A stretch of 64,000 bases of DNA from Sporolactobacillus sp. Y61 (GTDB lineage Bacteria; Bacillota; Bacilli; Bacillales; Sporolactobacillaceae). Both the position numbers and the translations under genes were made by a program. The stretch covers positions 496,001 through 560,000 of the forward strand of contig NZ_CP159510.1 of assembly GCF_040529185.1 (NCBI RefSeq). The letters run 5' to 3'. Shown piece by piece: positions 1 through 64,000 of this stretch (positions are counted from its first letter, which is position 1; every line of letters begins with the position of its first letter). The notes below the pieces were generated by a model. The model saw nothing but the letters and a program-made list of their open reading frames with translations. It did no database searches and was not told the origin of the DNA.

Positions 1-198
1 GGGTTCATTGGATCATTTACAACTTTCTCCGCCTTCGCACTGGAGACCGTTGAACTGATCCGGCGAAATCTGCTGCTTGCCTGTATCTACGCGGGGACCA
101 GTCTGTTCGGCGGGCTCGCTGCCGCTGCGCTGGGTTATCTGACCGCAAGACTCCTGTTAAATCGTCTGAAAGGAAGTCTGGATCATGATCATCAATAG
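1..198 (+). CDS. crcB: Fluoride channel subunit CrcB, C-terminal part
   Basis: This is the last 65 residues of a CrcB/Fluc protein whose start lies left of the window. Fluc proteins are small four-helix channels that pass fluoride out of the cell as antiparallel dimers. The visible part holds the family motif GSFTTFSAFALE (the phenylalanine-lined pore segment), then a final hydrophobic helix and a His/Asp-rich tail. Its stop overlaps the start of a second crcB at 185, so the two are translationally coupled and may form a heterodimer, as in other Bacillota with paired genes. The family call is firm. Heterodimerisation is inferred from the pairing. Confidence 0.9.
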   Translation, partial: GFIGSFTTFSAFALETVELIRRNLLLACIYAGTSLFGGLAAAALGYLTARLLLNRLKGSLDHDHQ

Positions 199-553
199 TT
201 TCCTGGTTGCCCTTGGCGCGGGCTTCGGCGTTCTGGCCCGAGTGCTGGTGACGCAGTGGATCATGCGAAAATGGACGTTTTCATTCCCCCTGGCCACTTT
301 CCTGATTAATCTTTCCGGATCCTTCCTGCTCGGACTGGTAACGGGTTCTGCTATCCGCCCGGATCTGGCATTGTTACTCGGCACCGGATTTCTCGGTGCC
401 TATACGACATTTTCAACTTTCAATGTGGAAAATATCGAACTGATCCGCCGCAGGAAAATAAAAACGATGATGACTTACGCGGGCGGGAGCCTTTGTTCAG
501 GCATTCTTGCCGCTTTTCTCGGACTTTCCGCCGGGGTCTGGATCACCGGATGA
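185..553 (+). CDS. crcB: Fluoride channel subunit CrcB, second of a tandem pair
   Basis: This 122-residue protein is full length for the CrcB/Fluc family and has four hydrophobic segments. It carries the conserved NLSGSFLLG stretch (about residues 38-46) and the pore motif GAYTTFSTFNVE (about 74-85). The gene exports fluoride and protects enolase and pyrophosphatase. Its ATG lies inside the end of the upstream crcB, a 14-base overlap, so both subunits are made from one transcript. Any fluoride riboswitch would sit before the first crcB, outside the window. Confidence 0.92.
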   Translation: MIINSFLVALGAGFGVLARVLVTQWIMRKWTFSFPLATFLINLSGSFLLGLVTGSAIRPDLALLLGTGFLGAYTTFSTFNVENIELIRRRKIKTMMTYAGGSLCSGILAAFLGLSAGVWITG

Positions 554-625
554 TTTGACGAATGAGAGGGACCCGTCTATCCTGTTGGACAAGAAACTTC
601 TAAATCTGGAGAAGAGGCATATACA

Positions 626-1507
626 TTGAACAGATCTGCTTTTATTAAATTAAGTGTGGCTATGGCGATCTTTGGATCGATCGGTTACTTTTCCCGACTG
701 AGCGGACTTCCTTCGATTGAACTCGTTTTTGTTCGCTGTATCAGTGCCGTGGTGTTCCTCACGGCGTACTTGCTGCTTAGTGGACATTATAAGAGGGAAA
801 AATGGAATAGAAAAGAAATGACCGTCATCATCCTGGGCGGAGTCTTTCTCGTTTTGAACTGGGTATTCTTCTTTGCTTCGTTCGAAAAAACCGCAATCAC
901 TGTCGGCATTTCCATCTATAATCTGGCTCCGATCCTCGTCCTTGTCATCGGCTGGGTCTTCTTCAGAGAGCGGGTCAAAATACTCGGCGTATTAGCCGTT
1001 CTGCTTGCCTTTACCGGCACCGTCCTGATCTCCGGTCTCAGGGCAGCGGATCTTGCGGCAGGCGGAAGACCCCTCGTCGGGGCATGCTTTGCGCTGATTG
1101 CTGCCGTTTTTTACGCCCTTGTCATCATTACCGGGAAACATATTCAACAGGCAAGTCCTTACCTTGTGACCATCATCCAGACATTCATCGGTGTCCTTAT
1201 GCTCTTCCCTTTTGTTCACTTCACGCTGTACAGCGATCTGACACCGGCCGAATGGCTGTACAGTATCCTTACCGGTATCGTCCATACCGGTATCGTGTAT
1301 CTTCTGTTCTACGGAAGCATCCGCTCGCTGTCGACACCGGTTGTCTCTGCACTGACCTATCTCGATCCGCTCACAGCTATTCTGCTTGATGTGCTGGTTA
1401 TCGGATTTGTACCCTCGAACCTGCAGATCCTTGGCATTCTCATGATTTTCATTGCACTCTCTTATACCCTTTTCAAATCACAAAAACCTGAACGGACCCG
1501 GACGTGA
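626..1507 (+). CDS. EamA/DMT-family transporter
   Basis: This 293-residue integral membrane protein has about ten hydrophobic helices in two EamA repeats (roughly 8-135 and 150-285). That is the usual architecture of drug/metabolite exporters of the RhaT/YdcZ type. The TTG start at 626 is chosen because GGAGAAGAGG (608-617) precedes it at normal spacing. The substrate cannot be told from sequence; relatives export amino acids, nucleosides or toxic metabolites. It stands alone, about 70 bases after crcB, and could share that transcript. Confidence 0.8.
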   Translation: MNRSAFIKLSVAMAIFGSIGYFSRLSGLPSIELVFVRCISAVVFLTAYLLLSGHYKREKWNRKEMTVIILGGVFLVLNWVFFFASFEKTAITVGISIYNLAPILVLVIGWVFFRERVKILGVLAVLLAFTGTVLISGLRAADLAAGGRPLVGACFALIAAVFYALVIITGKHIQQASPYLVTIIQTFIGVLMLFPFVHFTLYSDLTPAEWLYSILTGIVHTGIVYLLFYGSIRSLSTPVVSALTYLDPLTAILLDVLVIGFVPSNLQILGILMIFIALSYTLFKSQKPERTRT

Positions 1508-1704
1508 AGAAAGACTTGCAGACATCCGCCACAAATAGTTTCATATCATCAGATGTTGCAGCTGGTTTGACCATTTCGGGGGGGGTATAAAAAGCAGGGA
1601 AAAGCCCGGCAGATCAGCCCATTCTGCCATGCCGGTATTTCTTCCAAATAGGAAACAGCTTACTGAAAGAACGACCCGTTCACACATGAAACGAGAGAAA
1701 ATGA

Positions 1705-1733
1705 TATAATAGAAGATGTGAGAAACTTCTCAC
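1705..1733 (+). promoter_or_regulatory. Candidate promoter -10 with adjoining palindrome
   Basis: A perfect TATAAT lies at 1705-1710, ahead of the glycosyltransferase gene. Right after it is a palindrome with arms GTGAGAA (1718-1724) and TTCTCAC (1727-1733) around a two-base centre. Its position at the expected transcription start is that of an operator. No good -35 hexamer is visible at 17-base spacing, so the promoter is tentative. Confidence 0.45.
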
Positions 1734-1756
1734 AAAATTTCAGAGAGGATGTTGCA

Positions 1757-2998
1757 ATGATGGAAGTGCCTGTTGCCACTTCATTTAAGCCCGTCCCGGA
1801 TGGAGATATCCATGATTATGACGGGATTATTAACTACTTTAACTTTGCGCCGGTTCGTCAGCAGCTTTTGCCAAAGTATAAGTCGATTACTTTTGTAACG
1901 ACAGGAATCATTCCCTATGATGGCGGACAGACGACGATGCTCCACTTAGGTACGGAACTGAGTAAGCGCGGGTTTGACGTGTATTACCTGTCTTATTTAC
2001 CTCAGTCCCGGAAGGAAATGGAAATCGATGCTGAATTTAATTATTCAGGCTATCAGGGTACCTGCCTGGACGTCAGCCATCTGGCAAGTCACCAGTCGGA
2101 TATCTGGCTTGGCACATTATGGGAGTCTGTCTATGTATTCAAAGATAAACCCGGATACAAAGCCTATTTTGTCCAGGACTATGAACCTTACTTTTATCCT
2201 TACGGAGATCGATTCTATCTTTCTTTCAAAACATATGAATTAGGCCTGCATATGATTTCTCTTGGCCCATGGTGTGCCCAGATGATCAGGGAACATTGCA
2301 GAATCACCAGCCCGCTTGACGTCATCCATTTTCCGGTCGATGTAGCCAACTATCCTTACTCCCCAAGAAATTTCATGGCTTATAAGAATAAGAAAGAAAT
2401 CAATCTTGCTGTCTATACTAAGGTCGACAGTCCGCGTCGGGCACCAATTTCCATCCAGATTATACTGAATAACTGTATCGAACTTTTCAGGGATCAGGGT
2501 TACACGCTGAATATTACCTATTTTGGTTCCGATAAATCCGAATCCTTTATTAACGGCAGAAATGTCGGGCGATTAACAAAGAAGCAATTAAAAGAGCTGT
2601 ACCTTGCCTCTGACTTCGGCATTGCTCCATCCATGACGAACTTCTCACTGGTCACTTATGAAATGATGAGTGTCGGTTTACCTGTCATCGATTTTTATGA
2701 AGGAACAGGTTTAAGCTTTATGCCCAAAAATTGTGCGCTATTCTGTCATCTGGATGAAAACAGTCTTTCCCGGACGGTCCATCAGGCAATGAATCACCCG
2801 GAAATCATTCAGAATACGGTTAATCACGCACGGCGTCATCTCAAATCAATACCCTGGAAACAAACTGTAGATGATTTTGTTGCCGTTATAAACAAAATAG
2901 AAAGTAAACACAGCAGCCTGGCTAATAAAGAATACCTGGTGCCGGCCAAACACAGCGACCCGGATAATAAAGAACACCTGGCGCCGGCCGAGCCTTAA
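1757..2998 (+). CDS. Glycosyltransferase, WsaF/rhamnosyltransferase-like
   Basis: This is a roughly 413-residue cytoplasmic glycosyltransferase with a GT-B type layout. The N-terminal half has a sugar-acceptor Rossmann region with GGQTTMLHLGTEL and FVQDYEPYFYP; the latter resembles WsaF-type rhamnosyltransferases of surface polysaccharide synthesis. The C-terminal half has the donor-site stretch LASDFGIAPSMTNFSLVTYEMM. The start is placed at the ATG at 1757 (SD GAGAGG at 1743-1748); an upstream GTG at 1718 lies inside an operator-like palindrome. The C terminus ends with two copies of a short repeat (NKEYLVPA and NKEHLAPA). It is a lone gene, so the polymer it builds is unknown. Confidence 0.65.
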   Translation: MMEVPVATSFKPVPDGDIHDYDGIINYFNFAPVRQQLLPKYKSITFVTTGIIPYDGGQTTMLHLGTELSKRGFDVYYLSYLPQSRKEMEIDAEFNYSGYQGTCLDVSHLASHQSDIWLGTLWESVYVFKDKPGYKAYFVQDYEPYFYPYGDRFYLSFKTYELGLHMISLGPWCAQMIREHCRITSPLDVIHFPVDVANYPYSPRNFMAYKNKKEINLAVYTKVDSPRRAPISIQIILNNCIELFRDQGYTLNITYFGSDKSESFINGRNVGRLTKKQLKELYLASDFGIAPSMTNFSLVTYEMMSVGLPVIDFYEGTGLSFMPKNCALFCHLDENSLSRTVHQAMNHPEIIQNTVNHARRHLKSIPWKQTVDDFVAVINKIESKHSSLANKEYLVPAKHSDPDNKEHLAPAEP

Positions 2999-3529
2999 AA
3001 TCTGATCTGTTCAATCATATTAGGGGCCGACGATTCTGTATTCATGAACCGGCAGAGGCAGAGACTGTCTGAAGGATATACAGGCAGTCATGCAAAAGCA
3101 ATCTGCTCTGCTCATCAGCAGAAGGTAAAACACTATTTCCTTCTCTGCTATGCTATCATATATTCATCTTTTTTTATACATTTTCACCCATTTTTTTTGT
3201 AAATATTTTACGGTCCGACCGGCCTCGCAGAGACGGGACAGATTCAGGTCCATTTCGCCTCTGTTTACTGATTCCTTCTTCAGGAAGATCCTGAATGGGC
3301 GAACGTCTGAGACCGCCGGATTTGACTATGATACAGGAGGTTTTTAGATTGATCTATTTGTTCAAATGTCTGACGCAGCAGCAAAACGGTCCTCCCATTC
3401 CTTTTTCTGATCTATTTATGAAAAAAAGTTGCTGACGCATCAGGTGCATCAGCAGGAAACAGGCAGATTTTGCCCTTCTTTATTTATCTGTTCAGTCTGA
3501 ATTTTCATCCCCGGTCATCTCCTCGCGTT
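2999..3529. other. Intergenic region between the glycosyltransferase and jetC
   Basis: No convincing gene is seen here. An imperfect hairpin (3063-3071 with 3081-3089) follows the glycosyltransferase but has no T-run. AGGAGG at 3335-3340 sits 8 bases before a TTG that opens a 28-codon frame (3349-3435, start MIYLFKCL). That frame runs into the minus-strand terminator and may be spurious. Confidence 0.4.
3421..3453 (-). terminator. Intrinsic terminator of the jet operon
   Basis: On the minus strand, a nine-pair stem (GCTGATGCA with TGCGTCAGC, one G-U pair) is followed after AAC by seven T residues (3421-3427 on the plus strand). It lies about 75 bases after the jetC stop and fits as the end of the four-gene transcript. 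Confidence 0.8.
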
Positions 3530-6500
3530 TTAGTCAAATAATCCGAGCTGCTCCGTTTCTCCCAGCCGTTCAAGACTCTGAGGGTCCTGGTCTTCAAAAA
3601 AGGCTTTACGGATCCATTTCTCTTTTGTCATCACCTGTTTGCCGGAAGCTGTCGCTCCTCTGAGGCGGCAACTGTAGATCACCGGAAAATAATCCTGCAG
3701 AAACTTGCCTTCAGCCAGAGCCGTGAGGGCAATGATTTGAAAACCAAGCTGCTGTGCCACGAAAAAGACAGGATTCAGTACATGATCACTTGATGCCTGA
3801 CCAAAGGGGTTGTCCAGGATGACGGCCCGGTTCAGTTTCGCACCGGATTTCAGATATTTCTTTTTCTCAGCGACATAATTGAGAATCCCCAGAAACAGAG
3901 TCATATTCTTGCTCCATTTTTCTCCCCCGGACCAGATATTACTCTGCTCCCATGAGTAGGAACGGGTCGTCACCAGGCTGTCATTTGTGACCTTCCTGCA
4001 CGTCACCTTCATCGCCTGATTGTCCATCACCACCCGGATCAGCTGTTTGGACTGAAGCCACATATCCAGTTCCCGGCGGATTTTGCCTGTATCAGGATGC
4101 CCCTCTTCATCCTGAAAGCGTTCATTATCCAGCTGCTGAAGGATCCAGTCTATATAATTCCGAATCCTTGCTTTTCCTTCTTCCTCACCCCAGTTCGGTA
4201 TCGTAAAGGAGTAGATGGCCTTCCAGTCGTTCTGAACTTTTACCCGGGTCTTCTTTGGAATCTGTTTCAGTTCTTCCGTCAGCGTCCGCAGATGCGTATG
4301 AATCTGATCAATAAACAACTGAAGGTCTTTATCACTCTTGCGGATATGCTCACGCGCGTAATGCGATATGCTCTCTATACGCTCCGACATATTATGTCTG
4401 AACGCCATAATCTCTTCATATTTTTGTTTGGTTTCCACACCGCTGATCGCCATTTGCCGCAGCTTGACATCGGAAATTCTTTTACGGCAGAAGTCTCTGA
4501 ATTGCCTCTGGGCGTCTTCCACAGACTGACGCCCCTGATTGACTTTATTCCTGTTTTCCTTTAAAGCCCGTTTGACAGCCGTCACGAATTTTTCACGGCT
4601 GTAGCTGAATGTCATCAGTTCTTCATTGGTCAGACTGACCGGTTCCAGGTCCGGCGCTTTAAAGTGATGGGCTTCTTCAAACATTTCAAGCTGATACTTT
4701 GCCGACTCCAGCACCTTTAACTCTTTTGCAATCCGGTCCGCTGTCTGATCGATGGATGTTTTCTGTCTGGTCAGATTGTCTTTTTCTTTCTTCAGCTCTT
4801 CACGTACTTCGCCGGGTTGCCTGTCAAAGGGGATGACCGGCTCATTGGCGTATCTGCTTTTGAACTGGCTGATCAGCATTTCCGTTTTACTTTCCTGCCT
4901 GTCTTTCCCGGTTCTCGCCTGCTGCACATCCCGATCCCGCTGCTCCTTCTCCCCGGAAAGCAGCGAAATCCGCTCACGCAGGGCATCGATCTGCTGCAGG
5001 CCGTCCGGCGGGAATGCCCGCGATTCATCAATGTCACTGTCATCCTGCTTCAGTTCGTCCATGTCCTCAAGCAGTTTCCGGATACTTTTCTGCGCCATAT
5101 CCCGTTTTGTCACCCATTCGCTCCGATCCTGGGCGATATTTCTCAGTTTCATTTCTGTGATTTTAATGCGCTCCTGAATAACAGGCTTACTCTCATTCGT
5201 CTCGGCGGGCGTTAAGGACCTGAGTGCCAGATATTCTTCATTTTCCCGGCTCATACCCAGCCGGACCTCCACCTGATTTCGGCGACGCGTCAGTGACGCG
5301 CTTTTTTCTTCCAGCCTGACAAGTTTCCCTTCAATCGCTGCTCTTTCTGCTGAGGCCGCCTGAAGTTTTTCTTCAGTGTCCCGTTCGATCTTACGCTCAG
5401 AAGCAAGCTCATTTTCAATCTGCAGATAGTCATGGCCTTTCTCGATATAACGCTCGCGCCCATTCTTTTCCTCACGGTACCGGGTTTCTTTTTCTTTGCT
5501 CATTTTCATTTCATTCTGTAATCTGCCCAGTACCTGATCTATCTGCTGCAGGGCAACCATCTGCTTTTCCCTCTGATTCCTTAAGTCACTAAGCTCTGTT
5601 CTCTGCGCTTCAACCGTATCATAGGGATAAAGCGTCAAAAATTTTCGGAAGGCAAGCAGTCCTTCCTTCCATTGATCTCTCTGGCCTTCTTTAGCCCGGC
5701 GTTGCGCGGTCCTCTGCCCGGCATCGGCAGCCAGATGGGCCTTCCACGCTTTAAAAGACGCAGCGTCGATGTTTTCCTTCCAGTGGACCGGAGCGACCCA
5801 GGATCCTGGCATGTCCTGATCCTGAATGGTAAGGGCCTCTTCAGTCGTCAGTACGTTAACCGGATACTGCAGGCGATCTGAAATATGACCGAGTTTATCG
5901 ATCACTTTCTCCTTGTTTGCCTGAGTGGTCACAAGAGTCAGCGGCCATAACGAATAACCCAGATATTTCTCGCGCTCCTGATCACTCATGGTCTGCAGGA
6001 ATTCCACCCCTGTGACGAGGTAGTCAAACTGATTTTTCCAGGAAATCAGCTGCTTTTCCAGAAAAGGATCAGAGAAAAACAGGTCCTGACTGCCATAATC
6101 ATCCACAAATCGCAGTGCCACACGTTCTTTAAGGAGCAGATCCTCATGCTCCTGCTCCAGGCGGTCGATATTTTCATTCAGCCTTTTTTCAATCGAATCG
6201 GGGTTCAGATAGACATCTTCAAGGGTGGCCCACTGTGGGCGCAAAACAGAAAGCTGACGCCTCAGATCTTGCTCCGATTTTTCCATATGGGCAAGGGCAT
6301 CTTTCAGTCGGTCGATTTCGCGGGTCGTTGCGCCCTGCTTTTTTTGAAGATCCGCCTTCTGCTGCTCCGCAGCCTCACTTTGCGTCTGATCGTCTTTCTG
6401 TTTCTTCACCAGAGCGATGATCGCTTCGTCCAGATATTGGACGCGTTCCTGCCAGTGGGCAAGCTGCCCGGCTACTGTCTCCTGAACCGGATCGGTGAGC

Positions 6501-7945
6501 AGTTCGCGCTTTAACTTATCGAGTTGCTTCAGGTGCGTCTTTATGATACCCTGCCGTTCTGAAAGGCGGCGGCTGAAGCCCTGCTCCGTTTCTGTGGCCG
6601 TCTTCTTTTTGTGGTTAAGCTCAGACAGACGTTTCTGAACCGGATGAAGCCGCGCGTCAATTTCCTCCAGTTCCTTTTCAAGGGATTTTAACTCTTTTTC
6701 ATAACAGCCAAGCAGTTCCCGCTTTGCGCGTTGCAGCTGCTGATCGAGCGTGCGCACATCCTCTTTCCGGTCAAACTGATCAAGCTGATGTTGATAGAGG
6801 CGCAGGGCATCTTCCTGTTCCTGTTTTTCCCCGTTTGCTTTGGCCCATTTCAGCGTCACAAACTCGTGACGCTTCTCTTTCAGCTCATCCTGCGTGCGGG
6901 CCAGAGCAGAGCGCGCCTGATTTAACCGTGCTGCACACTTTTCAAGTGCCAGGCGTTCGATATAGATTTCGAATGAATCTTCTCTGACCTGATGCGTGTG
7001 ACTGGCAGCCTGCCACTTCATGAAGCGTTCATGCGTTTTGTCCTGGTCGGCCCGCCACTGATCCTGCTCCTGAATCAGCTCGTTCCAGATCCCCTTTGCA
7101 CGGCGTCTGGTCTGATCATAATCTTGCTGCGCGCTGTGAAGCGTTTCGCAGGTCTTGCTGTAAGTTTCCAGCTCAGCACTGATTTCTTTATTTTCCTCGA
7201 GCGTCTCATTCAGTCTTTTATAGTTTCTTAAACTCTCCAGCTGCCCTTCAAAAAGGCTGGCAAAAAGATGGCGGTCGTGTCCGACGATGGAATCTTCCAC
7301 TGTCGGAATCAGCAGACGGTCAAACAGCTGGTTGGTTGTTTTGCATTCATCAAAAAAGGCATCCACACCGCCTTCAGAACTGTTGATCTTCACAACGCTT
7401 TCCCATTCGCCGGAAATGATCTGGTACTGATCCTCCAGAAAGGCTTTATAATCTTTAATGGTTTTAAAGGTTTGCGCAACCGGCGATTTCTCACTCATCC
7501 CGCTGTAATAGTCCTGGATTTCCACCCGTTCTGCCGGGCGTTTACCGCCCTTTATCTCCCGGACAAACGGGATCCCTTCGATACCCTCCGGATCATTTTC
7601 ATTGTACTCATAAACATACCTCAGGGAGTCGAGATTATTCTTGACCAGAAACAGCGAAACGGCGGTGACCACATAGCGCCTCGGCCGTTCATGAATGATC
7701 CATTCGATCGCAATGTGGGCCGGCGCATCATGAAGCATCAGCGTATTTTTAATTTTACGATTTGCCAGATCCGTGTGCGGCAGAATCGCCTGAAGCACCG
7801 TCTGGATAAATACCGTTTTACCGCCGCCGTTTTCAATGAGAATTGCTCCATTATGGCCGTCGAAACGAAAGAGTTCATCATTATAACGCTTGTTGCCCTC
7901 TTCATAGATCACATTGGTTAATCGGATCTTACTGATTGTCGGCAT
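3530..7945 (-). CDS. jetC: Wadjet protein JetC, SMC-like ATPase (MukB/MksB-type)
   Basis: This 1471-residue SMC-like protein is the motor of a Wadjet system. Such systems extrude DNA loops and cleave small closed circular DNA such as plasmids. The N-terminal head has the P-loop ENGGGKT at 38-44. Long, Lys/Glu/Gln-rich coiled coils with a central hinge-like region (about 560-760) follow. The C-terminal head has the ABC signature SGGEKW at about 1339 and the Walker B-like region LDNPFGQAS at about 1378. Its ATG follows AAGGAGGAG and overlaps the end of jetB by 17 bases. It is last in an operon ordered D-A-B-C. The ATPase class is clear, and the Wadjet call rests on the full gene set. Confidence 0.92.
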   Translation of the reverse strand: MPTISKIRLTNVIYEEGNKRYNDELFRFDGHNGAILIENGGGKTVFIQTVLQAILPHTDLANRKIKNTLMLHDAPAHIAIEWIIHERPRRYVVTAVSLFLVKNNLDSLRYVYEYNENDPEGIEGIPFVREIKGGKRPAERVEIQDYYSGMSEKSPVAQTFKTIKDYKAFLEDQYQIISGEWESVVKINSSEGGVDAFFDECKTTNQLFDRLLIPTVEDSIVGHDRHLFASLFEGQLESLRNYKRLNETLEENKEISAELETYSKTCETLHSAQQDYDQTRRRAKGIWNELIQEQDQWRADQDKTHERFMKWQAASHTHQVREDSFEIYIERLALEKCAARLNQARSALARTQDELKEKRHEFVTLKWAKANGEKQEQEDALRLYQHQLDQFDRKEDVRTLDQQLQRAKRELLGCYEKELKSLEKELEEIDARLHPVQKRLSELNHKKKTATETEQGFSRRLSERQGIIKTHLKQLDKLKRELLTDPVQETVAGQLAHWQERVQYLDEAIIALVKKQKDDQTQSEAAEQQKADLQKKQGATTREIDRLKDALAHMEKSEQDLRRQLSVLRPQWATLEDVYLNPDSIEKRLNENIDRLEQEHEDLLLKERVALRFVDDYGSQDLFFSDPFLEKQLISWKNQFDYLVTGVEFLQTMSDQEREKYLGYSLWPLTLVTTQANKEKVIDKLGHISDRLQYPVNVLTTEEALTIQDQDMPGSWVAPVHWKENIDAASFKAWKAHLAADAGQRTAQRRAKEGQRDQWKEGLLAFRKFLTLYPYDTVEAQRTELSDLRNQREKQMVALQQIDQVLGRLQNEMKMSKEKETRYREEKNGRERYIEKGHDYLQIENELASERKIERDTEEKLQAASAERAAIEGKLVRLEEKSASLTRRRNQVEVRLGMSRENEEYLALRSLTPAETNESKPVIQERIKITEMKLRNIAQDRSEWVTKRDMAQKSIRKLLEDMDELKQDDSDIDESRAFPPDGLQQIDALRERISLLSGEKEQRDRDVQQARTGKDRQESKTEMLISQFKSRYANEPVIPFDRQPGEVREELKKEKDNLTRQKTSIDQTADRIAKELKVLESAKYQLEMFEEAHHFKAPDLEPVSLTNEELMTFSYSREKFVTAVKRALKENRNKVNQGRQSVEDAQRQFRDFCRKRISDVKLRQMAISGVETKQKYEEIMAFRHNMSERIESISHYAREHIRKSDKDLQLFIDQIHTHLRTLTEELKQIPKKTRVKVQNDWKAIYSFTIPNWGEEEGKARIRNYIDWILQQLDNERFQDEEGHPDTGKIRRELDMWLQSKQLIRVVMDNQAMKVTCRKVTNDSLVTTRSYSWEQSNIWSGGEKWSKNMTLFLGILNYVAEKKKYLKSGAKLNRAVILDNPFGQASSDHVLNPVFFVAQQLGFQIIALTALAEGKFLQDYFPVIYSCRLRGATASGKQVMTKEKWIRKAFFEDQDPQSLERLGETEQLGLFD

Positions 7946-8669
7946 GCTGCTCCTCCTTAAAACCGTAAATAAATTCCAGAATCCCCTTGTTGTATTCCAC
8001 TTCCATGAAATAACGCTGAATGATGGTCTTCGCTTTCTCCGTCAGCCTGATTTCCTCATTCCCGATATCCTGAACCAGACCCTGATCGGCCAGAAAACGT
8101 TTCACCGTGTCGATAAAGCTCAGACGGCTGATTGTATTCCCGCTCTGCCTCTTCGCTGACTCCTTAATGTCGTCCATATCGTCCCACTTCTCAATGATCA
8201 GACGCCAGTTATAGGAAAACTCCTGCTCGAGCTGCTTCAGTTCCTCTTCATCATGCGTCTTCAGCTGATCGATGCGTTCCTGAATAAAACGCACCCATTC
8301 GTCCAGACGGAGAAACAGCCGTGTGGGCTCCTGACTTTGATAGGTATCATAGAAGCTGCCGAACAGGACCAGCGTGGCAAAATAGAGTAAATAGAGATCA
8401 CCGTTCGTCGCCCCTGCCCGCAGATAATGGCGTTTGATCCAGTCGTTACTGACATGAAACGGAGATAAGGTCGTCTCCGGTACCAGAAAAAGCTGCTCGC
8501 TGGTCACAATAATCACGCAGTCCACCTGCTTTGCAAAGGTATCAAGCAGTCCGCGTATCGCATCATCCGCGCGGTACAGCTGCACGCCGTCCATCCCCGT
8601 CTGACCGTCCCTTGCGAGCACGGTGTACAGCCGAAACGCCTGGATCACTTTCTGTTCAGGATAGTTCAT
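7929..8669 (-). CDS. jetB: Wadjet protein JetB (MukE/MksE-like, DUF6063-like)
   Basis: This 246-residue protein occupies the place of the small kite/MukE-like subunit, which bridges the kleisin and the SMC heads. It is mostly helical, with predicted winged-helix character at the C terminus (SRLSFIDTVKRFLADQGL). The ATG at 8669 is preferred over that at 8678, since GGAGG lies 9 bases ahead of it. The gene overlaps jetA by 14 bases and jetC by 17, so translation is coupled. From memory it resembles DUF6063, the type III JetB; a profile search would settle the type. Confidence 0.8.
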   Translation of the reverse strand: MNYPEQKVIQAFRLYTVLARDGQTGMDGVQLYRADDAIRGLLDTFAKQVDCVIIVTSEQLFLVPETTLSPFHVSNDWIKRHYLRAGATNGDLYLLYFATLVLFGSFYDTYQSQEPTRLFLRLDEWVRFIQERIDQLKTHDEEELKQLEQEFSYNWRLIIEKWDDMDDIKESAKRQSGNTISRLSFIDTVKRFLADQGLVQDIGNEEIRLTEKAKTIIQRYFMEVEYNKGILEFIYGFKEEQHADNQ

Positions 8670-10170
8670 CCGTCTCATCCTCCAACTCGATCAGTAGCTC
8701 CTGCACGGCAAACCGCTTTGATTTTTTGATGATACCCTTTCCCTCGCGGACGTACATCACCCGGTTACCCAAAAGGGCCAGAGCCTGATCGAGAATCGTT
8801 TTCCCTTCTTCATTTTCCTTATCTTCATTTCGGACAGGGGACCGTTGATGAAGAATCAGCCAGAACTGATAAAAATAACGCTGTTCATACCATTCGGACG
8901 CCCCGCGTGCTTCAAGAAAGTCGAGAAACAGGGACAGTTTCCCTCCCTGACCTGCTTCATGGGCGACGAGATACAGGCGCATCAGTTCTTTATATTTCTC
9001 CGCCAGCAGCCGGCGATAGGACTGGTCCTCTCCTTCTTCATCTGCTTCCGGAAATCCCGGATTCTCCTGTTCTTCCCGTTCTTCCATAATCTTCTGATCT
9101 GAAAAAATCGCAAGCGGCGACCAGCTTCTGTTCTCCTCTACTTTTAAAAAGGGCTGCAGCACGCCGGCCATGGCCTCGAGCGGGAGCGGCGTCGCAATAA
9201 TCTGTGCTGCCAGATCCTGATCGAAATTGAATGCCTGTATCCCGGTATAATACAGCGATTCCTGGGCGGTGAGCAGCGTGGTATTCTTTAAATCAATGGT
9301 CTGCTTCAGAAGCCGTGAATGATCGTAATGAACGGACTCCAGTTCCCGCGCGATCGTGAGGACCAGGTCATACGTCCGGATTTCTTTTTTCTGCACATCG
9401 CCGGCATAAAGGCGATCGCGCGTTTCTTTTACAAATAATCTCAGTGCTTTAAACTCGTCGTCCTCATGTTTGAGCCGTTCATAGATATCTTCGAGCAGCT
9501 GCTTGTACCGTTCAAACGTCTCCTCCGATACAATGCTGCGCTGAATCTCGTGTTTCAGGCGCGTCATCCGCTCCTCCAGGCTCTCCACGTTGATCCGCAT
9601 TTCATTGATCTGCCTCAGCGCCCCTTTAAATTCGCCCTTCTCCAGCTGTTTGCGCAACATCAGCTGATTAATGGACAGCTGAAATTCACTGTAAAACTCT
9701 TTTGTCGCAAAAACGAGTTCCAGACCGTCTTCATCAAGGGTGTAATATTGGGTATTGGTTTTTACGTCAAAACTGTTGGCTTTTAAAATCGAATAGTCGA
9801 TACCGTCTTCTTCACCTGTCTCCCAGTTAAAGAAGGGATACCGCCGTTTCTTCCCGGTGGTCGGCCGGAATGTCTGAATGATCGACCGGGCAAGCCGAAC
9901 ATACCCGTCCCGGTCAAGCCGGTAATGTGAAAGAGAGACCTTCTCAAGAAAGGCGGCCAGCTGCGCTGCTCCTGCTTTGTACTGACGCATCAGTTTCTCT
10001 TCAAAAAAGAACAGCAGAGTGACGAGACCCAGCCCTTTCATATCAATCTCTTTATGATTCTGATCCTGCTCCCGCTTCCGATCGAGCTCATAAAGCGGGT
10101 CAAACAGAGCCAGGCGCCGCACGCGTTCCTTATATCCGTTCACGATCTCGTGAAGTTCAGGCTGTTCCAA
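8656..10170 (-). CDS. jetA: Wadjet protein JetA (kleisin, MukF/MksF-like)
   Basis: This is a roughly 504-residue kleisin-type subunit that closes the SMC ring with JetC and JetB. The N-terminal half looks like winged-helix repeats. The middle (about 180-270) is a long amphipathic coiled coil containing LEERMTRLKHEIQRS. An acidic linker (EEREEQENPGFPEADEEGE) and a C-terminal helical domain follow. The ATG at 10185 has no ribosome site, but GGAGG inside those first codons is 8 bases from a TTG at 10170, which I take as the start. That leaves a 31-base overlap with jetD. It resembles the DUF5716/JetA family of type III systems, on recall only. Confidence 0.8.
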   Translation of the reverse strand: MEQPELHEIVNGYKERVRRLALFDPLYELDRKREQDQNHKEIDMKGLGLVTLLFFFEEKLMRQYKAGAAQLAAFLEKVSLSHYRLDRDGYVRLARSIIQTFRPTTGKKRRYPFFNWETGEEDGIDYSILKANSFDVKTNTQYYTLDEDGLELVFATKEFYSEFQLSINQLMLRKQLEKGEFKGALRQINEMRINVESLEERMTRLKHEIQRSIVSEETFERYKQLLEDIYERLKHEDDEFKALRLFVKETRDRLYAGDVQKKEIRTYDLVLTIARELESVHYDHSRLLKQTIDLKNTTLLTAQESLYYTGIQAFNFDQDLAAQIIATPLPLEAMAGVLQPFLKVEENRSWSPLAIFSDQKIMEEREEQENPGFPEADEEGEDQSYRRLLAEKYKELMRLYLVAHEAGQGGKLSLFLDFLEARGASEWYEQRYFYQFWLILHQRSPVRNEDKENEEGKTILDQALALLGNRVMYVREGKGIIKKSKRFAVQELLIELEDETDELS

Positions 10171-11174
10171 TCCGAATGCCTCCATATATGCTGTAATTCT
10201 TTCATCCTGAGAATCTCCTGCGGATAGTACTGCCCCTTCTGCAGCGTTGTACTGATCCGTTCCGCCTGCTTCGCCGGAAAGTAAGACAGGAACCGGTCGG
10301 CCGCCGCCCTTCTCAGGCGCTGATACGCTTTCCCGGCCACCGGCTCCTTATCGAGGCAGGCCTGATAAAAAGGCAGTGCCGGGTCGGCTTTCTGCTTCTG
10401 CTGAAGGGAATACCAGATCGACAGGCCTTCACGATCCAGATCGCCGAAGTATAGAAAATGGTGGGCGGCGTGAACCGGATACTGCATTGTAAATTGTCTG
10501 ATACTTTTGATCACCGCTTTGCCCGCGCCATAAATCAGCGTCGCAAAAATCGTCTTGTTAATCACCGGGAGCAGGCCCTGATAGGTGGTCTTATTTTCGA
10601 CGATCAGGTGAATCTGTTCCGCATCATTTATTTTCAGCGGGTTAACCGCGAACATCAGCGGATCGGCAACCGGGATGATGTGAAACCGATTGAATAAATG
10701 AATCCGCTCGAGAACGTCCCGGCCGCCTTTTTCATCGATCCATTTTTCATCACCGACCAGTTCAAAACTCCGTTCCGGTGCCGGTACCTGATCTTCAGGA
10801 AAACCATTTTTTCTTATGTACGTGTCGATTTTCTTAAGACTCGGCAGATCTCTCCGCCAGATCGAAGGATCGGCCTGATAATACGCGTCAAGATTGATCG
10901 ATGTGTCCAGCATCATCCGGTATTTCTGCAGCTCTTTGTGATAATCTCCGGTTATCGCGCTCCGGTTAATCCGGTATTTCAGGGCAAGAGACGGTCTGCG
11001 GCCGGTTCGTCCGGCGGAACGCACCATGATCAGCACCTCTTCTTCTTCCAGCTGCAGAACAGTCTGAGAAAATGCCTGCCAGGTATGACATTGCGGGCTC
11101 ATCAGTTTCTCAAGATCATCCAGACCGATCGTTTTCCGCTGAAATTCAGCGAGCTTTTTTTTCAGTTCATTCAA
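10140..11174 (-). CDS. jetD: Wadjet protein JetD, Toprim nuclease
   Basis: This 344-residue protein is the nuclease subunit of the Wadjet system, which cuts DNA caught by the JetABC loop extruder. An N-terminal winged-helix region (about 1-75, with GRTGRRPSLALKYR) precedes a C-terminal Toprim domain. The Toprim acidic residues are visible: Glu193 in IVENKTTY, and Asp245, Asp247 and Glu249 in FGDLDREG. These match the topoisomerase VI-like JetD active site. The ATG follows GGGAAGGTGG. It is the first gene of the operon, unlike the A-B-C-D order of the best-studied type I systems. The TACAAT at 11213-11218 (minus) may be the -10 box, but no good -35 is seen. Confidence 0.9.
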   Translation of the reverse strand: MNELKKKLAEFQRKTIGLDDLEKLMSPQCHTWQAFSQTVLQLEEEEVLIMVRSAGRTGRRPSLALKYRINRSAITGDYHKELQKYRMMLDTSINLDAYYQADPSIWRRDLPSLKKIDTYIRKNGFPEDQVPAPERSFELVGDEKWIDEKGGRDVLERIHLFNRFHIIPVADPLMFAVNPLKINDAEQIHLIVENKTTYQGLLPVINKTIFATLIYGAGKAVIKSIRQFTMQYPVHAAHHFLYFGDLDREGLSIWYSLQQKQKADPALPFYQACLDKEPVAGKAYQRLRRAAADRFLSYFPAKQAERISTTLQKGQYYPQEILRMKELQHIWRHSDWNSLNFTRS

Positions 11175-11292
11175 TGCTTTCCACCTTCCCGCCAGAATCC
11201 CTGATTAGTTCTATTGTACTAAATTTTCAGATCAGCTGCCGCCGATCGACCCAATATTGCGGATTTTTATAAACTTTCCCTGATATATGAAA

Positions 11293-11325
11293 TTTCCGCT
11301 GAGCACATCAATCACTCAGCGGAAA
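11293..11325 (-). terminator. Hairpin terminator after the hydroxyacid dehydrogenase
   Basis: An eleven-pair perfect stem, TTTCCGCTGAG (11293-11303) with CTCAGCGGAAA (11315-11325), separates the dehydrogenase from the jet operon. The U-tract is short, so termination strength is uncertain. Confidence 0.6.
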
Positions 11326-11364
11326 CAGACTTTTCCCCTTTGACGGCCGTCCGGCGGCGACTGC

Positions 11365-12375
11365 TCAGTTTTCGTTTACGGTCACTTCATTAACCTGGTG
11401 CCTGCCCCTTCCTGTTTTCAGAATGGACAGCGTATCGTCCAAAGCGATTTCTACCATATTCTTCACCGCCATATTGGTATAGAAGCCAATATGCGGCGTA
11501 ATCAGAACGTTTGGCAGGGTGCGCAGGATTTTTAAAGCGTCGCTCGGAATGTCTTTCCCGCGCAGATCCCGGTTAAAGAATTTTTCTTCGCCCTGCAGCG
11601 TGTCAAGCGCCGCCCCGGCTATTTTCTTCTCCTGCAGCGCCCTGATCAGTGCATCCGTATCGAGTACCGGCCCGCGTGATGCGTTAATAATAAAGGCATC
11701 GGGCTTCATTAATGCCAGATCATCCGCTCCGATCAGTCCGACGGTTGTATCCATCAGTGGGACATGCAGTGTGACGATGTCGGCCTGCCGCAGTAATTCT
11801 TCTTTCGATACGTACACCAGAATATCTTTCAGGTCCTCACGTTCGACAATGTCGCTTGCGATCACCGTTGCGCCAAGTCCCTTGAAAAGTCGTGCGGCCG
11901 TGCCGCCGATTCTTCCGGCACCGATAATGCCGACGGTCAGCGTACAGATCTCACGGGCCATCAGCCCGCTCCAGCGGAAGTCCTGCTGCCTGGCTCTTTC
12001 CTCGAACAGCGGCAGGTTACGGATCAGTCTCATCGCCTGGGTAACAGCGAGTTCGGCAACCGAATTCGGCGAGTAGGCAGGCACATTGGTTACAATCAGG
12101 CCGTATTCAGACGCCTTTTTTGTATCGATCATGTCGTAGCCCGCTGTCCGTGACGAGAGCTGCCTGATGCCGTAGTGCTTCAGTGCTGCGAAAACAGCAT
12201 CGTCCGTGATCGGTGTCCGCTGCTGAATGACCACTCCATCATAGCCCTTCACGAGACTCACCGTATCGGCAGTCAGCTCCTCACCGCTGACATCGACCTG
12301 AACACCGTTTTGTTTCTCCCATTCCCTGATCGCCGGAATTTCATCATCTCTGACTGTCAACATCAAAATCTTCAT
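11365..12375 (-). CDS. D-2-hydroxyacid dehydrogenase (D-lactate dehydrogenase family)
   Basis: This 336-residue NAD-dependent enzyme reduces 2-ketoacids to D-2-hydroxyacids. The nucleotide-binding Rossmann motif GIIGAGRIGGTAARLF lies at about 149-164. The catalytic region shows INASRGPVLD with the active-site Arg, and ITPHIGFYT with the catalytic His. These are hallmarks of D-LDH/D-hydroxyisocaproate dehydrogenases. Its ATG overlaps the aminotransferase stop (ATGA), so both are translated together. With that partner it could turn phenylpyruvate or 4-hydroxyphenylpyruvate into D-phenyllactate-type acids. Bulk D-lactate formation is the alternative role. Expression should follow the Tyr/Phe leader upstream of the aminotransferase. 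Confidence 0.88.
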   Translation of the reverse strand: MKILMLTVRDDEIPAIREWEKQNGVQVDVSGEELTADTVSLVKGYDGVVIQQRTPITDDAVFAALKHYGIRQLSSRTAGYDMIDTKKASEYGLIVTNVPAYSPNSVAELAVTQAMRLIRNLPLFEERARQQDFRWSGLMAREICTLTVGIIGAGRIGGTAARLFKGLGATVIASDIVEREDLKDILVYVSKEELLRQADIVTLHVPLMDTTVGLIGADDLALMKPDAFIINASRGPVLDTDALIRALQEKKIAGAALDTLQGEEKFFNRDLRGKDIPSDALKILRTLPNVLITPHIGFYTNMAVKNMVEIALDDTLSILKTGRGRHQVNEVTVNEN

Positions 12376-13568
12376 GCCTGGACGCTCCTTTGTTTTTTTT
12401 CAGTGACATAGTGTTCAATCCGCCGCATCGCTTCTTTCAGTACATCCATGCTGGCTGCATAGCTGATTCGGATACGGCCGGCACTGCCGGGTCCGAACGA
12501 ATCGCCGGGGATGACCGCAACTTTCGCATTGCGGGCAAGGTCGACACAGAAATCTATGCTCTTCTGCGGAAAACCTTCGGGAATTTTCGCAAACAGATAA
12601 AAAGCTCCCTCAGGCTTCGGACAGGAAAAACCCATTTCTGTCATTTTCTGATAAACAAAATCACGCCGCTTCTCATACTCCGCCCGCATTTGCGTGCCAT
12701 CATTCATCCCGTTTTCAAATGCCTCCTGCGCTGCGTCCTGTGCCATCGTTGTGGCCGAAGTAATCATAAACTGGTGTACTGTGCCCATTTTCCGCATGAC
12801 TTCCTCAGGACCTGCAAGGAATCCGATCCGCCAGCCGGTCATCGCATGTGATTTTGAGGCGCCGTTGATCAGAATCGTCTGATCCGGCAGATATTCTGCC
12901 ATCGAGACATGCGGCTCCCCGTAAGTCAGCTCACTGTAGATCTCATCGCAGATGACAAAAATGTCGTGCTTTTTCAGCACGCCCGCCAGCGCTTCGATCT
13001 CGCTCCTGCGATAGGTGACGCCGGTCGGGTTGGTGGGAAAATTAAAGATAATCGCTTTAACCGCCTTCCCATGCTTATTCAGCGCCTGGGCCAGGATCTC
13101 AGGAGAGAGGACAAAACCATTATCGGAGGTATCCATGAAGACCGGTTCAGCCCCATTGAGCAGCGCAATCGGTATGTAAAGCGGAAAAATCGGCGTTGGA
13201 ATTAGTATCTTATCTCCCGGATTAATGATCGACGTCAGTGAAGCAAAAATCGCTTCCGTCGCGCCGGTGGTTACAAGGAGCTGAGTATCCGGATTGTAAC
13301 GGAGTTTATATTTGGTTTCAAGAAACCGGCTGATTGCCCGGCGCAGTCCAGGCGTACCGGCCGATGGAGCATAATGGCTTCGGTTTGCATCAATACTTTT
13401 CTTTCCGGCCTCTTTAATGTGTTCCGGCGTATTGAAATCCGGCTCACCCAGGGTCAGTTTGATAATCCCCGGTATCGAAGACGTTTCCTGATCAAATTTC
13501 AAGATGTCCGAAGGCTGAAGGAGGCTGAGCTCCTTCTTCATTTTGTCTGCCAGTACATGTGTCATCAT
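12372..13568 (-). CDS. Class I/II aminotransferase, probably aromatic (AraT/PatA type)
   Basis: This 398-residue, PLP-dependent fold-type I aminotransferase has the conserved NFPTNPTGVTY (about 176-186), the cofactor Asp-Tyr region CDEIYSELTYG, and the Schiff-base lysine in NGASKSHAMTGWRIG (about 233). Relatives are AraT of lactic acid bacteria and PatA of Bacillus, which act on aromatic amino acids or acetyl-diaminopimelate. An aromatic role is favoured because the leader peptide ahead of it is rich in Tyr/Phe codons. In that role it would make Tyr and Phe from the ketoacids produced by TyrA and prephenate dehydratase. SD AAGGGGAG precedes two consecutive ATG codons. Confidence 0.85.
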   Translation of the reverse strand: MMTHVLADKMKKELSLLQPSDILKFDQETSSIPGIIKLTLGEPDFNTPEHIKEAGKKSIDANRSHYAPSAGTPGLRRAISRFLETKYKLRYNPDTQLLVTTGATEAIFASLTSIINPGDKILIPTPIFPLYIPIALLNGAEPVFMDTSDNGFVLSPEILAQALNKHGKAVKAIIFNFPTNPTGVTYRRSEIEALAGVLKKHDIFVICDEIYSELTYGEPHVSMAEYLPDQTILINGASKSHAMTGWRIGFLAGPEEVMRKMGTVHQFMITSATTMAQDAAQEAFENGMNDGTQMRAEYEKRRDFVYQKMTEMGFSCPKPEGAFYLFAKIPEGFPQKSIDFCVDLARNAKVAVIPGDSFGPGSAGRIRISYAASMDVLKEAMRRIEHYVTEKKQRSVQA

Positions 13569-13593
13569 GATTCTCCCCTTTTTTCAATCAGTT

Positions 13594-13632
13594 AAAAAAA
13601 TCACCCACGGCTTCAACAGCCGGTGGATGATT
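13594..13632 (-). terminator. Second intrinsic terminator in the aminotransferase leader
   Basis: On the minus strand the arms at 13619-13631 and 13600-13611 form a GC-rich stem (ATCATCCAC-C-GGC with GCCGTGGGTGAT), followed by a run of seven T. It lies only about 25 bases before the aminotransferase ATG. Its 5' arm is complementary over nine bases to 13677-13685, part of the first terminator, so it can be masked by an alternative pairing. Confidence 0.75.
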
Positions 13633-13655
13633 TAAGTCTCTTCATCAGATCCATT

Positions 13656-13690
13656 AAAAAACCACACGGACTATTGAATCATCCATGTGG
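13656..13690 (-). terminator. Attenuator terminator of the aminotransferase operon
   Basis: On the minus strand CCACATGGA (13690-13682) pairs with TCCGTGTGG (13670-13662), nine pairs with one G-U, followed by six T (13661-13656). Its 5' arm overlaps the CATGGATG segment (13687-13680) that can pair instead with 13738-13731, so termination is conditional. Confidence 0.85.
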
Positions 13691-13730
13691 CTGTTTTTAC
13701 GTGTTTCGCCAGACCACTTTCGGCCTTTCG

Positions 13731-13785
13731 CATGGATGCAAACCGGTAAAGAAGTGTTTGCACCCGCTGATTCGAATGCAAACAC
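13731..13785 (-). promoter_or_regulatory. Switching RNA segments A, B and C of the aminotransferase attenuator
   Basis: Three segments compete, in minus-strand order. A is GTGTTTGCA (13785-13777), B is GGGTGCAAACAC (13765-13754) and C is GTTTGCATCCATG (13743-13731). A:B makes nine perfect pairs. B:C makes ten pairs with one G-U. C can also pair over eight bases with 13687-13680, the 5' arm of the terminator. A begins at the leader peptide stop codon, so a ribosome finishing the leader covers A and allows B:C and termination. A ribosome stalled on the Tyr codons leaves A free, so A:B forms and C becomes the antiterminator. The complementarities are directly visible; the mechanism is inferred. 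Confidence 0.85.
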
Positions 13786-13853
13786 TAACGAAAGAGACGA
13801 AAGCAGTAATAATAGTTTTTTAATTGGAGTTCATGCCTGCTCTGACTTTTCAT
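13785..13853 (-). CDS. Tyr/Phe-rich leader peptide of the aminotransferase operon
   Basis: This 22-codon frame begins with ATG at 13853, preceded by AAGGGAG (13869-13863) at 9-base spacing, and ends in TAG. It starts MKSQSRHE and ends NYYYCFRLFR: three consecutive Tyr codons (14-16), then Cys, Phe, Arg, Leu, Phe, Arg. Five of the last nine residues are aromatic. It starts about 24 bases after the predicted transcription start, and its stop abuts the first switching segment. That arrangement matches ribosome-mediated attenuators such as pheA of enterobacteria. It closely parallels the leader at 31504, which also ends Phe-Arg-stop. It is too short for ordinary gene calling. Confidence 0.85.
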   Translation of the reverse strand: MKSQSRHELQLKNYYYCFRLFR

Positions 13854-13883
13854 CAGTGAAAACTCCCTTGACTTTGTGGTTTT

Positions 13884-13912
13884 ATTAAATCAGAAAAAAG
13901 TGCTGTTGTCAA
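13884..13912 (-). promoter_or_regulatory. Promoter of the leader/aminotransferase operon
   Basis: On the minus strand, a perfect -35 TTGACA (13912-13907) is followed after 17 bases by -10 TTTAAT (13889-13884). Transcription should start near 13877, giving a leader of about 310 bases before the aminotransferase. Confidence 0.85.
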
Positions 13913-13970
13913 TCCGGGCAGTCCATGAATGATGTCACGTTTCGATCAAAAGCCCATACCAGAGGCCACT

Positions 13971-14954
13971 TTAATTCTGTACATCAAGCAAAATCTTGCC
14001 TGTACTCTGCCGACTTTCCATCCATTCCTGCGCCTTGGCCGCTTCTTTCAGTGGATAATGACGGCCGATTTTCATGTTCAGACGGCCCTCCTCAAAATAG
14101 TGAAAAAGATGATCCGCCGCATCACGGAGCGCATCCGGTCGGTTTCTGATTGTCGTACCCAGGCTGAAACCCAGTACGGCGCGGCAGCTGGCATGAAGAT
14201 CCGTCGTTTTGAAATGGCCGGCCTTGCCGCCTGCATTTCCAAAATTCACCAGACGGCCGTACATGGCAAGGCATGTGAGACTCTTCTCAGCCACTTCGCC
14301 CGAGACGGAGTCGAGAATCACGTCAGCGCCTTTGCTTCCGGTTAACAAGTTGACTTCTTCAGCAAAATCTTCCTTCCGGTAGTTAATCACGGCGTCCGCA
14401 CCTGCATCACGGACAATCTGTTTTTTCCCGTCACTGCCGACCGTCCCAATAACCTGCCCGGCCCCGAGAATTTTCGCCAGCTGGACAGCCGTCGTCCCAA
14501 TCCCGCCTGCAGCCGCATGAATCAGCACCGTTTCACCCGGGGAAAGGCGGGCGACATCGGCTAGAAGCTTGTACGATGTGAATGAAACCGTCGGACAGGC
14601 CGCCGCTTGTTCAAAGTCCATGTGGTCCGGGATCGGAAATGTCAGATCCTGATCCGCTGTCACATATTCAGAGTAAGAACCCTGTTTCAAGAGGGCAATG
14701 ACACGCTGACCGGGTCTGAGATGCTGAACCTCTGCACCCGTTTTTTCAATGACACCGGTAGCGTCGAGCCCTGGAATAAAGGGCGGTTTAGCGCCGGAAT
14801 GGTATCTCCCCTGCCGGGACATGATATCCGCAAAATTGACACTTGTTGCTGCCACACGGATCAGTACCTGCCCCGGTCCAATTTCAGGCAGCTTCCTGTC
14901 GACATACTTCAAAACACCCGGATCACCAAAATCAGAAACGACAACAGCCTTCAC
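13971..14954 (-). CDS. Quinone oxidoreductase-like zinc-free MDR enzyme
   Basis: This 327-residue medium-chain reductase of the NADPH:quinone oxidoreductase (QOR/zeta-crystallin) type reduces quinones or enones with NADPH. The N-terminal GroES-like domain contains PFIPGLDATGVIE. The Rossmann domain has the loop AAAGGIGTTAVQLAKILGA (about 150-168). The cysteine ligands of zinc alcohol dehydrogenases are absent, consistent with QOR. The GTG at 14954 gives the usual family start MKAVVV, although a frame also opens at 14963. It is a single gene, and its 3' end lies near the promoter of the aminotransferase leader. Confidence 0.85.
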   Translation of the reverse strand: MKAVVVSDFGDPGVLKYVDRKLPEIGPGQVLIRVAATSVNFADIMSRQGRYHSGAKPPFIPGLDATGVIEKTGAEVQHLRPGQRVIALLKQGSYSEYVTADQDLTFPIPDHMDFEQAAACPTVSFTSYKLLADVARLSPGETVLIHAAAGGIGTTAVQLAKILGAGQVIGTVGSDGKKQIVRDAGADAVINYRKEDFAEEVNLLTGSKGADVILDSVSGEVAEKSLTCLAMYGRLVNFGNAGGKAGHFKTTDLHASCRAVLGFSLGTTIRNRPDALRDAADHLFHYFEEGRLNMKIGRHYPLKEAAKAQEWMESRQSTGKILLDVQN

Positions 14955-15252
14955 AATAATCACCCGCTCCTTACCATACTTTACGATCTATTATAGACCC
15001 GGATAACAGAGAGAGCGAAGCATGTGCATCAGCCCTGTGCTGAAGAGCAGAATCCGGAGCGGCATTGATCGGACAAATGCCGCCGCCTGCCGCTTTTTCT
15101 CCGGCTGAAAAATGGCTGCCAGACCCAAAACAGATGTTGCGCGCATGGGTACAGGACGTGAAAAAGCGATCTCCGTGAACAATGCCCATGAATAGACACA
15201 GCCGGAGGGGCATGCTAGACTGTAGCTGAATTCAAAAAGGGGGTAACGTCCA

Positions 15253-15855
15253 ATGAAAATCGGATTTATCGGAAGTGGAAATATCGGACAGGCCGTCGCA
15301 ACAAGTGCAATCCGCGCCGGCTATTCGGTTGTGATGTCGAATTCCCGTGGTCCGGAAACGCTGAAGGGACTCATTCGGAAACTCGGCCCGAAAGCTGAAG
15401 CGGCGACTGCTGAACAGGCGGCACGCGAAGGAGACATGGTTGTTGTCACCGTTCCCCTCTATGCCCTGCCGAAACTTCCAACTGACGGAACAGCCGGAAA
15501 AACGCTGATCGATACCATGAATTACTACCCGGGACGCGACGGCCGGATTGCGTCACTCGACAGTAACTCGACGACAACGAGCGAACTGACGGCCAAGCAC
15601 TTTCCCGAAGCTCACGTTGTTAAAGCCTTTAATTCAATCATTGCCGGTGAAATTGTCACAACCGGAAAGCCGAACGGGGATCCGCAGCGTCGGGCGTTGC
15701 CGATTGCCGGTGACAGTGCCGCAGCAAAAAAGGACGTGACCGACTTGCTGAATGCCATCGGCTTTGACGTCTATGATGCCGGAGCATTGCACGAAGGCTA
15801 TCGTTTTCAGAATGGCACGCCGGCTTATTGTGCCCGGCAAATCGAGAAGAACTGA
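15253..15855 (+). CDS. NADPH-dependent F420 reductase-like oxidoreductase
   Basis: This 200-residue protein consists mainly of one Rossmann domain of the F420H2:NADP oxidoreductase-like family. The dinucleotide motif GFIGSGNIGQAVATSAIRAG lies at positions 4-23, and SNSRGPETL follows beta-strand 2. The family includes small NADP-binding reductases of unknown substrate in bacteria without F420. The start at 15253 follows GGGGGTAA. It is a lone gene, so no pathway can be given. Confidence 0.8.
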   Translation: MKIGFIGSGNIGQAVATSAIRAGYSVVMSNSRGPETLKGLIRKLGPKAEAATAEQAAREGDMVVVTVPLYALPKLPTDGTAGKTLIDTMNYYPGRDGRIASLDSNSTTTSELTAKHFPEAHVVKAFNSIIAGEIVTTGKPNGDPQRRALPIAGDSAAAKKDVTDLLNAIGFDVYDAGALHEGYRFQNGTPAYCARQIEKN

Positions 15856-15965
15856 TTCAACTGCTGAAGCAGGCAGCTGACTGAACACGGCTTCACCAGA
15901 CATGTGCCTTCAACCCGCGGCTGATCACAGATTATGTCAAATAGAAGGATCAAACATTGATCAGT

Positions 15966-16014
15966 TAAAAATCAATCGAGTCAGGGGAGTAGCCTCCTCT
16001 GACTCGATTGATTA
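15966..16014 (-). terminator. Terminator of the ugp operon
   Basis: A long stem, ATCAATCGAGTCAG plus GGAG with its complement, lies between 15970 and 16014. On the minus strand it is followed by TTTTT (15970-15966). It sits just after the ugpB stop and could also work for plus-strand transcripts. Confidence 0.85.
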
Positions 16015-16042
16015 CTGTATTATTCAAGCCTGTCTGTCCTGA

Positions 16043-17341
16043 TTATTTTGATTGTTCAAGTGCCTTATTTGTCTCTTCTGCTGCTTTATCCAGAGCCTTT
16101 TTCGGATCCACACCCTGGTACAGGCTCTCCATAGCTGTAACAATATTCTGTCTGGCCTCCGGGAAGACAGAAATCAGGGCACCCTGAGTAGCTGTCGAAG
16201 CTTTTGTATTGTGAAGCTGTTCGACAGTTACTTTCAGTTGCGGGTATTTTCCCCATTCCTGTTTAACGACTTCTTCATTATAAGCGCCGGGATTGGTCGC
16301 AAAGTAACCCGATTCGACATGCCATTTCGCCTGAACTTCCGGCGTTGATAAATACTTCATAAAATCCCAGGCAGCCTTCTGTTTATCTTCATCAATGCCA
16401 CTCGACATCCAGACTGATGCACCACCAATAATCACACCCTGACGATCAACACCATCCGGAACCGGGAGGTAAGATGCGCCGACTTCAAAAGGAGAGTCCT
16501 CAACAAGATTTTTTACACCTGCTGAAGAATCCAGAAACATCACTATTTTACCGGATTGAAAAGATGCCCGCATATTATCCCAGTTTGTCCCAACATTATA
16601 TATGGTTCCGGCTTTATTCATGTCACTGATCAGCTGAAAAACTTTAAGGCCTTTTTCATCATTGAAGGCAACTTTTTTAGCATCACCTTTACGTCCATTT
16701 TCATTATCGACATACATGCCGCCCTGTTCAGCCAACAGTTGTTCGAAGAACCAGCCATAATTTAATATGGCAAAACCTTTCTGATCACCGGTTGTCAGTT
16801 TCTTTGCCGCGTCCTTCAGTTCACTGTATGTCATCGGCGGTTTTTCCGGATCAAGCCCTGCTTTCTTAAAGGCATCTTTGTTATAGACCAGAATCGGGGT
16901 TGAAGAATTAAACGGCATGGAGTATTGTTTTCCATCAACCGTATAGTAATTTGAGATATTTTTCTCCCACTGAGAAGTATCATAGTTTTCTTCATCAATA
17001 AATTTCTGAACAGGCTGAATTTTGCCACTATCGATCATATGCTTTGTACCGATTTCGAAGGTTTGCATGATGGTTGGTGCATCTTTTGTCCCTGCAACGG
17101 CGTTGAACTTAGTCAGGGCATCCTCATATGTACCCTGATACGTAGGTGTCACGTGCACTTTATCCTGGGATTTGTTGTATTCATCAGCAATCTTCTTGAC
17201 CGTTTCCTGAAGTGGACCGCTCATGGAATGCCAGAAAGTGACCTCAACTTTACCTGATCCACTATTTGACCCTGAGGAATTAGAACATGCTGACAGGACA
17301 ATCAACATAATAGCCGCAAAAAAAAGAAAGAACTTTTTCAT
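16043..17341 (-). CDS. ugpB: Glycerol-3-phosphate ABC transporter substrate-binding lipoprotein UgpB
   Basis: This roughly 432-residue extracellular solute-binding protein of cluster 1 is lipid-anchored. The start at 17341 gives a signal peptide ending in the lipobox LSAC, with GGGAG about 10 bases ahead; the frame itself opens at 17359. Motifs of UgpB-type proteins include VTFWHSMSGP near the mature N terminus and YSMPFNSSTPILVYNKDAFKKAG. It captures sn-glycerol-3-phosphate or its diesters for UgpAE. It is the last gene of ugpCAEB. The specificity call leans on the adjacent glpQ and on these motifs; other sugar-binding proteins of the family are the alternative. Confidence 0.8.
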   Translation of the reverse strand: MKKFFLFFAAIMLIVLSACSNSSGSNSGSGKVEVTFWHSMSGPLQETVKKIADEYNKSQDKVHVTPTYQGTYEDALTKFNAVAGTKDAPTIMQTFEIGTKHMIDSGKIQPVQKFIDEENYDTSQWEKNISNYYTVDGKQYSMPFNSSTPILVYNKDAFKKAGLDPEKPPMTYSELKDAAKKLTTGDQKGFAILNYGWFFEQLLAEQGGMYVDNENGRKGDAKKVAFNDEKGLKVFQLISDMNKAGTIYNVGTNWDNMRASFQSGKIVMFLDSSAGVKNLVEDSPFEVGASYLPVPDGVDRQGVIIGGASVWMSSGIDEDKQKAAWDFMKYLSTPEVQAKWHVESGYFATNPGAYNEEVVKQEWGKYPQLKVTVEQLHNTKASTATQGALISVFPEARQNIVTAMESLYQGVDPKKALDKAAEETNKALEQSK

Positions 17342-17369
17342 TTGATAAAACACTCCCATATGATTTTCG

Positions 17370-18182
17370 TTATTTAATTGCGCCCTGTGTTAATCCTTTT
17401 CTCAGTTGCTTCTGGCCAAAAAACAGCAATAAGAGAGTTGGAATAATCACAACGATGACAGCAGCCATAACTACGCCCCAGTCAGTAGACAACTCCTGGG
17501 CCTGCATTTGTTTTAACCCGATCTGGACGGTTCTGACGGATTCATCGTTTGTTACCAGTAAAGGCCACAGATACATATTCCACGTTGTCAGAAAGCTGTA
17601 AATACCAAATGTAAATAATGTCGTCCGTGAGATCGGCAGAACAATATTCCAAAAAAACCGAAACCGGCTTATTCCGGCAACTCTTGTTGCTTCATAAAGC
17701 TCATAAGGTATGGTTTTAAACTGCTGACGCAGCAAAAAAGTTCCAAAAGCTGAGGCCATAAAAGGAACAGTTAATGCCGTAAATGAATTGATCCATCCCA
17801 GCTGCTGGACGGTCAGAAAATTTGGGATAACTGTTGATTCACCGGGAATCATCATCGTTGAGATAAAAAGGAAAAAGAGCAGTTCCCGTCCTTTGAATCT
17901 GATGAAAACGAAAGCGAACGCTGCCAGACTGGCCAGTGCCAATTCTCCAGCCATGACCATTAAGGACACCAGAAAAGTGTTCCCGATATATAGAAACAGT
18001 GGCGTTCTTTCAAACGCTGCGCTGTAGTTTTCCAGTGAAAAAGAAGAAGGAATGATTTTCCCCTGAAGAACCTCTCCCCCCTGCATAAAGCTGATGAGAA
18101 AGGCATACAGAATGGGAAAGATCATCAAAAAGCCACTAACGGTAAGTAAAATGTAGAGTCCCGTTTTTTTTGCTTTACTCAT
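17370..18182 (-). CDS. ugpE: ABC transporter permease UgpE (MalG type)
   Basis: This 270-residue inner-membrane permease has six hydrophobic helices. The cytoplasmic EAA loop (YELYEATRVAGISRFRFFWN, about residues 183-202) contacts the ATPase. It belongs to the MalG-like family of carbohydrate and glycerol-phosphate importers. Its start overlaps the ugpA stop by four bases, as expected for subunits made in equal amounts. It pairs with UgpA to form the channel. Specificity is inferred from the operon. Confidence 0.82.
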   Translation of the reverse strand: MSKAKKTGLYILLTVSGFLMIFPILYAFLISFMQGGEVLQGKIIPSSFSLENYSAAFERTPLFLYIGNTFLVSLMVMAGELALASLAAFAFVFIRFKGRELLFFLFISTMMIPGESTVIPNFLTVQQLGWINSFTALTVPFMASAFGTFLLRQQFKTIPYELYEATRVAGISRFRFFWNIVLPISRTTLFTFGIYSFLTTWNMYLWPLLVTNDESVRTVQIGLKQMQAQELSTDWGVVMAAVIVVIIPTLLLLFFGQKQLRKGLTQGAIK

Positions 18183-19102
18183 TGATAATGCACCTTCTTC
18201 TCACCAATCCTGAACTGGATCACCGTAACAATGAGAACCAGGAAAAAAAGGATAACAGCCTGCGCACTGGCCGGTCCAAACTTATAGTTAATGAATGCAT
18301 CCTTGTACAGAGAGTACACGATAACATTTGTTGATTCGAGGGGTCCTCCTGCAGTCAAAATATCGATCTGTCCGAATGTCTGAAAAGCATTGATCAGCTG
18401 AACGGTTGACACGAAAAACAGAGTAGGTGACAGCATGGGCAAGGTGATCTTCCGCAGTGAATACCAGTAGCTGACGCCGGCAATCCGGGCACTCTCGTAA
18501 AGTTTGTCGTCAATGTTCTGTAACCCGCCAAGAAGGATTAAAAACGAAAAACCGGTATGCATCCAGATGGTTACTATAGCGACTGCATATATGGCAATAT
18601 TGGGTTCAAGAAGCCACTGAACATCTTCAAGCCCAAATAGATTAAGCAGTCGGTTGAATAAACCCATGGATGGGTTATACATAAACATCCATATAATGGC
18701 GGAAGCTCCCACACTCATGCCCATGGTCGAAGAAAAAATGGTCCTGAAAAATCCGATCCCCTTTAATTTCTCATTTGCCAGTAAAGCGAGAAAAAGTGCA
18801 AGAATCACACTGGTCGGAACAGTCAGCAGAACAAAATATCCGGTTACCTTCATACTGTTCCAGAATCGCTCTGATCCAAATAATGCTGTGTAATTGGCAA
18901 ATCCGGAAAATGTGAGCGGGTTACCCTGCGAATCCGTGTTGAACAGGCTCATGTATAAGGCGCGAATCATCGGATAAAAGGTAAAAACTGCGAGCAGAAG
19001 AATGGAAGGCAGAAGATAAAGCAAGCCTTCTGCTAATTGCCATTTACTTCCGACCACTTTCACATGCTTTGTCTGGATGGGGACTCTCGGCATGGCGCTC
19101 AT
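18179..19102 (-). CDS. ugpA: ABC transporter permease UgpA (MalF type)
   Basis: This 307-residue permease has six membrane segments, a cytoplasmic N-terminal tail and an EAA loop (DKLYESARIAGVSYWYSLRK, about 207-226). It heterodimerises with UgpE. Its start overlaps the ugpC stop by four bases and its stop overlaps the ugpE start, so the operon is tightly coupled. The family is certain; the glycerol-3-phosphate substrate is inferred from context. Confidence 0.82.
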   Translation of the reverse strand: MSAMPRVPIQTKHVKVVGSKWQLAEGLLYLLPSILLLAVFTFYPMIRALYMSLFNTDSQGNPLTFSGFANYTALFGSERFWNSMKVTGYFVLLTVPTSVILALFLALLANEKLKGIGFFRTIFSSTMGMSVGASAIIWMFMYNPSMGLFNRLLNLFGLEDVQWLLEPNIAIYAVAIVTIWMHTGFSFLILLGGLQNIDDKLYESARIAGVSYWYSLRKITLPMLSPTLFFVSTVQLINAFQTFGQIDILTAGGPLESTNVIVYSLYKDAFINYKFGPASAQAVILFFLVLIVTVIQFRIGEKKVHYQ

Positions 19103-20217
19103 TGTAACGCCGCCTTTACATCATGCTGTTCCATCTGATCTTCCTGGTGATAAATGAGCTGACCTGTTTCACGGTCAAACAAAAACAGATCTTTTTCATC
19201 CAGATAAACAGGGATATGTTCCCCGACACGTACCGACCATTGTCCGCTCCATTTAGCTGTCCATTGTGTATCTTTGATATTGAACGTGATCAGCGTGTCG
19301 GTTCCCAGCACTTCAACATTGATCACTTCAACAACAAAAGTTACCCTGTTCTCTTGTGCAAGATGTATTTTTTCTGCACGAATCCCAATCGTAATCTGGT
19401 GATTGTTCAGCTGTTTTCTGATTACATCACTGACCGTCATTTTCCGATGTGCATCAAATATAACTGAATTTCCGCTGATTTCAATATCCAGCAGATTCAT
19501 TGGAGGCGTTCCGATGAATGAAGCAACAAACCTGTTGCCCGGTCGATTATAAACATCCAGCGGTTTTCCGATCTGCTGTACATGCCCTTCATTAAGAATC
19601 ATCATACGATCGGCCATGGTCATCGCTTCTGTCTGATCATGCGTGACATAGATTAAAGTCATGTTTAACTTTCTCTGGATCTGACGGATTTCGGAACGCA
19701 TCTTTGCCCGAAGTTTAGCATCTAAATTCGATAACGGTTCATCCATGAGACATATTGGTGAGTGGGTGACAATCGATCTGGCTAAAGCAACGCGTTGTCT
19801 CTGACCACCGGATAGTTGACGTGGTTTACGTTTAAGTAATTGATCCAGTCCAAGCATATCAGCGGCTTCCTGACAACGTTTATTCTGTTCCGCTTTTGAA
19901 ATTTTTTTAGTGTACAAACCAAAAGTGATGTTCTGCTCAACGTTCAGATGCGGGTACAGGGCATAGTTCTGAAATACCATGGAAAGATGACGTTTACTTG
20001 GAGGCAGGTGATTCGCAGGCTGCCCCCCTATCAGAATGTCACCTGAAGTGATGTTTTCCAAACCGGCAATCATTCGGAGCATTGTACTTTTCCCGCACCC
20101 TGACGGTCCGACCAAAACAAAAAATTCACCATTTTCGACGTCGACATCAATATGGTGAATGACATTGGTTTTTCCGTCATACGATTTACTGACATTTACC
20201 AGCTGTACCTGCTTCAT
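19099..20217 (-). CDS. ugpC: ABC transporter ATPase UgpC (MalK type)
   Basis: This 372-residue ATP-binding subunit energises UgpAE. It has Walker A GPSGCGKST (about 38-46), the Q-loop region MVFQNYALYPHL, the signature LSGGQRQR (about 135) and Walker B CLMDEPLSNLDAKLR. A C-terminal OB-type regulatory domain follows (TIGIRAEKIHL, about 285-296). It is the first gene of the operon, with a promoter about 170 bases upstream. MalK-type ATPases are sometimes shared between sugar importers, so it may serve other permeases too. Confidence 0.85.
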   Translation of the reverse strand: MKQVQLVNVSKSYDGKTNVIHHIDVDVENGEFFVLVGPSGCGKSTMLRMIAGLENITSGDILIGGQPANHLPPSKRHLSMVFQNYALYPHLNVEQNITFGLYTKKISKAEQNKRCQEAADMLGLDQLLKRKPRQLSGGQRQRVALARSIVTHSPICLMDEPLSNLDAKLRAKMRSEIRQIQRKLNMTLIYVTHDQTEAMTMADRMMILNEGHVQQIGKPLDVYNRPGNRFVASFIGTPPMNLLDIEISGNSVIFDAHRKMTVSDVIRKQLNNHQITIGIRAEKIHLAQENRVTFVVEVINVEVLGTDTLITFNIKDTQWTAKWSGQWSVRVGEHIPVYLDEKDLFLFDRETGQLIYHQEDQMEQHDVKAALQ

Positions 20218-20385
20218 GCTTCGTCCCCTTTCATCAAGATGGTTGCTGACACCCCGGTCAGTTTTTTATGACTCATACAGATAACAGAAACAGATTTTCG
20301 TTCAATGAACTTTCATCTGCGCATCTTCTGTTCGATTCCCATTCTACTCATCTCGTATGAATTGTCTGTAAATCTAATTTTGATT

Positions 20386-20435
20386 ATTATAAAAATACAG
20401 TTAAGATGTGTTTACATTTCGTTTCATAAATTATG
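20386..20435 (-). promoter_or_regulatory. ugp promoter with candidate Pho-box repeats
   Basis: On the minus strand, -35 TAAACA (20414-20409) and a perfect -10 TATAAT (20391-20386) are 17 bases apart. On the plus strand the same region carries TTAAGA, TTACAT and TTCATA at 11-base intervals (20401-20428). That spacing is typical of PhoP boxes, though on the opposite strand to the gene. Phosphate control would suit a glycerol-phosphate importer. Confidence 0.5.
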
Positions 20436-20438
20436 AGT

Positions 20439-20475
20439 AAAAAAAAAGCAGGGCCATTATGGGCTCTGTGTTATG
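20439..20475 (-). terminator. Terminator overlapping the end of glpQ
   Basis: On the minus strand an imperfect hairpin (CAGAGCC with GGCCCTG around ATAAT) overlaps the glpQ stop and is followed by nine T (20447-20439). Confidence 0.7.
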
Positions 20476-21344
20476 TCATCGGCCTTATCCGGATAATTTG
20501 TAAACATACCATCGACACCAAACCCTGTCAGTCTTTTCATATCTGAAACTGAATTGACTGTCCACGGGTGCACTTGCAGTTGCTCCTCATGAGCTTTACG
20601 GACAAAACTTTCTGTCACTCCCTGATAATCCGGACCAACGGCATCTGCATATCGGGAAATAGCCGGAAGATCCATTTTTTCCGGATAACCCAGCTGAACT
20701 AAAAAGAGTTGCGGATATCGGTCATTAAGACGTTTCAGACTGTCGGCACTGAAGGATTCAATAATCACTTTTCTGTTCTCCGCACCCGAATGGATTAAAT
20801 GATTTTTTTTCAGAACTTTGAGCAGCTCATCTTCCATTCCCGGATATTCGGCTGGTTTCTTCGTTTCAATATAATAGTTTGCCTGTTTTCCGAAGGTTTG
20901 AATCACTTCCTGTAAAGTGGGTATGGATAAATCATGATTCCCCGAATCCGCTTCACCTGGAAACTTTTGATTAAACCATGATCCGGCATCCAGTGACTTA
21001 ATTTGATCGAGAGTCAGTTCCTTTACAGAACCGGTTCCATTTGTCGTCCGATCCACTTTATCATCGTGCATGGCGATAAGCTGCCTGTCCTTTGTCATCT
21101 GCAGATCAATTTCTATGTAATCTGTATCCATCTTTTCAGCCATGCGATAAGCCGGAATGGTGTGCTCTGGTGCATAGCCTGAAGCTCCGCGGTGTGCAAT
21201 GACAATCGGCGGGGTTGAACGGGTATCATGACCTGCCTGACCTGCCACAGCCGCATGCTCATTTGAGCATCCTGAGATAAAATACAGGGCGGCAAAAGCG
21301 GCAAACAGAAACAAAAGTTTTTTACCCATAAGAAACGTCATCAC
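20457..21344 (-). CDS. glpQ: Glycerophosphodiester phosphodiesterase GlpQ, lipoprotein
   Basis: This 295-residue exported enzyme hydrolyses glycerophosphodiesters to sn-glycerol-3-phosphate and an alcohol. An N-terminal signal peptide ends in the lipobox ISGC (about residue 26). The GDPD domain shows the catalytic start IAHRGASGYAPEHT (about 49-62) and the metal-binding YIEIDLQMTKD. HDDKVDRTTNGTG also matches the family. It lies upstream of ugpCAEB on the same strand with its own terminator, so it would supply substrate to that importer. The exact start is uncertain: GTG at 21344 or ATG codons at 21341 and 21329. Confidence 0.88.
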   Translation of the reverse strand: MMTFLMGKKLLFLFAAFAALYFISGCSNEHAAVAGQAGHDTRSTPPIVIAHRGASGYAPEHTIPAYRMAEKMDTDYIEIDLQMTKDRQLIAMHDDKVDRTTNGTGSVKELTLDQIKSLDAGSWFNQKFPGEADSGNHDLSIPTLQEVIQTFGKQANYYIETKKPAEYPGMEDELLKVLKKNHLIHSGAENRKVIIESFSADSLKRLNDRYPQLFLVQLGYPEKMDLPAISRYADAVGPDYQGVTESFVRKAHEEQLQVHPWTVNSVSDMKRLTGFGVDGMFTNYPDKADDITQSP

Positions 21345-21611
21345 TCCAAATCTTTAGTAAGTCTGCTCATTCAGGTCACACCAGGATGAGGCTATTGTTA
21401 TATCCCGATTAACACGCACCACTTTCATTGACTTGACGAAGCCAAGTCTCTGACGCCGGCTGGCCTTTTTCGTAAACGCCGGGTTCCTGATCATCACCGT
21501 CAATCAATGCCCGCTGAGCATCAATATCAGGCAAAGCCTGCTACATGGGCAGCCCTCCCTGTTTTTTTTTATTTTAACATGTTTATCGAAGGAAACGTCA
21601 CTGCGGCACAA

Positions 21612-21641
21612 GAAAAAGCGGAGGGAACGGGCCTCCGCTTT
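21612..21641 (-). terminator. Terminator, minus strand
   Basis: A nine- to ten-pair stem, AAAGCGGAGG with CCTCCGCTTT, is followed on the minus strand by TTTTTCTTG. It lies downstream of the DUF1540 gene. Confidence 0.75.
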
Positions 21642-21690
21642 CTCACGTACCTAATACAAATTTGCCTATTGCTGTTCTTTATCCAGCATA

Positions 21691-21760
21691 AACGGCAGTA
21701 CCCTCTCAGGGTGATGAGGGTAAGCGAACTTCACCAGGTGGGGGATGCCCCCCCGCTGCG
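21691..21760. repeat. Structured intergenic repeat, copy 1
   Basis: A roughly 70-base element shares GGCAGTA, then ATGAGGGTAAGCGAACT (21714-21730), then GGTGGGGGA (21737-21745), in the same order and spacing as copy 2 at 29409-29479. It sits right after the DUF1540 stop. Its hairpin content suggests a small mobile palindromic element or a structured RNA; its identity is unknown. Confidence 0.6.
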
Positions 21761-21772
21761 TGAAGTTTCACT

Positions 21773-21928
21773 TTATTTTTCAGGCTCAAAAGTTTTGCAA
21801 TCTGTCTCTTCGGTTCGTTTCGCCTGTCTGCCTTTATGACTGACCACGTAAATGGCGTCTGCTGAACATTTATTTTCTGTCTCCCAATAGGAGCAGTTAT
21901 TCACTTCACAGAGTACATCTTTAGCCAA
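21773..21928 (-). CDS. DUF1540 small cysteine-rich protein
   Basis: This is a 51-residue protein of the DUF1540 family, common in Bacilli and Clostridia and of unknown function. The family pattern is clear: LCEVNNCSYWETENKCSADAI, then a Thr-Asp-Cys-Lys-Thr-Phe near the end, giving four conserved Cys that could bind metal. The open frame continues upstream to 21976. The TTG at 21928 is preferred because it gives the usual MAKDVLCEV start and has AGGGGGTGA about 6 bases ahead. Function cannot be stated. Confidence 0.8.
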   Translation of the reverse strand: MAKDVLCEVNNCSYWETENKCSADAIYVVSHKGRQAKRTEETDCKTFEPEK

Positions 21929-22000
21929 AGCTTTCACCCCCTCGGCCTGTAGTATCTGCCTGTCCGGGGAAATCAATGCTTCAGCGGTGTTCCTGTAGCG

Positions 22001-22672
22001 TCAGCTGACGTGACTCACTAAGTCATCAAGAAAATGAAATAAGACCACTCGATTTTCTTCAGGAACGGGAAAGTTTTCAATCTCTTCAGCGCTTTGCACA
22101 TAGCGGGATGAATCGATATAATCCCCGTCATGGGTAAGCAGGAGACGGACACTCTCCGGTGTGGTTTCCAGATGAAACTGCAGGCCGATCACACGCTGCC
22201 GAAAGACAAAGCCCTGATTCCTGCAGGCCGCGCTGCTGAACAGCCGTTCAGCCTGATCAGGTATGGCGAACTGCTCCCCGTGCCAGTGGAATGCAGTCAG
22301 GTGATCCGGAATAAAAGACCCGGTGCCAGACGTCGCCTGTACCGGATGCCATCCGACTTCTTTCGGTCCCGGAGTCACCGCTGCCCCTAATGCCTTCGCA
22401 ATCTGCTGCGCACCGAGACATACGCCGAAAACCGGAGTGCCCCGGGAAATCACGCTGCGGATCAGCCGGCGCTCTTCCTCAAGCCAGCTTTCTTTATCGT
22501 TAGCGCTCATCGGCCCGCCAAGGAGAATCAGAAACTGAATGCCCTCCGGCCGGGGAACAGGGTCCCGCCCGTAAAGTTTATGAATACGTAATTCATGTCC
22601 CCTGTCACTTGCCCACTCACTGATTGCCGCCGGTTTCTCAAAGGAAATATGCTGCAGAACATCAATTTTCAC
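22001..22672 (-). CDS. Class I glutamine amidotransferase-like protein
   Basis: This 223-residue stand-alone amidotransferase domain resembles the GuaA N-terminal domain and YcgI/GatD-type proteins. The nucleophile elbow GVCLGAQ (Cys at about 85) and the His-Glu pair in LQFHLET (about 165-171) are present, so the Cys-His-Glu triad is intact. LILLGGPMSAND forms the oxyanion region. The synthase partner is not next to it, so the acceptor of the ammonia is unknown. The GTG at 22672 follows AGAGGTGAC. Confidence 0.82.
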   Translation of the reverse strand: MKIDVLQHISFEKPAAISEWASDRGHELRIHKLYGRDPVPRPEGIQFLILLGGPMSANDKESWLEEERRLIRSVISRGTPVFGVCLGAQQIAKALGAAVTPGPKEVGWHPVQATSGTGSFIPDHLTAFHWHGEQFAIPDQAERLFSSAACRNQGFVFRQRVIGLQFHLETTPESVRLLLTHDGDYIDSSRYVQSAEEIENFPVPEENRVVLFHFLDDLVSHVS

Positions 22673-22848
22673 TACCTGTCACCTCTGAACCAGATTTTAC
22701 GCTTACACCCTATTTCGTGCCATCATATCCGTCATAAAAATACAGCATATAGAGATATGATAACATCATTCACATCCGAAAAAAATTCTTGCCTACCTGC
22801 TGTCATCCATCCTGACTGAAACGGGTGACGAGACTGAAGAGATGGTCT

Positions 22849-23627
22849 TCAGATCTGACTCTGTTTTGCCTGTGCTTTCTTCCTCTCGCTGCGCATCACG
22901 ATATAGAGATAAATGCCAATGCCGGAAAAAGTGATGAGCAGACTCAGCACGCTTTTTGTTGCTGCATCCATATCCGTTTGATTGAGAAGGAGTTCCGGAA
23001 CGATGAGAAAGGCCGGCATGAGAACAGAGACCCATGTTTTCGCCCAGATAGCGACACTGATCAGGAATAAGCAGGCCAGAGTGACAGAAGTGATCTGCCC
23101 CGCTGTACCCAGATGTATGACAGGAGAATCAACAGCCCGATCAAGATAGGTCAGCCCGACAAAGAGAACGATCGGGGTCAGGCTGCAGCCGTAAAAAAAA
23201 GGTGTTCCCTGATCTTTGACATCTGACGACTGGCAACATACTTAAACAGAAGAATGATCAGAATAAGTCCAAGAAGGGTGATCAGGAGATTTCCTGTTAT
23301 TTCAAGTAACGACCAGGAAAATATGCCATCCGCTGCCTTATTGAGTATATCGAAGCAAATCACTCCCAGCAGAATCATCGGTCCGTAGACCAGCAGATTT
23401 CGGGGATCAAAGGACATCTCTCCGGCTAACTGATCCATATAGGCTTTGGGGGTCCTCCCGATAATCATCTCCACACTTTTTCCATCTTTTTCCGCTTCAG
23501 ACAAATGATCTTCCAGTTCACCGACAATATCTTCAATTTCCGTCTCTTTTTTCCCGCTCGATAATAAATAAAGTCGCAGATTCTTCAGAAATTCACGGCT
23601 TTCTTCAGACAGTTCCTCCATTTTCAT
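22849..23627 (-). pseudogene. HAAS-domain (DUF1700/DUF1129-like) membrane protein, frame broken
   Basis: The 5' part (23627-23178, 149 residues) has an N-terminal HAAS-like helical domain (LYLLSSGKKETEIEDIVGELEDH) and two membrane helices. It stops at FTAAA just after a run of eight T (plus-strand A run 23193-23200). One extra T would join it to a second frame, YGCSLTPIVLFVGLTYLD and onward, which adds three to four membrane helices and a charged tail up to TGA at 22851-22849. The intact product would be about 258 residues. HAAS proteins act with PadR regulators, and a PadR gene overlaps its start by four bases. The break may be a real mutation, phase variation or a sequencing error. Confidence 0.75.
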
Positions 23628-23950
23628 TTTTCCTCCTCCAGCACATGATTCACGCTACTGGATATCTGACGCCAGCTTTTTTTGAACACATCCAGTTCCT
23701 TCTTCCCTGTATCGGTTAAGGTGTAATATTTCCGCTGTGGTCCTCCCGAGGGCAGTCTTTTCGAGTGGGTTTTAACCAGACCCTCTCTACGCATGCGGAT
23801 CAATAAAGGGTAAATGCTTCCCTCACGGACCATGGTGAACCCGTAATCACTCAGCTTTTCCATCATTTCATAGCCATAAATCTCACCTTTCGCTATTATG
23901 GCCAGCAGGCATCCTTCTAAAATTCCTTTAAGCATCTGGCTCGACGACAC
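23624..23950 (-). CDS. PadR-family transcriptional regulator
   Basis: This 108-residue winged-helix regulator of the small PadR subfamily shows MLKGILEGCLLAIIAKGEIYGYEM followed by the wing GPQRKYYTLTDTGKKEL; together these are diagnostic. The frame stays open to 24064, but the GTG at 23950 has GAGGTGAG 6 bases ahead and gives the normal size. It overlaps the HAAS membrane protein gene, the usual PadR-HAAS pairing, in which PadR represses its own operon. The inducer is unknown, though cell-envelope stress is typical for such modules. Confidence 0.85.
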   Translation of the reverse strand: MSSSQMLKGILEGCLLAIIAKGEIYGYEMMEKLSDYGFTMVREGSIYPLLIRMRREGLVKTHSKRLPSGGPQRKYYTLTDTGKKELDVFKKSWRQISSSVNHVLEEEK

Positions 23951-24135
23951 AACGCTCACCTCATGAGGGAAAACTGACTTGTATTGCAATATAGATGGGT
24001 AAATAAAAAATGCTTGTCCAACATCCTTGTTATACAAGATAGCATAGCTTCGGATTCTTTTCAAGCACTCTCATCCCCCCTGCACGTGCTATAATTAAAT
24101 TAACTACTTACTTTATATAAGGAGCCTGGCCTGAA

Positions 24136-24885
24136 ATGAATGACACAATCCATAACCTTTTAAACCACCGCAGCATACGCAGTTTTACCGGTCAGAAGAT
24201 CCCGTCTGACTATATCGATCTGATGGTTCGCGCCGCACAGCATGCCTCAACAAGTAACTTTTTTCAGCAATACTCGATCATACGCGTCACTGATCCGGCT
24301 AAGAAAAGGGCCCTTGCCCGGATCGGCAACCAGCACTACATAGCCGAAGCCGATGGACTGTTCGTTTTCATCATTGATATGCACCGCAACGCGGTTATTG
24401 CTGAAGCAAAGGGACAGAAAACAGATGTACTCGGCTCAACCGATTTTTTCTTCCGCGCCTTCAGTGATACAGTTGTCGCCGCGCAGAACCTCGTCACCGC
24501 GGCTGAAAGTCTGGGACTCGGCGCCGTATACCTGGGCAGTATTCTGAATGACCCCCGGTCCGTCATTGATTTATTGAAACTGCCGAAGCTGACGTTCCCC
24601 GCATTTGGTGTCGCGACCGGCTATCCGAATCAATCACCGCAGCTCAAACCACGCCTGCCTGAGGAAGCTGTTTATTTTGAAAATGAATACCATTCGATGA
24701 CGAAACCTCTCGACGCGTTAAAGGACTACGACCATGAAGTCAACCAGTACTACGACCTGCGTGATGCGAACCGCCGTGTGGATACGTTCACCAATCAGAT
24801 CGCAAAGGCGGTCTCCGGAACCCAGTCAGAAAGCAAAAAGAACATGTTAGAAACCCTGAAAGCACAGGGGCTGATCCGGTACTGA
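24136..24885 (+). CDS. Oxygen-insensitive NADPH nitroreductase / FMN reductase (NfsA type)
   Basis: This 249-residue flavoprotein of the NfsA/Frp family performs two-electron reduction of nitroaromatics, quinones or FMN with NADPH. It shows the FMN-binding start LLNHRSIRSFTGQKIP (about 7-22), the helix QNLVTAAESLGLGAVYLGSI (about 119-138) and the C-terminal lid with YYDLR and basic residues. SD AAGGAG lies 11 bases ahead of ATG. It is a single gene ended by a strong terminator. Confidence 0.87.
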   Translation: MNDTIHNLLNHRSIRSFTGQKIPSDYIDLMVRAAQHASTSNFFQQYSIIRVTDPAKKRALARIGNQHYIAEADGLFVFIIDMHRNAVIAEAKGQKTDVLGSTDFFFRAFSDTVVAAQNLVTAAESLGLGAVYLGSILNDPRSVIDLLKLPKLTFPAFGVATGYPNQSPQLKPRLPEEAVYFENEYHSMTKPLDALKDYDHEVNQYYDLRDANRRVDTFTNQIAKAVSGTQSESKKNMLETLKAQGLIRY

Positions 24886-24922
24886 CGGGATAACCCGCCC
24901 GCCTGTCAACTGCCTGATCTTT

Positions 24923-24971
24923 GCCGGACCTGCACGTACGTTGAGGCGTGAGGTCCGGCACTTAGTTTTTG
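24923..24971 (+). terminator. Terminator of the nitroreductase gene
   Basis: A ten-pair perfect stem, TGCCGGACCT with AGGTCCGGCA, closes a 19-base loop and is followed by CTTAGTTTTTG. It overlaps the 3' end of the convergent DUF1835 gene. Confidence 0.8.
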
Positions 24972-25995
24972 TGTACCGTTAATCGGGCGTGCAAGATCTG
25001 ACCGGGAGGCGCTCCTGTCGTCAATTTTCCTGCTTCAATCAGTTTTCTAATGCGCCAGAATATAAATACATCGCTGACCCACTGCTTCTCCTGCAACTCG
25101 CCAATGGCTTCACCAATCAGACGCATGCAGAGAAAGCCGTTTCGGTGTTCCGGCTGTCTGGAAAGCCGGCGTGCCAGTCGCAGGATCTCCGCATCAAAAT
25201 AGTCCGGTGCGGCGGGCTGCACCCGCCCGTCCACCCAGATCCTCAGTTCGGAGGGTGCGCGGGACAGACGCAGCCATTCGTTTTCCAGCCGGTTCCGCTC
25301 ATTAACGGTCAGTGGCGGATCTTGTACCTTTTTTTATACAGCATCGCCAGGGTTTCCGGAGCCAGCTGGCCGCTGTACGCGGTGATTGTTCCTTCACCGA
25401 ACATCTCAAGCCTCTTTTTTTCAAAGTCAGAAGGATTGATGGCTTGAATCGGATTTGTCCGGCTGCACAGCAGACAGACAACGAGACAAAGTCCGCACTG
25501 CTCCCAGGCATTGTCCGATGCCCAAATGGTGACCGGCACCTGTTCAGGAATGGCTCTGATCGCATTCAGCTGATCGATCAGTGCTGCGTTACTGTCCTCA
25601 TCAAAAAAATAGCCGTTAAAATTTTCCTTCATCCATGTCGTCCGCCGGTGCAAACCGTGCGCGTCGTTCAATCGGATTAACGGTCCGACTGAGAGGTCTG
25701 TGGATACGGTAACCACTTGCCTGCGCCAGGCCTTCATACTGCTCAGCCCGAATTTCAGACTCCCGGCCGCCGAATCGCCGAAGACAATATGCCAGTGATT
25801 CAAAGCAGCCTCCGTCAGCGGCTGTTCCGGCTGCAGACAGATCAGATCTTCATACATTCGGCGCATCCGTCTGGCCAGCCGCTGCTCATCCGGAACCTGT
25901 TCGGCAACTGCCGCCTCCTGAAACAGGTGCAGCAGCATCCACTTGCTCTCACGTTCATTCAGCCGGCTAATTGCTTCTGCCAGTTTCTCATACAC
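24962..25995 (-). pseudogene. DUF1835/DUF3658 protein, frame broken
   Basis: Residues 1-228 (25995-25309) form the DUF1835 part, with HIVFGDSAAGSLKFGL and a TIR-like central sheet. The frame then ends soon after a run of seven A on the minus strand (plus T run 25329-25335). With one more A it continues as VQDPPLTVNERNRLENEWLRLS and then ILRLARRLSRQPEHRN, the DUF3658 C-terminal domain, to the stop at 24962. Intact, it would be about 344 residues, normal for this family of unknown function. The 3' frame also reads MRLIGEAIGELQEKQW, typical of DUF3658. The lesion is a single missing base and may be a sequencing error. Confidence 0.78.
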
Positions 25996-26049
25996 GAAAA
26001 AATTGCCTCCCTTTGGTAAAAAAATATGACGCGGCCAGGATCCGCTGAT

Positions 26050-26967
26050 TTATGAATAACTTTCTTCAATCTCACGCAGACGCGTGTAAAGAAAATCGTT
26101 TACCGGTGTCGGGATCCCATGCCTCCTGCCGAGTCTGCGAATCGTTCCCGCAAACAGATCAACTTCGGTCGGGCGATGCTGCAGCGTATCCTGACGCATA
26201 GACGGCATCCCCTCCGGATTCAGCGTATCATTAATTTTCAGCCAACCATCAATTTCCTCCTCACGCAATGGCACCCCTTCTGCCTGAGCTACGCGGATCA
26301 CTTCTTTCATGGCCGCAATCACCGTCTCGCGGGGTCTGCCCGGAACCTGAATGCCGCCATAATTGGTTTTGAAAACTGCGGTTGACTGGTTCACTCCCGT
26401 ATTCACCATCAGCTTGCTCCACATTTTGTGCAGGATATGCTTCGGAATTTCACAGGGAATTTCCGCTTTCTCAAACAGGCGCTGAAGTGCAGCCGTCTTT
26501 TCCGTACGCGTATCGTCCTTCTCACCGAAACTGACAAAACCGATTTTTGTCCAGGTCAGTTTATTACCGATTTTCGATGCATCCATGCCGGCAACAATAC
26601 AGTAGAGCAGCCGGTTAAAACCAAATGCTTCACCGATCATCTGCTCACTGCTGATTCCGTTCAAAAATGAGATCAGGATCGTACGCGGCCCGACCTGATT
26701 TCTTGCAGACTCGATAGCCTGCTTTAACCCGGTATATTTGACCGTGAAAATCAGCAGATCAGCCGGTTCCACCTGCTCGCCTGCATCCACATAGTGAAAA
26801 TCACAGGCCTCGCCGTTGCAGTACACACCCTCCCTTTTGTAGCGTTCAATGCGGCGGGTATCGGCAACAATCCGTACAGCATCTCTTCCCAGGTGGTCCA
26901 CGAAACGCTTCCCATACATTATCCCGAGTGCCCCCAGCCCGATGATGGCAACTGTCTTGATCTCCAT
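26050..26967 (-). CDS. 2-dehydropantoate 2-reductase family protein (PanE-like)
   Basis: This 305-residue NADPH-dependent ketoacid reductase has a Rossmann domain (AIIGLGALGIMYGKRF, about 8-23) and the C-terminal ApbA/PanE helical domain (HKMWSKLMVNTGVNQSTAVF, about 181-200) with the catalytic Lys and conserved Asn. PanE makes pantoate for coenzyme A. Several paralogues with other 2-ketoacid substrates occur in lactic bacteria, so the exact role is open. It is a lone gene, divergent from the MBL/TetR operon. Confidence 0.82.
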   Translation of the reverse strand: MEIKTVAIIGLGALGIMYGKRFVDHLGRDAVRIVADTRRIERYKREGVYCNGEACDFHYVDAGEQVEPADLLIFTVKYTGLKQAIESARNQVGPRTILISFLNGISSEQMIGEAFGFNRLLYCIVAGMDASKIGNKLTWTKIGFVSFGEKDDTRTEKTAALQRLFEKAEIPCEIPKHILHKMWSKLMVNTGVNQSTAVFKTNYGGIQVPGRPRETVIAAMKEVIRVAQAEGVPLREEEIDGWLKINDTLNPEGMPSMRQDTLQHRPTEVDLFAGTIRRLGRRHGIPTPVNDFLYTRLREIEESYS

Positions 26968-27106
26968 ACGCTTCCCTCAATTCGTTTCAATTTTCTGTAA
27001 GATGAACTTTTCTTTAGTATAACGGTTCTCTTTCCCTTCTGGAAGACGTACGGTTCCGAAACCGGGAACAGCGGGGCCTCACTTTGTATCTTTTTTTTCA
27101 AAACGT

Positions 27107-27150
27107 GTGACAAAACTAATATCATTAGCTATAATACTAATAGTATTAGT
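27107..27150 (+). promoter_or_regulatory. Promoter with two TetR-type operators
   Basis: -35 GTGACA (27107-27112), a 17-base spacer and a perfect -10 TATAAT (27130-27135) precede the MBL gene. The spacer holds CTAATATCATTAG (27117-27129). Just after the -10 is a perfect 15-base palindrome, ACTAATAGTATTAGT (27136-27150). Both carry the half-site CTAAT and suit autorepression by the downstream TetR protein. Confidence 0.8.
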
Positions 27151-27165
27151 TTAGGGGGTTCATAC

Positions 27166-27888
27166 ATGCGCCTGTTAACATTTGATCTCTTTCACCAGCT
27201 CACCTTTTTCCCATCCTGGTTTCCCGTGAACAGTTATCTGGTTGAAGATGAAGAAGCACTGACTTTGATTGACTGCGCCCTTCCTTTTAGTTCCCGGGGT
27301 ATCGTTCAGGCTGCAGAGCAACTCGGTAAACCCATTACACGCATTGTCCTGACCCATCCGCACAGTGATCACGTCGGTGCACTTGATGTCGTAAAACAGA
27401 AATTCAGGGATGCTGCCGTGATTGTATCCAGACGCGACGCCCGGCTCCTGGCGGGCAAAACAGATCTGGATCCGGATGAACCGCAGATGCCGATTCGCGG
27501 CGGGATCCCAAAGGGTGTGAAGACGATACCGGATCAACTCGTACAGGACGGGGATACGATCGGATCTCTGCAGGTCGTTTCATGTCCCGGTCATACTCCC
27601 GGTCACATGGCTCTTTTCGATAAACGAAGCGGCGCTCTGTTTGCCGGTGATGCTTTTCAAACCCGTGCAGGTATCGCGGTAAGCGGCCAGATCCGACCGC
27701 TTTTTCCTTTTCCGGCACTTGCTACCTGGAACAAAAAAGCCGCCTGCGTCAGTGCCAGAAAACTGAGTCAGTTAAAGCCGCGGTATTTAGCTGTCGGCCA
27801 CGGGAATGTCCTTGAATATCCTGAACAGGCAATGGCCCGTGCCCTGACTCAGGCAGAACAGAAGCTGGGGATGATGGACCATGCATAA
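27166..27888 (+). CDS. MBL-fold metallo-hydrolase
   Basis: This 240-residue metallo-beta-lactamase fold hydrolase has the metal site HPHSDHVGALD (about 65-75), GHTPGHM for the third His (about 144-150), and FAGDAF with the bridging Asp (about 163-168). VGHGN supplies the last His. The family includes glyoxalase II-like and lactonase enzymes, and the substrate here is unknown. The ATG follows AGGGGGTT. Its stop overlaps the TetR gene start by eight bases, so the regulator is translated with it and likely represses both. Confidence 0.85.
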   Translation: MRLLTFDLFHQLTFFPSWFPVNSYLVEDEEALTLIDCALPFSSRGIVQAAEQLGKPITRIVLTHPHSDHVGALDVVKQKFRDAAVIVSRRDARLLAGKTDLDPDEPQMPIRGGIPKGVKTIPDQLVQDGDTIGSLQVVSCPGHTPGHMALFDKRSGALFAGDAFQTRAGIAVSGQIRPLFPFPALATWNKKAACVSARKLSQLKPRYLAVGHGNVLEYPEQAMARALTQAEQKLGMMDHA

Positions 27889-28474
27889 AGGATTAACCCT
27901 GCAGCAAATCATTGAGCAGGCAGCAAGGCAGGTTGAGGAAGATGGGCTGCACAACCTGACACTCACGGCTCTCGCTGACCAGCTCCATATTAAGACCCCG
28001 TCTCTTTACAATCATATAAAAAACATGAGCGATCTGAAGAACCGGCTGGCAAGCTTCAGTCTCGCTCAATTTTCCGAGGCTCTGATCCGGTCTGCAATGG
28101 GCAAAGCACGGGACGACGCACTCTTTGCGATCTCAGATGCTTATCTCACTTTTATTAAAACCCATCCGAATCTTTATTGGGCAATCATTGAGGCCCCTGA
28201 CCCATCTGATGCCGATTTTAAAAAACATTCAGACCGTCTGCTGGCCTTTTTGTTTCACATTCTGGAAGGTTACGCTTTGAGTGAGGAAGATCGTGTTCAT
28301 GCGGTTCGGGGACTGCGCAGCATCATTCATGGATTCACCAGCCTGCAGCTTCACCATGGATTCAATATGCATTATGATCAGGAAAAATCATTAAAGTGGA
28401 TTCTGTCTGCCTTTCTCCGCGGATTGAAAGAAAAGAATGAATCATGTGACGGAGCCGGTCAATCGGCCGAATAG
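27881..28474 (+). CDS. TetR-family regulator with WHG-type C-terminal domain
   Basis: This 197-residue repressor has an N-terminal helix-turn-helix (LTLTALADQLHIKTPSLYNHIKN, about 26-48). The C-terminal ligand domain (YLTFIKTHPNLYWAIIEAP, and VRGLRSIIHGFTSLQ) resembles the TetR_C WHG family. It is coupled to the MBL hydrolase by overlap. The two operators at the operon promoter are probably its targets. The inducing ligand is not known and may be the hydrolase substrate. Confidence 0.87.
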   Translation: MHKGLTLQQIIEQAARQVEEDGLHNLTLTALADQLHIKTPSLYNHIKNMSDLKNRLASFSLAQFSEALIRSAMGKARDDALFAISDAYLTFIKTHPNLYWAIIEAPDPSDADFKKHSDRLLAFLFHILEGYALSEEDRVHAVRGLRSIIHGFTSLQLHHGFNMHYDQEKSLKWILSAFLRGLKEKNESCDGAGQSAE

Positions 28475-28642
28475 TGAACATTGAAAACTTAATCGCCGGC
28501 AGCAAAACATCATCTATCATCCAGATCATGCGCTTTGGCGTTTGCAGCATTTGTTTCACAATAACGTCTGCGCGGGCATATGAAACCAATCTACCCGCTG
28601 TCAGGCGAATAACCGCTTTTTTAGAAACCGGATGATGCCTTC

Positions 28643-29386
28643 TCAGTTCCGTATATGTGACGCATCAGTGGACAGATGCTGGTGTTTCAGGGAAGGGAAA
28701 ATTGTTCTGTCAAAAAGGCCAACCAGTGCGCCCTGAAACAGCAGGGCGAAAACGGTACCGATATTGATGGCGTAAATCTTTCCGGTTATGGCCCAGCTGA
28801 GGAGAATGATAAGTACCGGCGGCATAAACGTCACAAGCTGGGCTATAGCGGCGCTGCCTTTAAAGTACTTAAATCGAATAATCTGCATCAGATCATCACA
28901 GGGATGCAGCACCAGATTAACCCGCTGGTAAATGGAGATGCCTGCTGCGATGAGGCAGATCCCTGCCAGATCCAGGACAATGCGAAGCAGCAGGGGCAGG
29001 TGCATGATCCCCAGATTCACTAGAACATAGCTGAATGCATCCACCAGGAAACTGAACGGAAACATGAAAATGATGTTGCCAATGATCCGGTGCCAGTCTA
29101 TTTTTCCAACGATCAGGGTATTGATAACGACGACGGCGGCACCGGTTAAAAAGAGGATGATATCCAGGTGAATGCCTGTCCACTGGGTGATGTTGACCGA
29201 GGAAGCTGTCCATAAAGCACTTCCAAGATTCAGGGCGACCGTCAGGGCATTTCCAAGGGCATTAAAAAAGATGGAAATGGAAAAGTAGGTCAGACTTTGA
29301 TTCATTTTCAGTGGACCGGGTTGACTCTGATGCGTTTGCAACACAATACCTTCTTTAAACAGTTTTTCGTTAAATTCACAGGTCAC
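28643..29386 (-). CDS. YczE/YitT-like integral membrane protein
   Basis: This protein of up to 247 residues has about five to six hydrophobic helices and resembles the YczE family of Bacillus membrane proteins of unknown function. Conserved-looking stretches are GNALTVALNLGSALWTASSV and VLHPCDDLMQIIRFKYF. The GTG at 29386 is the longest start; a start at the later ATG (giving MNQSLTYF) is possible because the first 27 residues look atypical. Structured repeat copy 2 lies 23-93 bases upstream of it and could sit in its leader. Confidence 0.65.
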   Translation of the reverse strand: MTCEFNEKLFKEGIVLQTHQSQPGPLKMNQSLTYFSISIFFNALGNALTVALNLGSALWTASSVNITQWTGIHLDIILFLTGAAVVVINTLIVGKIDWHRIIGNIIFMFPFSFLVDAFSYVLVNLGIMHLPLLLRIVLDLAGICLIAAGISIYQRVNLVLHPCDDLMQIIRFKYFKGSAAIAQLVTFMPPVLIILLSWAITGKIYAINIGTVFALLFQGALVGLFDRTIFPSLKHQHLSTDASHIRN

Positions 29387-29408
29387 TCTATACCTTTACC
29401 CACTTGAA

Positions 29409-29479
29409 CGGGCAGTAAGACTCCCACCTCAAAGTCATGAGGGTAAACGAACTGACCCCGGGTGGGGGACTACTGCCCG
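29409..29479. repeat. Structured intergenic repeat, copy 2
   Basis: The outer stem CGGGCAGTA (29409-29417) and TACTGCCCG (29471-29479) is perfect. Inner arms CTCCCACC and GGTGGGGGA can also pair. The core ATGAGGGTAAACGAACT (29437-29453) matches copy 1 (21714-21730) at 16 of 17 bases. It lies upstream of the YczE-like gene. Confidence 0.65.
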
Positions 29480-29539
29480 CAGCCGCTCGATGGGTTCAAC
29501 GAACAATCAGTGATGATGACGCAGACTAAAAAAGAGGAG

Positions 29540-29576
29540 GTCCTGTCGGAACGCCTGCACGGGCACGTCCTGTGCG
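29540..29576 (-). repeat. 37-base repeat, copy 1
   Basis: Read on the minus strand this matches 53298-53334 at 36 of 37 bases (core GCACAGGACGTGCCCGTGC). It lies 31 bases after the nagZ stop, in the same orientation relative to its gene as the other copy. Confidence 0.75.
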
Positions 29577-29607
29577 CCTGAGAACCCCCACTGATTGACG
29601 TTTCACT

Positions 29608-31311
29608 TTAATGCTTGAGGTTTCGATTAAAATCGCGAATTTCCCGGTTCAGTTCATCAAGCGGTACGTTCCCTGTCATTTCGTCAGTCAGCTGATACTT
29701 TTTCTTTAATTTAATGATCCGTGTAACGCTGGCGTTGAGTCGTTCTTCAGAAATTTCTCCATTCTGCACAGCTGCTTTTATCGCAGATATCGCTTCTCTC
29801 GCCTGTGTATAATCATGACCGACAAGAACAAGATCGGCTCCTGCTTTCACAGACTGGACCGCCGCCGGCCCGAGTGAATACTGATTCGTTATGGCTTTCA
29901 TTGTCATATCATCAGTCACAATCACGCCATTAAAGTGAAGCTGATTTCTGAGAAGATCTGTCATCACCCGATCGGACATAGAAGCAGGATAGGTTTTATC
30001 CAGTTTCGGAAGCAGGATGTGTGCCACCATGACGACGTCCGCCCCATCTTTTATCGCCTGTTCAAAAGGAATCAGTTCCAGCTGTTTCAGTTCGGACATA
30101 TTTTTATTTACGACAGGCAGGGCAAGGTGTGAATCAACAGAGGTATCCCCATGACCCGGGAAATGCTTGATCACCGGAATCACTTTCTGATCCATCAGAC
30201 CTTTCACCGCCTGAGTACCGAATGCCGCAGCCGTCTGCGGGTCACTACTGAACGAGCGATCTCCAATGACTGGATTGTCAGGATTGCTGTTGACATCGAC
30301 AACCGGGGCAAAATCAAGATTGAATCCAAAAGATTTATCCGCCAGTCCAATGATGGAGGCATTCTGCCGGGCAAGCTGCGGCTGTCCGGTTGCCCCGATT
30401 CTCAGAGCCGCTAATGTATTTTCCAGACCGGGCAGTCTCTCCACCCGACCGCCTTCCTGATCCAGACTGAGCAGCAAAGGAAGACGATTCCCCTCATTTT
30501 CCTTTTTGATCTGATTTAATAGTTTGACGCTCTGGTCCGGATTGACCAGGTTGGGCGCGTAAAAAATGAATCCGCCAATTTTATTTTGCCTGATCAGGCC
30601 ACGGGTCTTGGCGTCGAGTGAAGTTCCCGAAACGCCGGCGATAATCATCTGTCCGATTTTCTCATCCAGACTCATTTTTGAAAGGATCGCTTCAGGACGC
30701 TCCGGATCAATGAGACGGTTCGGATCCGTATATACGGAAAGATAGTCGATATGCGGGTCAGACTGCCTGTCCGTCGGGCGCGGTGCCACCCACTTCAAAT
30801 CAACACGCCCCTGAAGATGGTAGATCAGAATGACCTGATCGGCTCCCTCATGCTTAAAAAATTTCACCTCATCCGGATGACCCTTGCTTTTTTTTATCTG
30901 ACTGATTCGCAGCGAACGAACCTGTGGATCATACGACCGGATATCATAAACACTCTGATTCTGATGCACGATCACACCGTTTCGGTCCGGATAGTCCTCA
31001 TATTGTCCATGATCTGTTTTCGTTGATGAATCCGGACTGCCCCAGGCCCCTCTGACGTCCTCGATGCCTGTTTTCCCTGCCGTAAAAGGGATATGGAGCG
31101 TCTGTCCTTTATCCGCCAGAGTAAAAATCCGGTCAATCAGTTGATCTGAACCTTGTTTCTTACTACTGGACGCTTTACCTGGTGAAGCCGCTGCGTTATG
31201 CTGCGTTTCTTTCGACGGGTTTCCGTTAATCAGGAAAAACAGGGACAGGCCTAAAAGAAACAGTGCCAGGAACACACCGGAAATGATCTTCATTAATCTG
31301 TGATTCAACAA
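29608..31311 (-). CDS. nagZ: Beta-N-acetylhexosaminidase, GH3 (NagZ type), membrane-anchored
   Basis: This roughly 567-residue exported glycosidase removes GlcNAc from muropeptides during wall recycling. The TTG at 31311 has AGAGGGG 6 bases ahead and gives a short basic start followed by an uncleaved-looking anchor (ISGVFLALFLLGLSLFFLI). The frame itself opens at 31398. About 190 residues of extracytoplasmic domain precede the GH3 barrel. The barrel has LLSLDQEGGRVERLPG and the NagZ loop KHFPGHGDTSVDSHLALP with its catalytic Asp-His pair, then the nucleophile region VIVTDDMTM. It stands alone, divergent from the aromatic operon. Confidence 0.85.
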   Translation of the reverse strand: MLNHRLMKIISGVFLALFLLGLSLFFLINGNPSKETQHNAAASPGKASSSKKQGSDQLIDRIFTLADKGQTLHIPFTAGKTGIEDVRGAWGSPDSSTKTDHGQYEDYPDRNGVIVHQNQSVYDIRSYDPQVRSLRISQIKKSKGHPDEVKFFKHEGADQVILIYHLQGRVDLKWVAPRPTDRQSDPHIDYLSVYTDPNRLIDPERPEAILSKMSLDEKIGQMIIAGVSGTSLDAKTRGLIRQNKIGGFIFYAPNLVNPDQSVKLLNQIKKENEGNRLPLLLSLDQEGGRVERLPGLENTLAALRIGATGQPQLARQNASIIGLADKSFGFNLDFAPVVDVNSNPDNPVIGDRSFSSDPQTAAAFGTQAVKGLMDQKVIPVIKHFPGHGDTSVDSHLALPVVNKNMSELKQLELIPFEQAIKDGADVVMVAHILLPKLDKTYPASMSDRVMTDLLRNQLHFNGVIVTDDMTMKAITNQYSLGPAAVQSVKAGADLVLVGHDYTQAREAISAIKAAVQNGEISEERLNASVTRIIKLKKKYQLTDEMTGNVPLDELNREIRDFNRNLKH

Positions 31312-31448
31312 TACTAACCCCTCTGTTTCAGGCAACATGACACCAGATCTTGAGCTCATGATGCATTTTTTTCTATCTGTCTGGTCAGGTCCGGTCAATA
31401 GTTACAGACTTTAGTATACCTTTTAGAGTATAAAATTTAAATAAGAGA

Positions 31449-31477
31449 TTGACAAATGCCGTCTGAAGTGATTAAAT
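31449..31477 (+). promoter_or_regulatory. Promoter of the aromatic operon
   Basis: A perfect -35 TTGACA (31449-31454), a 17-base spacer and -10 TTAAAT (31472-31477) place the transcript start near 31484, about 20 bases before the leader peptide. Confidence 0.88.
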
Positions 31478-31503
31478 GAAATCTAATCCAATCGAAGGGA
31501 TCC

Positions 31504-31569
31504 ATGATGATGACGAAACGGTGGTTTAAGGGCCAGATCGGCTATTATAGCTTCTATTACTTTAGATAG
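31504..31569 (+). CDS. Tyr/Phe-rich leader peptide of the aromatic operon
   Basis: This 21-codon frame starts at the first of three ATG codons after GAAGGGA (31494-31500) and stops with TAG at 31567-31569. It begins MMMTKRWF and ends GYYSFYYFR. Eight of 21 residues are aromatic (Trp7, Phe8, Tyr14, Tyr15, Phe17, Tyr18, Tyr19, Phe20). The codons of residues 10-18 overlap RNA segments that pair downstream. This is the layout of an attenuation leader whose translation senses charged tRNA-Tyr and tRNA-Phe. The enterobacterial pheA leader is a known analogue. The peptide itself probably has no function. Confidence 0.9.
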   Translation: MMMTKRWFKGQIGYYSFYYFR

Positions 31570-31673
31570 CGTTCGTGTCCACTTCGGATACGGACGGGTA
31601 AAAACGTTTGTATCTGAAGCTGGAAGCTATAATGGTGAACCAGCAGGATACGTAAAATCCGATCTGACTGGCC
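31531..31673 (+). promoter_or_regulatory. Switching RNA segments of the aromatic attenuator
   Basis: Inside the leader frame, 31531-31541 (GGCCAGATCGG) can pair with 31659-31673 (CCGATCTGACTGGCC, a four-base bulge). The adjacent 31542-31556 can pair with 31621-31635, including eleven perfect pairs. Alternatively 31661-31674 can pair over fourteen bases with 31720-31733, the 5' arm of the terminator. A ribosome stalled at codons 14-20 would cover the first segment, freeing 31659-31673 to act as antiterminator. A ribosome at the stop codon, or no ribosome, allows the long pairing and termination. The pairings are seen; the mechanism is inferred. Confidence 0.88.
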
Positions 31674-31720
31674 GCCATCATCATCTGTAATCTCTCTTTC
31701 TTTCGTGAATCGCAATCACC

Positions 31721-31762
31721 GGCCAGTCGGATCTGTTGATCTGACTGGCTATTTTATTTTTC
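31721..31762 (+). terminator. Attenuator terminator of the aromatic operon
   Basis: GCCAGTCGGATC (31722-31733) and GATCTGACTGGC (31738-31749) form twelve pairs with a TGTT loop, followed by TATTTTATTTTTC. The 3' arm repeats 31661-31672 exactly, the signature of competing terminator and antiterminator. Confidence 0.93.
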
Positions 31763-31781
31763 AGAAGGAGTGCAGCCGCAC

Positions 31782-32993
31782 GTGTCACGATCTAATAAAA
31801 TCAGGCTCAGTTTCACGCTCTACCTTAATTACTTTGTTCATGGAATCGGGCTGCTCATTCTCACACAGAATATGAAAGCCCTGAGCGGCGAATGGGGCAC
31901 ACCGCTCGCCACCGTGTCGTATGTCATTTCCGGAGTCGGTATCGGTCGGCTTCTGGCCTATTATCTTCTCGGCAGTCTGTCAGACCGTTATGGAAGAAAA
32001 AATTTTGTATACTTTGGCATGCTGAGCTACTTTATCTTCTTCATCGGTATGATCGTCACGACGGATTTCAGGGTAGCCTACCTGCTAGCCATTCTTGCCG
32101 GTGTCGCCAATTCCGCTCTTGATTCAGGTACCTACCCGACATTTCTGGAAATGGACAACCGGAATGGCGCAGCAAATATTCTGATTAAGGCAGCCATGTC
32201 TGTCGGAGAATTTGTTCTTCCTATATTTATCGGACTGAATGAAAACCTGGGCGGCTGGTACGGACTGAGTTTTATCTTTGCAGGTACTATTCTGGTGATC
32301 AATTTTCTTCTGATCATGCGGACGCCTTTTCCCAGACAGTCAAGACCGGATAAATCAGCCAATCATCACCTGATTGCCGGGCAGAATCTGTCCGGATGTA
32401 AAATTGGATTAATGATTATCCTTTCTATTTATGGATACACCTCTATGGCCGCCATGATCCTGTTCACTCAGTGGATTACGATTTATGGAACAGACATCCT
32501 GCATATGAGCAACATGAGCGCCCATTTTATGCTCTCCCTGTACAGCGTGGGTTCAATCACCGGGGTTCTGCTGATTTTCACTATAATGAAGAAGAGGCTG
32601 ATTCAGGATATGAACCTGATCGTCGGATTGAACGGTCTGTCCCTTCTGACCCTGTTCATTGTCTGTTTTTCAACACAGCCGCTGCTGGTCAGCATCGGTT
32701 CGTTTATTTTCGGTGTGACCGCTGCCGGCGGTGTCATGCAGATCGGACTGAATATCTTTATTTCCCTGTTTCCGCAGGCTAAAGGGCGCGTTACCGGGAT
32801 TTATTTTTCCTTTGGCAGTCTCGCCTCGTTCACCGTTCCGATTTTCACCGGCATGCTGTCAAACATCAGTACCGCCGCGGCTCTGCGGGCGGACCTCCTT
32901 ATAGCCCTTGTATCCTTTACGATTTGGATTATCGGACAAAGATTACTTTCAGCTGCCGGCGAAAAGGCAAAAACACAATCGAGTCATGCTTGA
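31782..32993 (+). CDS. MFS transporter, first gene of the aromatic operon
   Basis: This is a roughly 403-residue, twelve-helix major facilitator protein. The loop 2-3 motif GSLSDRYGRKNFVYFG (about 60-75) is clear, and helices 7-12 follow a short central loop. The GTG at 31782 is preferred because AGAAGGAG (31763-31770) overlaps the other GTG at 31770. Being directly behind the Tyr/Phe attenuator and before aroC, it probably imports aromatic amino acids or a shikimate-pathway precursor. The fold alone does not show substrate or direction. It reaches aroC after 35 bases. Confidence 0.8.
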   Translation: MSRSNKIRLSFTLYLNYFVHGIGLLILTQNMKALSGEWGTPLATVSYVISGVGIGRLLAYYLLGSLSDRYGRKNFVYFGMLSYFIFFIGMIVTTDFRVAYLLAILAGVANSALDSGTYPTFLEMDNRNGAANILIKAAMSVGEFVLPIFIGLNENLGGWYGLSFIFAGTILVINFLLIMRTPFPRQSRPDKSANHHLIAGQNLSGCKIGLMIILSIYGYTSMAAMILFTQWITIYGTDILHMSNMSAHFMLSLYSVGSITGVLLIFTIMKKRLIQDMNLIVGLNGLSLLTLFIVCFSTQPLLVSIGSFIFGVTAAGGVMQIGLNIFISLFPQAKGRVTGIYFSFGSLASFTVPIFTGMLSNISTAAALRADLLIALVSFTIWIIGQRLLSAAGEKAKTQSSHA

Positions 32994-33028
32994 TTTCTAC
33001 TTATTAAATTCAGGAAGGGAAGGTTATC

Positions 33029-34195
33029 ATGATCTATTTCACTGCAGGAGAATCACACGGGCCGGAACTGACCGGCGTGATTGAAGGTTTCCCTGCCGGC
33101 CTTCATGTGTCTGTCGGGCAGATCAATCGTAAATTACGGGACAGGCAGACCGGTTATGGCCGCGGCTACCGGCAGAAAATTGAAAAGGACGAAGTCAGGA
33201 TCACATCAGGCATGCGGCATGGCGTGACCCTCGGTTCCCCGATTACGCTGAAAATTGCCAATATCGACCACAAACACTGGGGCGAAGTCATGAAACCGGT
33301 CGGACAGCCTGATCCAGAGGTTGCGATGCGGGAAGTGAAGAACCCCAGGCCCGGTCATGCCGATCTGGTCGGCGGGATGAAATACGGACACCGCGATCTG
33401 CGAAATGTACTCGAGCGGTCCTCAGCCAGAGAAACGGCGATGCGGGTGGCCATCGGTGCGCTCTGTATCCAGCTGCTGCATCAGCTGGGTATTGAAATTG
33501 CCGGCTACGTGCGGCAGGTGGGACCGATTGAAGCGGATACCGGTCACCTTTTGTCCCCTGAACAGATTGAAGAAGAAATCAGCAAGAACGATCTGAGGAT
33601 TGTTGATCAGGAAAAAGTCGCTCCCATCCACAACCTGATCGACAAGACAAAAAAAGAAGGAGATACACTTGGCGGCATCATCCGGGTCGTCGCACAACAT
33701 GTCCCTGCCGGACTCGGCAGCTATACCAGCTGGAATGAGAAACTGGATGCGAAAATTGCAGCGGCAGTGGTGGGGATCAACGCCATGAAAGGGGTCTCAT
33801 TCGGAGCCGGTTTTGATGCAGGATCCAGGCCGGGCAGTCAGGTCATGGACCCGATCTACTGGAATGAAGACCGGGGCTGGTACAGAAAGAGCAATCACCT
33901 CGGCGGATTTGAAGGGGGCATGACAAACGGTATGCCGCTGATCGTTAACGCCGTGATGAAGCCGATCCCGACACTGTACAAACCGCTGCACAGTGTGTCG
34001 ATCGATACGAAAGAGGAACATAAAGCGAGCATCGAACGCTCTGACGTCACGGCGATTGTCCCGGCCTCCCTTGTCATCGAATCTGTTGTCGCCATCGAAC
34101 TGTGCAGAGCCATTCTGGATACCTTTGATTCAAGCAGCCTGGCGCGACTGAAGCGCCAGTATCATGATTACTGTGATGAACTGAAAAACTATTAA
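33029..34195 (+). CDS. aroC: Chorismate synthase
   Basis: This 388-residue FMN-dependent enzyme converts EPSP to chorismate, the last common step of the aromatic pathway. Signatures are GESHGPELTGVIEGFPAG near the N terminus (about 7-24), RSSARETAMRVAIGAL (about 131-146), and GGFEGGMTNG with the neighbouring conserved SIDT segment. Length is normal for the bifunctional-type bacterial enzyme. It follows the MFS gene and precedes the prephenate dehydratase-like gene by 15 bases, so it is within the attenuated operon. Confidence 0.97.
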   Translation: MIYFTAGESHGPELTGVIEGFPAGLHVSVGQINRKLRDRQTGYGRGYRQKIEKDEVRITSGMRHGVTLGSPITLKIANIDHKHWGEVMKPVGQPDPEVAMREVKNPRPGHADLVGGMKYGHRDLRNVLERSSARETAMRVAIGALCIQLLHQLGIEIAGYVRQVGPIEADTGHLLSPEQIEEEISKNDLRIVDQEKVAPIHNLIDKTKKEGDTLGGIIRVVAQHVPAGLGSYTSWNEKLDAKIAAAVVGINAMKGVSFGAGFDAGSRPGSQVMDPIYWNEDRGWYRKSNHLGGFEGGMTNGMPLIVNAVMKPIPTLYKPLHSVSIDTKEEHKASIERSDVTAIVPASLVIESVVAIELCRAILDTFDSSSLARLKRQYHDYCDELKNY

Positions 34196-34210
34196 GGGGG
34201 ACCTTCTCTC

Positions 34211-34747
34211 TTGATTATTCATACTCTGGGGCCTGAGGAAACAGACAGCAGCAGCGCCGCCTATCATTATCTGAAAAAAAGGCAGACTGCCGGACAGATT
34301 GTCCTGCATGACTGTTTCGAAGACATTACGCATCATCTGACCGATTACCGCAGCGATTTTCTGATCATGCCCGCCGCCTACAAATCCTTTCGTGATCATA
34401 TCGACTGGGCGGACTTTCATTACAGCCATCTGAGGGGGCTGAGGCTTGTGGCCTGTTTCCGTCATCCGCTGAATCCGCTTGTCCTGGTCCGTCGGAATGG
34501 GGCTTCAAACGGGATCGCCTGCACGCATCCGGCAACGACAACTCTGCTCAGGCACTATCTCGGCGACACTGCGTCAGACTGTGAGATCCGGTATGCAGAC
34601 AGCAAGTACCTGGCTTATCAGATGTACCGCAGAGAAAAAGCCCGCTATGTGATCACCAGCCTCCGGATTGTCCGGCTGGATCCGGATGAAAGCATTGAAC
34701 AGACCTGGACGCCGGATATGGTCTGGTGTGTCTATGAAATCCTTTAA
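34211..34747 (+). CDS. Prephenate dehydratase-like protein, divergent
   Basis: This 178-residue protein starts at TTG (34211) behind AAGGGGG. Its layout follows the catalytic domain of prephenate dehydratase: LGPEETDSSSAAYHYL corresponds to the family start LGPxGTFSxxAA, FEDITHHLTDYRSDFLIMPA to the second lobe entry, and THPATTTLLRHYL to the SHPQALxQC region. The catalytic Thr-Arg-Phe near the end is not present; MVWCVYEI stands there. No ACT domain follows. It could be a degenerate PheA, a non-catalytic binding protein, or an enzyme with changed chemistry. Position between aroC and aroA supports an aromatic role. Confidence 0.6.
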   Translation: MIIHTLGPEETDSSSAAYHYLKKRQTAGQIVLHDCFEDITHHLTDYRSDFLIMPAAYKSFRDHIDWADFHYSHLRGLRLVACFRHPLNPLVLVRRNGASNGIACTHPATTTLLRHYLGDTASDCEIRYADSKYLAYQMYRREKARYVITSLRIVRLDPDESIEQTWTPDMVWCVYEIL

Positions 34748-35036
34748 GGACAGACGCGCGGACCGGGTGTGCGGGTGCCGCCGGAGCCCGGGTTTTTCTG
34801 AACCTTTATTTCGCAAAAATGAAAACTTTCTTTACGTGCAGGCTCTGTGAAACGGATCTGTTGTTTTTCGCGCCGGGTGCCGCTTTCCGCGTTCGCCCCG
34901 TGCGTTTCGCAGCGGGTTTCCCGCCGGGCGCGCTGATTCCGCAGGAGTCTCGTGTCCCTCACTTAACCAGTAAAAGGGTAATATCAACAGGCCATGTTCA
35001 CCTGGCCTGAATTATAGAAATCGGAGGTGACCAGTT
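34748..35036 (+). other. Gap inside the aromatic operon before aroA
   Basis: This 289-base stretch is GC-rich in the middle. It has a seven-pair perfect hairpin, CAGGCCA (34988-34994) with TGGCCTG (35003-35009), just before the aroA ribosome site CGGAGGTGA, and no clear terminator or promoter. A 63-codon frame (34819-35010) has no ribosome site and is not called. Confidence 0.4.
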
Positions 35037-36347
35037 TTGAAAATATTACGAACAAACATCCGAAAGGGTCTGCATGGCGAACTCCGTGTACCCGGTGATA
35101 AAAGTATCTCTCACCGCAGCATCATATTCGGCGCCATCAGCAGCGGGGAAACGGAAGTCACCCACTTTCTGCCTTCTGACGACTGCCTGTCCACGATTCG
35201 TGCTTTTCAGGCGATAGGCGTCCCTGTTGAACACACCCATGACCGGGTGCTCATCCACGGCGTCACCCTAAGCGGGCTCCAGGCGCCCCGGCGTCCACTT
35301 AATATGGGTAATTCCGGGACGACCACCCGGCTGCTGCTCGGATTGTTAAGCGGGCAGCCTTTTTCTGCACAGTTAACCGGCGATCAGTCACTCAGCAGGC
35401 GGCCCATGCGGCGGGTCACCGATCCCCTGTCGGAGGCGGGCGCCCGGTTTGATCTGACAGAGGGCGGGACATTACCCATTACAGTACATGGAAACCCGAA
35501 TCTCCGCCCGATCCGCTACCCTCTCCCGGTTGCCAGTGCTCAGGTCAAAAGTGCACTGATCCTGGCCGCACTCCAGGCCGATGGAAAATCGACGATCATA
35601 GAAAAGCAGCAGACCCGGGATCATACCGAACGGATGCTGAAAGCCTTCGGGGGTGACATAGAGCAGAGCGGCCTGACGATTACCGTAACCGGAAAACCCC
35701 ATCTTACCGGGCGGAAACTGGCCGTCCCCGGCGATATCTCATCGGCAGCCTTTTTCATCGCTGCCGCCCTTCTGGTTCCCGGCAGCCTGATCACATTAAA
35801 ACAGGTCGGCATCAACCCGACACGCAGCGGTTTTCTCGATGTCCTGAAACGTATGGGGGCCGATATTCAGGTAAAGCATCCCGTGCATCAGGCCGAGGCG
35901 TTCGCTGACCTTACGGCGCGCTGCTCAGAACTGAGGGCGATCCGGCTGTCACGCCCGGATATCCCCGCCGTCATCGACGAATTACCGCTGATTGCCCTCC
36001 TCGCCACTCAGGCTCAGGGGGTGACCGAAATAACGGGAGCTGAGGAACTCCGGGTGAAGGAAACCGACCGGATCACCGTGGTTACCGAGGAGCTGAATCA
36101 ACTCGGTGCACGAATCACTGAATTACCTGACGGCATGCTGATCCACGGACCGACTCCGCTGCATCTTCCGGAAGATCAGAAGGTCGATTCGCATGGTGAT
36201 CACCGGATCGGGATGATGCTTGCCGTGGCCGCTTTAACCCTTAAAGGGGAACTGAAACTGCTGAATGATTCGGCCATTTCTATTTCTTATCCCGGCTTTT
36301 TCTCCGATCTGGATCAGCTCATAGCGAAAGGTTCTGTCCGCCTGTGA
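35037..36347 (+). CDS. aroA: 3-phosphoshikimate 1-carboxyvinyltransferase (EPSP synthase)
   Basis: This 436-residue enzyme joins shikimate-3-phosphate and phosphoenolpyruvate to give EPSP. Signatures are PGDKSISHRSIIFGAISSG (about 19-37), LNMGNSGTTTRLLLGLL (about 85-101) with the PEP-site region, and RVKETDRI (about 342-349). The second motif is NSGTTTR, as in class II enzymes. TTG start at 35037 follows CGGAGGTGA at 7 bases. It overlaps tyrA by four bases at its end. Confidence 0.96.
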   Translation: MKILRTNIRKGLHGELRVPGDKSISHRSIIFGAISSGETEVTHFLPSDDCLSTIRAFQAIGVPVEHTHDRVLIHGVTLSGLQAPRRPLNMGNSGTTTRLLLGLLSGQPFSAQLTGDQSLSRRPMRRVTDPLSEAGARFDLTEGGTLPITVHGNPNLRPIRYPLPVASAQVKSALILAALQADGKSTIIEKQQTRDHTERMLKAFGGDIEQSGLTITVTGKPHLTGRKLAVPGDISSAAFFIAAALLVPGSLITLKQVGINPTRSGFLDVLKRMGADIQVKHPVHQAEAFADLTARCSELRAIRLSRPDIPAVIDELPLIALLATQAQGVTEITGAEELRVKETDRITVVTEELNQLGARITELPDGMLIHGPTPLHLPEDQKVDSHGDHRIGMMLAVAALTLKGELKLLNDSAISISYPGFFSDLDQLIAKGSVRL

Positions 36348-37459
36348 ATACCATTGTTATCGACGGCCTGGGGCTGATTGGCGGATCTATCGCACTTGCC
36401 ATCCGGAAAAAGTGGCCGGAAAAACGGATTCTTGCAGTGGACGTGAATGCCGGCTCACTGGCTCTGGCAGAAGAAAGGGGCATTATTCATGAGGGTTTTG
36501 ATCGTCTCGAAGATGCCGCACCGCTGGCCGATGTGATCATTCTTGCAACACCTGTCGCAACCATTATCCGCCATCTGATCCGGCTTTCCAGTCTGGAACT
36601 GAAGCCTGGCGTGCTCGTCACCGATGTCGGCAGTACCAAGAAAAAGATCATAGAACAGGCAAGTCATCTGATGAAAAAAGGGATCCTGTTCATCGGCGGA
36701 CACCCGATGGCCGGATCCCATAAGACAACCCTGCACGCCGCGCGGGCAGATCTGTTTCAAAGCGCCTATTACTTTCTGATTTCGGATACCTTTGTGGATG
36801 AGCGTTACTACCTGGCCGTGAAGGATCTGAAGGATTTACTTTCCGGACTTGACGTCAAATGGCAGACAGTCACCGGCGAGCTGCATGATCAAATGATGGG
36901 GCAGATCAGTCACCTGCCGCATATCATTGCCTCCGGTCTGGTAAATATGTCTCAGGATCAGTTCAGCCACTCACCGCTTTCCCTGCGTGTCGCGGCCGGC
37001 GGATTCCGCAGCATGACCCGCATCGCTTCATCCGATCCCGATATGTGGACAGACATTCTTTTGAGCAACCGTGAAGTACTGTCGGGACTCCTTGATCAAT
37101 TCATCAGCCGGATGAAGTGGGTTAAGCGGGCTGTTACTGATGCTGATCATGATGTGATTCGCAATTATTTTAATCAGGCCAAGCTGACCCGGGACAATCT
37201 CCAAGCCCACACTGGAAAAGCAGCCCCGAACTTTTACGATCTGTTGATCAATATCCCTGATCAGGTGGGTGCCATCGCTAAAGTCACGCGGATTCTGGCA
37301 GAGGCCCAGATTAATCTGGTTAATCTGCATATTCTGGAAATCAGAGAAGAAATTGACGGAATTCTGCAATTAACCTTTGCCAGCCGGAAAGATCTGGAAC
37401 AGGCCGCAAGCGAACTGTCCCGGCACGGACTGAAACAAGTAGAAGGTGATGTCAGTTGA
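36344..37459 (+). CDS. tyrA: Prephenate dehydrogenase with ACT domain
   Basis: This 371-residue enzyme oxidatively decarboxylates prephenate to 4-hydroxyphenylpyruvate using NAD. The Rossmann motif is VIDGLGLIGGSIALAI (about 4-19). The catalytic segment GHPMAGSHKT (about 122-131) has the conserved His. An ACT domain occupies the C terminus (LINIPDQVGAIAKVTRILAEAQ, about 302-323), which suggests feedback by tyrosine. Start and stop both overlap the neighbouring genes by four bases. The product would be transaminated to Tyr, for which the enzyme at 12372 is a candidate. Confidence 0.95.
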   Translation: MNTIVIDGLGLIGGSIALAIRKKWPEKRILAVDVNAGSLALAEERGIIHEGFDRLEDAAPLADVIILATPVATIIRHLIRLSSLELKPGVLVTDVGSTKKKIIEQASHLMKKGILFIGGHPMAGSHKTTLHAARADLFQSAYYFLISDTFVDERYYLAVKDLKDLLSGLDVKWQTVTGELHDQMMGQISHLPHIIASGLVNMSQDQFSHSPLSLRVAAGGFRSMTRIASSDPDMWTDILLSNREVLSGLLDQFISRMKWVKRAVTDADHDVIRNYFNQAKLTRDNLQAHTGKAAPNFYDLLINIPDQVGAIAKVTRILAEAQINLVNLHILEIREEIDGILQLTFASRKDLEQAASELSRHGLKQVEGDVS

Positions 37460-37962
37460 CCCGTATGGTGCTTATTGGATTTATGGGGAGCGGCAAGACC
37501 ACGGTCGGACAATTGCTTGCCGCAGCCCTGAACTGTCCGCATATTGATCTGGACCAGTCGATTGTTGCGTCAACCGGCAAGTCAATCAGCCGGATTTTTG
37601 CCGAACAGGGGGAAGCCTGTTTTCGCCGACTGGAGTCGGACAGGCTGGCGGCCGCTCTGACTCAGGAAGGCATTCTGTCAACCGGTGGCGGCACCCCGGT
37701 GAGCTTATTCAACCGGCAACGCCTGATCCGATCTGACGCGCTGGTCATCTTTTTAAAAACTTCGCCGGAGGGCATCCTGAAGCGTCTTCAGGGGGACACC
37801 GACCGCCCGCTGCTCAAAAACATGAACAGGACCCGGTTCATCACTCTTTTTCAGGAGCGGGAAAGCTACTATCACGAGATCGCAGACATCGAAATCGTCA
37901 CAGATGACAAAACGCCGGAGAAGATCGCCAGAGAGATCATCGAGAAGGCGGCATCTCTATGA
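37456..37962 (+). CDS. aroK: Shikimate kinase
   Basis: This 168-residue NMP-kinase fold enzyme phosphorylates shikimate at position 3. It has Walker A IGFMGSGKTTVG (about 7-18), the substrate Asp in HIDLDQSI (about 35-42), FRRLESD, the glycine triad STGGGTP (about 75-81), and lid RPLLKN. TTG start at 37456 follows AAGGTGA. It is the last gene of the operon, with a strong terminator after it. Confidence 0.95.
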   Translation: MTRMVLIGFMGSGKTTVGQLLAAALNCPHIDLDQSIVASTGKSISRIFAEQGEACFRRLESDRLAAALTQEGILSTGGGTPVSLFNRQRLIRSDALVIFLKTSPEGILKRLQGDTDRPLLKNMNRTRFITLFQERESYYHEIADIEIVTDDKTPEKIAREIIEKAASL

Positions 37963-37975
37963 AAACAGGATCACA

Positions 37976-38017
37976 GAAAAGCCGGTTCCTGGCCAATCAG
38001 GCACAGGAACCGGCTTT
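37976..38017. terminator. Bidirectional terminator between aroK and aspartokinase
   Basis: AAAGCCGGTTCCTG and CAGGAACCGGCTTT form a fourteen-pair perfect stem around a 12-base loop. T-rich flanks occur on both strands, so it ends the aro operon and the convergent aspartokinase transcript. Confidence 0.88.
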
Positions 38018-38046
38018 CTCATACTTTGGCCTTCTTCCCGGAGACT

Positions 38047-39408
38047 TCAGGCCATCACCTTCTGAAAAAATTCATCATACAGCGCCTGGACGGCTTTTTT
38101 CTCAACCGCCTGTTTGACGCCAAACATCATGCTGACTTCCGACGAACCCTGGTTGATCATTTCGATATTGACGTGCGCCTCAGCGAGGGCCCGCGAGGCT
38201 CTGGCCGCCGTACCGATTGCCCGGCGCATCCCTTCTCCTACAATCATGATCAGAGCCAGATTATGCTCCACCTTAACTTGATCGACATGCAGATCATCCA
38301 TAATCCTTTCGACAATCTTCCGTTCAATTTCGCTGTTCATCTGATTCTGTCTCAGAATAATGGTGATATCATCAATGCCCGATGGAATGTGTTCGAAAGA
38401 GATGCCGAAATGTTCGAGGATGATCAGGATTTTGCGAACAAAACCGATTTCCTTATTCATCAGATATTTGCTGACATAAATGCTGCAAAATCCTTCGTCA
38501 CTCGCAATTCCGGCTACCGGGCCATGTTTGTGTTCCCTCTTATTTACAATCCGGGTGCCCGGTGCATCGGGATTATTCGTATTCTTCACGTTCACAGGTA
38601 TCCCGGCACGAAACGCCGGAATCAGCGCTTCATCGTGAAAGACAGAGAAACCGCCATAAGACAGTTCTCTCATTTCACGATATGTAATTTCACGTATTTC
38701 TTTTGGATGGCGGACAAAATGCGGATTGACGGCACAAACCGCATCCACATCGGTAAAATTTTCATAGATCTCCGCTTGCACACCATTGGCCAGAATGGAC
38801 CCTGTAATATCTGAACCACTGCGGGAGAAGGTGACGACATCGCCCGATTCGCTGTAACCGAAAAAGCCCGGAAAGACGATAATCCCCGGTTTTTCCTTAA
38901 GCGCACTCAGCCGTTTATAGGATTCAGGCAGAACACGCGCGTTCCCCGGATCATCACTGACGAGGAGCCCTGCTTCTTTCGGTGACATATACTGTGCATC
39001 CAGACCTTTGTAACGGAAGAAGGCAGCAACCAGTTTGGCGTTATTATCTTCGCCGCTCGCCTTCATGGCTTCCATAAAGGCCTCCGGACGGCTTTTATCA
39101 TGATGAAGCCGCGTCAAGAGGTCATCTTCAATCTTGCGGATGATATCACCCGGAAGATGAAGCTCATCCGCTATACTTTGATAGCGTGCGACAATCGCCT
39201 GCAAAAGAGCCTCCGTCTCTCCCCCTTCCAGCGCCGACTTTGCACATCTGATTAATAAATCTGTGACCTTCATATCATCCGCAAAGCGTTTCCCGGGAGC
39301 CGAGACCACAACGATTCTCCGTTCAGGATCGGAGACAACAATATGATAAACTTTTTCAACCTGGGCGCCAGTTGCGAGCGAACTGCCGCCAAACTTGACT
39401 ACCTTCAT
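38047..39408 (-). CDS. Aspartate kinase (class III/YclM type)
   Basis: This 453-residue aspartokinase phosphorylates aspartate at the start of the Lys/Thr/Met/diaminopimelate pathway. It begins with the family motif VKFGGSSLATGAQVEKV (about 3-19). The catalytic domain includes VVSAPGKRFADDMKVTDLL and TFSRSGSDITGSILANG (about 190-206). Two C-terminal ACT regions follow (SIYVSKYLMNKEIGFVRKIL, and LALIMIVGEGMRRAIGTAAR). It resembles the monofunctional YclM/LysC-III enzymes, usually inhibited by Thr or Lys plus Thr. I see no lysine riboswitch or T-box upstream. Confidence 0.92.
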   Translation of the reverse strand: MKVVKFGGSSLATGAQVEKVYHIVVSDPERRIVVVSAPGKRFADDMKVTDLLIRCAKSALEGGETEALLQAIVARYQSIADELHLPGDIIRKIEDDLLTRLHHDKSRPEAFMEAMKASGEDNNAKLVAAFFRYKGLDAQYMSPKEAGLLVSDDPGNARVLPESYKRLSALKEKPGIIVFPGFFGYSESGDVVTFSRSGSDITGSILANGVQAEIYENFTDVDAVCAVNPHFVRHPKEIREITYREMRELSYGGFSVFHDEALIPAFRAGIPVNVKNTNNPDAPGTRIVNKREHKHGPVAGIASDEGFCSIYVSKYLMNKEIGFVRKILIILEHFGISFEHIPSGIDDITIILRQNQMNSEIERKIVERIMDDLHVDQVKVEHNLALIMIVGEGMRRAIGTAARASRALAEAHVNIEMINQGSSEVSMMFGVKQAVEKKAVQALYDEFFQKVMA

Positions 39409-39472
39409 GCTTCGTTATTCCCACCTGTTCTGTCGCTTGCATTATTTATATTTTCAGACAACCATCCGTTCC

Positions 39473-39487
39473 ATCTGTCAGACAGAT
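39473..39487 (-). promoter_or_regulatory. Palindrome in the aspartokinase 5' region
   Basis: ATCTGTC-A-GACAGAT is a perfect 7+1+7 inverted repeat about 70 bases before the aspartokinase ATG. It lies downstream of an extended -10 type sequence (TGCTACACT, minus strand). It could be an operator. Confidence 0.35.
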
Positions 39488-39670
39488 CCATAAGGATTGG
39501 TTTCTCTAGTGTAGCACAAGCCCGGCTTTTATTCGAGAAAATCAGAGACTTTTCAGTTTTTTTGTACCGTTCCGGGGTTCGAGCGGTAACATCAGCTCTT
39601 TTCCGGCATAGACTACCGGTCCCTGAAATAAAAATAAGAAAATAACCGTCCGGGGGAGGGGAAAAATAAG

Positions 39671-41203
39671 ATGAGACTTACTCCTTTTATTGATGAACTG
39701 CCGGTTCCCTCTGTACTCAAACCGCAATGGAAAAACACGCATGGGACGTATTATGAGGTCTCCATGACAGAATTCAGACAATCCCTTCACAGCGAATTGC
39801 CCGACACGACCGTCTGGGGTTATCAGGGGAATTATCCGGGACCCACCATCGAGGTCGAAAGCGGCGAGGCGGTGTGGATCAAATGGATCAACGCCCTGCC
39901 ATCAAAGCATCTCCTGCCCATTGATCACACGGTCCATGGCGCCCATCGTGACGTCCCTGACGTCCGAACAGTCGTCCATGTCCACGGTGCCTGTGTGGAG
40001 TGGGAAAGCGACGGCTATCCGGAAGCCTGGTTTACACGGGGATTTGCGGAAACCGGCCCTTTTTTCAGAAAAGAAATTAATCAGTATGCCAACTGTAATC
40101 CCGCCAGTACGCACTGGTATCATGATCACGCTCTGGGGATCACCCGGCTCAACATGTATGCAGGACTTGTCGGATTTTACCTGATTCGCAATTCACGGGA
40201 ACGCGCCATGAACCTGCCTTCCGGGAAATATGACGTTCCTCTGATGATTCAGGATAAAACGCTGAATACGGACGGTTCCCTTTATTACCCCAGACAGCCC
40301 GAACAACCGGTAGCCGGTCTGGATGTATCCATTGTCCCTGAATTTTTTGGCGATACCCTTCTGGTCAACGGAAAAGTACACCCCTGTTTCCGCGTTGAAC
40401 CGCGCAAGTATCGCTTTCGGCTGCTGAATGCCGCCAACAGCCGTTTTTTCAGGCTGAAGCTTGATTCGGGACAGCTGATGTATCAGATCGCAACAGACGA
40501 CGGTCTGATGAAGCAGCCTGTCGGCGTCACGGAAATCCTGCTGTCACCTGCGGAACGGGCTGACGTCATTATCGATTTTTCTAACCTTCAGGGACAAAAG
40601 ATCCTGATGACTAATGATGCGCCCGTACCCTTTCCGGACGGGGAACCGGTCGATGAATCGACAGGCAGGGTGATGCAGTTCCAGATTACGCTGCCTCTCT
40701 CCCATATAGATACGAGTGTCATCCCCGCGCGTCTGGCGCCCTTCCACAAAATCAGTGAGCGGGCCGCTTCACTGGTCCGCCTTCTGACGCTGGACGACGC
40801 GACGGACCGGTTCGGACGCGAACGTCTGCTGTTAAATCAAAGGGGGTGGGACGCTCCTGTCACGGAAACACCGAAATTCGGTACAACAGAAATCTGGTCT
40901 CTGATAAATACAACAGCTGATTCCCATCCGATTCATCTGCATCTGGTTCATTTTCAGATTCTCGACCGAAGAGACTTTGATGTGGAGGCATTTAAGAAGG
41001 AGAAAAAAATCTATTATACAGGTCCGGCCCTCCCTCCGGAGCCGCAGGAATGCGGGTGGAAAGATACGATCCGTGCCGATCCCCGGCAGGTCACGCGGAT
41101 CATTGTGCATTTTTCTACCTTTACCGGACTCTATGTCTGGCACTGTCATATGCTGGAACATGAAGACTATGAAATGATGCGCCCGTATCTGATTCTCAGG
41201 TGA
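39671..41203 (+). CDS. cotA: Multicopper oxidase, CotA-type spore coat laccase
   Basis: This 510-residue laccase/bilirubin oxidase-like enzyme has three cupredoxin domains. Copper ligands are plain: HVHG at about 103-106, HWYHDHALGI in domain 1, HPIHLHLVHFQ at about 421-431, and the C-terminal HCHMLEHEDYEMM. The last places His491, Cys492, His493, His497 and Met502 at the same numbers as I recall for Bacillus subtilis CotA. No signal peptide is present, as in CotA, which is placed on the spore coat from the mother cell. It oxidises phenolics and protects the spore. This is one of the best hints that the host sporulates. Confidence 0.9.
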   Translation: MRLTPFIDELPVPSVLKPQWKNTHGTYYEVSMTEFRQSLHSELPDTTVWGYQGNYPGPTIEVESGEAVWIKWINALPSKHLLPIDHTVHGAHRDVPDVRTVVHVHGACVEWESDGYPEAWFTRGFAETGPFFRKEINQYANCNPASTHWYHDHALGITRLNMYAGLVGFYLIRNSRERAMNLPSGKYDVPLMIQDKTLNTDGSLYYPRQPEQPVAGLDVSIVPEFFGDTLLVNGKVHPCFRVEPRKYRFRLLNAANSRFFRLKLDSGQLMYQIATDDGLMKQPVGVTEILLSPAERADVIIDFSNLQGQKILMTNDAPVPFPDGEPVDESTGRVMQFQITLPLSHIDTSVIPARLAPFHKISERAASLVRLLTLDDATDRFGRERLLLNQRGWDAPVTETPKFGTTEIWSLINTTADSHPIHLHLVHFQILDRRDFDVEAFKKEKKIYYTGPALPPEPQECGWKDTIRADPRQVTRIIVHFSTFTGLYVWHCHMLEHEDYEMMRPYLILR

Positions 41204-41230
41204 GGGTCTGCGTTTTCTGCTGCCGCTTTG

Positions 41231-41665
41231 TTAATCCCCGTCATCGTTTTTCCGTTTTTTTCTGAGATAGTACATGAGTGAGAAACTGGCCAGGAAGCAA
41301 ATGAAAAAGACGGCTCCGATAATCAGGCTGCTGACCGGATGCTGCCGATCTGAAAGAAAAGTAATCAGTCCCATAAGGATCCCGATACCTGCCGGGATAA
41401 GCAGGATTGCATAAAAAGGAAGACCTTTTCTCTGCTTTTTATCTGTTTCTTCAACATCAGCAGATACGTTCAATTGTAAAACAAGCAGAAGAATATTTGA
41501 CAGCAACATGACAAAATTTAACGGCGATGCAAAAGCCGCATCAGGTCCGCTGGAAACAGCTGTATAGATGAGAATGGCAAGAATGCCCAGCGTCTGCGTG
41601 GCGAAGGCGATCCGAATATTTTTTAAAGTGACAAGTATCAGTCGTTCATCTTTGATTCTTTTCAT
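41231..41665 (-). CDS. Small membrane protein paired with an XRE regulator
   Basis: This 144-residue protein has four hydrophobic helices (for example IAFATQTLGILAILIYTAV and PLNFVMLLSNILLLVLQL) and a basic C terminus. The ATG at 41665 has GAAGGAGG just ahead. The frame itself opens at 41698. It overlaps the preceding XRE gene by 20 bases, a common pairing in Bacilli in which the small membrane protein modulates or is controlled by the regulator. I do not recognise a specific family, and function is unknown. Confidence 0.6.
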   Translation of the reverse strand: MKRIKDERLILVTLKNIRIAFATQTLGILAILIYTAVSSGPDAAFASPLNFVMLLSNILLLVLQLNVSADVEETDKKQRKGLPFYAILLIPAGIGILMGLITFLSDRQHPVSSLIIGAVFFICFLASFSLMYYLRKKRKNDDGD

Positions 41666-41867
41666 CGTTTTCCTCCTTCGCAATCCAGAAAAGCTCATTA
41701 AGTGATTTTCCGAGAGCGTAACAAATCTGAAGACATAATTTTAACGTCGGGTTATATTTCCCTTTTTCAATCAAACTGATCGTCTGCCGCGTCACCCCGG
41801 TCTTCTCAGCCAGCTGCAGCTGAGTCATCCCGGACCTGACCCGGGCGGTTTTTACATGATTTTTCAA
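41646..41867 (-). CDS. XRE-family helix-turn-helix regulator
   Basis: This 73-residue protein is little more than one Cro/CI-type DNA-binding domain: VRSGMTQLQLAEKTGVTRQTISLIEKGKYNP (about 11-41) is a textbook XRE motif. Such YozG-like regulators dimerise and control their own operon. It is first in a two-gene operon with the membrane protein. The AT-rich stretch at 41895-41936 before it, with repeated ATATTACATAT-like words, is the likely promoter and operator. Confidence 0.88.
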   Translation of the reverse strand: MKNHVKTARVRSGMTQLQLAEKTGVTRQTISLIEKGKYNPTLKLCLQICYALGKSLNELFWIAKEENDEKNQR

Positions 41868-41944
41868 TACACTGGATCACCTCCATGTCCCGATTGTAAC
41901 ATATACATTACATATTATGCAATATATATATTACGTTTCCCTGA

Positions 41945-41986
41945 AATAAAACCGGATTGAAAGGTGATTATTTTTCAATCCGGTTT
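41945..41986 (-). terminator. Terminator of the flavoprotein gene
   Basis: AAACCGGATTGAAA (41948-41961) pairs perfectly with TTTCAATCCGGTTT (41973-41986). On the minus strand TTTTATTTC follows, ending the transcript of the gene at 42046-42612. Confidence 0.85.
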
Positions 41987-42045
41987 ACATCTGTGCGTTT
42001 GTTCGCCTTTATAAAACTGGCTCTGGCATCACTTTAGTGGCGAGA

Positions 42046-42612
42046 TCAGCGTGGCAGTTTGTCGTGATCCACGTAACGCTCGCCCTTCAGCTCGCTGATC
42101 AGGTTAATCGCCGTTTTCGCTCCATCGCCACTCGTCACAATCGTGTGGACACTGACACCGGCCGCCACACCGGCCGCCCAGATGCCGTCTATGCTTGTGT
42201 GGCCGTATTCATCCACATTGATCACGGTTTTCACGTATTTTTCGCGGCCGTCTTTTGTCTTCAGCCCAATGGCCTGTGCTAGTCTCGCATTCGATCCGGT
42301 TGCCAGAATCACCTGTCCGGCCGAATAAGTCGTACCGTCTTCCGTTTGAATTTCAAATGACCCGTCTTTTTTCTCAATATTTGTTGCCTGAGCTTTTACA
42401 AACTCAGTACCGGCCCGCGCTGCCTGCTTCCTTCCGGTTTCGACCAGATTCGCTCCGCTGGTCTCCTCAATACCGTAATGGTTTTTCAGAAGCGCATGCC
42501 GCGTTAATCCCTTTTCATTATCAAGAAGCAGTGTTTTCAGATCGGCTCTGCCTGTAAAGATGGCAGCACTCTGTCCGGCAGGTCCGCCACCAATGATCGC
42601 AACATCATACAT
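42046..42612 (-). CDS. Small FAD-dependent oxidoreductase, thioredoxin reductase-like
   Basis: This 188-residue protein has the FAD-binding start YDVAIIGGGPAGQSAAIF (about 2-19) and a C-terminal FAD signature GIWAAGVAAG. The NADPH-binding domain and the redox CxxC of true thioredoxin reductases are missing, so it is about half their size. The ATG at 42612 follows GGAGGG; an in-frame extension to 42690 has no ribosome site. Short relatives occur in Bacilli without assigned function. It may need a partner for electron transfer. Confidence 0.78.
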   Translation of the reverse strand: MYDVAIIGGGPAGQSAAIFTGRADLKTLLLDNEKGLTRHALLKNHYGIEETSGANLVETGRKQAARAGTEFVKAQATNIEKKDGSFEIQTEDGTTYSAGQVILATGSNARLAQAIGLKTKDGREKYVKTVINVDEYGHTSIDGIWAAGVAAGVSVHTIVTSGDGAKTAINLISELKGERYVDHDKLPR

Positions 42613-42818
42613 AAAAAATCCCTCCATTTTGGAAATTATCCTGTTTCCCCTTTTATCATAACTATTTTCACAGGTGAACGCTTGAATCATGCTTACAGCA
42701 GAGAGACTGGCGCCCTTTCGGCGGATGGGCAGGAAGATGGGATTATGCTAAAATGACTGGAAGATGACGGGAATCATTTGCTGGTCCTGCCGTCATTCTT
42801 TAATAAGGAGCTTTCCCT

Positions 42819-43754
42819 GTGAAAAAGATCATCCTCCCTGCCCTTTTTGGACTCATTTTCATCGTTCTGATCCTTACTGTCTTTTATTACCAGAATCAGG
42901 GACCCGCCGCCCGGCTGCAGCTGAATCATCCAGGAAAGATGCAGACAGCCCCTGAAAAAAAGACTGATGCTTTATGGCCGGTGAATCATGATACGATCAG
43001 CTATACCTTACAAAATCACGCGATTCACATCACGTTCAATAAAGGCCATAATTGGATAAAGGTCCCAGTAGAAACAGATGCATTATTTGGCGGAGAATAC
43101 AATGGAAACAGAGAGGAACTGATTGAAGGCAGCTACATCCTTACGCAAAACCGGGCAGGATTTTTAACTTTTGATGAAGCTGACGGGGAAAACACAAAAG
43201 TGGTCTTTACCTGGACCCCCGATCAGGGAAAAACATGGAGAAAGTCCGTCGTCACAGGATATTTTCCCTCTTTACGTTTCAGAAAGGTCGCTTTTATCAA
43301 TGCTCAGTCCGGCTATGTCATTTTATCCGGAGATCGAACCATGTCTCAGGAAGTCTCACGTGTCTATCTGACTCACAATGGCGGTCAAAGCTGGAAAAAC
43401 GTATCAGATCCAGGGGTCACACGATTAATTTCGGATGGTGGATTTGTTAATGCGTCCACCGGGTTTCTGTCTTACGGAACGATTAACCCTGAGAAACCGG
43501 ATCTCTATGTCACCCGTGACGGAGGAAAGTCCTGGGAGAAGGCGAGTATCCATATACCGGAAAAATATCAGAAGATCTTTGTTACAGCGGAGGTCCCAAA
43601 GATTGAGGGAGACCACTTATCTGTTCTCGTCAGCCAGGGACCAAACGGTGACTATCAGGGCGGCAAATTAAAAGGGAAGTTTATTTCAAAAGATAACGGC
43701 CGGACATGGACATTCTCAATGGAGGTACAGCAGGATGAAACAGAGCATGAATAG
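42819..43754 (+). CDS. Exported Asp-box (BNR/YCF48-like) repeat protein
   Basis: This 311-residue protein has an N-terminal membrane anchor or signal segment (IILPALFGLIFIVLILTVFYY). An extracellular beta-propeller-like part follows, with four Asp-box motifs: TPDQGKTW, THNGGQSW, TRDGGKSW and SKDNGRTW. Asp boxes are structural and occur in sialidases, sortilins and photosystem assembly factors, and no sialidase catalytic set is evident. The GTG start has AAGGAG 8 bases ahead. It overlaps the next membrane protein gene by 20 bases, so the two probably work together at the cell surface. Confidence 0.7.
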   Translation: MKKIILPALFGLIFIVLILTVFYYQNQGPAARLQLNHPGKMQTAPEKKTDALWPVNHDTISYTLQNHAIHITFNKGHNWIKVPVETDALFGGEYNGNREELIEGSYILTQNRAGFLTFDEADGENTKVVFTWTPDQGKTWRKSVVTGYFPSLRFRKVAFINAQSGYVILSGDRTMSQEVSRVYLTHNGGQSWKNVSDPGVTRLISDGGFVNASTGFLSYGTINPEKPDLYVTRDGGKSWEKASIHIPEKYQKIFVTAEVPKIEGDHLSVLVSQGPNGDYQGGKLKGKFISKDNGRTWTFSMEVQQDETEHE

Positions 43755-44598
43755 ATGGGCAGCGATCACTGGCTGGCTTTGCTTCCTTTTCGCCGCCGGC
43801 CTTTTCTTCCTGCAAATGGGCTTTTTACTTCTATACAGACGGTTTGGAATGGAATATATAGACAATCGACTTTTCTTCATCGTGAATATACTCTGTGTCT
43901 TCTTTTTCGCCCTGTCTATCATATTTTTGCTGAAACGGATGGTGGTGATCAAATGGATCATCTCCGGTATCGTCGTTCTTTTTATCATCGTTAACAGCGT
44001 TCTGTTTGTTCAAAGCAACCGGGAAATCAAAAACCTCATCAGTCTGTCACCTGACTGGGAACATATGCTGGTCATAAAAGAACGTGTGAAAACGGGCGAG
44101 GCCATTTACTATCGCTCTTATTATGGCATACTGGCTCGCCCGAGAGAAAAATTGCCTGATCAGGTCAGTGGGCCTTTAAAAGTGCAGTGGCTGGCAAATG
44201 ATATCGCAGCGGTGACTTACAGAACGGAGAATCATCAGTTGCAGCAGTTCATTGGGACATATGGGGACCGTGGAGGCGGAACTTCCTATTATTATGTGGG
44301 AGCTGAAATTCATGGACGCTGGCGGGCCGGCCATACCGAAGTAGTCAGCAGTACGAAGGGGATTTCTGTCAGCGAAAACCGAGCGACGGAAACCTTTAGC
44401 TGGGATGATGTGGAGCAGTTCGGCACACTGGCCGTGGTTTTAAAGCGAAACAATGAAGCGGTCTGGACCCTCTCCCTGAATGAAAATTTTAAGGTGCGGT
44501 CGAATGCGGCTGCACCGACGGTTGGAAACATCCGTCTTTTCAAGGCGAGCATGATGAAAAATCAGCCATTGACGTTAAATTATATATCGGAGAAGTAA
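43735..44598 (+). CDS. Membrane protein of unknown function
   Basis: This 287-residue protein has three N-terminal hydrophobic helices in its first 100 residues, including ITGWLCFLFAAGLFFLQMGF and WIISGIVVLFIIVNSVLFV. A roughly 185-residue extracytoplasmic domain follows, rich in beta-type sequence (for example GTYGDRGGGTSYYYVGAEI). I do not recognise the family. GGAGGT precedes the ATG at 9 bases, inside the end of the Asp-box gene, so the pair is an operon. Confidence 0.6.
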   Translation: MKQSMNRWAAITGWLCFLFAAGLFFLQMGFLLLYRRFGMEYIDNRLFFIVNILCVFFFALSIIFLLKRMVVIKWIISGIVVLFIIVNSVLFVQSNREIKNLISLSPDWEHMLVIKERVKTGEAIYYRSYYGILARPREKLPDQVSGPLKVQWLANDIAAVTYRTENHQLQQFIGTYGDRGGGTSYYYVGAEIHGRWRAGHTEVVSSTKGISVSENRATETFSWDDVEQFGTLAVVLKRNNEAVWTLSLNENFKVRSNAAAPTVGNIRLFKASMMKNQPLTLNYISEK

Positions 44599-44775
44599 AC
44601 AGATATATATTTCATCAATTATGGTCCCACGTATGGAATTGGCAGCTCCCCCCACGAACATAACACATGGAAGAGGTGTATCCACTGATCAGCTGAAGAA
44701 CACCTGCCGGCCGGCAAGCACAGACCTGGCCAGAAGTTAAGTCATTCCAAACCGTTTTCCTCTTAAGCCTGTCAG

Positions 44776-44815
44776 AAAGGCACCTCTCCCAATGGCTTCG
44801 GAGCAGGTGCCTTTT
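44776..44815. terminator. Bidirectional terminator
   Basis: AAAGGCACCT (44776-44785) and AGGTGCCTTT (44805-44814) form a ten-pair stem with T-rich flanks. It lies between the membrane protein gene and the convergent MFS gene. Confidence 0.8.
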
Positions 44816-46147
44816 CTACAGAAATATTATTCTTTCTCTGGTTCTGCATCGATATATGACGTTTTTGATGATTCCTGCATCCGCCAGTAGACGATGAGAC
44901 TGATAAAGATGCAGAAAGACACGTAAAAGAAGAAAAGGGGTTCGATCCCGATGCTTTTAAACCACAGTGCGACGAATTCAGCGGTTCCACCGAACAGAGC
45001 TACGGTCAGGCCGTATGGAAGACCAACACCCAGCGCACGGATCTCGGTGGGAAACAACTCTGCTTTAACGATCGCATTTATTGACGTATAGCCTGTGACA
45101 ATCACCAGGCCAGCTAACATCAACAGAAACGCGGCGACTGCACTGTGGGACGCACGCATGACAAACATCAGCGGGACCGTCGCAAGCGTCCCGCAAATGC
45201 CAAAGAAAAACAGAAGCGGTCTGCGGCCAATGTGATCGGATAATAATCCGGCAAGCGGCTGCAGGATCAGAAAGATCAGCAAGGCAACGAAATTAATCAC
45301 ACTGACGACTTCTTTATCCAGTCCGACCGAGTTAATCATGAATTTCTGAATATACGTGGTATAAGTATAGAATGCTACGGTACCCCCGAGTGTCAGACCA
45401 ACGACGGTCAGAACGGCACGTGGATATTTCAACAGCGCCTTCAGGGTCCCGGCATGCTTCTTCGTTTTTCCGGACATGTTTTTGAACTGTTCGGATTCAT
45501 CCATAGTCAGCCGCAGCCAGAGTACAGCGAGTGCGCCAAGTGCGCCGATCACGAACGGGATGCGCCAGCCCCACACATTCAGCTGTTCCTCATTGAGGTT
45601 CAGCTGAAGAACGATCTGAACGCCGAGGGCAACCAGCTGACCTCCGACCAGCGTCACATATTGAAAACTGGAATAGAAACCACGGCGTCCTTTGCTTGCC
45701 ATCTCGGAAAGATACGTCGCTGATGTCCCGTACTCTCCGCCAAGCGACAGCCCCTGAAAAAGGCGGGCCAGAACAAGAATGATCGGGGCAAAAACGCCGA
45801 TCGTCTGGTATCCCGGCGTTGCAGCGATAATCAGAGAGCCGCTCGCCATGATCGAAATCGAGAGTGTCAGAGCCGCCCGCCGGCCATGTCGATCCGCATA
45901 GCGTCCCATAATCAGACTGCCGATTGGCCGCATCAGGAAACCGATAGCGAATATCGCAGCCGTGTTCAGCAACCGAGAAGTCGGGTCTTCTGACGGAAAA
46001 AAGTCTGTTGAAAAATAAACGGCAAAGGCTGCATAAACGTACCAGTCATACCATTCAATCATGTTTCCAAAGGAACCTTTAACCTAGAATATTCATGGCC
46101 CGCGGTATGAACTTTGCTTGTCGTTGAGCCACCAAGGTTTACAGCGA

Positions 46148-46175
46148 TTTTCACTTTTCACCTGAAAAGTGAAAA
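46148..46175. other. Perfect hairpin in the IS leader
   Basis: TTTTCACTTTTCA (46148-46160) and TGAAAAGTGAAAA (46163-46175) pair over thirteen bases around a two-base loop. It lies ahead of the transposase gene and may block read-through transcription or hide the ribosome site. Confidence 0.75.
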
Positions 46176-46248
46176 AAGGGAATGAAAAAGGAGCTCATTC
46201 CTTGTATGATTAAGTTAAGCGAAACCAAACATACAGGGGGCTCCTCAT

Positions 46249-47577
46249 ATGTCCAGTGTAAAGGAATCAACGTTCCACTTCAATAAAAAGATTAAAGCCA
46301 GTTTCTCAGGCGGCGCGCTTTCTTCCGATTCCGGCTTATTACTTTATCGAGAATTCGATGAAAAGACTGGCCTCAGTGAGTTGATCCAGGAAAAACTGTA
46401 CGTGAACGATCCGGTCACTCATGCCAGGCACACCAACCCAAAGGTGGTGATTCAGAAAATCTATCAGCACCTGGCTGGCTATCACACCGACGACCAGGCC
46501 GATGAGTTGGGAACAGATCCCATATTTACGACCCTGCTTGAGAAGAAGCACCTGGCTTCCCAACCGCGGCTGTCCCGCTTTAATCAACGCGTGGATGCCG
46601 ACACCGTTCAATCGCTGGAAGCCGTCAATCAAGCTTACCTGGATCGACTCTATGCCCTCAGGCCCAGTCAGCAGGTAGTGCTTGACGTGGATTCAGCCAA
46701 TTTTGAGACCGCCGGGCATCAGGAAGGCGCGGCCTACAATGCCCATTACCAGGACACCGGCTACCATCCGCTTCTCCTGTTTGACTCGCTGACCGGCTAC
46801 TGCCTGAAAGCCGAACTACGTTCCGGCAATGTCTACACCTCCCGTGGTGTCGTCGATTTTATCCGTCCGGTGCTGGCACACTATCGCTCGCTCAATCCCG
46901 GACAGGATCTGGCCGTCCGGGGAGACAGTGGCTTCGCCGTTCCCGGGCTGTACAGCTTGTGTGAGGAAAAAGAGGTTTTTTACGCCATCCGTTTGAAGGC
47001 CAACCCCCGGTTGGCTGAAAAAGCACAGCGGCTTGTGGAAGCCCGTCAGAAAAAGCACGCCATGCCAGTCGGTTCTCCAGTCGTGTTTTATCGTGAATTT
47101 CAGTACCAGGCGGCTTCCTGGGATCAGGCCCGGCGAGTTGTTGTGAAACTGGAGCGCCCGGAAGGTGAGCTCTTTTTCCAACCGACCTTTATTGTCACGA
47201 ATATGAGCCTTCCCGCTAAACGCGTCATTAAATTCTATCAAAACCGGGGCACGATGGAAAACCTGATCAAGGAAGGCAAGAACGGTTTTGCCTTTGATCA
47301 GCTGAGCAGCACCCGTTTTGAAGCCAACGCGGTGAAACTGCAGATTCGTATGCTGGCAAGCAATATTGAAGCCGGGTTTCGCCTGCTCTGTCTGCCGAAA
47401 TCCGCTAAAAAGAAGCGGCTTTGTATGGATACTGTGCGCCTTCGCCTGATCAAGATTGCCGGCAGGCTCGTTCATTCCGGCCGTTCGCTCATTTTCCGAC
47501 TCTGCAGTCACTGTCTTTACCAAAAGGCCTTCCGGCAGACGCTGGATCAAATCCATCGGTTGCCGGCATTGGCATAG
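46249..47577 (+). CDS. IS1380-family transposase
   Basis: This 442-residue DDE transposase is full length for the family. Early motif FSGGALSSDSGLLLYREFD (about 16-34), the first acidic region VLDVDSANFETAGHQEGA (about 139-156), AVRGDSGFAVPGLY around the second Asp, and the C-terminal NRGTMENLIKEGKNGFAFD with the catalytic Glu are all present. The frame is intact and both element ends are present, so it may be active. Its start follows GGGGGCTCC, a poor ribosome site, as often found in insertion sequences. Confidence 0.93.
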   Translation: MSSVKESTFHFNKKIKASFSGGALSSDSGLLLYREFDEKTGLSELIQEKLYVNDPVTHARHTNPKVVIQKIYQHLAGYHTDDQADELGTDPIFTTLLEKKHLASQPRLSRFNQRVDADTVQSLEAVNQAYLDRLYALRPSQQVVLDVDSANFETAGHQEGAAYNAHYQDTGYHPLLLFDSLTGYCLKAELRSGNVYTSRGVVDFIRPVLAHYRSLNPGQDLAVRGDSGFAVPGLYSLCEEKEVFYAIRLKANPRLAEKAQRLVEARQKKHAMPVGSPVVFYREFQYQAASWDQARRVVVKLERPEGELFFQPTFIVTNMSLPAKRVIKFYQNRGTMENLIKEGKNGFAFDQLSSTRFEANAVKLQIRMLASNIEAGFRLLCLPKSAKKKRLCMDTVRLRLIKIAGRLVHSGRSLIFRLCSHCLYQKAFRQTLDQIHRLPALA

Positions 47578-47855
47578 TGTCCAGACCATCAATCTTAAAA
47601 AATTCAGAATTTCTGTTGGAAACGACGGGATTCGTCTGCCCTGAAAACGAGAAAATGGCTGTCCGCATGTTCCATGCGGGCCAACAGGCATTCAAAATCA
47701 TCGTTAAGTTGTTCGCTTAGTAAAAATCTGTAAAATCCTTTGCGAAATTACCACCTAAACCATAGAAAATAAGCTGCTATGAATAATTCAGGTTTAAGAA
47801 TGTTGGAGGCAATATGGCGCGACTTTGCGCGCTCTTCAGATGTTCTTTCAGTCAT

Positions 47856-48390
47856 GTTGAACCTCTCCTTTGCATGAAAAAAGCTTGCCGGCCGGCCCAT
47901 TGCAGGCGCTGCCGAATTGTTTTTCTTTTTTCGTAAAATTTTTACTTTCTCAAGATATAAGACAGACCCGATCCGGCCGCTTTGTTCCTCGAGAAATAAT
48001 CATTCAGACAGTCTATTTAGCCAATAAATTTATTTTCATCCGTGGTCATGATCGCCCGCTCATCAATGTGCTCTGATCCGGAAATAATTCCTTTTTGTTA
48101 TTATTACAATAACATAAAGATCATAATATAGCAGTATTTTTTATCAATTGATGAAATATTTTTTATTATTTTATGTTTTTACTGTAAACCATTTTCTTTT
48201 CTCTGTAGAACCATCTCCTCCTGGAAATAACCGGGAGCTGCCCTCACATTTAAACGAGCGCGTAACAGTTAAATAAATGTTTGATTGACTGAACAGATCC
48301 TGAACGAGCCGTTAATTTTACAGCCGTGTGCATATGATTCGTCATATTTTTTTTCAATGAATAGACTGGATCATAACGGAGGAATTTGTG
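47856..48390. other. AT-rich intergenic region
   Basis: Apart from the ribosome site of the interrupted MFS gene (47861-47870), I see no gene. The stretch 48090-48200 is strikingly AT-rich with many T runs and may hold promoters for the divergent neighbours. CGGAGGAA at 48378-48385 serves the gene starting at 48391. Confidence 0.4.
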
Positions 48391-48914
48391 ATGGATCAGC
48401 AGATGACGGAAGCGGGATACCTGGGGATTAATGCATTGGGTACTATTGTTGCCGCAATTGGCGCAACACCGGGCCACGCCATTATTCCCGATCAATGGAA
48501 AAATGATTTCAGTATCATCGGAAACGCCCTGCAGGCAGCAGGCAACACGGGGAAGTCGGGTTCAGTACAGGTCTGGACGCAGTCGGAGACGGGACGCAGG
48601 CATTGGGCAACAGTCTGGTCATCCATGGATTGATCACTCAGAAGGACGGCCCTCGCACCGTCATGATCGGTAACTGGCTGCAGGCACTCGGCGGCACGCT
48701 TTCGCTGCAGGCACTTCTTGTTGATGAAGAACGGGATTGGGCGACTATCCTTACGATTATCGGTAATCTTCTGCAAATCGCCGGCAATTCGCTGCAGGCG
48801 GCTTCGGTTGCTCTTCAAAGAACGGGCAAAACAAACGCCGATCAGATCAACCTGGCAGGAGGCTGGGTCCAGGCTCTGGGTGCCTCCCTGTCCTATCTCT
48901 CTGCGACCACTTAA
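48391..48914 (+). pseudogene. Small repetitive hydrophobic protein (DUF6944-like), frame broken
   Basis: The first frame begins MDQQMTEAGYLGINALGTIV at 48391 and runs off after GNALQAAGNTG. The second frame continues LGNSLVIHGLITQKDG to 48914. Adding one G to the GGGG run at 48549-48552 joins them through EVGFSTGLDAVGDGTQALGN into about 174 residues. The whole is built of degenerate repeats such as IIGNALQAAGN, GNWLQALGG, GNLLQIAGNSLQAA and GGWVQALGASL. It resembles small Bacillus proteins of unknown function, DUF6944 by recall. The single-base lesion may be a sequencing error. Confidence 0.65.
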
Positions 48915-49096
48915 CTGTTCAAACGTCAAACCCGCCGATCCTGCTCCCTTCCTGCTTCTGTAAAGTCCGCGCCTGTTATATGATGATGGGGATACACGCC
49001 TGAGCAGATCTTGAAATTTCGGATCAGTCCGCATTGGGCTCGCGACCCAATTGACCGTTCTGTTACTGTTTTGATCCGGTTCAATCGTTCCGGGCG

Positions 49097-49732
49097 TTAC
49101 TGACCTGACTGATCCCCGGGTTCACAACCGATAAATCCGTAAAAAAACAGATAAACCAGTTCGTCAGTGAGTATTTTCATCGCCACCGGATGTTCTGCCG
49201 GAAGGGTTCCGTTTTTCGGATTCTGTGCATACTGCATGTACATGTCGATGTAGACCATCAGAGCCTGATCGGAAATCTGAGGTCGAATCAGTCCGGCTTC
49301 TCTCCCGCGCCGGATTAAAGTTCCCCAGAATCTGGCTTTACAGTCCTGATTAGCCTGCATCACTTCTGTACTGTCAAATTCCCCCTGCAAATCTTTTAAA
49401 GCAAATTTGTAAAAATCGCTATTCATGTCTTTCACAAAATCATGCTTACTCTGAATCATTTTTCTTACCAGAGTGGTGAAATCGATCGATGTATCGTCAA
49501 CCAGCTTCTGAAACCGACCATACCCCTCTACGACGATATGCCGCATAACCTGATGACCGAGAGTCATCTTGCTGTCGAAGTACTTGTATAAAGTGACCGG
49601 AGACACCCCTGCCTGTTTTGCAATGGCCGTAATACTTGTTTTTGTAAAACCGTTATGCGTAAACAGATCCGTTGCAGCTGCCAGAATCCGCCTGTGGGTC
49701 TCAGCATGCCTCTCTTCATTCGTTGCCATCAT
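49097..49732 (-). CDS. TetR-family regulator of the adjacent ABC exporter
   Basis: This 211-residue repressor has the N-terminal helix-turn-helix FTKTSITAIAKQAGVSPVTLYKYFDSK (about 24-50), strongly typical of TetR. A variable ligand-binding half follows. It is divergent from an ABC exporter operon, with large inverted repeats between them, so it probably represses both and is released by a toxic substrate of the exporter. Confidence 0.9.
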   Translation of the reverse strand: MMATNEERHAETHRRILAAATDLFTHNGFTKTSITAIAKQAGVSPVTLYKYFDSKMTLGHQVMRHIVVEGYGRFQKLVDDTSIDFTTLVRKMIQSKHDFVKDMNSDFYKFALKDLQGEFDSTEVMQANQDCKARFWGTLIRRGREAGLIRPQISDQALMVYIDMYMQYAQNPKNGTLPAEHPVAMKILTDELVYLFFYGFIGCEPGDQSGQ

Positions 49733-49748
49733 ATCACCTGTTTATAAA

Positions 49749-49842
49749 TGAATTATTATTCACATATCATTTCATTTTATCATATATTTTTTGATTAAAT
49801 AAGTTTTTTAAACTGAAATATTTAATATTTATATTTCAGTTT
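49749..49842. promoter_or_regulatory. Operators between TetR and the ABC exporter
   Basis: A 33-base inverted repeat has perfect eleven-base arms, AAACTGAAATA (49810-49820) and TATTTCAGTTT (49832-49842). A smaller one, TGAATTATTATTCA (49749-49762), lies by the TetR start. Both are suited to TetR-type binding. Confidence 0.65.
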
Positions 49843-49909
49843 TTGTTGATTTTTCTTTCGTATCGTTCTATGATTCAGGATGAAGTCCGTAACGGAAGGA
49901 GAGATGGCT

Positions 49910-50827
49910 GTGACAGCTCCTGTTTTGCAAATCAACCATCTGCAGAAAAAATTTGGCAAGTTCCAGGCACTGAAAGACATCACATTCAATGTCTACCCCG
50001 GAGAAGTGTTCGGTTTTATTGGACCGAACGGGGCCGGTAAATCAACCACCATCCGAACCCTGCTGGGGATCATTAAAGCAAGTGGCGGTTCAGCTCAGTT
50101 TTTTGGGCAGGATGTCTGGACCAGAAGCGTGTCCATTCACAGGCGACTGGCCTACGTTCCCGGTGATGTGTACCTGTGGCCCAATCTGACAGGTGGCGAA
50201 ATTATCGACCTGTTTCTTAAACTGGGCGGACAAAAGCATTCAGCCCGGACAGACCAGTTGATCAAACGGTTTGGACTGGATCCGGGTAAAAAATCCCGTA
50301 CCTATTCAAAGGGCAACCGGCAGAAAGTGGCACTCATTGCCGCCTTTTCGTCAAATGCCGATTTTTATATCTTTGATGAACCGACTTCCGGCCTCGACCC
50401 GCTAAATGAACAGATCTTTCAAAATTTGGTTATGGAACTGAAAAAAGAGGGAAAATCCGTTCTGCTGTCCAGTCACATTCTCTCTGAAGTAGAGAAGATG
50501 TGTGACCGGATCGCGATTATTCGTCAGGGAGAAATCATTGAAACCGGAACACTGGCCGAGATGCGTCACCTGACCCGTACCGTCATCTCTGTAACCACAC
50601 GGGAAGCGCCGGATGGCCTGGAAAACCAGCCCGGTGTATACAGTGTGAAAGCCGGCAGGCAGCCAAACCAGGTCTCCTTCTCAGTGGCATCCGAAAACAC
50701 GGAATCAATTATGAATTATCTCGCTTCACGTGGCATCCAGGCGATTCAGAGTAATCCTCCGGCTCTTGAAGATCTGTTCATGCGTTATTATGAACAATCC
50801 GATCATACTGCGGATACAAAGGAGTGA
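49910..50827 (+). CDS. ABC exporter ATP-binding protein
   Basis: This 305-residue ATPase of the drug-export (DrrA/CcmA-like) class has Walker A GPNGAGKST (about 38-46), the variant signature YSKGNRQKVAL (about 132) and Walker B FYIFDEPTSGLDPLNEQ (about 155). The signature lacks the usual LSGGQ, as in several DrrA-like exporters. The GTG at 49910 has AAGGAG 8 bases ahead; ATG codons at 49880 and 49904 are worse placed. It precedes the permease gene by six bases. Confidence 0.88.
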   Translation: MTAPVLQINHLQKKFGKFQALKDITFNVYPGEVFGFIGPNGAGKSTTIRTLLGIIKASGGSAQFFGQDVWTRSVSIHRRLAYVPGDVYLWPNLTGGEIIDLFLKLGGQKHSARTDQLIKRFGLDPGKKSRTYSKGNRQKVALIAAFSSNADFYIFDEPTSGLDPLNEQIFQNLVMELKKEGKSVLLSSHILSEVEKMCDRIAIIRQGEIIETGTLAEMRHLTRTVISVTTREAPDGLENQPGVYSVKAGRQPNQVSFSVASENTESIMNYLASRGIQAIQSNPPALEDLFMRYYEQSDHTADTKE

Positions 50828-50833
50828 CGGGAG

Positions 50834-52462
50834 ATGAATCACACGAACTTTGCACGTACCGGGATGCTGACACGATTTGGCCTGCGAAGAGACCGGATGC
50901 GCCTTGTTGTCTGGATCATTATTCTCGCCGGGCTGATGGTAACCGCAGCTGCCGAGCTTGATACAGTTTATGGGACTCAGAATGAGATTCAGGCCATTGT
51001 CAATACACTGAAAAGCCCGGGAATGGTATCACTCTTTGGGGCGTTTGCTTTAGAAGGGCGCGTCTCAACAGCTCAGGTTTTCGCAAATGAAATGCTTCTT
51101 TTTATGGCTCTGGCACAAATCATTATGAACTTTGCCCTGGCTGTCCGGGCAACCCGCGCTGAAGAAGACAGCGGTGTCACTGAAATGATCCGGGCCCATG
51201 CCGTTGGAAAACTGGCGCCACTGGCGGCTGCCGGGTTCGAGTTACTGCTGGTCAATTCGCTGATCGGCGTTCTCTATGGACTGGGTCTTTCAGCCGGAGA
51301 CCTGCCGGGAGCAGATCCCGGTGGAAACTGGTTGATGGGTCTGGCGCTGGCCGCGTGCGGTCTGATGTTCGGCATGATGGCACTGGCTGTCGCACAAGTG
51401 GCAGATCACGCCGGATCTGCCACTGGAATAGCTTATATGCTGTTTGGAATCACTTTCCTCGTCCGGATGATCACGGATGTGGAAAATCCGGACTATACCT
51501 GGTGGTCACCGCTCGGATGGATTGAAAAAACGCTGCCGTACACGGATAACAACTGGATACCGGTGGGGTATATGGCACTCGCGGCAGCAGCTCTGTTTCT
51601 GATTGCCCTGTATGCTAATCTGCATCGTGACATGGGTGCCGGTGCGCTTTCTACACGACCCGGACGCCGAACCGCTTCTCCGATTCTTGCCGGACCTGCT
51701 ACCCTGTTTCTGCGTCTGGTGCGGACGACTGTCATAGCATGGATTCTGGGCGTATTTGCTGTAGGTGCGATGTACGGCTCCATCTTCGGCACCATCGGTG
51801 ATATTTTAAAAACCAACCCCACCATGCAGCAGGTTTTCGGTAAAGCAGCCGTAAACAGCGCCAACCATACGATTTTACTTAACTTTCTCGGCCTATTGAC
51901 GATCATTTTCGCCGTACTCGCAGCTATTCCGGCCATTCAAATGATGAACAGGCTGAAAAAAGACGAGTCTAAAGGCTTGCTCGAGGTCATCTATGCCAAA
52001 CCGGTGTCCCGTACCAGACAATTTTTTACCTGCCTGCTCACAGGTACGGTATCCGGAGCACTTGTGTTTCTGGCCGGTCTCGGAGGAACAGTGGTAACGG
52101 GTAACAGTGTGCTTAAGTCCGAAGCCGAACGGATTACGGGATCAGAATTCTGGACGGCCTTCTGGGGCATGCTGCCTGCCATCCTGGTCATGGTGGCGTG
52201 TGCTGCTCTTCTGGTTGGCTGGCTTCCGAGACTCATTGGTGTACTATGGCTATATTTGGCCTACGGATTCATTGCCCTGTACCTGGGTAACCTGCTCCAG
52301 CTGCCGGACTGGGCCAAACAGCTTGTCCCGTTCGGCTGGCCACCGGAAGTTCCGGTGCATGACGTCAATGGGGCGACGTTTTGGTGGATGATTGCACTAT
52401 CCATCGTTCTCGTCATCGCCGGTTTAATCGGTTACCGGCATCGGGATCTGAATATGGGATAA
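50834..52462 (+). CDS. ABC-2 type exporter permease (polyketide-antibiotic exporter-like)
   Basis: This 542-residue membrane protein has about twelve hydrophobic helices, twice the usual ABC-2 permease, as in the TetAB/TipA-associated exporter of polyketide antibiotics family. ALAQIIMNFALAVRATRAEEDSGVTEMI (about 94-121) is typical. With the ATPase it should pump out a hydrophobic antibiotic or toxic compound. The operon ends at a strong terminator. TetR control is likely from the divergent layout. Confidence 0.85.
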   Translation: MNHTNFARTGMLTRFGLRRDRMRLVVWIIILAGLMVTAAAELDTVYGTQNEIQAIVNTLKSPGMVSLFGAFALEGRVSTAQVFANEMLLFMALAQIIMNFALAVRATRAEEDSGVTEMIRAHAVGKLAPLAAAGFELLLVNSLIGVLYGLGLSAGDLPGADPGGNWLMGLALAACGLMFGMMALAVAQVADHAGSATGIAYMLFGITFLVRMITDVENPDYTWWSPLGWIEKTLPYTDNNWIPVGYMALAAAALFLIALYANLHRDMGAGALSTRPGRRTASPILAGPATLFLRLVRTTVIAWILGVFAVGAMYGSIFGTIGDILKTNPTMQQVFGKAAVNSANHTILLNFLGLLTIIFAVLAAIPAIQMMNRLKKDESKGLLEVIYAKPVSRTRQFFTCLLTGTVSGALVFLAGLGGTVVTGNSVLKSEAERITGSEFWTAFWGMLPAILVMVACAALLVGWLPRLIGVLWLYLAYGFIALYLGNLLQLPDWAKQLVPFGWPPEVPVHDVNGATFWWMIALSIVLVIAGLIGYRHRDLNMG

Positions 52463-52485
52463 GGAACTGATCATACCTGATTTCC

Positions 52486-52518
52486 GCCTGATTCCCTTCA
52501 GGGTGTCAGGCTTTTTTT
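52486..52518 (+). terminator. Terminator of the ABC exporter operon
   Basis: GCCTGA (52486-52491) and TCAGGC (52506-52511) close an inner CCCT-TC-AGGG stem, followed by seven T. Confidence 0.88.
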
Positions 52519-52610
52519 CGTCCGGCAAAAAGTTCCGGTCATCGTGCCTGTGCGCCCGCTCCCCGCTTTGTGCTACTATAAGATGGATTCCCGTCAATGG
52601 AGTGAAAAAA

Positions 52611-53273
52611 ATGGTTGAACATCACATGCACAGCTGGAGTGATTTTTTCAATCACCGTCCGACTGAAGAGATCGCCCGGTCAATCCTCGGGAAACGCCTG
52701 ATTTATTGCAGCAGTCAGGGATTTCTCAGCGGTTTTATTGTCGAAACAGAAGCTTATCTCGGCGAGAACGATTCAACAGCCCATGCCTATAAAGGCAGAC
52801 GGACCGCAGCAAATGAGGCGCTGTACGGGCCCGCCGGTATCATCTATATCTTTATGTTGCGCGGCTACCCAATGCTGAATGTCATCACTCAGGATCGGGG
52901 CGTGCCACAGGGGATTCTGATCCGCGCCGTTGAACCGGAAAAGGGCATGGATATCATGGAAAAGAATCGCGGTAAAGGCGGCTTCGGCCTGACCAGCGGC
53001 CCGGGAAAACTGACGACGGCATACGGCATATGTGATAAGTCGCTCAATTTAGTACCGATGGCCGACTCACCACTGTATATCGAGCTGGAAGGTGGCCGCG
53101 CGCCAAAAGAGATTGCTGCCTCTGCCCGTATTGGTGTCAGCCGCAGGGGCGGCAGCACCTTTGATCCCTTTCGCTTTTTCGTTAAGGGAAACCCGTACGT
53201 CTCCGGCATGAAAAAAAGCCAGATGGACCTGATCACATACGGATGGCGGACGAAACCCGGAAATCCCCAGTGA
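52611..53273 (+). CDS. mpg: DNA-3-methyladenine glycosylase (AAG/MPG family)
   Basis: This 220-residue base-excision repair enzyme removes alkylated purines and hypoxanthine. Signatures are LGKRLIYC, the catalytic Glu region IVETEAYLGENDSTAHAYKG, and RNEALYGPAGIIYIFMLRG-like AANEALYGPAGIIYIFM. SGPGKLTTAYGI matches the later conserved block. The ATG at 52611 is chosen (GGAG 8 bases ahead); the frame opens earlier at 52503 but those residues are atypical. It is a single gene. Confidence 0.9.
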   Translation: MVEHHMHSWSDFFNHRPTEEIARSILGKRLIYCSSQGFLSGFIVETEAYLGENDSTAHAYKGRRTAANEALYGPAGIIYIFMLRGYPMLNVITQDRGVPQGILIRAVEPEKGMDIMEKNRGKGGFGLTSGPGKLTTAYGICDKSLNLVPMADSPLYIELEGGRAPKEIAASARIGVSRRGGSTFDPFRFFVKGNPYVSGMKKSQMDLITYGWRTKPGNPQ

Positions 53274-53297
53274 ACCTTCAATCCGTGAGGGGTCGGA

Positions 53298-53334
53298 CGC
53301 ACAGGACGTGCCCGTGCAGGCGTTGCGACAGGAC
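53298..53334 (+). repeat. 37-base repeat, copy 2
   Basis: This matches 29540-29576 (minus strand) at 36 of 37 bases. It starts 24 bases after the glycosylase stop, sense to that gene. Confidence 0.75.
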
Positions 53335-53368
53335 GCCCTTCTGCCACCAGACAGGATCTCAGGTCACC

Positions 53369-53920
53369 TTATTCATTCCGACCTTTCCCTGCCTGTTGAC
53401 CAGAGATAAATCTGCGCTTCTGATCAAGTGGATTTTCCTTAGCTGTCAGTACATCCGGACTCAAACAATAAACAACGGTCCGGCTTCCGAGTTTCGACCG
53501 ATACTTTTCCACATGGGACGAAGCTAATGGACGGCGAAAATAGCCGGGTACATATTTGTTCAGCATCTGCTGCATGACTTCAGTCCGCTCATGCAAATCG
53601 TCAATTGGCTGGACCCGGCCGAACAGCATCACGCTCATGTAAGCTGTACTCGTGTGTGCGGGCACAGGATCCGTCATGATTGCCTGTTCCTCGCAGACTG
53701 TAAAACAGGCAGGTGCTCCGCCACTCATGATCTTCGCTTTTCTCCCTGCTTCTGCACCATGAAAATAAATTTTTCCCTCGTGCCAGATAAAATTCACAGG
53801 AATGACATAAGGCCCGTCACTGTCGGACAAACCTAGAAAACCGACATGCATCTGCTGCAGAAAGCAGTCTATTTTTTCCTGATCATGGCATGCCAGCATG
53901 TGTTTCCGCATCTCCTGCAT
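53369..53920 (-). CDS. Pyridoxamine 5'-phosphate oxidase-family protein
   Basis: This 183-residue split-barrel flavoprotein of the PNPOx-like (NimA-related) class contains VGFLGLSDSDGPYVIPVNFIWH and KIYFHGAEAGRKAKIM, the usual FMN-binding strands. ATG at 53920 has GAGGTG 6 bases ahead; a GTG at 53929 is the longer option. Relatives reduce or bind flavin, heme or nitroimidazoles. Divergence from a MocR regulator, whose family senses PLP or amines, suggests a link to vitamin B6 metabolism, but true pyridoxamine oxidase activity is not shown. Confidence 0.82.
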   Translation of the reverse strand: MQEMRKHMLACHDQEKIDCFLQQMHVGFLGLSDSDGPYVIPVNFIWHEGKIYFHGAEAGRKAKIMSGGAPACFTVCEEQAIMTDPVPAHTSTAYMSVMLFGRVQPIDDLHERTEVMQQMLNKYVPGYFRRPLASSHVEKYRSKLGSRTVVYCLSPDVLTAKENPLDQKRRFISGQQAGKGRNE

Positions 53921-53966
53921 TGTATCCACCTCACTGTTTTTCGTATATACTCATTATAAAAATCCG

Positions 53967-53986
53967 TGTATTGATAAGAAGATACA
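53967..53986. promoter_or_regulatory. Inverted repeat between the PNPOx and MocR genes
   Basis: TGTAT (53967-53971) and ATACA (53982-53986) form a spaced inverted repeat in the divergent promoter region. It is a possible MocR site, with weak support. Confidence 0.3.
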
Positions 53987-54027
53987 GATTCAATTATTTT
54001 TACCAGTACAGACGGGAGATGAAAGCA

Positions 54028-55419
54028 ATGGAAATTTATCCGATTCTCGACGAACACTTGCCGGAGGCGTTATATGTTCAACTCTATAACTATTTTAAAC
54101 GTGAGATCGAGTCAGCCTCTTTGCCGGCCTGTTCGCGAGTGCCATCGATCCGATTTCTGGCCGACCGATTACATATTAGCTGTACAACCGTACAAACCGC
54201 CTATCAGCAACTACTTGCCGAAGGGTATCTGACAAGCCGGCCACGCAGCGGTTACTATATTGCCGAGCTGGACAGCAGGGCGTTTGCCGCTGCACCATCC
54301 ACTCATCATCCGGACCGTCCGATTGATAAAAAAGCGCAATTTGCCTGCGACTTTTTCATTTCGGCAATCGATACCGCACATTTTCCGCTTACTCAATGGA
54401 AGAAATGCGCCGACAGGTGGCTTACCCCGTCCATGTTCAACTACGGCGATCCACAGGGTGAGCCGCACCTTCGGGAACTGTTAGCCTCTTATCTGCACCG
54501 TTCCCGCGGTGTGAACTGCCGGCCCGAACAAGTTGTGATTGCTGCCGGGACAGAAAGTATTCTGCGTCTGATCTATCAGTTAATTGAATGGAAAAACGGG
54601 GTACTGGGCATGGAAGATCCGGGCTATCGCGGTGTCCGGCGATCATTGAGAGATCAAAACATTCACCTGCTCCCCATTCCTCTTGATAAAGAAGGACTTT
54701 CAATCCGTGAATTAGAAAAAACTGCCGACGCCGTCTATATCACTCCGTCGCATCAGTTCCCGCTGGGTATGATCATGCCGGTTTCCCGGCGTCTTCAGAT
54801 ATTATCGTGGGCCCATAACAGACACAGCTGGATCATCGAAGACGATTACGATGGTGAATTTCGCTACCGCGGCAAACCGATTCCTTCCATGCAGGGAATG
54901 GACCGCTATCAGCGTGTGATTTATATGGGTACATTTTCAAAAGCACTGACCCCGGCGATCAGAGTGGCTTATATGGTCCTGCCTCTCCCGCTTCTCGACC
55001 GCTACCATCGTCTGGAGTGGCGGCAAACTGCTTCACGCCTGCATCAGCAAACTTTAGCACAATTTATAGAATCCGGGCAATGGGAAAAACACATCCGCCG
55101 TATGCGGACACACTATCGGAAAAAGCAGGAGTTACTGCTGGAGTCGATCAAAAGCATCATGGGAAGACATGTCACGGTCAGCGGTCAGGCTGCCGGACTG
55201 CACATTGTGCTCTATGTCAATAGTACGGTTCCCGCCGATAAGCTCGCTGCGATGGCCAGGGCATCCGGAATCAGGGTTCAGAGCACATCCGGCTATCTGA
55301 TTCAACGCGATAGCATGCAGAAGCTGCCTCTTTTACTTGGATTCGGCGGCCTGTCCACCGAAGAGGCAAAGCAGGGAATAAAGCAACTGAACAAGATATG
55401 GTCGCCTTATTATCGATAG
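54028..55419 (+). CDS. MocR/PdxR-type GntR regulator with aminotransferase domain
   Basis: This 463-residue regulator fuses an N-terminal GntR winged helix (ALYVQLYNYFKREI, then SRVPSIRFLADRLHISCTTVQTAYQQL, about 15-60) to a fold-type I aminotransferase-like domain (110-463). The PLP lysine is probably in YMGTFSKALTPAIRVAYM (about 305-322). Such proteins bind PLP or its adducts and do not catalyse transamination. ATG at 54028 has GGGAG 9 bases ahead; the in-frame extension to 53890 overlaps the divergent gene and is rejected. It probably controls the PNPOx-like gene. Confidence 0.87.
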   Translation: MEIYPILDEHLPEALYVQLYNYFKREIESASLPACSRVPSIRFLADRLHISCTTVQTAYQQLLAEGYLTSRPRSGYYIAELDSRAFAAAPSTHHPDRPIDKKAQFACDFFISAIDTAHFPLTQWKKCADRWLTPSMFNYGDPQGEPHLRELLASYLHRSRGVNCRPEQVVIAAGTESILRLIYQLIEWKNGVLGMEDPGYRGVRRSLRDQNIHLLPIPLDKEGLSIRELEKTADAVYITPSHQFPLGMIMPVSRRLQILSWAHNRHSWIIEDDYDGEFRYRGKPIPSMQGMDRYQRVIYMGTFSKALTPAIRVAYMVLPLPLLDRYHRLEWRQTASRLHQQTLAQFIESGQWEKHIRRMRTHYRKKQELLLESIKSIMGRHVTVSGQAAGLHIVLYVNSTVPADKLAAMARASGIRVQSTSGYLIQRDSMQKLPLLLGFGGLSTEEAKQGIKQLNKIWSPYYR

Positions 55420-55486
55420 ATTGGCAGAAAAAAAGAGAAAAAGCCTGTCACTTTTCCTCCCACTTTTTTCAACATTCTGTCAGTCA

Positions 55487-57607
55487 TCACTTGTCTCGGA
55501 CTCTGGTCAGCCGTAAACTGTTCAAAGTCACCATTAACGTTGCGCCCACATCCGCTAAAATGGCAATCCACAGCGTCAGCCATCCGGGGAAAACAAGCAT
55601 GATCGTGGAAAATTTAATTACCAGTGAAAATGAAATATTCTGCTTGATCACCGCCAGTGCTTTGCGGCTTAACCTGATCGTATAAGGCAATTTTGTTAAA
55701 TCATCAGACATCAGAGCAATGTCGGCAGTTTCCAGGGCAGCATCTGTCCCGGCCCCTCCCATCGCAATGCCCAGGGTGGCTTCTGCCAGTGCCGGGGCAT
55801 CATTTACACCATCACCAACCATTGCGATATTTTGCCGCTTTCTATGAAACGACTTAATGACATTCAGCTTGTCTTCCGGTAATAGTTCTGCCTGTATGTC
55901 CGTAACACCGGCTGCTCTTCCTATCGAGCCGGCTGTTTCTTTATTATCTCCTGTCAGCATCACCGTGTGTTCAATCCCGGACCGGTGAAGTGCGCTGATC
56001 ACCGGTTTTGCTGAATTCCTTAACTGATCCGCCACAGCAAGGACTGCCAGAAGGCTGCCGGCTGTTCCAAAGGCCAGTACCGTCTTCCCCTGTTTCTGAA
56101 AGGTATTGATCCGGGCACGGACAGGCGGCTGTATGCCATCGGGGAGAACTTCTTCAAAAAGCTTTGGACTGCCCGCATAATAAGTTTTCTGATTTATTAC
56201 TGCTTTTGCACCTTTACCTGTTAATGATTGAAAGTCAGTCACGACCTGATCATGGAAATGAAGTCCGCGCGCTTCTGCCTCCCTGACAACGGCAGTGGCA
56301 AGCGGGTGCTGCGAAAGCTTCTCGAGTGCCGTCATTAACGTTAACAGATCCGCTTCATTCCCTTTTATCGTCAGAATATTTGTAACCTCCGGAACTCCTT
56401 TTGTTAACGTTCCTGTTTTATCAAAAGCAATGACTTTCAGCGAACCGGCCTGCTCGAGATGGATGCCGCCTTTGATAATCACCCCATTCCTGGCGGCGTT
56501 TCCAATTGCCGTTACAATGGCTACAGGGGTTGAAATCACTAATGCACAGGGACAACTGACCACGAGCATGGCTAAACCAAGATAGATCCAGTGCCCCCAC
56601 GACGCGCCTGTAAAAAGTGGCGGAACAAGGGCAATCAGCAAAGCGCAAATAATGACGGCCGGCGTATAATATTTTGCAAAACGGTCAACGAAAGCCTGCG
56701 AAGGCGCCTTTTCTGCCTGGGATTCTTCCACTAAATGAATAATTCTGGAAAGTGTGGTGTCTTCGACTTTCTTCGTCACCTCGATTTCCAGTAATCCTTC
56801 TTCATTCAGCGTGCCGGCGAAGACTTCATCACCCATGGTTTTGGCTTTCGGAACAGATTCACCTGTAATAGCCGACTGATTGATCGTTGACGTCCCTCTG
56901 ACGACTCTGCCATCCATCGCCAGCTTTTGTCCGGGCTTCACGATCATGATGTCACCGATTCGAACGTTTTCAACAGGCATCATCAATTCCTGACCATCGC
57001 GACGGATCAGTGTTTCTTTTGGCGCCATCTTCAGCAGAGACTGAATCGACTGTCTGGCCTTAACTGCCGAATAACTCTCCAGAGCTTCGCTTATGGCAAA
57101 GAGAATAACAACAACGGCGCCCTCCTCAAATTGACCAATCGCTGCTGCCCCAATAATGGCAATCGTCATCAGCGTATTCATATCAAAATCCAGACGGATC
57201 AGACTTCTAAGACCATCGATAAACAGGGAATAACCTCCTGTGAGGATAGCAGCAAGATAGCCGATTGTGGGAATCAGGCTCTGCTCTCCGATCTGAGTCC
57301 CGATGATCCAGCTGACAGCGGACAGAACGGCAGAAAGATAGACTTTCCTGTTTGCTTTTCGTTTCCAGAAAGGTTCCTGTTCTTCAATTTGTTCCGACTC
57401 ATTGTACACCCTCAGGTTTTCAAATGCCCCGGCTTTTTCCAGAGCTTTGATTGTTGTATGGCCAATAACCGTAATCTTTGAAGCACCGAAGTTGACCCTG
57501 GCTTCAGAAACGCCCTCCAGCCTTCTCACATTTCTTTCGAATTTTAATGCACAGCCCATACAATCAAAGCCCTGTACGCGATAGGACGATACCTCTTGAT
57601 CAGACAT
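55487..57607 (-). CDS. cadA: Cadmium/zinc/lead-exporting P1B-type ATPase
   Basis: This 706-residue heavy-metal ATPase has an N-terminal HMA domain with the metal site GFDCMGC (Cys16 and Cys19). Membrane helices follow, the sixth carrying the CPC motif in VVSCPCALVIST. The phosphorylation loop is FDKTGTLTKG and the hinge VGDGVNDAPALA. CPC with a single HMA domain fits the Cd/Zn/Pb class (P1B-2), as in CadA. It exports toxic divalent cations at the expense of ATP. It overlaps cadC by eight bases and is co-expressed with it. Confidence 0.93.
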   Translation of the reverse strand: MSDQEVSSYRVQGFDCMGCALKFERNVRRLEGVSEARVNFGASKITVIGHTTIKALEKAGAFENLRVYNESEQIEEQEPFWKRKANRKVYLSAVLSAVSWIIGTQIGEQSLIPTIGYLAAILTGGYSLFIDGLRSLIRLDFDMNTLMTIAIIGAAAIGQFEEGAVVVILFAISEALESYSAVKARQSIQSLLKMAPKETLIRRDGQELMMPVENVRIGDIMIVKPGQKLAMDGRVVRGTSTINQSAITGESVPKAKTMGDEVFAGTLNEEGLLEIEVTKKVEDTTLSRIIHLVEESQAEKAPSQAFVDRFAKYYTPAVIICALLIALVPPLFTGASWGHWIYLGLAMLVVSCPCALVISTPVAIVTAIGNAARNGVIIKGGIHLEQAGSLKVIAFDKTGTLTKGVPEVTNILTIKGNEADLLTLMTALEKLSQHPLATAVVREAEARGLHFHDQVVTDFQSLTGKGAKAVINQKTYYAGSPKLFEEVLPDGIQPPVRARINTFQKQGKTVLAFGTAGSLLAVLAVADQLRNSAKPVISALHRSGIEHTVMLTGDNKETAGSIGRAAGVTDIQAELLPEDKLNVIKSFHRKRQNIAMVGDGVNDAPALAEATLGIAMGGAGTDAALETADIALMSDDLTKLPYTIRLSRKALAVIKQNISFSLVIKFSTIMLVFPGWLTLWIAILADVGATLMVTLNSLRLTRVRDK

Positions 57608-57971
57608 GAACCTTTTCTTCTTTTCCGGGCGAACGGACCAGGGTGAATAATTGTCTTACGTGCGCATCCTTAAGTGAATAAAACGCCATTTTCCCGTCTT
57701 TCCGGCAAGTGACAAGGCCCTGCCTCTTTAAAGCACGAAGATGATGTGAGGCCGTTGCGACAGAAGACCCAATGATGTTGGCAACGTCACAGACACACAG
57801 TGCCCTTTCCTGACACAGTGCAAATAAAACCTTTGTCCGGTTTTCATCCGCCATCGCTTTGCATAACTGAACGACGCGGGACAGGTCGTCCCTCTCAGTC
57901 TTCAGCTTCCCTTGTATGCGTGTTACCTTTTCTTCGTCATAACAATAAATGTCACATGTATCGTCAGCCAA
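57600..57971 (-). CDS. cadC: ArsR/SmtB-family metal-sensing repressor CadC
   Basis: This 123-residue winged-helix repressor releases DNA when it binds Cd, Pb or Zn. The metal-binding helix carries ALCVCDVANIIGSS (two Cys), and the N-terminal extension has two more Cys in DTCDIYCYDEE. Together these form the four-thiolate site of CadC. The recognition helix is SVATASHHLRALKRQGLV. TTG start at 57971 follows GAGGAG at 10 bases. Two Cd-type operator palindromes lie just upstream. Confidence 0.92.
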   Translation of the reverse strand: MADDTCDIYCYDEEKVTRIQGKLKTERDDLSRVVQLCKAMADENRTKVLFALCQERALCVCDVANIIGSSVATASHHLRALKRQGLVTCRKDGKMAFYSLKDAHVRQLFTLVRSPGKEEKVHV

Positions 57972-57989
57972 CCCGTCTCATCTCCTCAT

Positions 57990-58052
57990 TCAAATGATTG
58001 TTTGATTATATTATAATCTATTTCGTCCATTATTCAAATGAGCATTTGAATA
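57990..58052 (-). promoter_or_regulatory. CadC operators at the cadCA promoter
   Basis: A perfect inverted repeat TATTCAAATG-AG-CATTTGAATA lies at 58031-58052, and a second imperfect copy, TCAAATGATTGTTTGA, at 57990-58005. The sequence TCAAAT..ATTTGA is that of known CadC operators. TATAAT words on the minus strand lie between the two sites. Confidence 0.82.
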
Positions 58053-58347
58053 TATCCGCGATGAGGCCATCATTGATTTTATTTTCAGATTCTTTAACCT
58101 TCTTTGACGTCATATTTATTTCATGCTAGACTGATAAGTAGACTATAAGTGATCGGTTATTCAGCAGCGTGAATCACTGACTCTGTCCTCTGTCTCCGGT
58201 ACTTTCAGATTTTTTAGCACTCCGCGTGTTATTCGGAAGATACACTACCCTTGATATACCTTCTGATTCTCAAAATAATTAATTTATTCATCTCATTTCT
58301 GGTTGAATCATGAATTGATTTTTAAAAGGAGGAGATAACTTATTAGT

Positions 58348-59814
58348 TTGATAAAAAAATCAGAGAAGTTATCAGACGAAAACAGTAACGATGCCCATAT
58401 CAGCTTTCGTCGCAACCCTGGTAAGTTTCTGAAAATGATTACGGTCATATCTACATTCGGGGGCCTTGTATTCGGGTATGACACAGGCGTCATTAATGGT
58501 GCCCTCCCGTTTATGTCCCGGGAGGATCAGCTGAACTTGAATCCCTTCACTGAAGGGGTTGTCTCCAGCTCTTTACTGCTTGGTGCTGCTTTCGGGGCGG
58601 TTTTTAGCGGCAGACTTGCTGATAAAAAAGGACGCCGAAGGATGATTATCTCTCTCGCTGTCCTTTTCCTTGTGTCAACGCTTGGCTGTACTTTAGCACC
58701 GACTGCCGGAGTCATGGTCTTCTTTCGATTCCTGCTGGGTCTGGCGGTTGGTGGCGCTTCAGTGACTGTTCCTACCTTTTTAGCGGAAATGGCACTTGTT
58801 GGAAAACGTGGCCGCATGGTGACTCAAAACGAATTAATGATCGTGACCGGACAATTACTGGCTTACATTTTCAACGCACTTCTTGCCAACCTGTTCGGTG
58901 ATGCCTCACATGTATGGAGATATATGCTGGTACTGGCCACTCTCCCGGCTGTCGTTTTATGGATTGGCATGATGTTTGTCCCGGAGAGTCCACGGTGGTA
59001 TGCAGCTAAAGGAAAATTTGGAAAAGCATTAAGTGTCCTTTCCAAAATACGCTTGGAACATCATGTCAAACCCGAACTGAGGTCGATCAAAAAATCCATC
59101 CGTGAAGACCGTCAACTCAAAAAAGCAACATTTAAAGACCTCAATACGCCGTGGATCCGGCGTATTGTCTTCATTGGCATCGGGCTTGCCGTCATTCAGC
59201 AAATCACCGGCGTTAACTCGATTATGTATTATGGAACGCAAATTCTCCGGCATGCAGGATTTAATACGGAAGCTGCCCTGATTGCCAATATTGCAAACGG
59301 TGTCGTTTCTGTACTGGCCACTTTATTTGGTATCTGGCTTCTTGGAAAGGTAAACCGTCGTCCGATACTCTTCACTGGTTTGACAGGAACGACCTCAGCA
59401 CTGATCATGATCGGTATTTTTTCACTGACGCTTCATGGAACTGCATTACTGCCGTTTTTTGTTCTGGCGATGACAGTCACCTTTCTTGGGTTTCAGCAGG
59501 CCACTGTTGCTCCCGTCATCTGGCTGATGCTTTCAGAAATCTTCCCGCTCAAATTACGCGGATTAGGCATGGGGGTCAGTGTATTTTGCCTTTGGTCAAC
59601 AAACTTTCTCATTGGCCTGTTTTTCCCGGTCCTGATGAACCAAATCGGCTTATCCACCACCTTCTTCCTCTTTGCAGTTTGCGGAATAGGCGCTCTTATT
59701 TTCGTCAAAGCATTCGTTCCTGAAACCAGGGGACATTCTCTGGAAGAAGTGGAACATCTATTTCGTATGATGGATAAGCATGCACAGAGCAGTCAGGCCA
59801 ATCTGAACGATTAA
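58348..59814 (+). CDS. Sugar porter (AraE/XylE/IolT-type MFS)
   Basis: This 488-residue, twelve-helix sugar:H+ symporter has the sugar-porter signatures [19 protein letters not shown] [15 protein letters not shown] (about 34-48), [25 protein letters not shown] and the C-terminal [25 protein letters not shown] is the helix 7 sugar-binding motif. The substrate is probably a pentose, hexose or inositol. AAAGGAGG lies 14-16 bases before the TTG at 58348. An ATT at 58342 is better spaced and could be a rare start. It is a lone gene ending in a strong terminator. Confidence 0.9.
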
Positions 59815-59880
59815 CTGAGCAATGTTTATACCGGTTATTTTATCTTTTTTCGCGTCAAAATGGAATGATTCATTATTAAC

Positions 59881-59912
59881 GGCCTGAGCCCGTACTCCTC
59901 AGGCCTTTTTTT
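59881..59912 (+). terminator. Terminator of the sugar porter gene
   Basis: GGCCTGAG (59881-59888) and CTCAGGCC (59898-59905) form eight pairs followed by seven T. Confidence 0.9.
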
Positions 59913-60031
59913 CATGCATACGATTTACAGGAGAGCCGCAGCCAAAATATGGACTTACCATCCAATTGTCACAATCGGCACACTACGTGTAATCATTGAC
60001 AACAATTTCTCAGATCAGTGACAAAAATCAT

Positions 60032-60045
60032 TGAAAACCCTTTCA
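60032..60045 (+). promoter_or_regulatory. cre-like site
   Basis: TGAAAACCCTTTCA fits the CcpA consensus TGWAANCGNTNWCA at all but one position (C for G in the centre). It lies about 190 bases before the MFS gene start. Confidence 0.35.
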
Positions 60046-60238
60046 AAAATAAACATTTTGAATTATGATAACATTCAAGAGCAGTCAAAGGATACAGAAG
60101 ATACGTACATATTTCAATGACATGTTCCTGTCCCTGGTTTTATTGACTCGTTGTTTTTCAGTCGAGGGTTCAGGTTTGGCTGCCGGCGGCTTCAGTTGTC
60201 TATTACGGGAACGGTTCGTTCAGAGAGAGGCGCGGCTA

Positions 60239-61441
60239 TTGGAAACGATCGGTACGATCAAACGGGGGACCGGCGCATTTTGGAGAGCCGGCGGCGCGGT
60301 GTTCGCGGGCAGTTTCATTACGTTTGCCAACCTGTATTGCACGCAACCGTTACTTCCGGTTTTTTCGCATCAGTTTCATGTGACGCCGACGGTATCCAGC
60401 CTCACTCTGTCAGTGTCGTCAGCCGTGCTTGCGGTCTGTATGCTGCTTGCGGCGGCGCTGTCGGAAAGACTGGGGCGGAGGAGGATCATGATCCTTTCTG
60501 TATTTGTTTCGTCCCTTGTCGTGATTCTGACCGCTTTCAGTCCGAATTTCACCACATTGATCATCCTGAGGCTCGCGGAAGGCGTCGTTCTGGCCGGTCT
60601 GCCATCGCTTGCAATGGCTTATGTGAGTGAAGAGTTTGATCCGGGAAGTTTAGGCGTGGCCATGGGGTTGTATGTCAGCGGCACGACTGTGGGCGGGATG
60701 TTCGGACGAATCGCCGCCGGTATGCTTACCGATATCTTTTCATGGCGTTACGCACTTGCCGTTATCGGCATCGTGAGTCTCCTATGCAGTGTTTATTTTT
60801 GGCTCGCCCTGCCTGCTTCGACACATTTTCACGGGCACTCTTTTTCGCTGAAAGAGACCATCCGTTCTTTTGGCCATCATCTGAAATCACCGGTCCTGTT
60901 TTCTGTTTTCGGCATCGGCTTTCTGCTCATGGGCAGTTTCGTAAGCCTGTATAACTATATCGGCTATTTATTGACGGGCGCGCCTTACCGGCTCAGCCAG
61001 ACGGCATTTGGCTGGATTTTTACCGTTTATATCATGGGGACGATCAGTTCCGTCTGGATGGGGAAGCTGGCCGACCGTTTCGGACGGACGAAAGTGCTCG
61101 GCATCGGAATGATCATCATGTTGACCGGCGGTTTGCTGACACTAGCGCCGTCGCTCGTTGTCATTGTGATTGGAGCGGCTGTTTTCACCTTTGGTTTTTT
61201 CGGCAGCCACTCCGTTGCAAGCAGTTTAGTCGGGAGGCTGGCGAAGAGTGATCGGGCACAGGCTTCTTCTTTATATCTGCTGTTTTACTATGCCGGATCG
61301 AGTCTTGTCGGATCGATAAACGGCGTAAGCTGGAGTCTGTATCGCTGGCACGGGGTTATTCTGATGATTGGGTCTGCGATCCTGCTGTCCATGCTGCTGG
61401 AACTTTTAATTATTCGCTTCATGAAAGGGCATGTTGACTGA
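60239..61441 (+). CDS. MFS exporter (YnfM/DHA1-like)
   Basis: This is a 400-residue major facilitator protein with twelve helices. AALSERLGRRRIMILSVFVSSL is the loop 2-3 motif, and VSGTTVGGMFGRIAAGMLTD resembles the exporter motif C region. It matches the YnfM/arabinose-efflux-like group, often annotated as inner-membrane transport proteins. TTG at 60239 has GAGAGG 9 bases ahead and gives the normal length; the open frame extends to 60065 without a ribosome site. The substrate is unknown. Confidence 0.82.
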   Translation: METIGTIKRGTGAFWRAGGAVFAGSFITFANLYCTQPLLPVFSHQFHVTPTVSSLTLSVSSAVLAVCMLLAAALSERLGRRRIMILSVFVSSLVVILTAFSPNFTTLIILRLAEGVVLAGLPSLAMAYVSEEFDPGSLGVAMGLYVSGTTVGGMFGRIAAGMLTDIFSWRYALAVIGIVSLLCSVYFWLALPASTHFHGHSFSLKETIRSFGHHLKSPVLFSVFGIGFLLMGSFVSLYNYIGYLLTGAPYRLSQTAFGWIFTVYIMGTISSVWMGKLADRFGRTKVLGIGMIIMLTGGLLTLAPSLVVIVIGAAVFTFGFFGSHSVASSLVGRLAKSDRAQASSLYLLFYYAGSSLVGSINGVSWSLYRWHGVILMIGSAILLSMLLELLIIRFMKGHVD

Positions 61442-61642
61442 TTGTATTGCTGTTTCGTACACGCGCAGGCAAAATTGGTGGGACTCTTTCGGGTAAAAGG
61501 GCGGCTTCTGAAGCGAATGGGCAACAGCCATGAGACGAGCCGTCAGGCAAAAGAATGGACCAGTTCGGGCAAACACTTTGTTTGAAGCGAGTCGGATCAA
61601 ACGTTAGAATAATATGTATATGGACAAGGAGGGAATATGTTT

Positions 61643-62545
61643 ATGCAGATTTCGGCAAAATCGCTGACAGACACGTATACGCTGAACAATGGCGTGAAGA
61701 TCCCGGTGGTCGGGTTCGGGACGTGGCAGTCCGCAGACGGTGACGAAGCGTACCAGGCGGTCCGCTGGGCACTGGAAGCCGGCTATCGCCATATCGATAC
61801 GGCCTGTGAATACCTTAATGAAGAATCGGTAGGAAAGGCAATTAAGGATTCCGGAGTTCCTCGCGAAGATTTGTTTGTAACGACTAAACTCTGGAACTAT
61901 CAGCGCAAATCGTATGACGATACACTGCATGCTTTTGACGATTCGTTGACCCGGCTGGGTCTGGACTACGTAGATTTGTATCTGATTCACTGGCCAAACC
62001 CGATTGAGTACACCGATCGCTGGCAGCAACTCAACGCGGACAGCTGGCGGGCGATGGAAAAAATATATCATGACGGTCGTGCAAGGGCGATCGGCGTTTC
62101 CAATTTCCGCGAGAATCATCTTGATGAACTGGCTAAGACTCAGACTGTGGCTCCGATGGTCAATCAGATCTTTCTGAATCCCGGCGATCAGGAAAAAAGT
62201 CTGGTAGCTTACGATCAGGAACACAATCTGTTATCAGAAGCCTATTCGCCTCTTGGTACAGGTCAATTGCTCCATGTGCCTGAACTGGCCAGGATTGCCG
62301 AAAAGCACGGTAAGTCGGTACCGCAGATCCTGATCCGCTGGAGTCTGGAAAAGGGCTATCTGCCGCTGCCTAAGTCAGTCCACAAACCGTACATTCAGGC
62401 AAATACCGAAGTCTTTGACTTTGAACTGGATGACGACGATCTGGCTCTGCTGGCAAAGCTGGATGGTAAAGGGGCACAGCATCAGGATCCCGACACCAAT
62501 ACGTATCGCCATGTCGTTCCATTTCTCAGCAAAGCAAGTAAATAA
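61643..62545 (+). CDS. Aldo/keto reductase
   Basis: This 300-residue NADPH-dependent TIM-barrel reductase of the AKR family (AKR5-like) has the catalytic tetrad: Asp in HIDTACEYLNEE with Tyr four residues on, Lys in TTKLWNY and His in LIHWPNP. The C-terminal cofactor motif LPKSVHKPYIQAN is present. Relatives reduce 2,5-diketo-D-gluconate, methylglyoxal and small aldehydes. ATG at 61643 is preferred over 61637 for its spacing from GGAGGG. It is followed by a strong terminator. Confidence 0.9.
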   Translation: MQISAKSLTDTYTLNNGVKIPVVGFGTWQSADGDEAYQAVRWALEAGYRHIDTACEYLNEESVGKAIKDSGVPREDLFVTTKLWNYQRKSYDDTLHAFDDSLTRLGLDYVDLYLIHWPNPIEYTDRWQQLNADSWRAMEKIYHDGRARAIGVSNFRENHLDELAKTQTVAPMVNQIFLNPGDQEKSLVAYDQEHNLLSEAYSPLGTGQLLHVPELARIAEKHGKSVPQILIRWSLEKGYLPLPKSVHKPYIQANTEVFDFELDDDDLALLAKLDGKGAQHQDPDTNTYRHVVPFLSKASK

Positions 62546-62678
62546 GCGCGTGTCCGGACCGAATTTGACTGAACCTGGCCCGAACCCGGGCAGCCGGAAA
62601 GGTTTTTTTCGGATTCAGTGTTTTGAAAGAAGATATGGGAAGAGCAGAATTTTGTTTTTGTTGCTTTCCCGTTCAGGG

Positions 62679-62718
62679 ACATCTCTCAGGTCATGCATTC
62701 TGAGAGATGTTCCTTTTC
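62679..62718 (+). terminator. Terminator of the aldo/keto reductase gene
   Basis: ACATCTCTCAG (62679-62689) and CTGAGAGATGT (62700-62710) form eleven perfect pairs, followed by TCCTTTTCG. Confidence 0.88.
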
Positions 62719-62773
62719 GTTTTCAACTTTTTTATTGATTCATTTTGTAAGGCTGGTGCTGATCCTGTCAGGC

Positions 62774-62830
62774 AGAAAAAAATGATCCGCATCATATGCC
62801 TTATGCCTTAGCGGAGGCTGATCGGATCAT
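62774..62830 (-). terminator. Candidate terminator of the VIT1-type gene
   Basis: ATGATCCG (62782-62789) and CGGATCAT (62823-62830) pair over eight bases, and on the minus strand a run of seven T follows. The loop is long (33 bases), so confidence is moderate. Confidence 0.55.
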
Positions 62831-62955
62831 CTTAGTTTATAGCGCTGCATCCGCTCTAAGCGGATATTGCCATCCCGCCAGTGCCTGCACACCGGCGGAT
62901 TTGTTTTCCTTTTTCTCAGAGAAGGGCATCCCCGCTGACGGCTCTTGATTCATCG

Positions 62956-63639
62956 TCAGAACAAGGTCCCGACGCCATAAGTAACGAGCATAGTCAGCCC
63001 GCCAACCACGACATTTCGCAGCACGGCCCTCCCTTTCGGCGCTTCCCCCAAATGAGCACTGACGTAACCGGTCAGGGCGAGGGCTGCAAGCACGGCCAGA
63101 ACAGTAAACTGGACCCGGACAGGAGCCGGAAGCAGCACAATCGTCAAAAAGGGAAGAATCGCACCGACGGTAAATGAAAACATGGATGAAAAGGCGGCAT
63201 GCCACGGACTCACGTATTCACCCGGTTGGATGCCAAGTTCCGCTGCGGAGTGGGCGGCAAGTGCATCTTTGTTCATTAAATCGACGGCCACTTTCCTTGA
63301 AAGTTCCGGAGACAGCCCATGATCTATATAGATCTGTGCAAGTTCCTTGATTTCGCCGTTATAATCATCTCTAAGTTCTGCTTTTTCAATATCAACCATT
63401 GCTTTTTCCGTATCTTTCTGGGTGCTGACAGATACGTACTCGCCACCGCCCATCGAAAAAGCACCCGCCAGAAGCCCCGCAAGTCCTGAAATCAAAATCG
63501 TCATCGAGTTCGTCGTCGCGCCGGCAACCCCAAGGACGATACCGGCTGTCGACACAATGCCATCATTCGCGCCTAACACCCCCGCGCGTAAAACATTCAA
63601 TTTCTGATTCATTTTACTTCCTGATTGTTCCTCTGCCAT
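62956..63639 (-). CDS. VIT1/CCC1-family iron/manganese transporter
   Basis: This 227-residue membrane protein of the VIT family moves Fe2+ or Mn2+ out of the cytoplasm. LRAGVLGANDGIVSTAGIVLGVAGA (about 16-40) and GAFSMGGGEYVSVSTQKD (about 60-77) are diagnostic. The Glu-rich cytoplasmic metal-binding loop (KAMVDIEKAELRDDYNGEIKEL) follows helix 2. About five membrane helices are present. ATG at 63639 follows AAGAGGT; an extension to 63708 is unlikely. A Fur-box-like sequence lies 81 bases upstream. Confidence 0.9.
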   Translation of the reverse strand: MAEEQSGSKMNQKLNVLRAGVLGANDGIVSTAGIVLGVAGATTNSMTILISGLAGLLAGAFSMGGGEYVSVSTQKDTEKAMVDIEKAELRDDYNGEIKELAQIYIDHGLSPELSRKVAVDLMNKDALAAHSAAELGIQPGEYVSPWHAAFSSMFSFTVGAILPFLTIVLLPAPVRVQFTVLAVLAALALTGYVSAHLGEAPKGRAVLRNVVVGGLTMLVTYGVGTLF

Positions 63640-63719
63640 AAAGATACCTCTTTTCCTGAACTGATCGTCCTTCCTGCTGTTCCCACAAATCTCTACAGTG
63701 AAAATCAATTATTCTAATT

Positions 63720-63738
63720 GATAATGGGAATCATCATC
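63720..63738 (-). promoter_or_regulatory. Fur-box-like operator
   Basis: GATAATGGGAATCATCATC matches the 19-base Fur consensus GATAATGATAATCATTATC at 16 positions. It lies upstream of the VIT1-type gene, in its likely promoter. Confidence 0.6.
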
Positions 63739-64000
63739 AGGACCCTGAAAACGCACCAAGCTGCCACCATTTAGGTGACAGCCTGGATACAATACATTAT
63801 AATTATTTTAATAATATAATTATCTTATAACGGACCGGAGAAAATGTCTACCAGAAAAGCACAACATTCCCGATGTTGCATGGTCCCGGACTTTTTCCCT
63901 GACAAAGATGCGAAGCTTATAACATACGCTGTGATGATCCTGCCACCGTTGCAGGTTGTTATACCGGCAAGATTGCCCTATTATTCATTCTCTTAAAAGA
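63739..64000. other. Right edge of the window, no gene seen
   Basis: An imperfect hairpin (GCTGCCACC with GGTGACAGC near 63760-63782) and an AT-rich stretch (63795-63830) are visible. No coding frame with a ribosome site is recognised before the end. Confidence 0.4.

Follow-up and report, generated by a model that had tools for sequence, protein, structure and literature searches.

In Bacilli the control of amino acid genes is usually discussed in terms of T-boxes, TRAP or CodY, and leader peptides figure there as scattered exceptions. The trp/pheA/his-type attenuators of enterobacteria combine a leader frame with codons for the cognate amino acid, an antiterminator that competes with a terminator, and the position of the ribosome as the switch. 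The ilv operon of Staphylococcus aureus reportedly has a leucine-rich leader attenuator. According to the accessible parts of the sources, the published leader peptides of Firmicutes include, besides others, those for his and ilv (PMC2965389, PMC5864092, PMC4833913), among them a histidine leader peptide at hisZ/hisS* of Bacillus (PMC2965389) and Rli60 at ilv of Listeria monocytogenes, a mutation-tested element with a 13-aa leader peptide rich in branched-chain codons and a terminator/antiterminator (PMC5864092). The available part of another paper describes uORFC-13-1 of Acholeplasma, a predicted Phe uORF with a terminator ahead of aroF (PMC8632094).

Here we describe a leader region at positions 31449-31762 of the window (the whole stretch of 64,000 nucleotides of Sporolactobacillus sp. 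Y61 DNA that was analysed), which holds a promoter-like site, the short frame MMMTKRWFKGQIGYYSFYYFR*, competing pairings and a terminator, and is followed by the genes MFS-aroC-orf178-aroA-tyrA-aroK. Like the trp/pheA/his-type attenuators, it has a cognate-codon frame, an antiterminator and terminator, and a proposed ribosome-position switch. Unlike them, its sensor codons themselves pair with a downstream segment (L'), the stop codon is immediately followed by a hairpin, and C:D against D:E is preceded by two additional exchange steps (S1:S2 against S2:A, then A:B against B:C; segments are listed below), so that we read the attenuation relay as longer than that of trp/pheA; what is compared is anatomy, not sequence kinship. 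Bacillus hisZ/hisS* and the reported S. aureus ilv leader place leader-peptide attenuation in Bacilli too, but with other amino acids and gene sets. Rli60 is likewise a Firmicutes leader peptide with a terminator and antiterminator, and its structure is smaller, going by the accessible description (PMC5864092). uORFC-13-1 differs in having been reported from Acholeplasma and environmental sequences only and in having at least one Phe codon in a U run, again as described in the accessible part of the source (PMC8632094). The Rfam family RF02863 (sRNA_2410, Enterococcus) covers the region from the frame end to about the terminator of several members of the family described below; it is filed as an sRNA and leaves the window unmatched, as well as 23 of the 32 loci scanned. 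The accessible portion of PMC5593968 states no leader-peptide role for sRNA 2410.

An earlier note on this DNA had proposed a Tyr/Phe leader-peptide attenuator of the aromatic operon and knew of no such leader peptide described in Gram-positive Bacilli. In the accessible full-text literature (subscription papers lay outside this scope) we found neither a Tyr/Phe leader peptide in Sporolactobacillus nor this scaffold presented as a leader-peptide attenuator; what changes is that Firmicutes leader peptides are known for other amino acids and that a Phe uORF is predicted in Acholeplasma. The proposal itself is supported by the comparative evidence: the element in the window is very probably a ribosome-mediated transcription attenuator that senses charged tRNA-Tyr/Phe and belongs to a codon-exchanging family.

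The leader region and the aromatic operon

The features of the leader region and of the genes behind it are as follows.

31449-31477, forward strand: promoter-like site TTGACA-17 nt-TTAAAT with TGA just before the -10, from sequence reading
31494-31499, forward strand: likely ribosome-binding site GAAGGG of the leader frame, from sequence reading
31504-31569, forward strand: leader frame MMMTKRWFKGQIGYYSFYYFR*, C-terminus conserved in ten other species
31543-31563, forward strand: sensor codons Tyr14 Tyr15 Ser16 Phe17 Tyr18 Tyr19 Phe20, whose class tracks the downstream gene in 60 fetched relatives
31770-32993, forward strand: MFS transporter, first gene past the terminator (PF07690)
33029-34195, forward strand: aroC, chorismate synthase (PF01264)
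34211-34747, forward strand: orf178, weakly prephenate-dehydratase-like (no Pfam match; NCBIfam NF008865 at E 0.027, far below cut-off)
35037-36347, forward strand: aroA, EPSP synthase (PF00275)
36344-37459, forward strand: tyrA, prephenate dehydrogenase (PF02153/PF20463; NF005107 above cut-off)
37456-37962, forward strand: aroK, shikimate kinase (PF01202)

The site that the earlier note called a consensus promoter has a perfect -35 TTGACA (31449-31454), kept in 10 of the 12 genus leaders (it is missing in G007 and G011b), but its -10 TTAAAT (31472-31477) matches the consensus at four of six positions, and the leader promoter is absent from the output of a consensus promoter scan of the window. 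The 21-codon frame and its likely ribosome site are as had been described (31504-31569 and 31494-31499). Eight aromatic codons are present, of which six rather than all eight form the cluster at the end (codons 14-20), with Trp7 and Phe8 lying upstream of it. Only 2 of 200,000 random eight-codon stretches were open with at least six F/Y/W codons; in the window 13 short frames have at least five F/Y/W in eight codons, and the leader frame alone reaches six.

The terminator consists of 13 pairs followed by ATTTTATTTT. Its 3' arm does repeat an upstream segment, exactly over 12 nt (GATCTGACTGGC, at 31661-31672 and 31738-31749), and the antiterminator that had been drawn between 31661-31674 (segment C below) and 31720-31733 is confirmed as 93% complementary over 14 nt. 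A segment at 31531-31541 had been placed inside the Tyr codons and assigned the role of sequestering C: it actually lies shortly before the Tyr codons, over codons 10-13, and its pairing with C exists in the window but appears, by eye, peculiar to the window species. The fold of 31484-31765 has -104 kcal/mol, against -72.4 (sd 4.6) in shuffles (z -6.9).

Among the genes of the operon, aroC is 99% identical to that of Sporolactobacillus sp. THM19-2, and orf178 may resemble BacA-type prephenate decarboxylases. The MFS protein of the window has 407 aa, and open frames of 492-532 aa are seen in 10 of 11 close genus relatives; two MFS relatives from other Bacilli (L194, L220) are fused to a chorismate mutase domain.

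Conservation within Sporolactobacillus

When the MFS protein was searched against 58 genomes, eleven other Sporolactobacillus species were found to have a close copy (65-77% identity), and the leader frame and RNA lie ahead of it in 10 of these 11 (e.g. MKKLQMAQTYYYGFYYFR*, MNHLKLSKTYYYAYVYFR*, MMQTWQWFEKDYYGFYYYFR*). The absence of the frame or the pairings from close relatives had been named as a result that would speak against the attenuator; both recur in these ten species. Four leaders (G004, G005, G006 and G011) have one additional Tyr codon each, by in-frame insertion. The eleventh species (G013) has a degenerate leader (19.8 bits with the covariance model R1), and its operon is reduced to MFS and aroK, without tyrA, aroA and aroC. 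G011 has a second operon, MFS-tyrA-aroK, with a leader of its own. Strong R1 matches number 14 and fall in 12 of the 15 genus genomes; the second copy of G011 and a remnant in G002 are among them.

Several side observations were made in these genomes. The G002 remnant (L140, 5310-5850) is a full leader with the first MFS codons interrupted by an insertion sequence, left over from a second operon copy. The distance from terminator to MFS in G002 and G008 (L003, L005) is very roughly 120-170 bases longer than in most other species. In G012 (L108, reverse complement 3676-3774) a row of tyrA-aroA-aroC-pheA-like-aroK genes is preceded by a Tyr-rich leader, MDKKYAVYFRSFTNWGYYYFQASLYTTKYFKP*, that appears to be unrelated and has a terminator-like hairpin.

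The family beyond the genus and the codon-gene match

With stricter filters, R1 matched 8 of 397 genomes of the order, all of them Sporolactobacillus and none outside the genus. Among 398 genomes of the class it gave a single outside match, in G693 (probably a Streptococcus), where the leader MLKNTSITTEKLNRYYYFSFFR* precedes a gene with TrpX as its best NCBIfam match, below cut-off. At E ≤ 0.1, R1 matched 12 of 40 genomes of the genus of G693, each with such a leader ahead of a lipoprotein gene (alike by eye). The first impression from R1, that the scaffold is restricted to Sporolactobacillus, was rejected, as the outside match in the class opened a wider family. A second model, R2, built from 12 Sporolactobacillus sequences and 10 of the genus of G693, matched 232 of 395 genomes and 59 of 80 genera of another Bacilli order (probably Lactobacillales) at E ≤ 0.01, and 34 of 398 genomes and 10 of 145 genera over the class at E ≤ 0.001. 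By sequence comparison, the leader in the window is one of a large family and no lone case.

We fetched 60 R2 loci, a non-random choice from the best-scoring matches, usually one per genus label and sometimes several per genome. All 60 have a short frame that ends at or near the model stop, with at least three aromatic or at least four Ile/Leu/Val codons in the last nine; a strict in-register sensor frame is found at 57 of 60 loci, while shuffling the upstream bases leaves one in 158 of 3000 cases. That the frame is a chance short frame is rejected on this comparison, on its conservation in the genus and on its rarity in random stretches. A terminator-like hairpin (≤ -12 kcal/mol, then T's) is found at all 60 loci; among controls it occurs in 7 of 120 shuffled regions and, further downstream, in 1 of 60 stretches. 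When the hairpin scan was restricted to even lengths (39 of 60 loci), 29 of these 39 hairpins had a segment upstream that paired better than in 95 of 100 shuffles.

The sensor codons fall into two types among the 60 loci, 54 Tyr/Phe and 6 Ile/Leu/Val (leader ends are e.g. ...NIISIIR* and ...LLISVIR*), and branched-chain genes follow 6 of the 6 Ile/Leu/Val frames and none of the 54 aromatic ones. Genes were assigned by Pfam at 30 of the 60 loci, and by the best blastp match to those at the remaining 30. Behind the Tyr/Phe frames are TrpX-like ABC genes (35), aroE (9), prephenate dehydratase (3), DAHP synthase (2), MFS-chorismate mutase fusions (2), family-3 solute-binding transporters (2) and a 2-hydroxyacid dehydrogenase (1). 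Behind the Ile/Leu/Val frames are ilvA (3), acetolactate synthase (1) and branched-chain aminotransferase (1), all above NCBIfam cut-offs, while the sixth such frame precedes a LivJ-like protein whose best match is a branched-chain binding protein, below cut-off. LivJ and TrpX are in part tentative gene names; TrpX (NF041285) is the best NCBIfam match, yet below cut-off, in the three proteins tested.

Finer differences in the codons can be seen as well. Two of the three leaders before prephenate dehydratase (G554, G563) have Phe without Tyr in the last nine codons; in L238, the third, both occur. Trp is missing from the last nine codons of all 35 fetched leaders before TrpX-like ABC genes, and therefore the substrate of many of these transporters may be Tyr/Phe instead of Trp. 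In L236 the model matches strongly a second time (1742-1856, 45.9 bits), downstream of the first gene of the locus, which suggests an internal leader.

Competing pairings and their covariation

The pairing segments of the leader in the window are as follows.

31543-31554, forward strand: sensor-codon arm L, partner L'
31560-31568, forward strand: ORF-end arm CTTTAGATA, partner A
31570-31580, forward strand: S1, 5' arm of the hairpin immediately past the stop codon
31586-31596, forward strand: S2, partner S1 or A
31605-31623, forward strand: A, partner S2, ORF end or B
31622-31634, forward strand: L', partner the sensor-codon arm
31640-31652, forward strand: B, partner A or C
31661-31674, forward strand: C, 5' arm of the antiterminator
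31720-31733, forward strand: D, 3' arm of the antiterminator and 5' arm of the terminator
31738-31761, forward strand: E, 3' arm of the terminator (31738-31749) and T-rich tail

The chain that is widely kept consists of codon arm:L', ORF end:A, S1:S2 versus S2:A, A:B versus B:C, and C:D versus D:E, and neighbouring pairs along it compete with each other. Of the pairs tested in the window, C:D and D:E are strongest and A:B is weakest (-6.5 kcal/mol, over part of A). In the 12 genus leaders the share of standard pairs and the number of double-change cells are 99.2% and 4 for S1:S2, 97.2% and 0 for ORF end:A, 87.9% and 3 for S2:A, 95.8% and 1 for A:B, 96.3% and 7 for B:C, 90.2% and 9 for C:D, and 95.7% and 10 for D:E. 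With the partner slid, at most 63% are paired over all seven helices, and at most 48% for S1:S2, B:C, D:E, A:B and C:D. In this genus set A:B and ORF end:A show no excess over shuffles.

The wider alignment adds evidence for individual helices. Over 87 aligned matches, two rows of which are spurious, S2:A has 92.5% of its cells paired (at most 57% when slid); its double changes number 31, where shuffles have 13.1 (0 of 500), and this helix lies outside the structure of the R2 model; the model's own helices, to which the alignment was fitted, are 93.7% paired over the same rows, with double changes in 14 of 20 pairs. For codon arm:L', in 24 dissimilar leaders (relatedness being only partly removed), cognate pairing has -12.7 kcal/mol and non-cognate pairing -8.1 (0 of 20,000 permutations). 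A:B is among the best 5% of shuffles in 54 of 84 leaders, B:C in 61 of 84, and both are in 46. An antisense match (L002), a partial match (L195) and the second leader of the window (see below) were left out of the wide codon arm:L' and A:B/B:C tests and are counted in the 87 rows; the same-species genome G058 was excluded from the folding simulation, the codon arm:L' analysis and the alignments, and alignment A3, which is behind R2, is without the G005 leader (L009) and the near-duplicates L150/L151.

Proposed mechanism and folding

What can be read from the sequences is the frame with its codons, the terminator, a set of mutually exclusive pairs that are conserved and in part covary, and a codon type that matches the gene; that the leader frame is translated we infer from its conservation and its ribosome site. 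Under starvation, a ribosome stalled on the aromatic codons would cover the codon arm, so that L' loses the codon arm and A loses the ORF end; the S1:S2 hairpin after the stop codon would be left free, A would pair with B, C would be free for D, and C:D would block the terminator and let the operon be transcribed. In the replete state, a ribosome at the stop codon would cover S1 and S2 would capture A; alternatively, once the ribosome is gone, the codon arm would capture L' and the ORF end A; B would pair with C and D with E, and transcription would end. S2 and A would act as sensors of ribosome position, because a stalled ribosome would leave most of S1 free and a ribosome at the stop codon, with 12 nt masked from the A site, would cover it. 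In an untranslated leader the codon arm would hold A/L', making termination the default.

We simulated step-wise folding; the simulation is crude and its counts are indicative only. In the window, antitermination was reached in 56 of 72 runs with an aromatic A-site codon, 6 of 12 at Ser16, 3 of 12 at Arg, 4 of 12 at the stop codon and 1 of 6 untranslated. Pooled over 12 leaders, the corresponding counts are 353/828 for aromatic codons, 71/180 for other cluster codons, 21/144 for the last Arg, 32/144 for the stop codon and 8/72 untranslated. Nine of the 12 leaders, including that of the window, are higher on aromatic codons than at the stop (G002 barely so, 3/72 vs 0/12), and G005, G006 and G011b go opposite to the prediction against the stop.

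When transcripts reaching the end of D were folded at equilibrium, G004 and G001 switched as predicted and G007 did so in part (low C:D at the stop). The leader of the window did not switch: wherever the ribosome was placed, C:D was present in these transcripts, and before D is made C was mostly paired. Equilibrium partition functions were set aside as a switching test, being uninformative in most leaders. The relay has good support as anatomy but only moderate support as dynamics, where the simulation and the equilibrium folds are mixed.

Alternative explanations

Could the element be a classical three-helix attenuator of the trp/pheA type, in which the codon arm or 31531-31541 competes for C, C:D then competes with D:E, and the other helices are incidental? 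We consider this unlikely. Such a reading would fit the strength of C:D and D:E in the window, the presence there of the 31531-31541:C pairing and the A:B covariation that does not rise above shuffles in the genus, but it leaves aside that S1:S2 and S2:A are kept and covary over the 87 rows, that B:C covaries in the genus and that A:B is prominent in 54 and B:C in 61 of the 84 leaders, and the 31531-31541:C pairing looks, by eye, specific to the window. Arrest by the nascent peptide (TnaC/ErmCL-like), with the conserved ...FR* end stalling the ribosome on a free amino acid or other ligand, is very unlikely. The rest of the peptide switches from YYFSYFR to IISIIR with the downstream pathway, and four leaders (L183, L212, L216 and L234) run three codons beyond the Arg; although Phe-Arg-stop is retained in most leaders, RNA pairing explains it better than peptide arrest does, because in L221/L223, where the ORF end is without Arg and the stop is TGA, A has changed to match, so that the pairing with A accounts for the ORF-end nucleotides.

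A T-box, a TRAP-regulated leader or a metabolite-binding riboswitch with an accidental short frame is barely conceivable. T-boxes are plentiful, being found in 15 of 15 genus genomes, but Rfam gave no match to the leader at gathering (chance-level matches only, at E ≤ 10). The T-box model RF00230 in particular has no match at the leader, and 18 matches at E ≤ 0.001 in the same genome; the absence of a T-box here is thus not for lack of T-boxes in the genome, as all 15 genus genomes have them. A TRAP-regulated leader has about eleven spaced (G/U)AG triplets, and three were found within 31484-31765. The frame and its codon class, moreover, are conserved. A mainly trans-acting small RNA, the class to which Rfam assigns the enterococcal relatives, is a highly improbable reading: RF02863 matches the leader in 9 of the 32 scanned loci, and the accessible part of the source reports a 195-nt RNA of Enterococcus faecium with two transcripts on a Northern blot (PMC5593968), but a terminated leader would itself show up as such a short RNA, and both the cis position before amino acid genes and the codon-gene match in the 60 loci speak against a role in trans.

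Implications for leader-peptide attenuation in Bacilli

On a ribosome-mediated attenuator, the sensor codons appear to have been exchanged on one scaffold, between Tyr/Phe, Phe, Tyr/Phe/Trp and Ile/Leu/Val. It is likely that one RNA scaffold with a replaceable codon cassette is a general leader-peptide attenuator of lactic-type Bacilli beside T-boxes, with a relay that is read by the ribosome and codons that predict the downstream substrate. Given the known leader peptides of Firmicutes and the match of RF02863 to part of the family, we regard the leader as a new form of ribosome-mediated attenuation, widespread and modular. If true, leader-peptide attenuation would be common in the order with 59 of 80 sampled genera matched, the Rfam 'sRNA' RF02863 would be reinterpreted, substrate predictions would follow for many transporters, and an attenuator could change its amino acid specificity while the RNA scaffold stays.

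A second member in the window and weaker members in the genus

The window holds a second candidate member of the family (13590-13853, reverse strand), with the following features.

13785-13853, reverse strand: second leader frame of the attenuator family, MKSQSRHELQLKNYYYCFRLFR*
13678-13795, reverse strand: RNA core (R2, 22.1 bits, E 0.032), kept with the gene in other genus genomes
13596-13630, reverse strand: terminator-like hairpin
12372-13568, reverse strand: class I/II aminotransferase after the second leader (PF00155; NF005588 above cut-off)
11365-12375, reverse strand: D-2-hydroxyacid (D-lactate type) dehydrogenase, next gene (PF02826/PF00389; NF006374 below cut-off)

This member is found with the aminotransferase gene in six other genus genomes, one of them of the same species. 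At E ≤ 2, R2 gave 25 weaker matches in the 15 genus genomes; of 16 examined, three had no leader or were unreadable and 13 had a Tyr-rich frame in place. Since the scores are weak (E 2e-4 to 1.2), the case for these members depends on the frame and the gene no less than on the model. Seven of the 13 lie ahead of a class I/II aminotransferase (one of these in the window), one ahead of a DeoC/LacD-type aldolase, and five ahead of a transketolase (by Pfam for two, the others by eye), with a Trp codon in the cluster.
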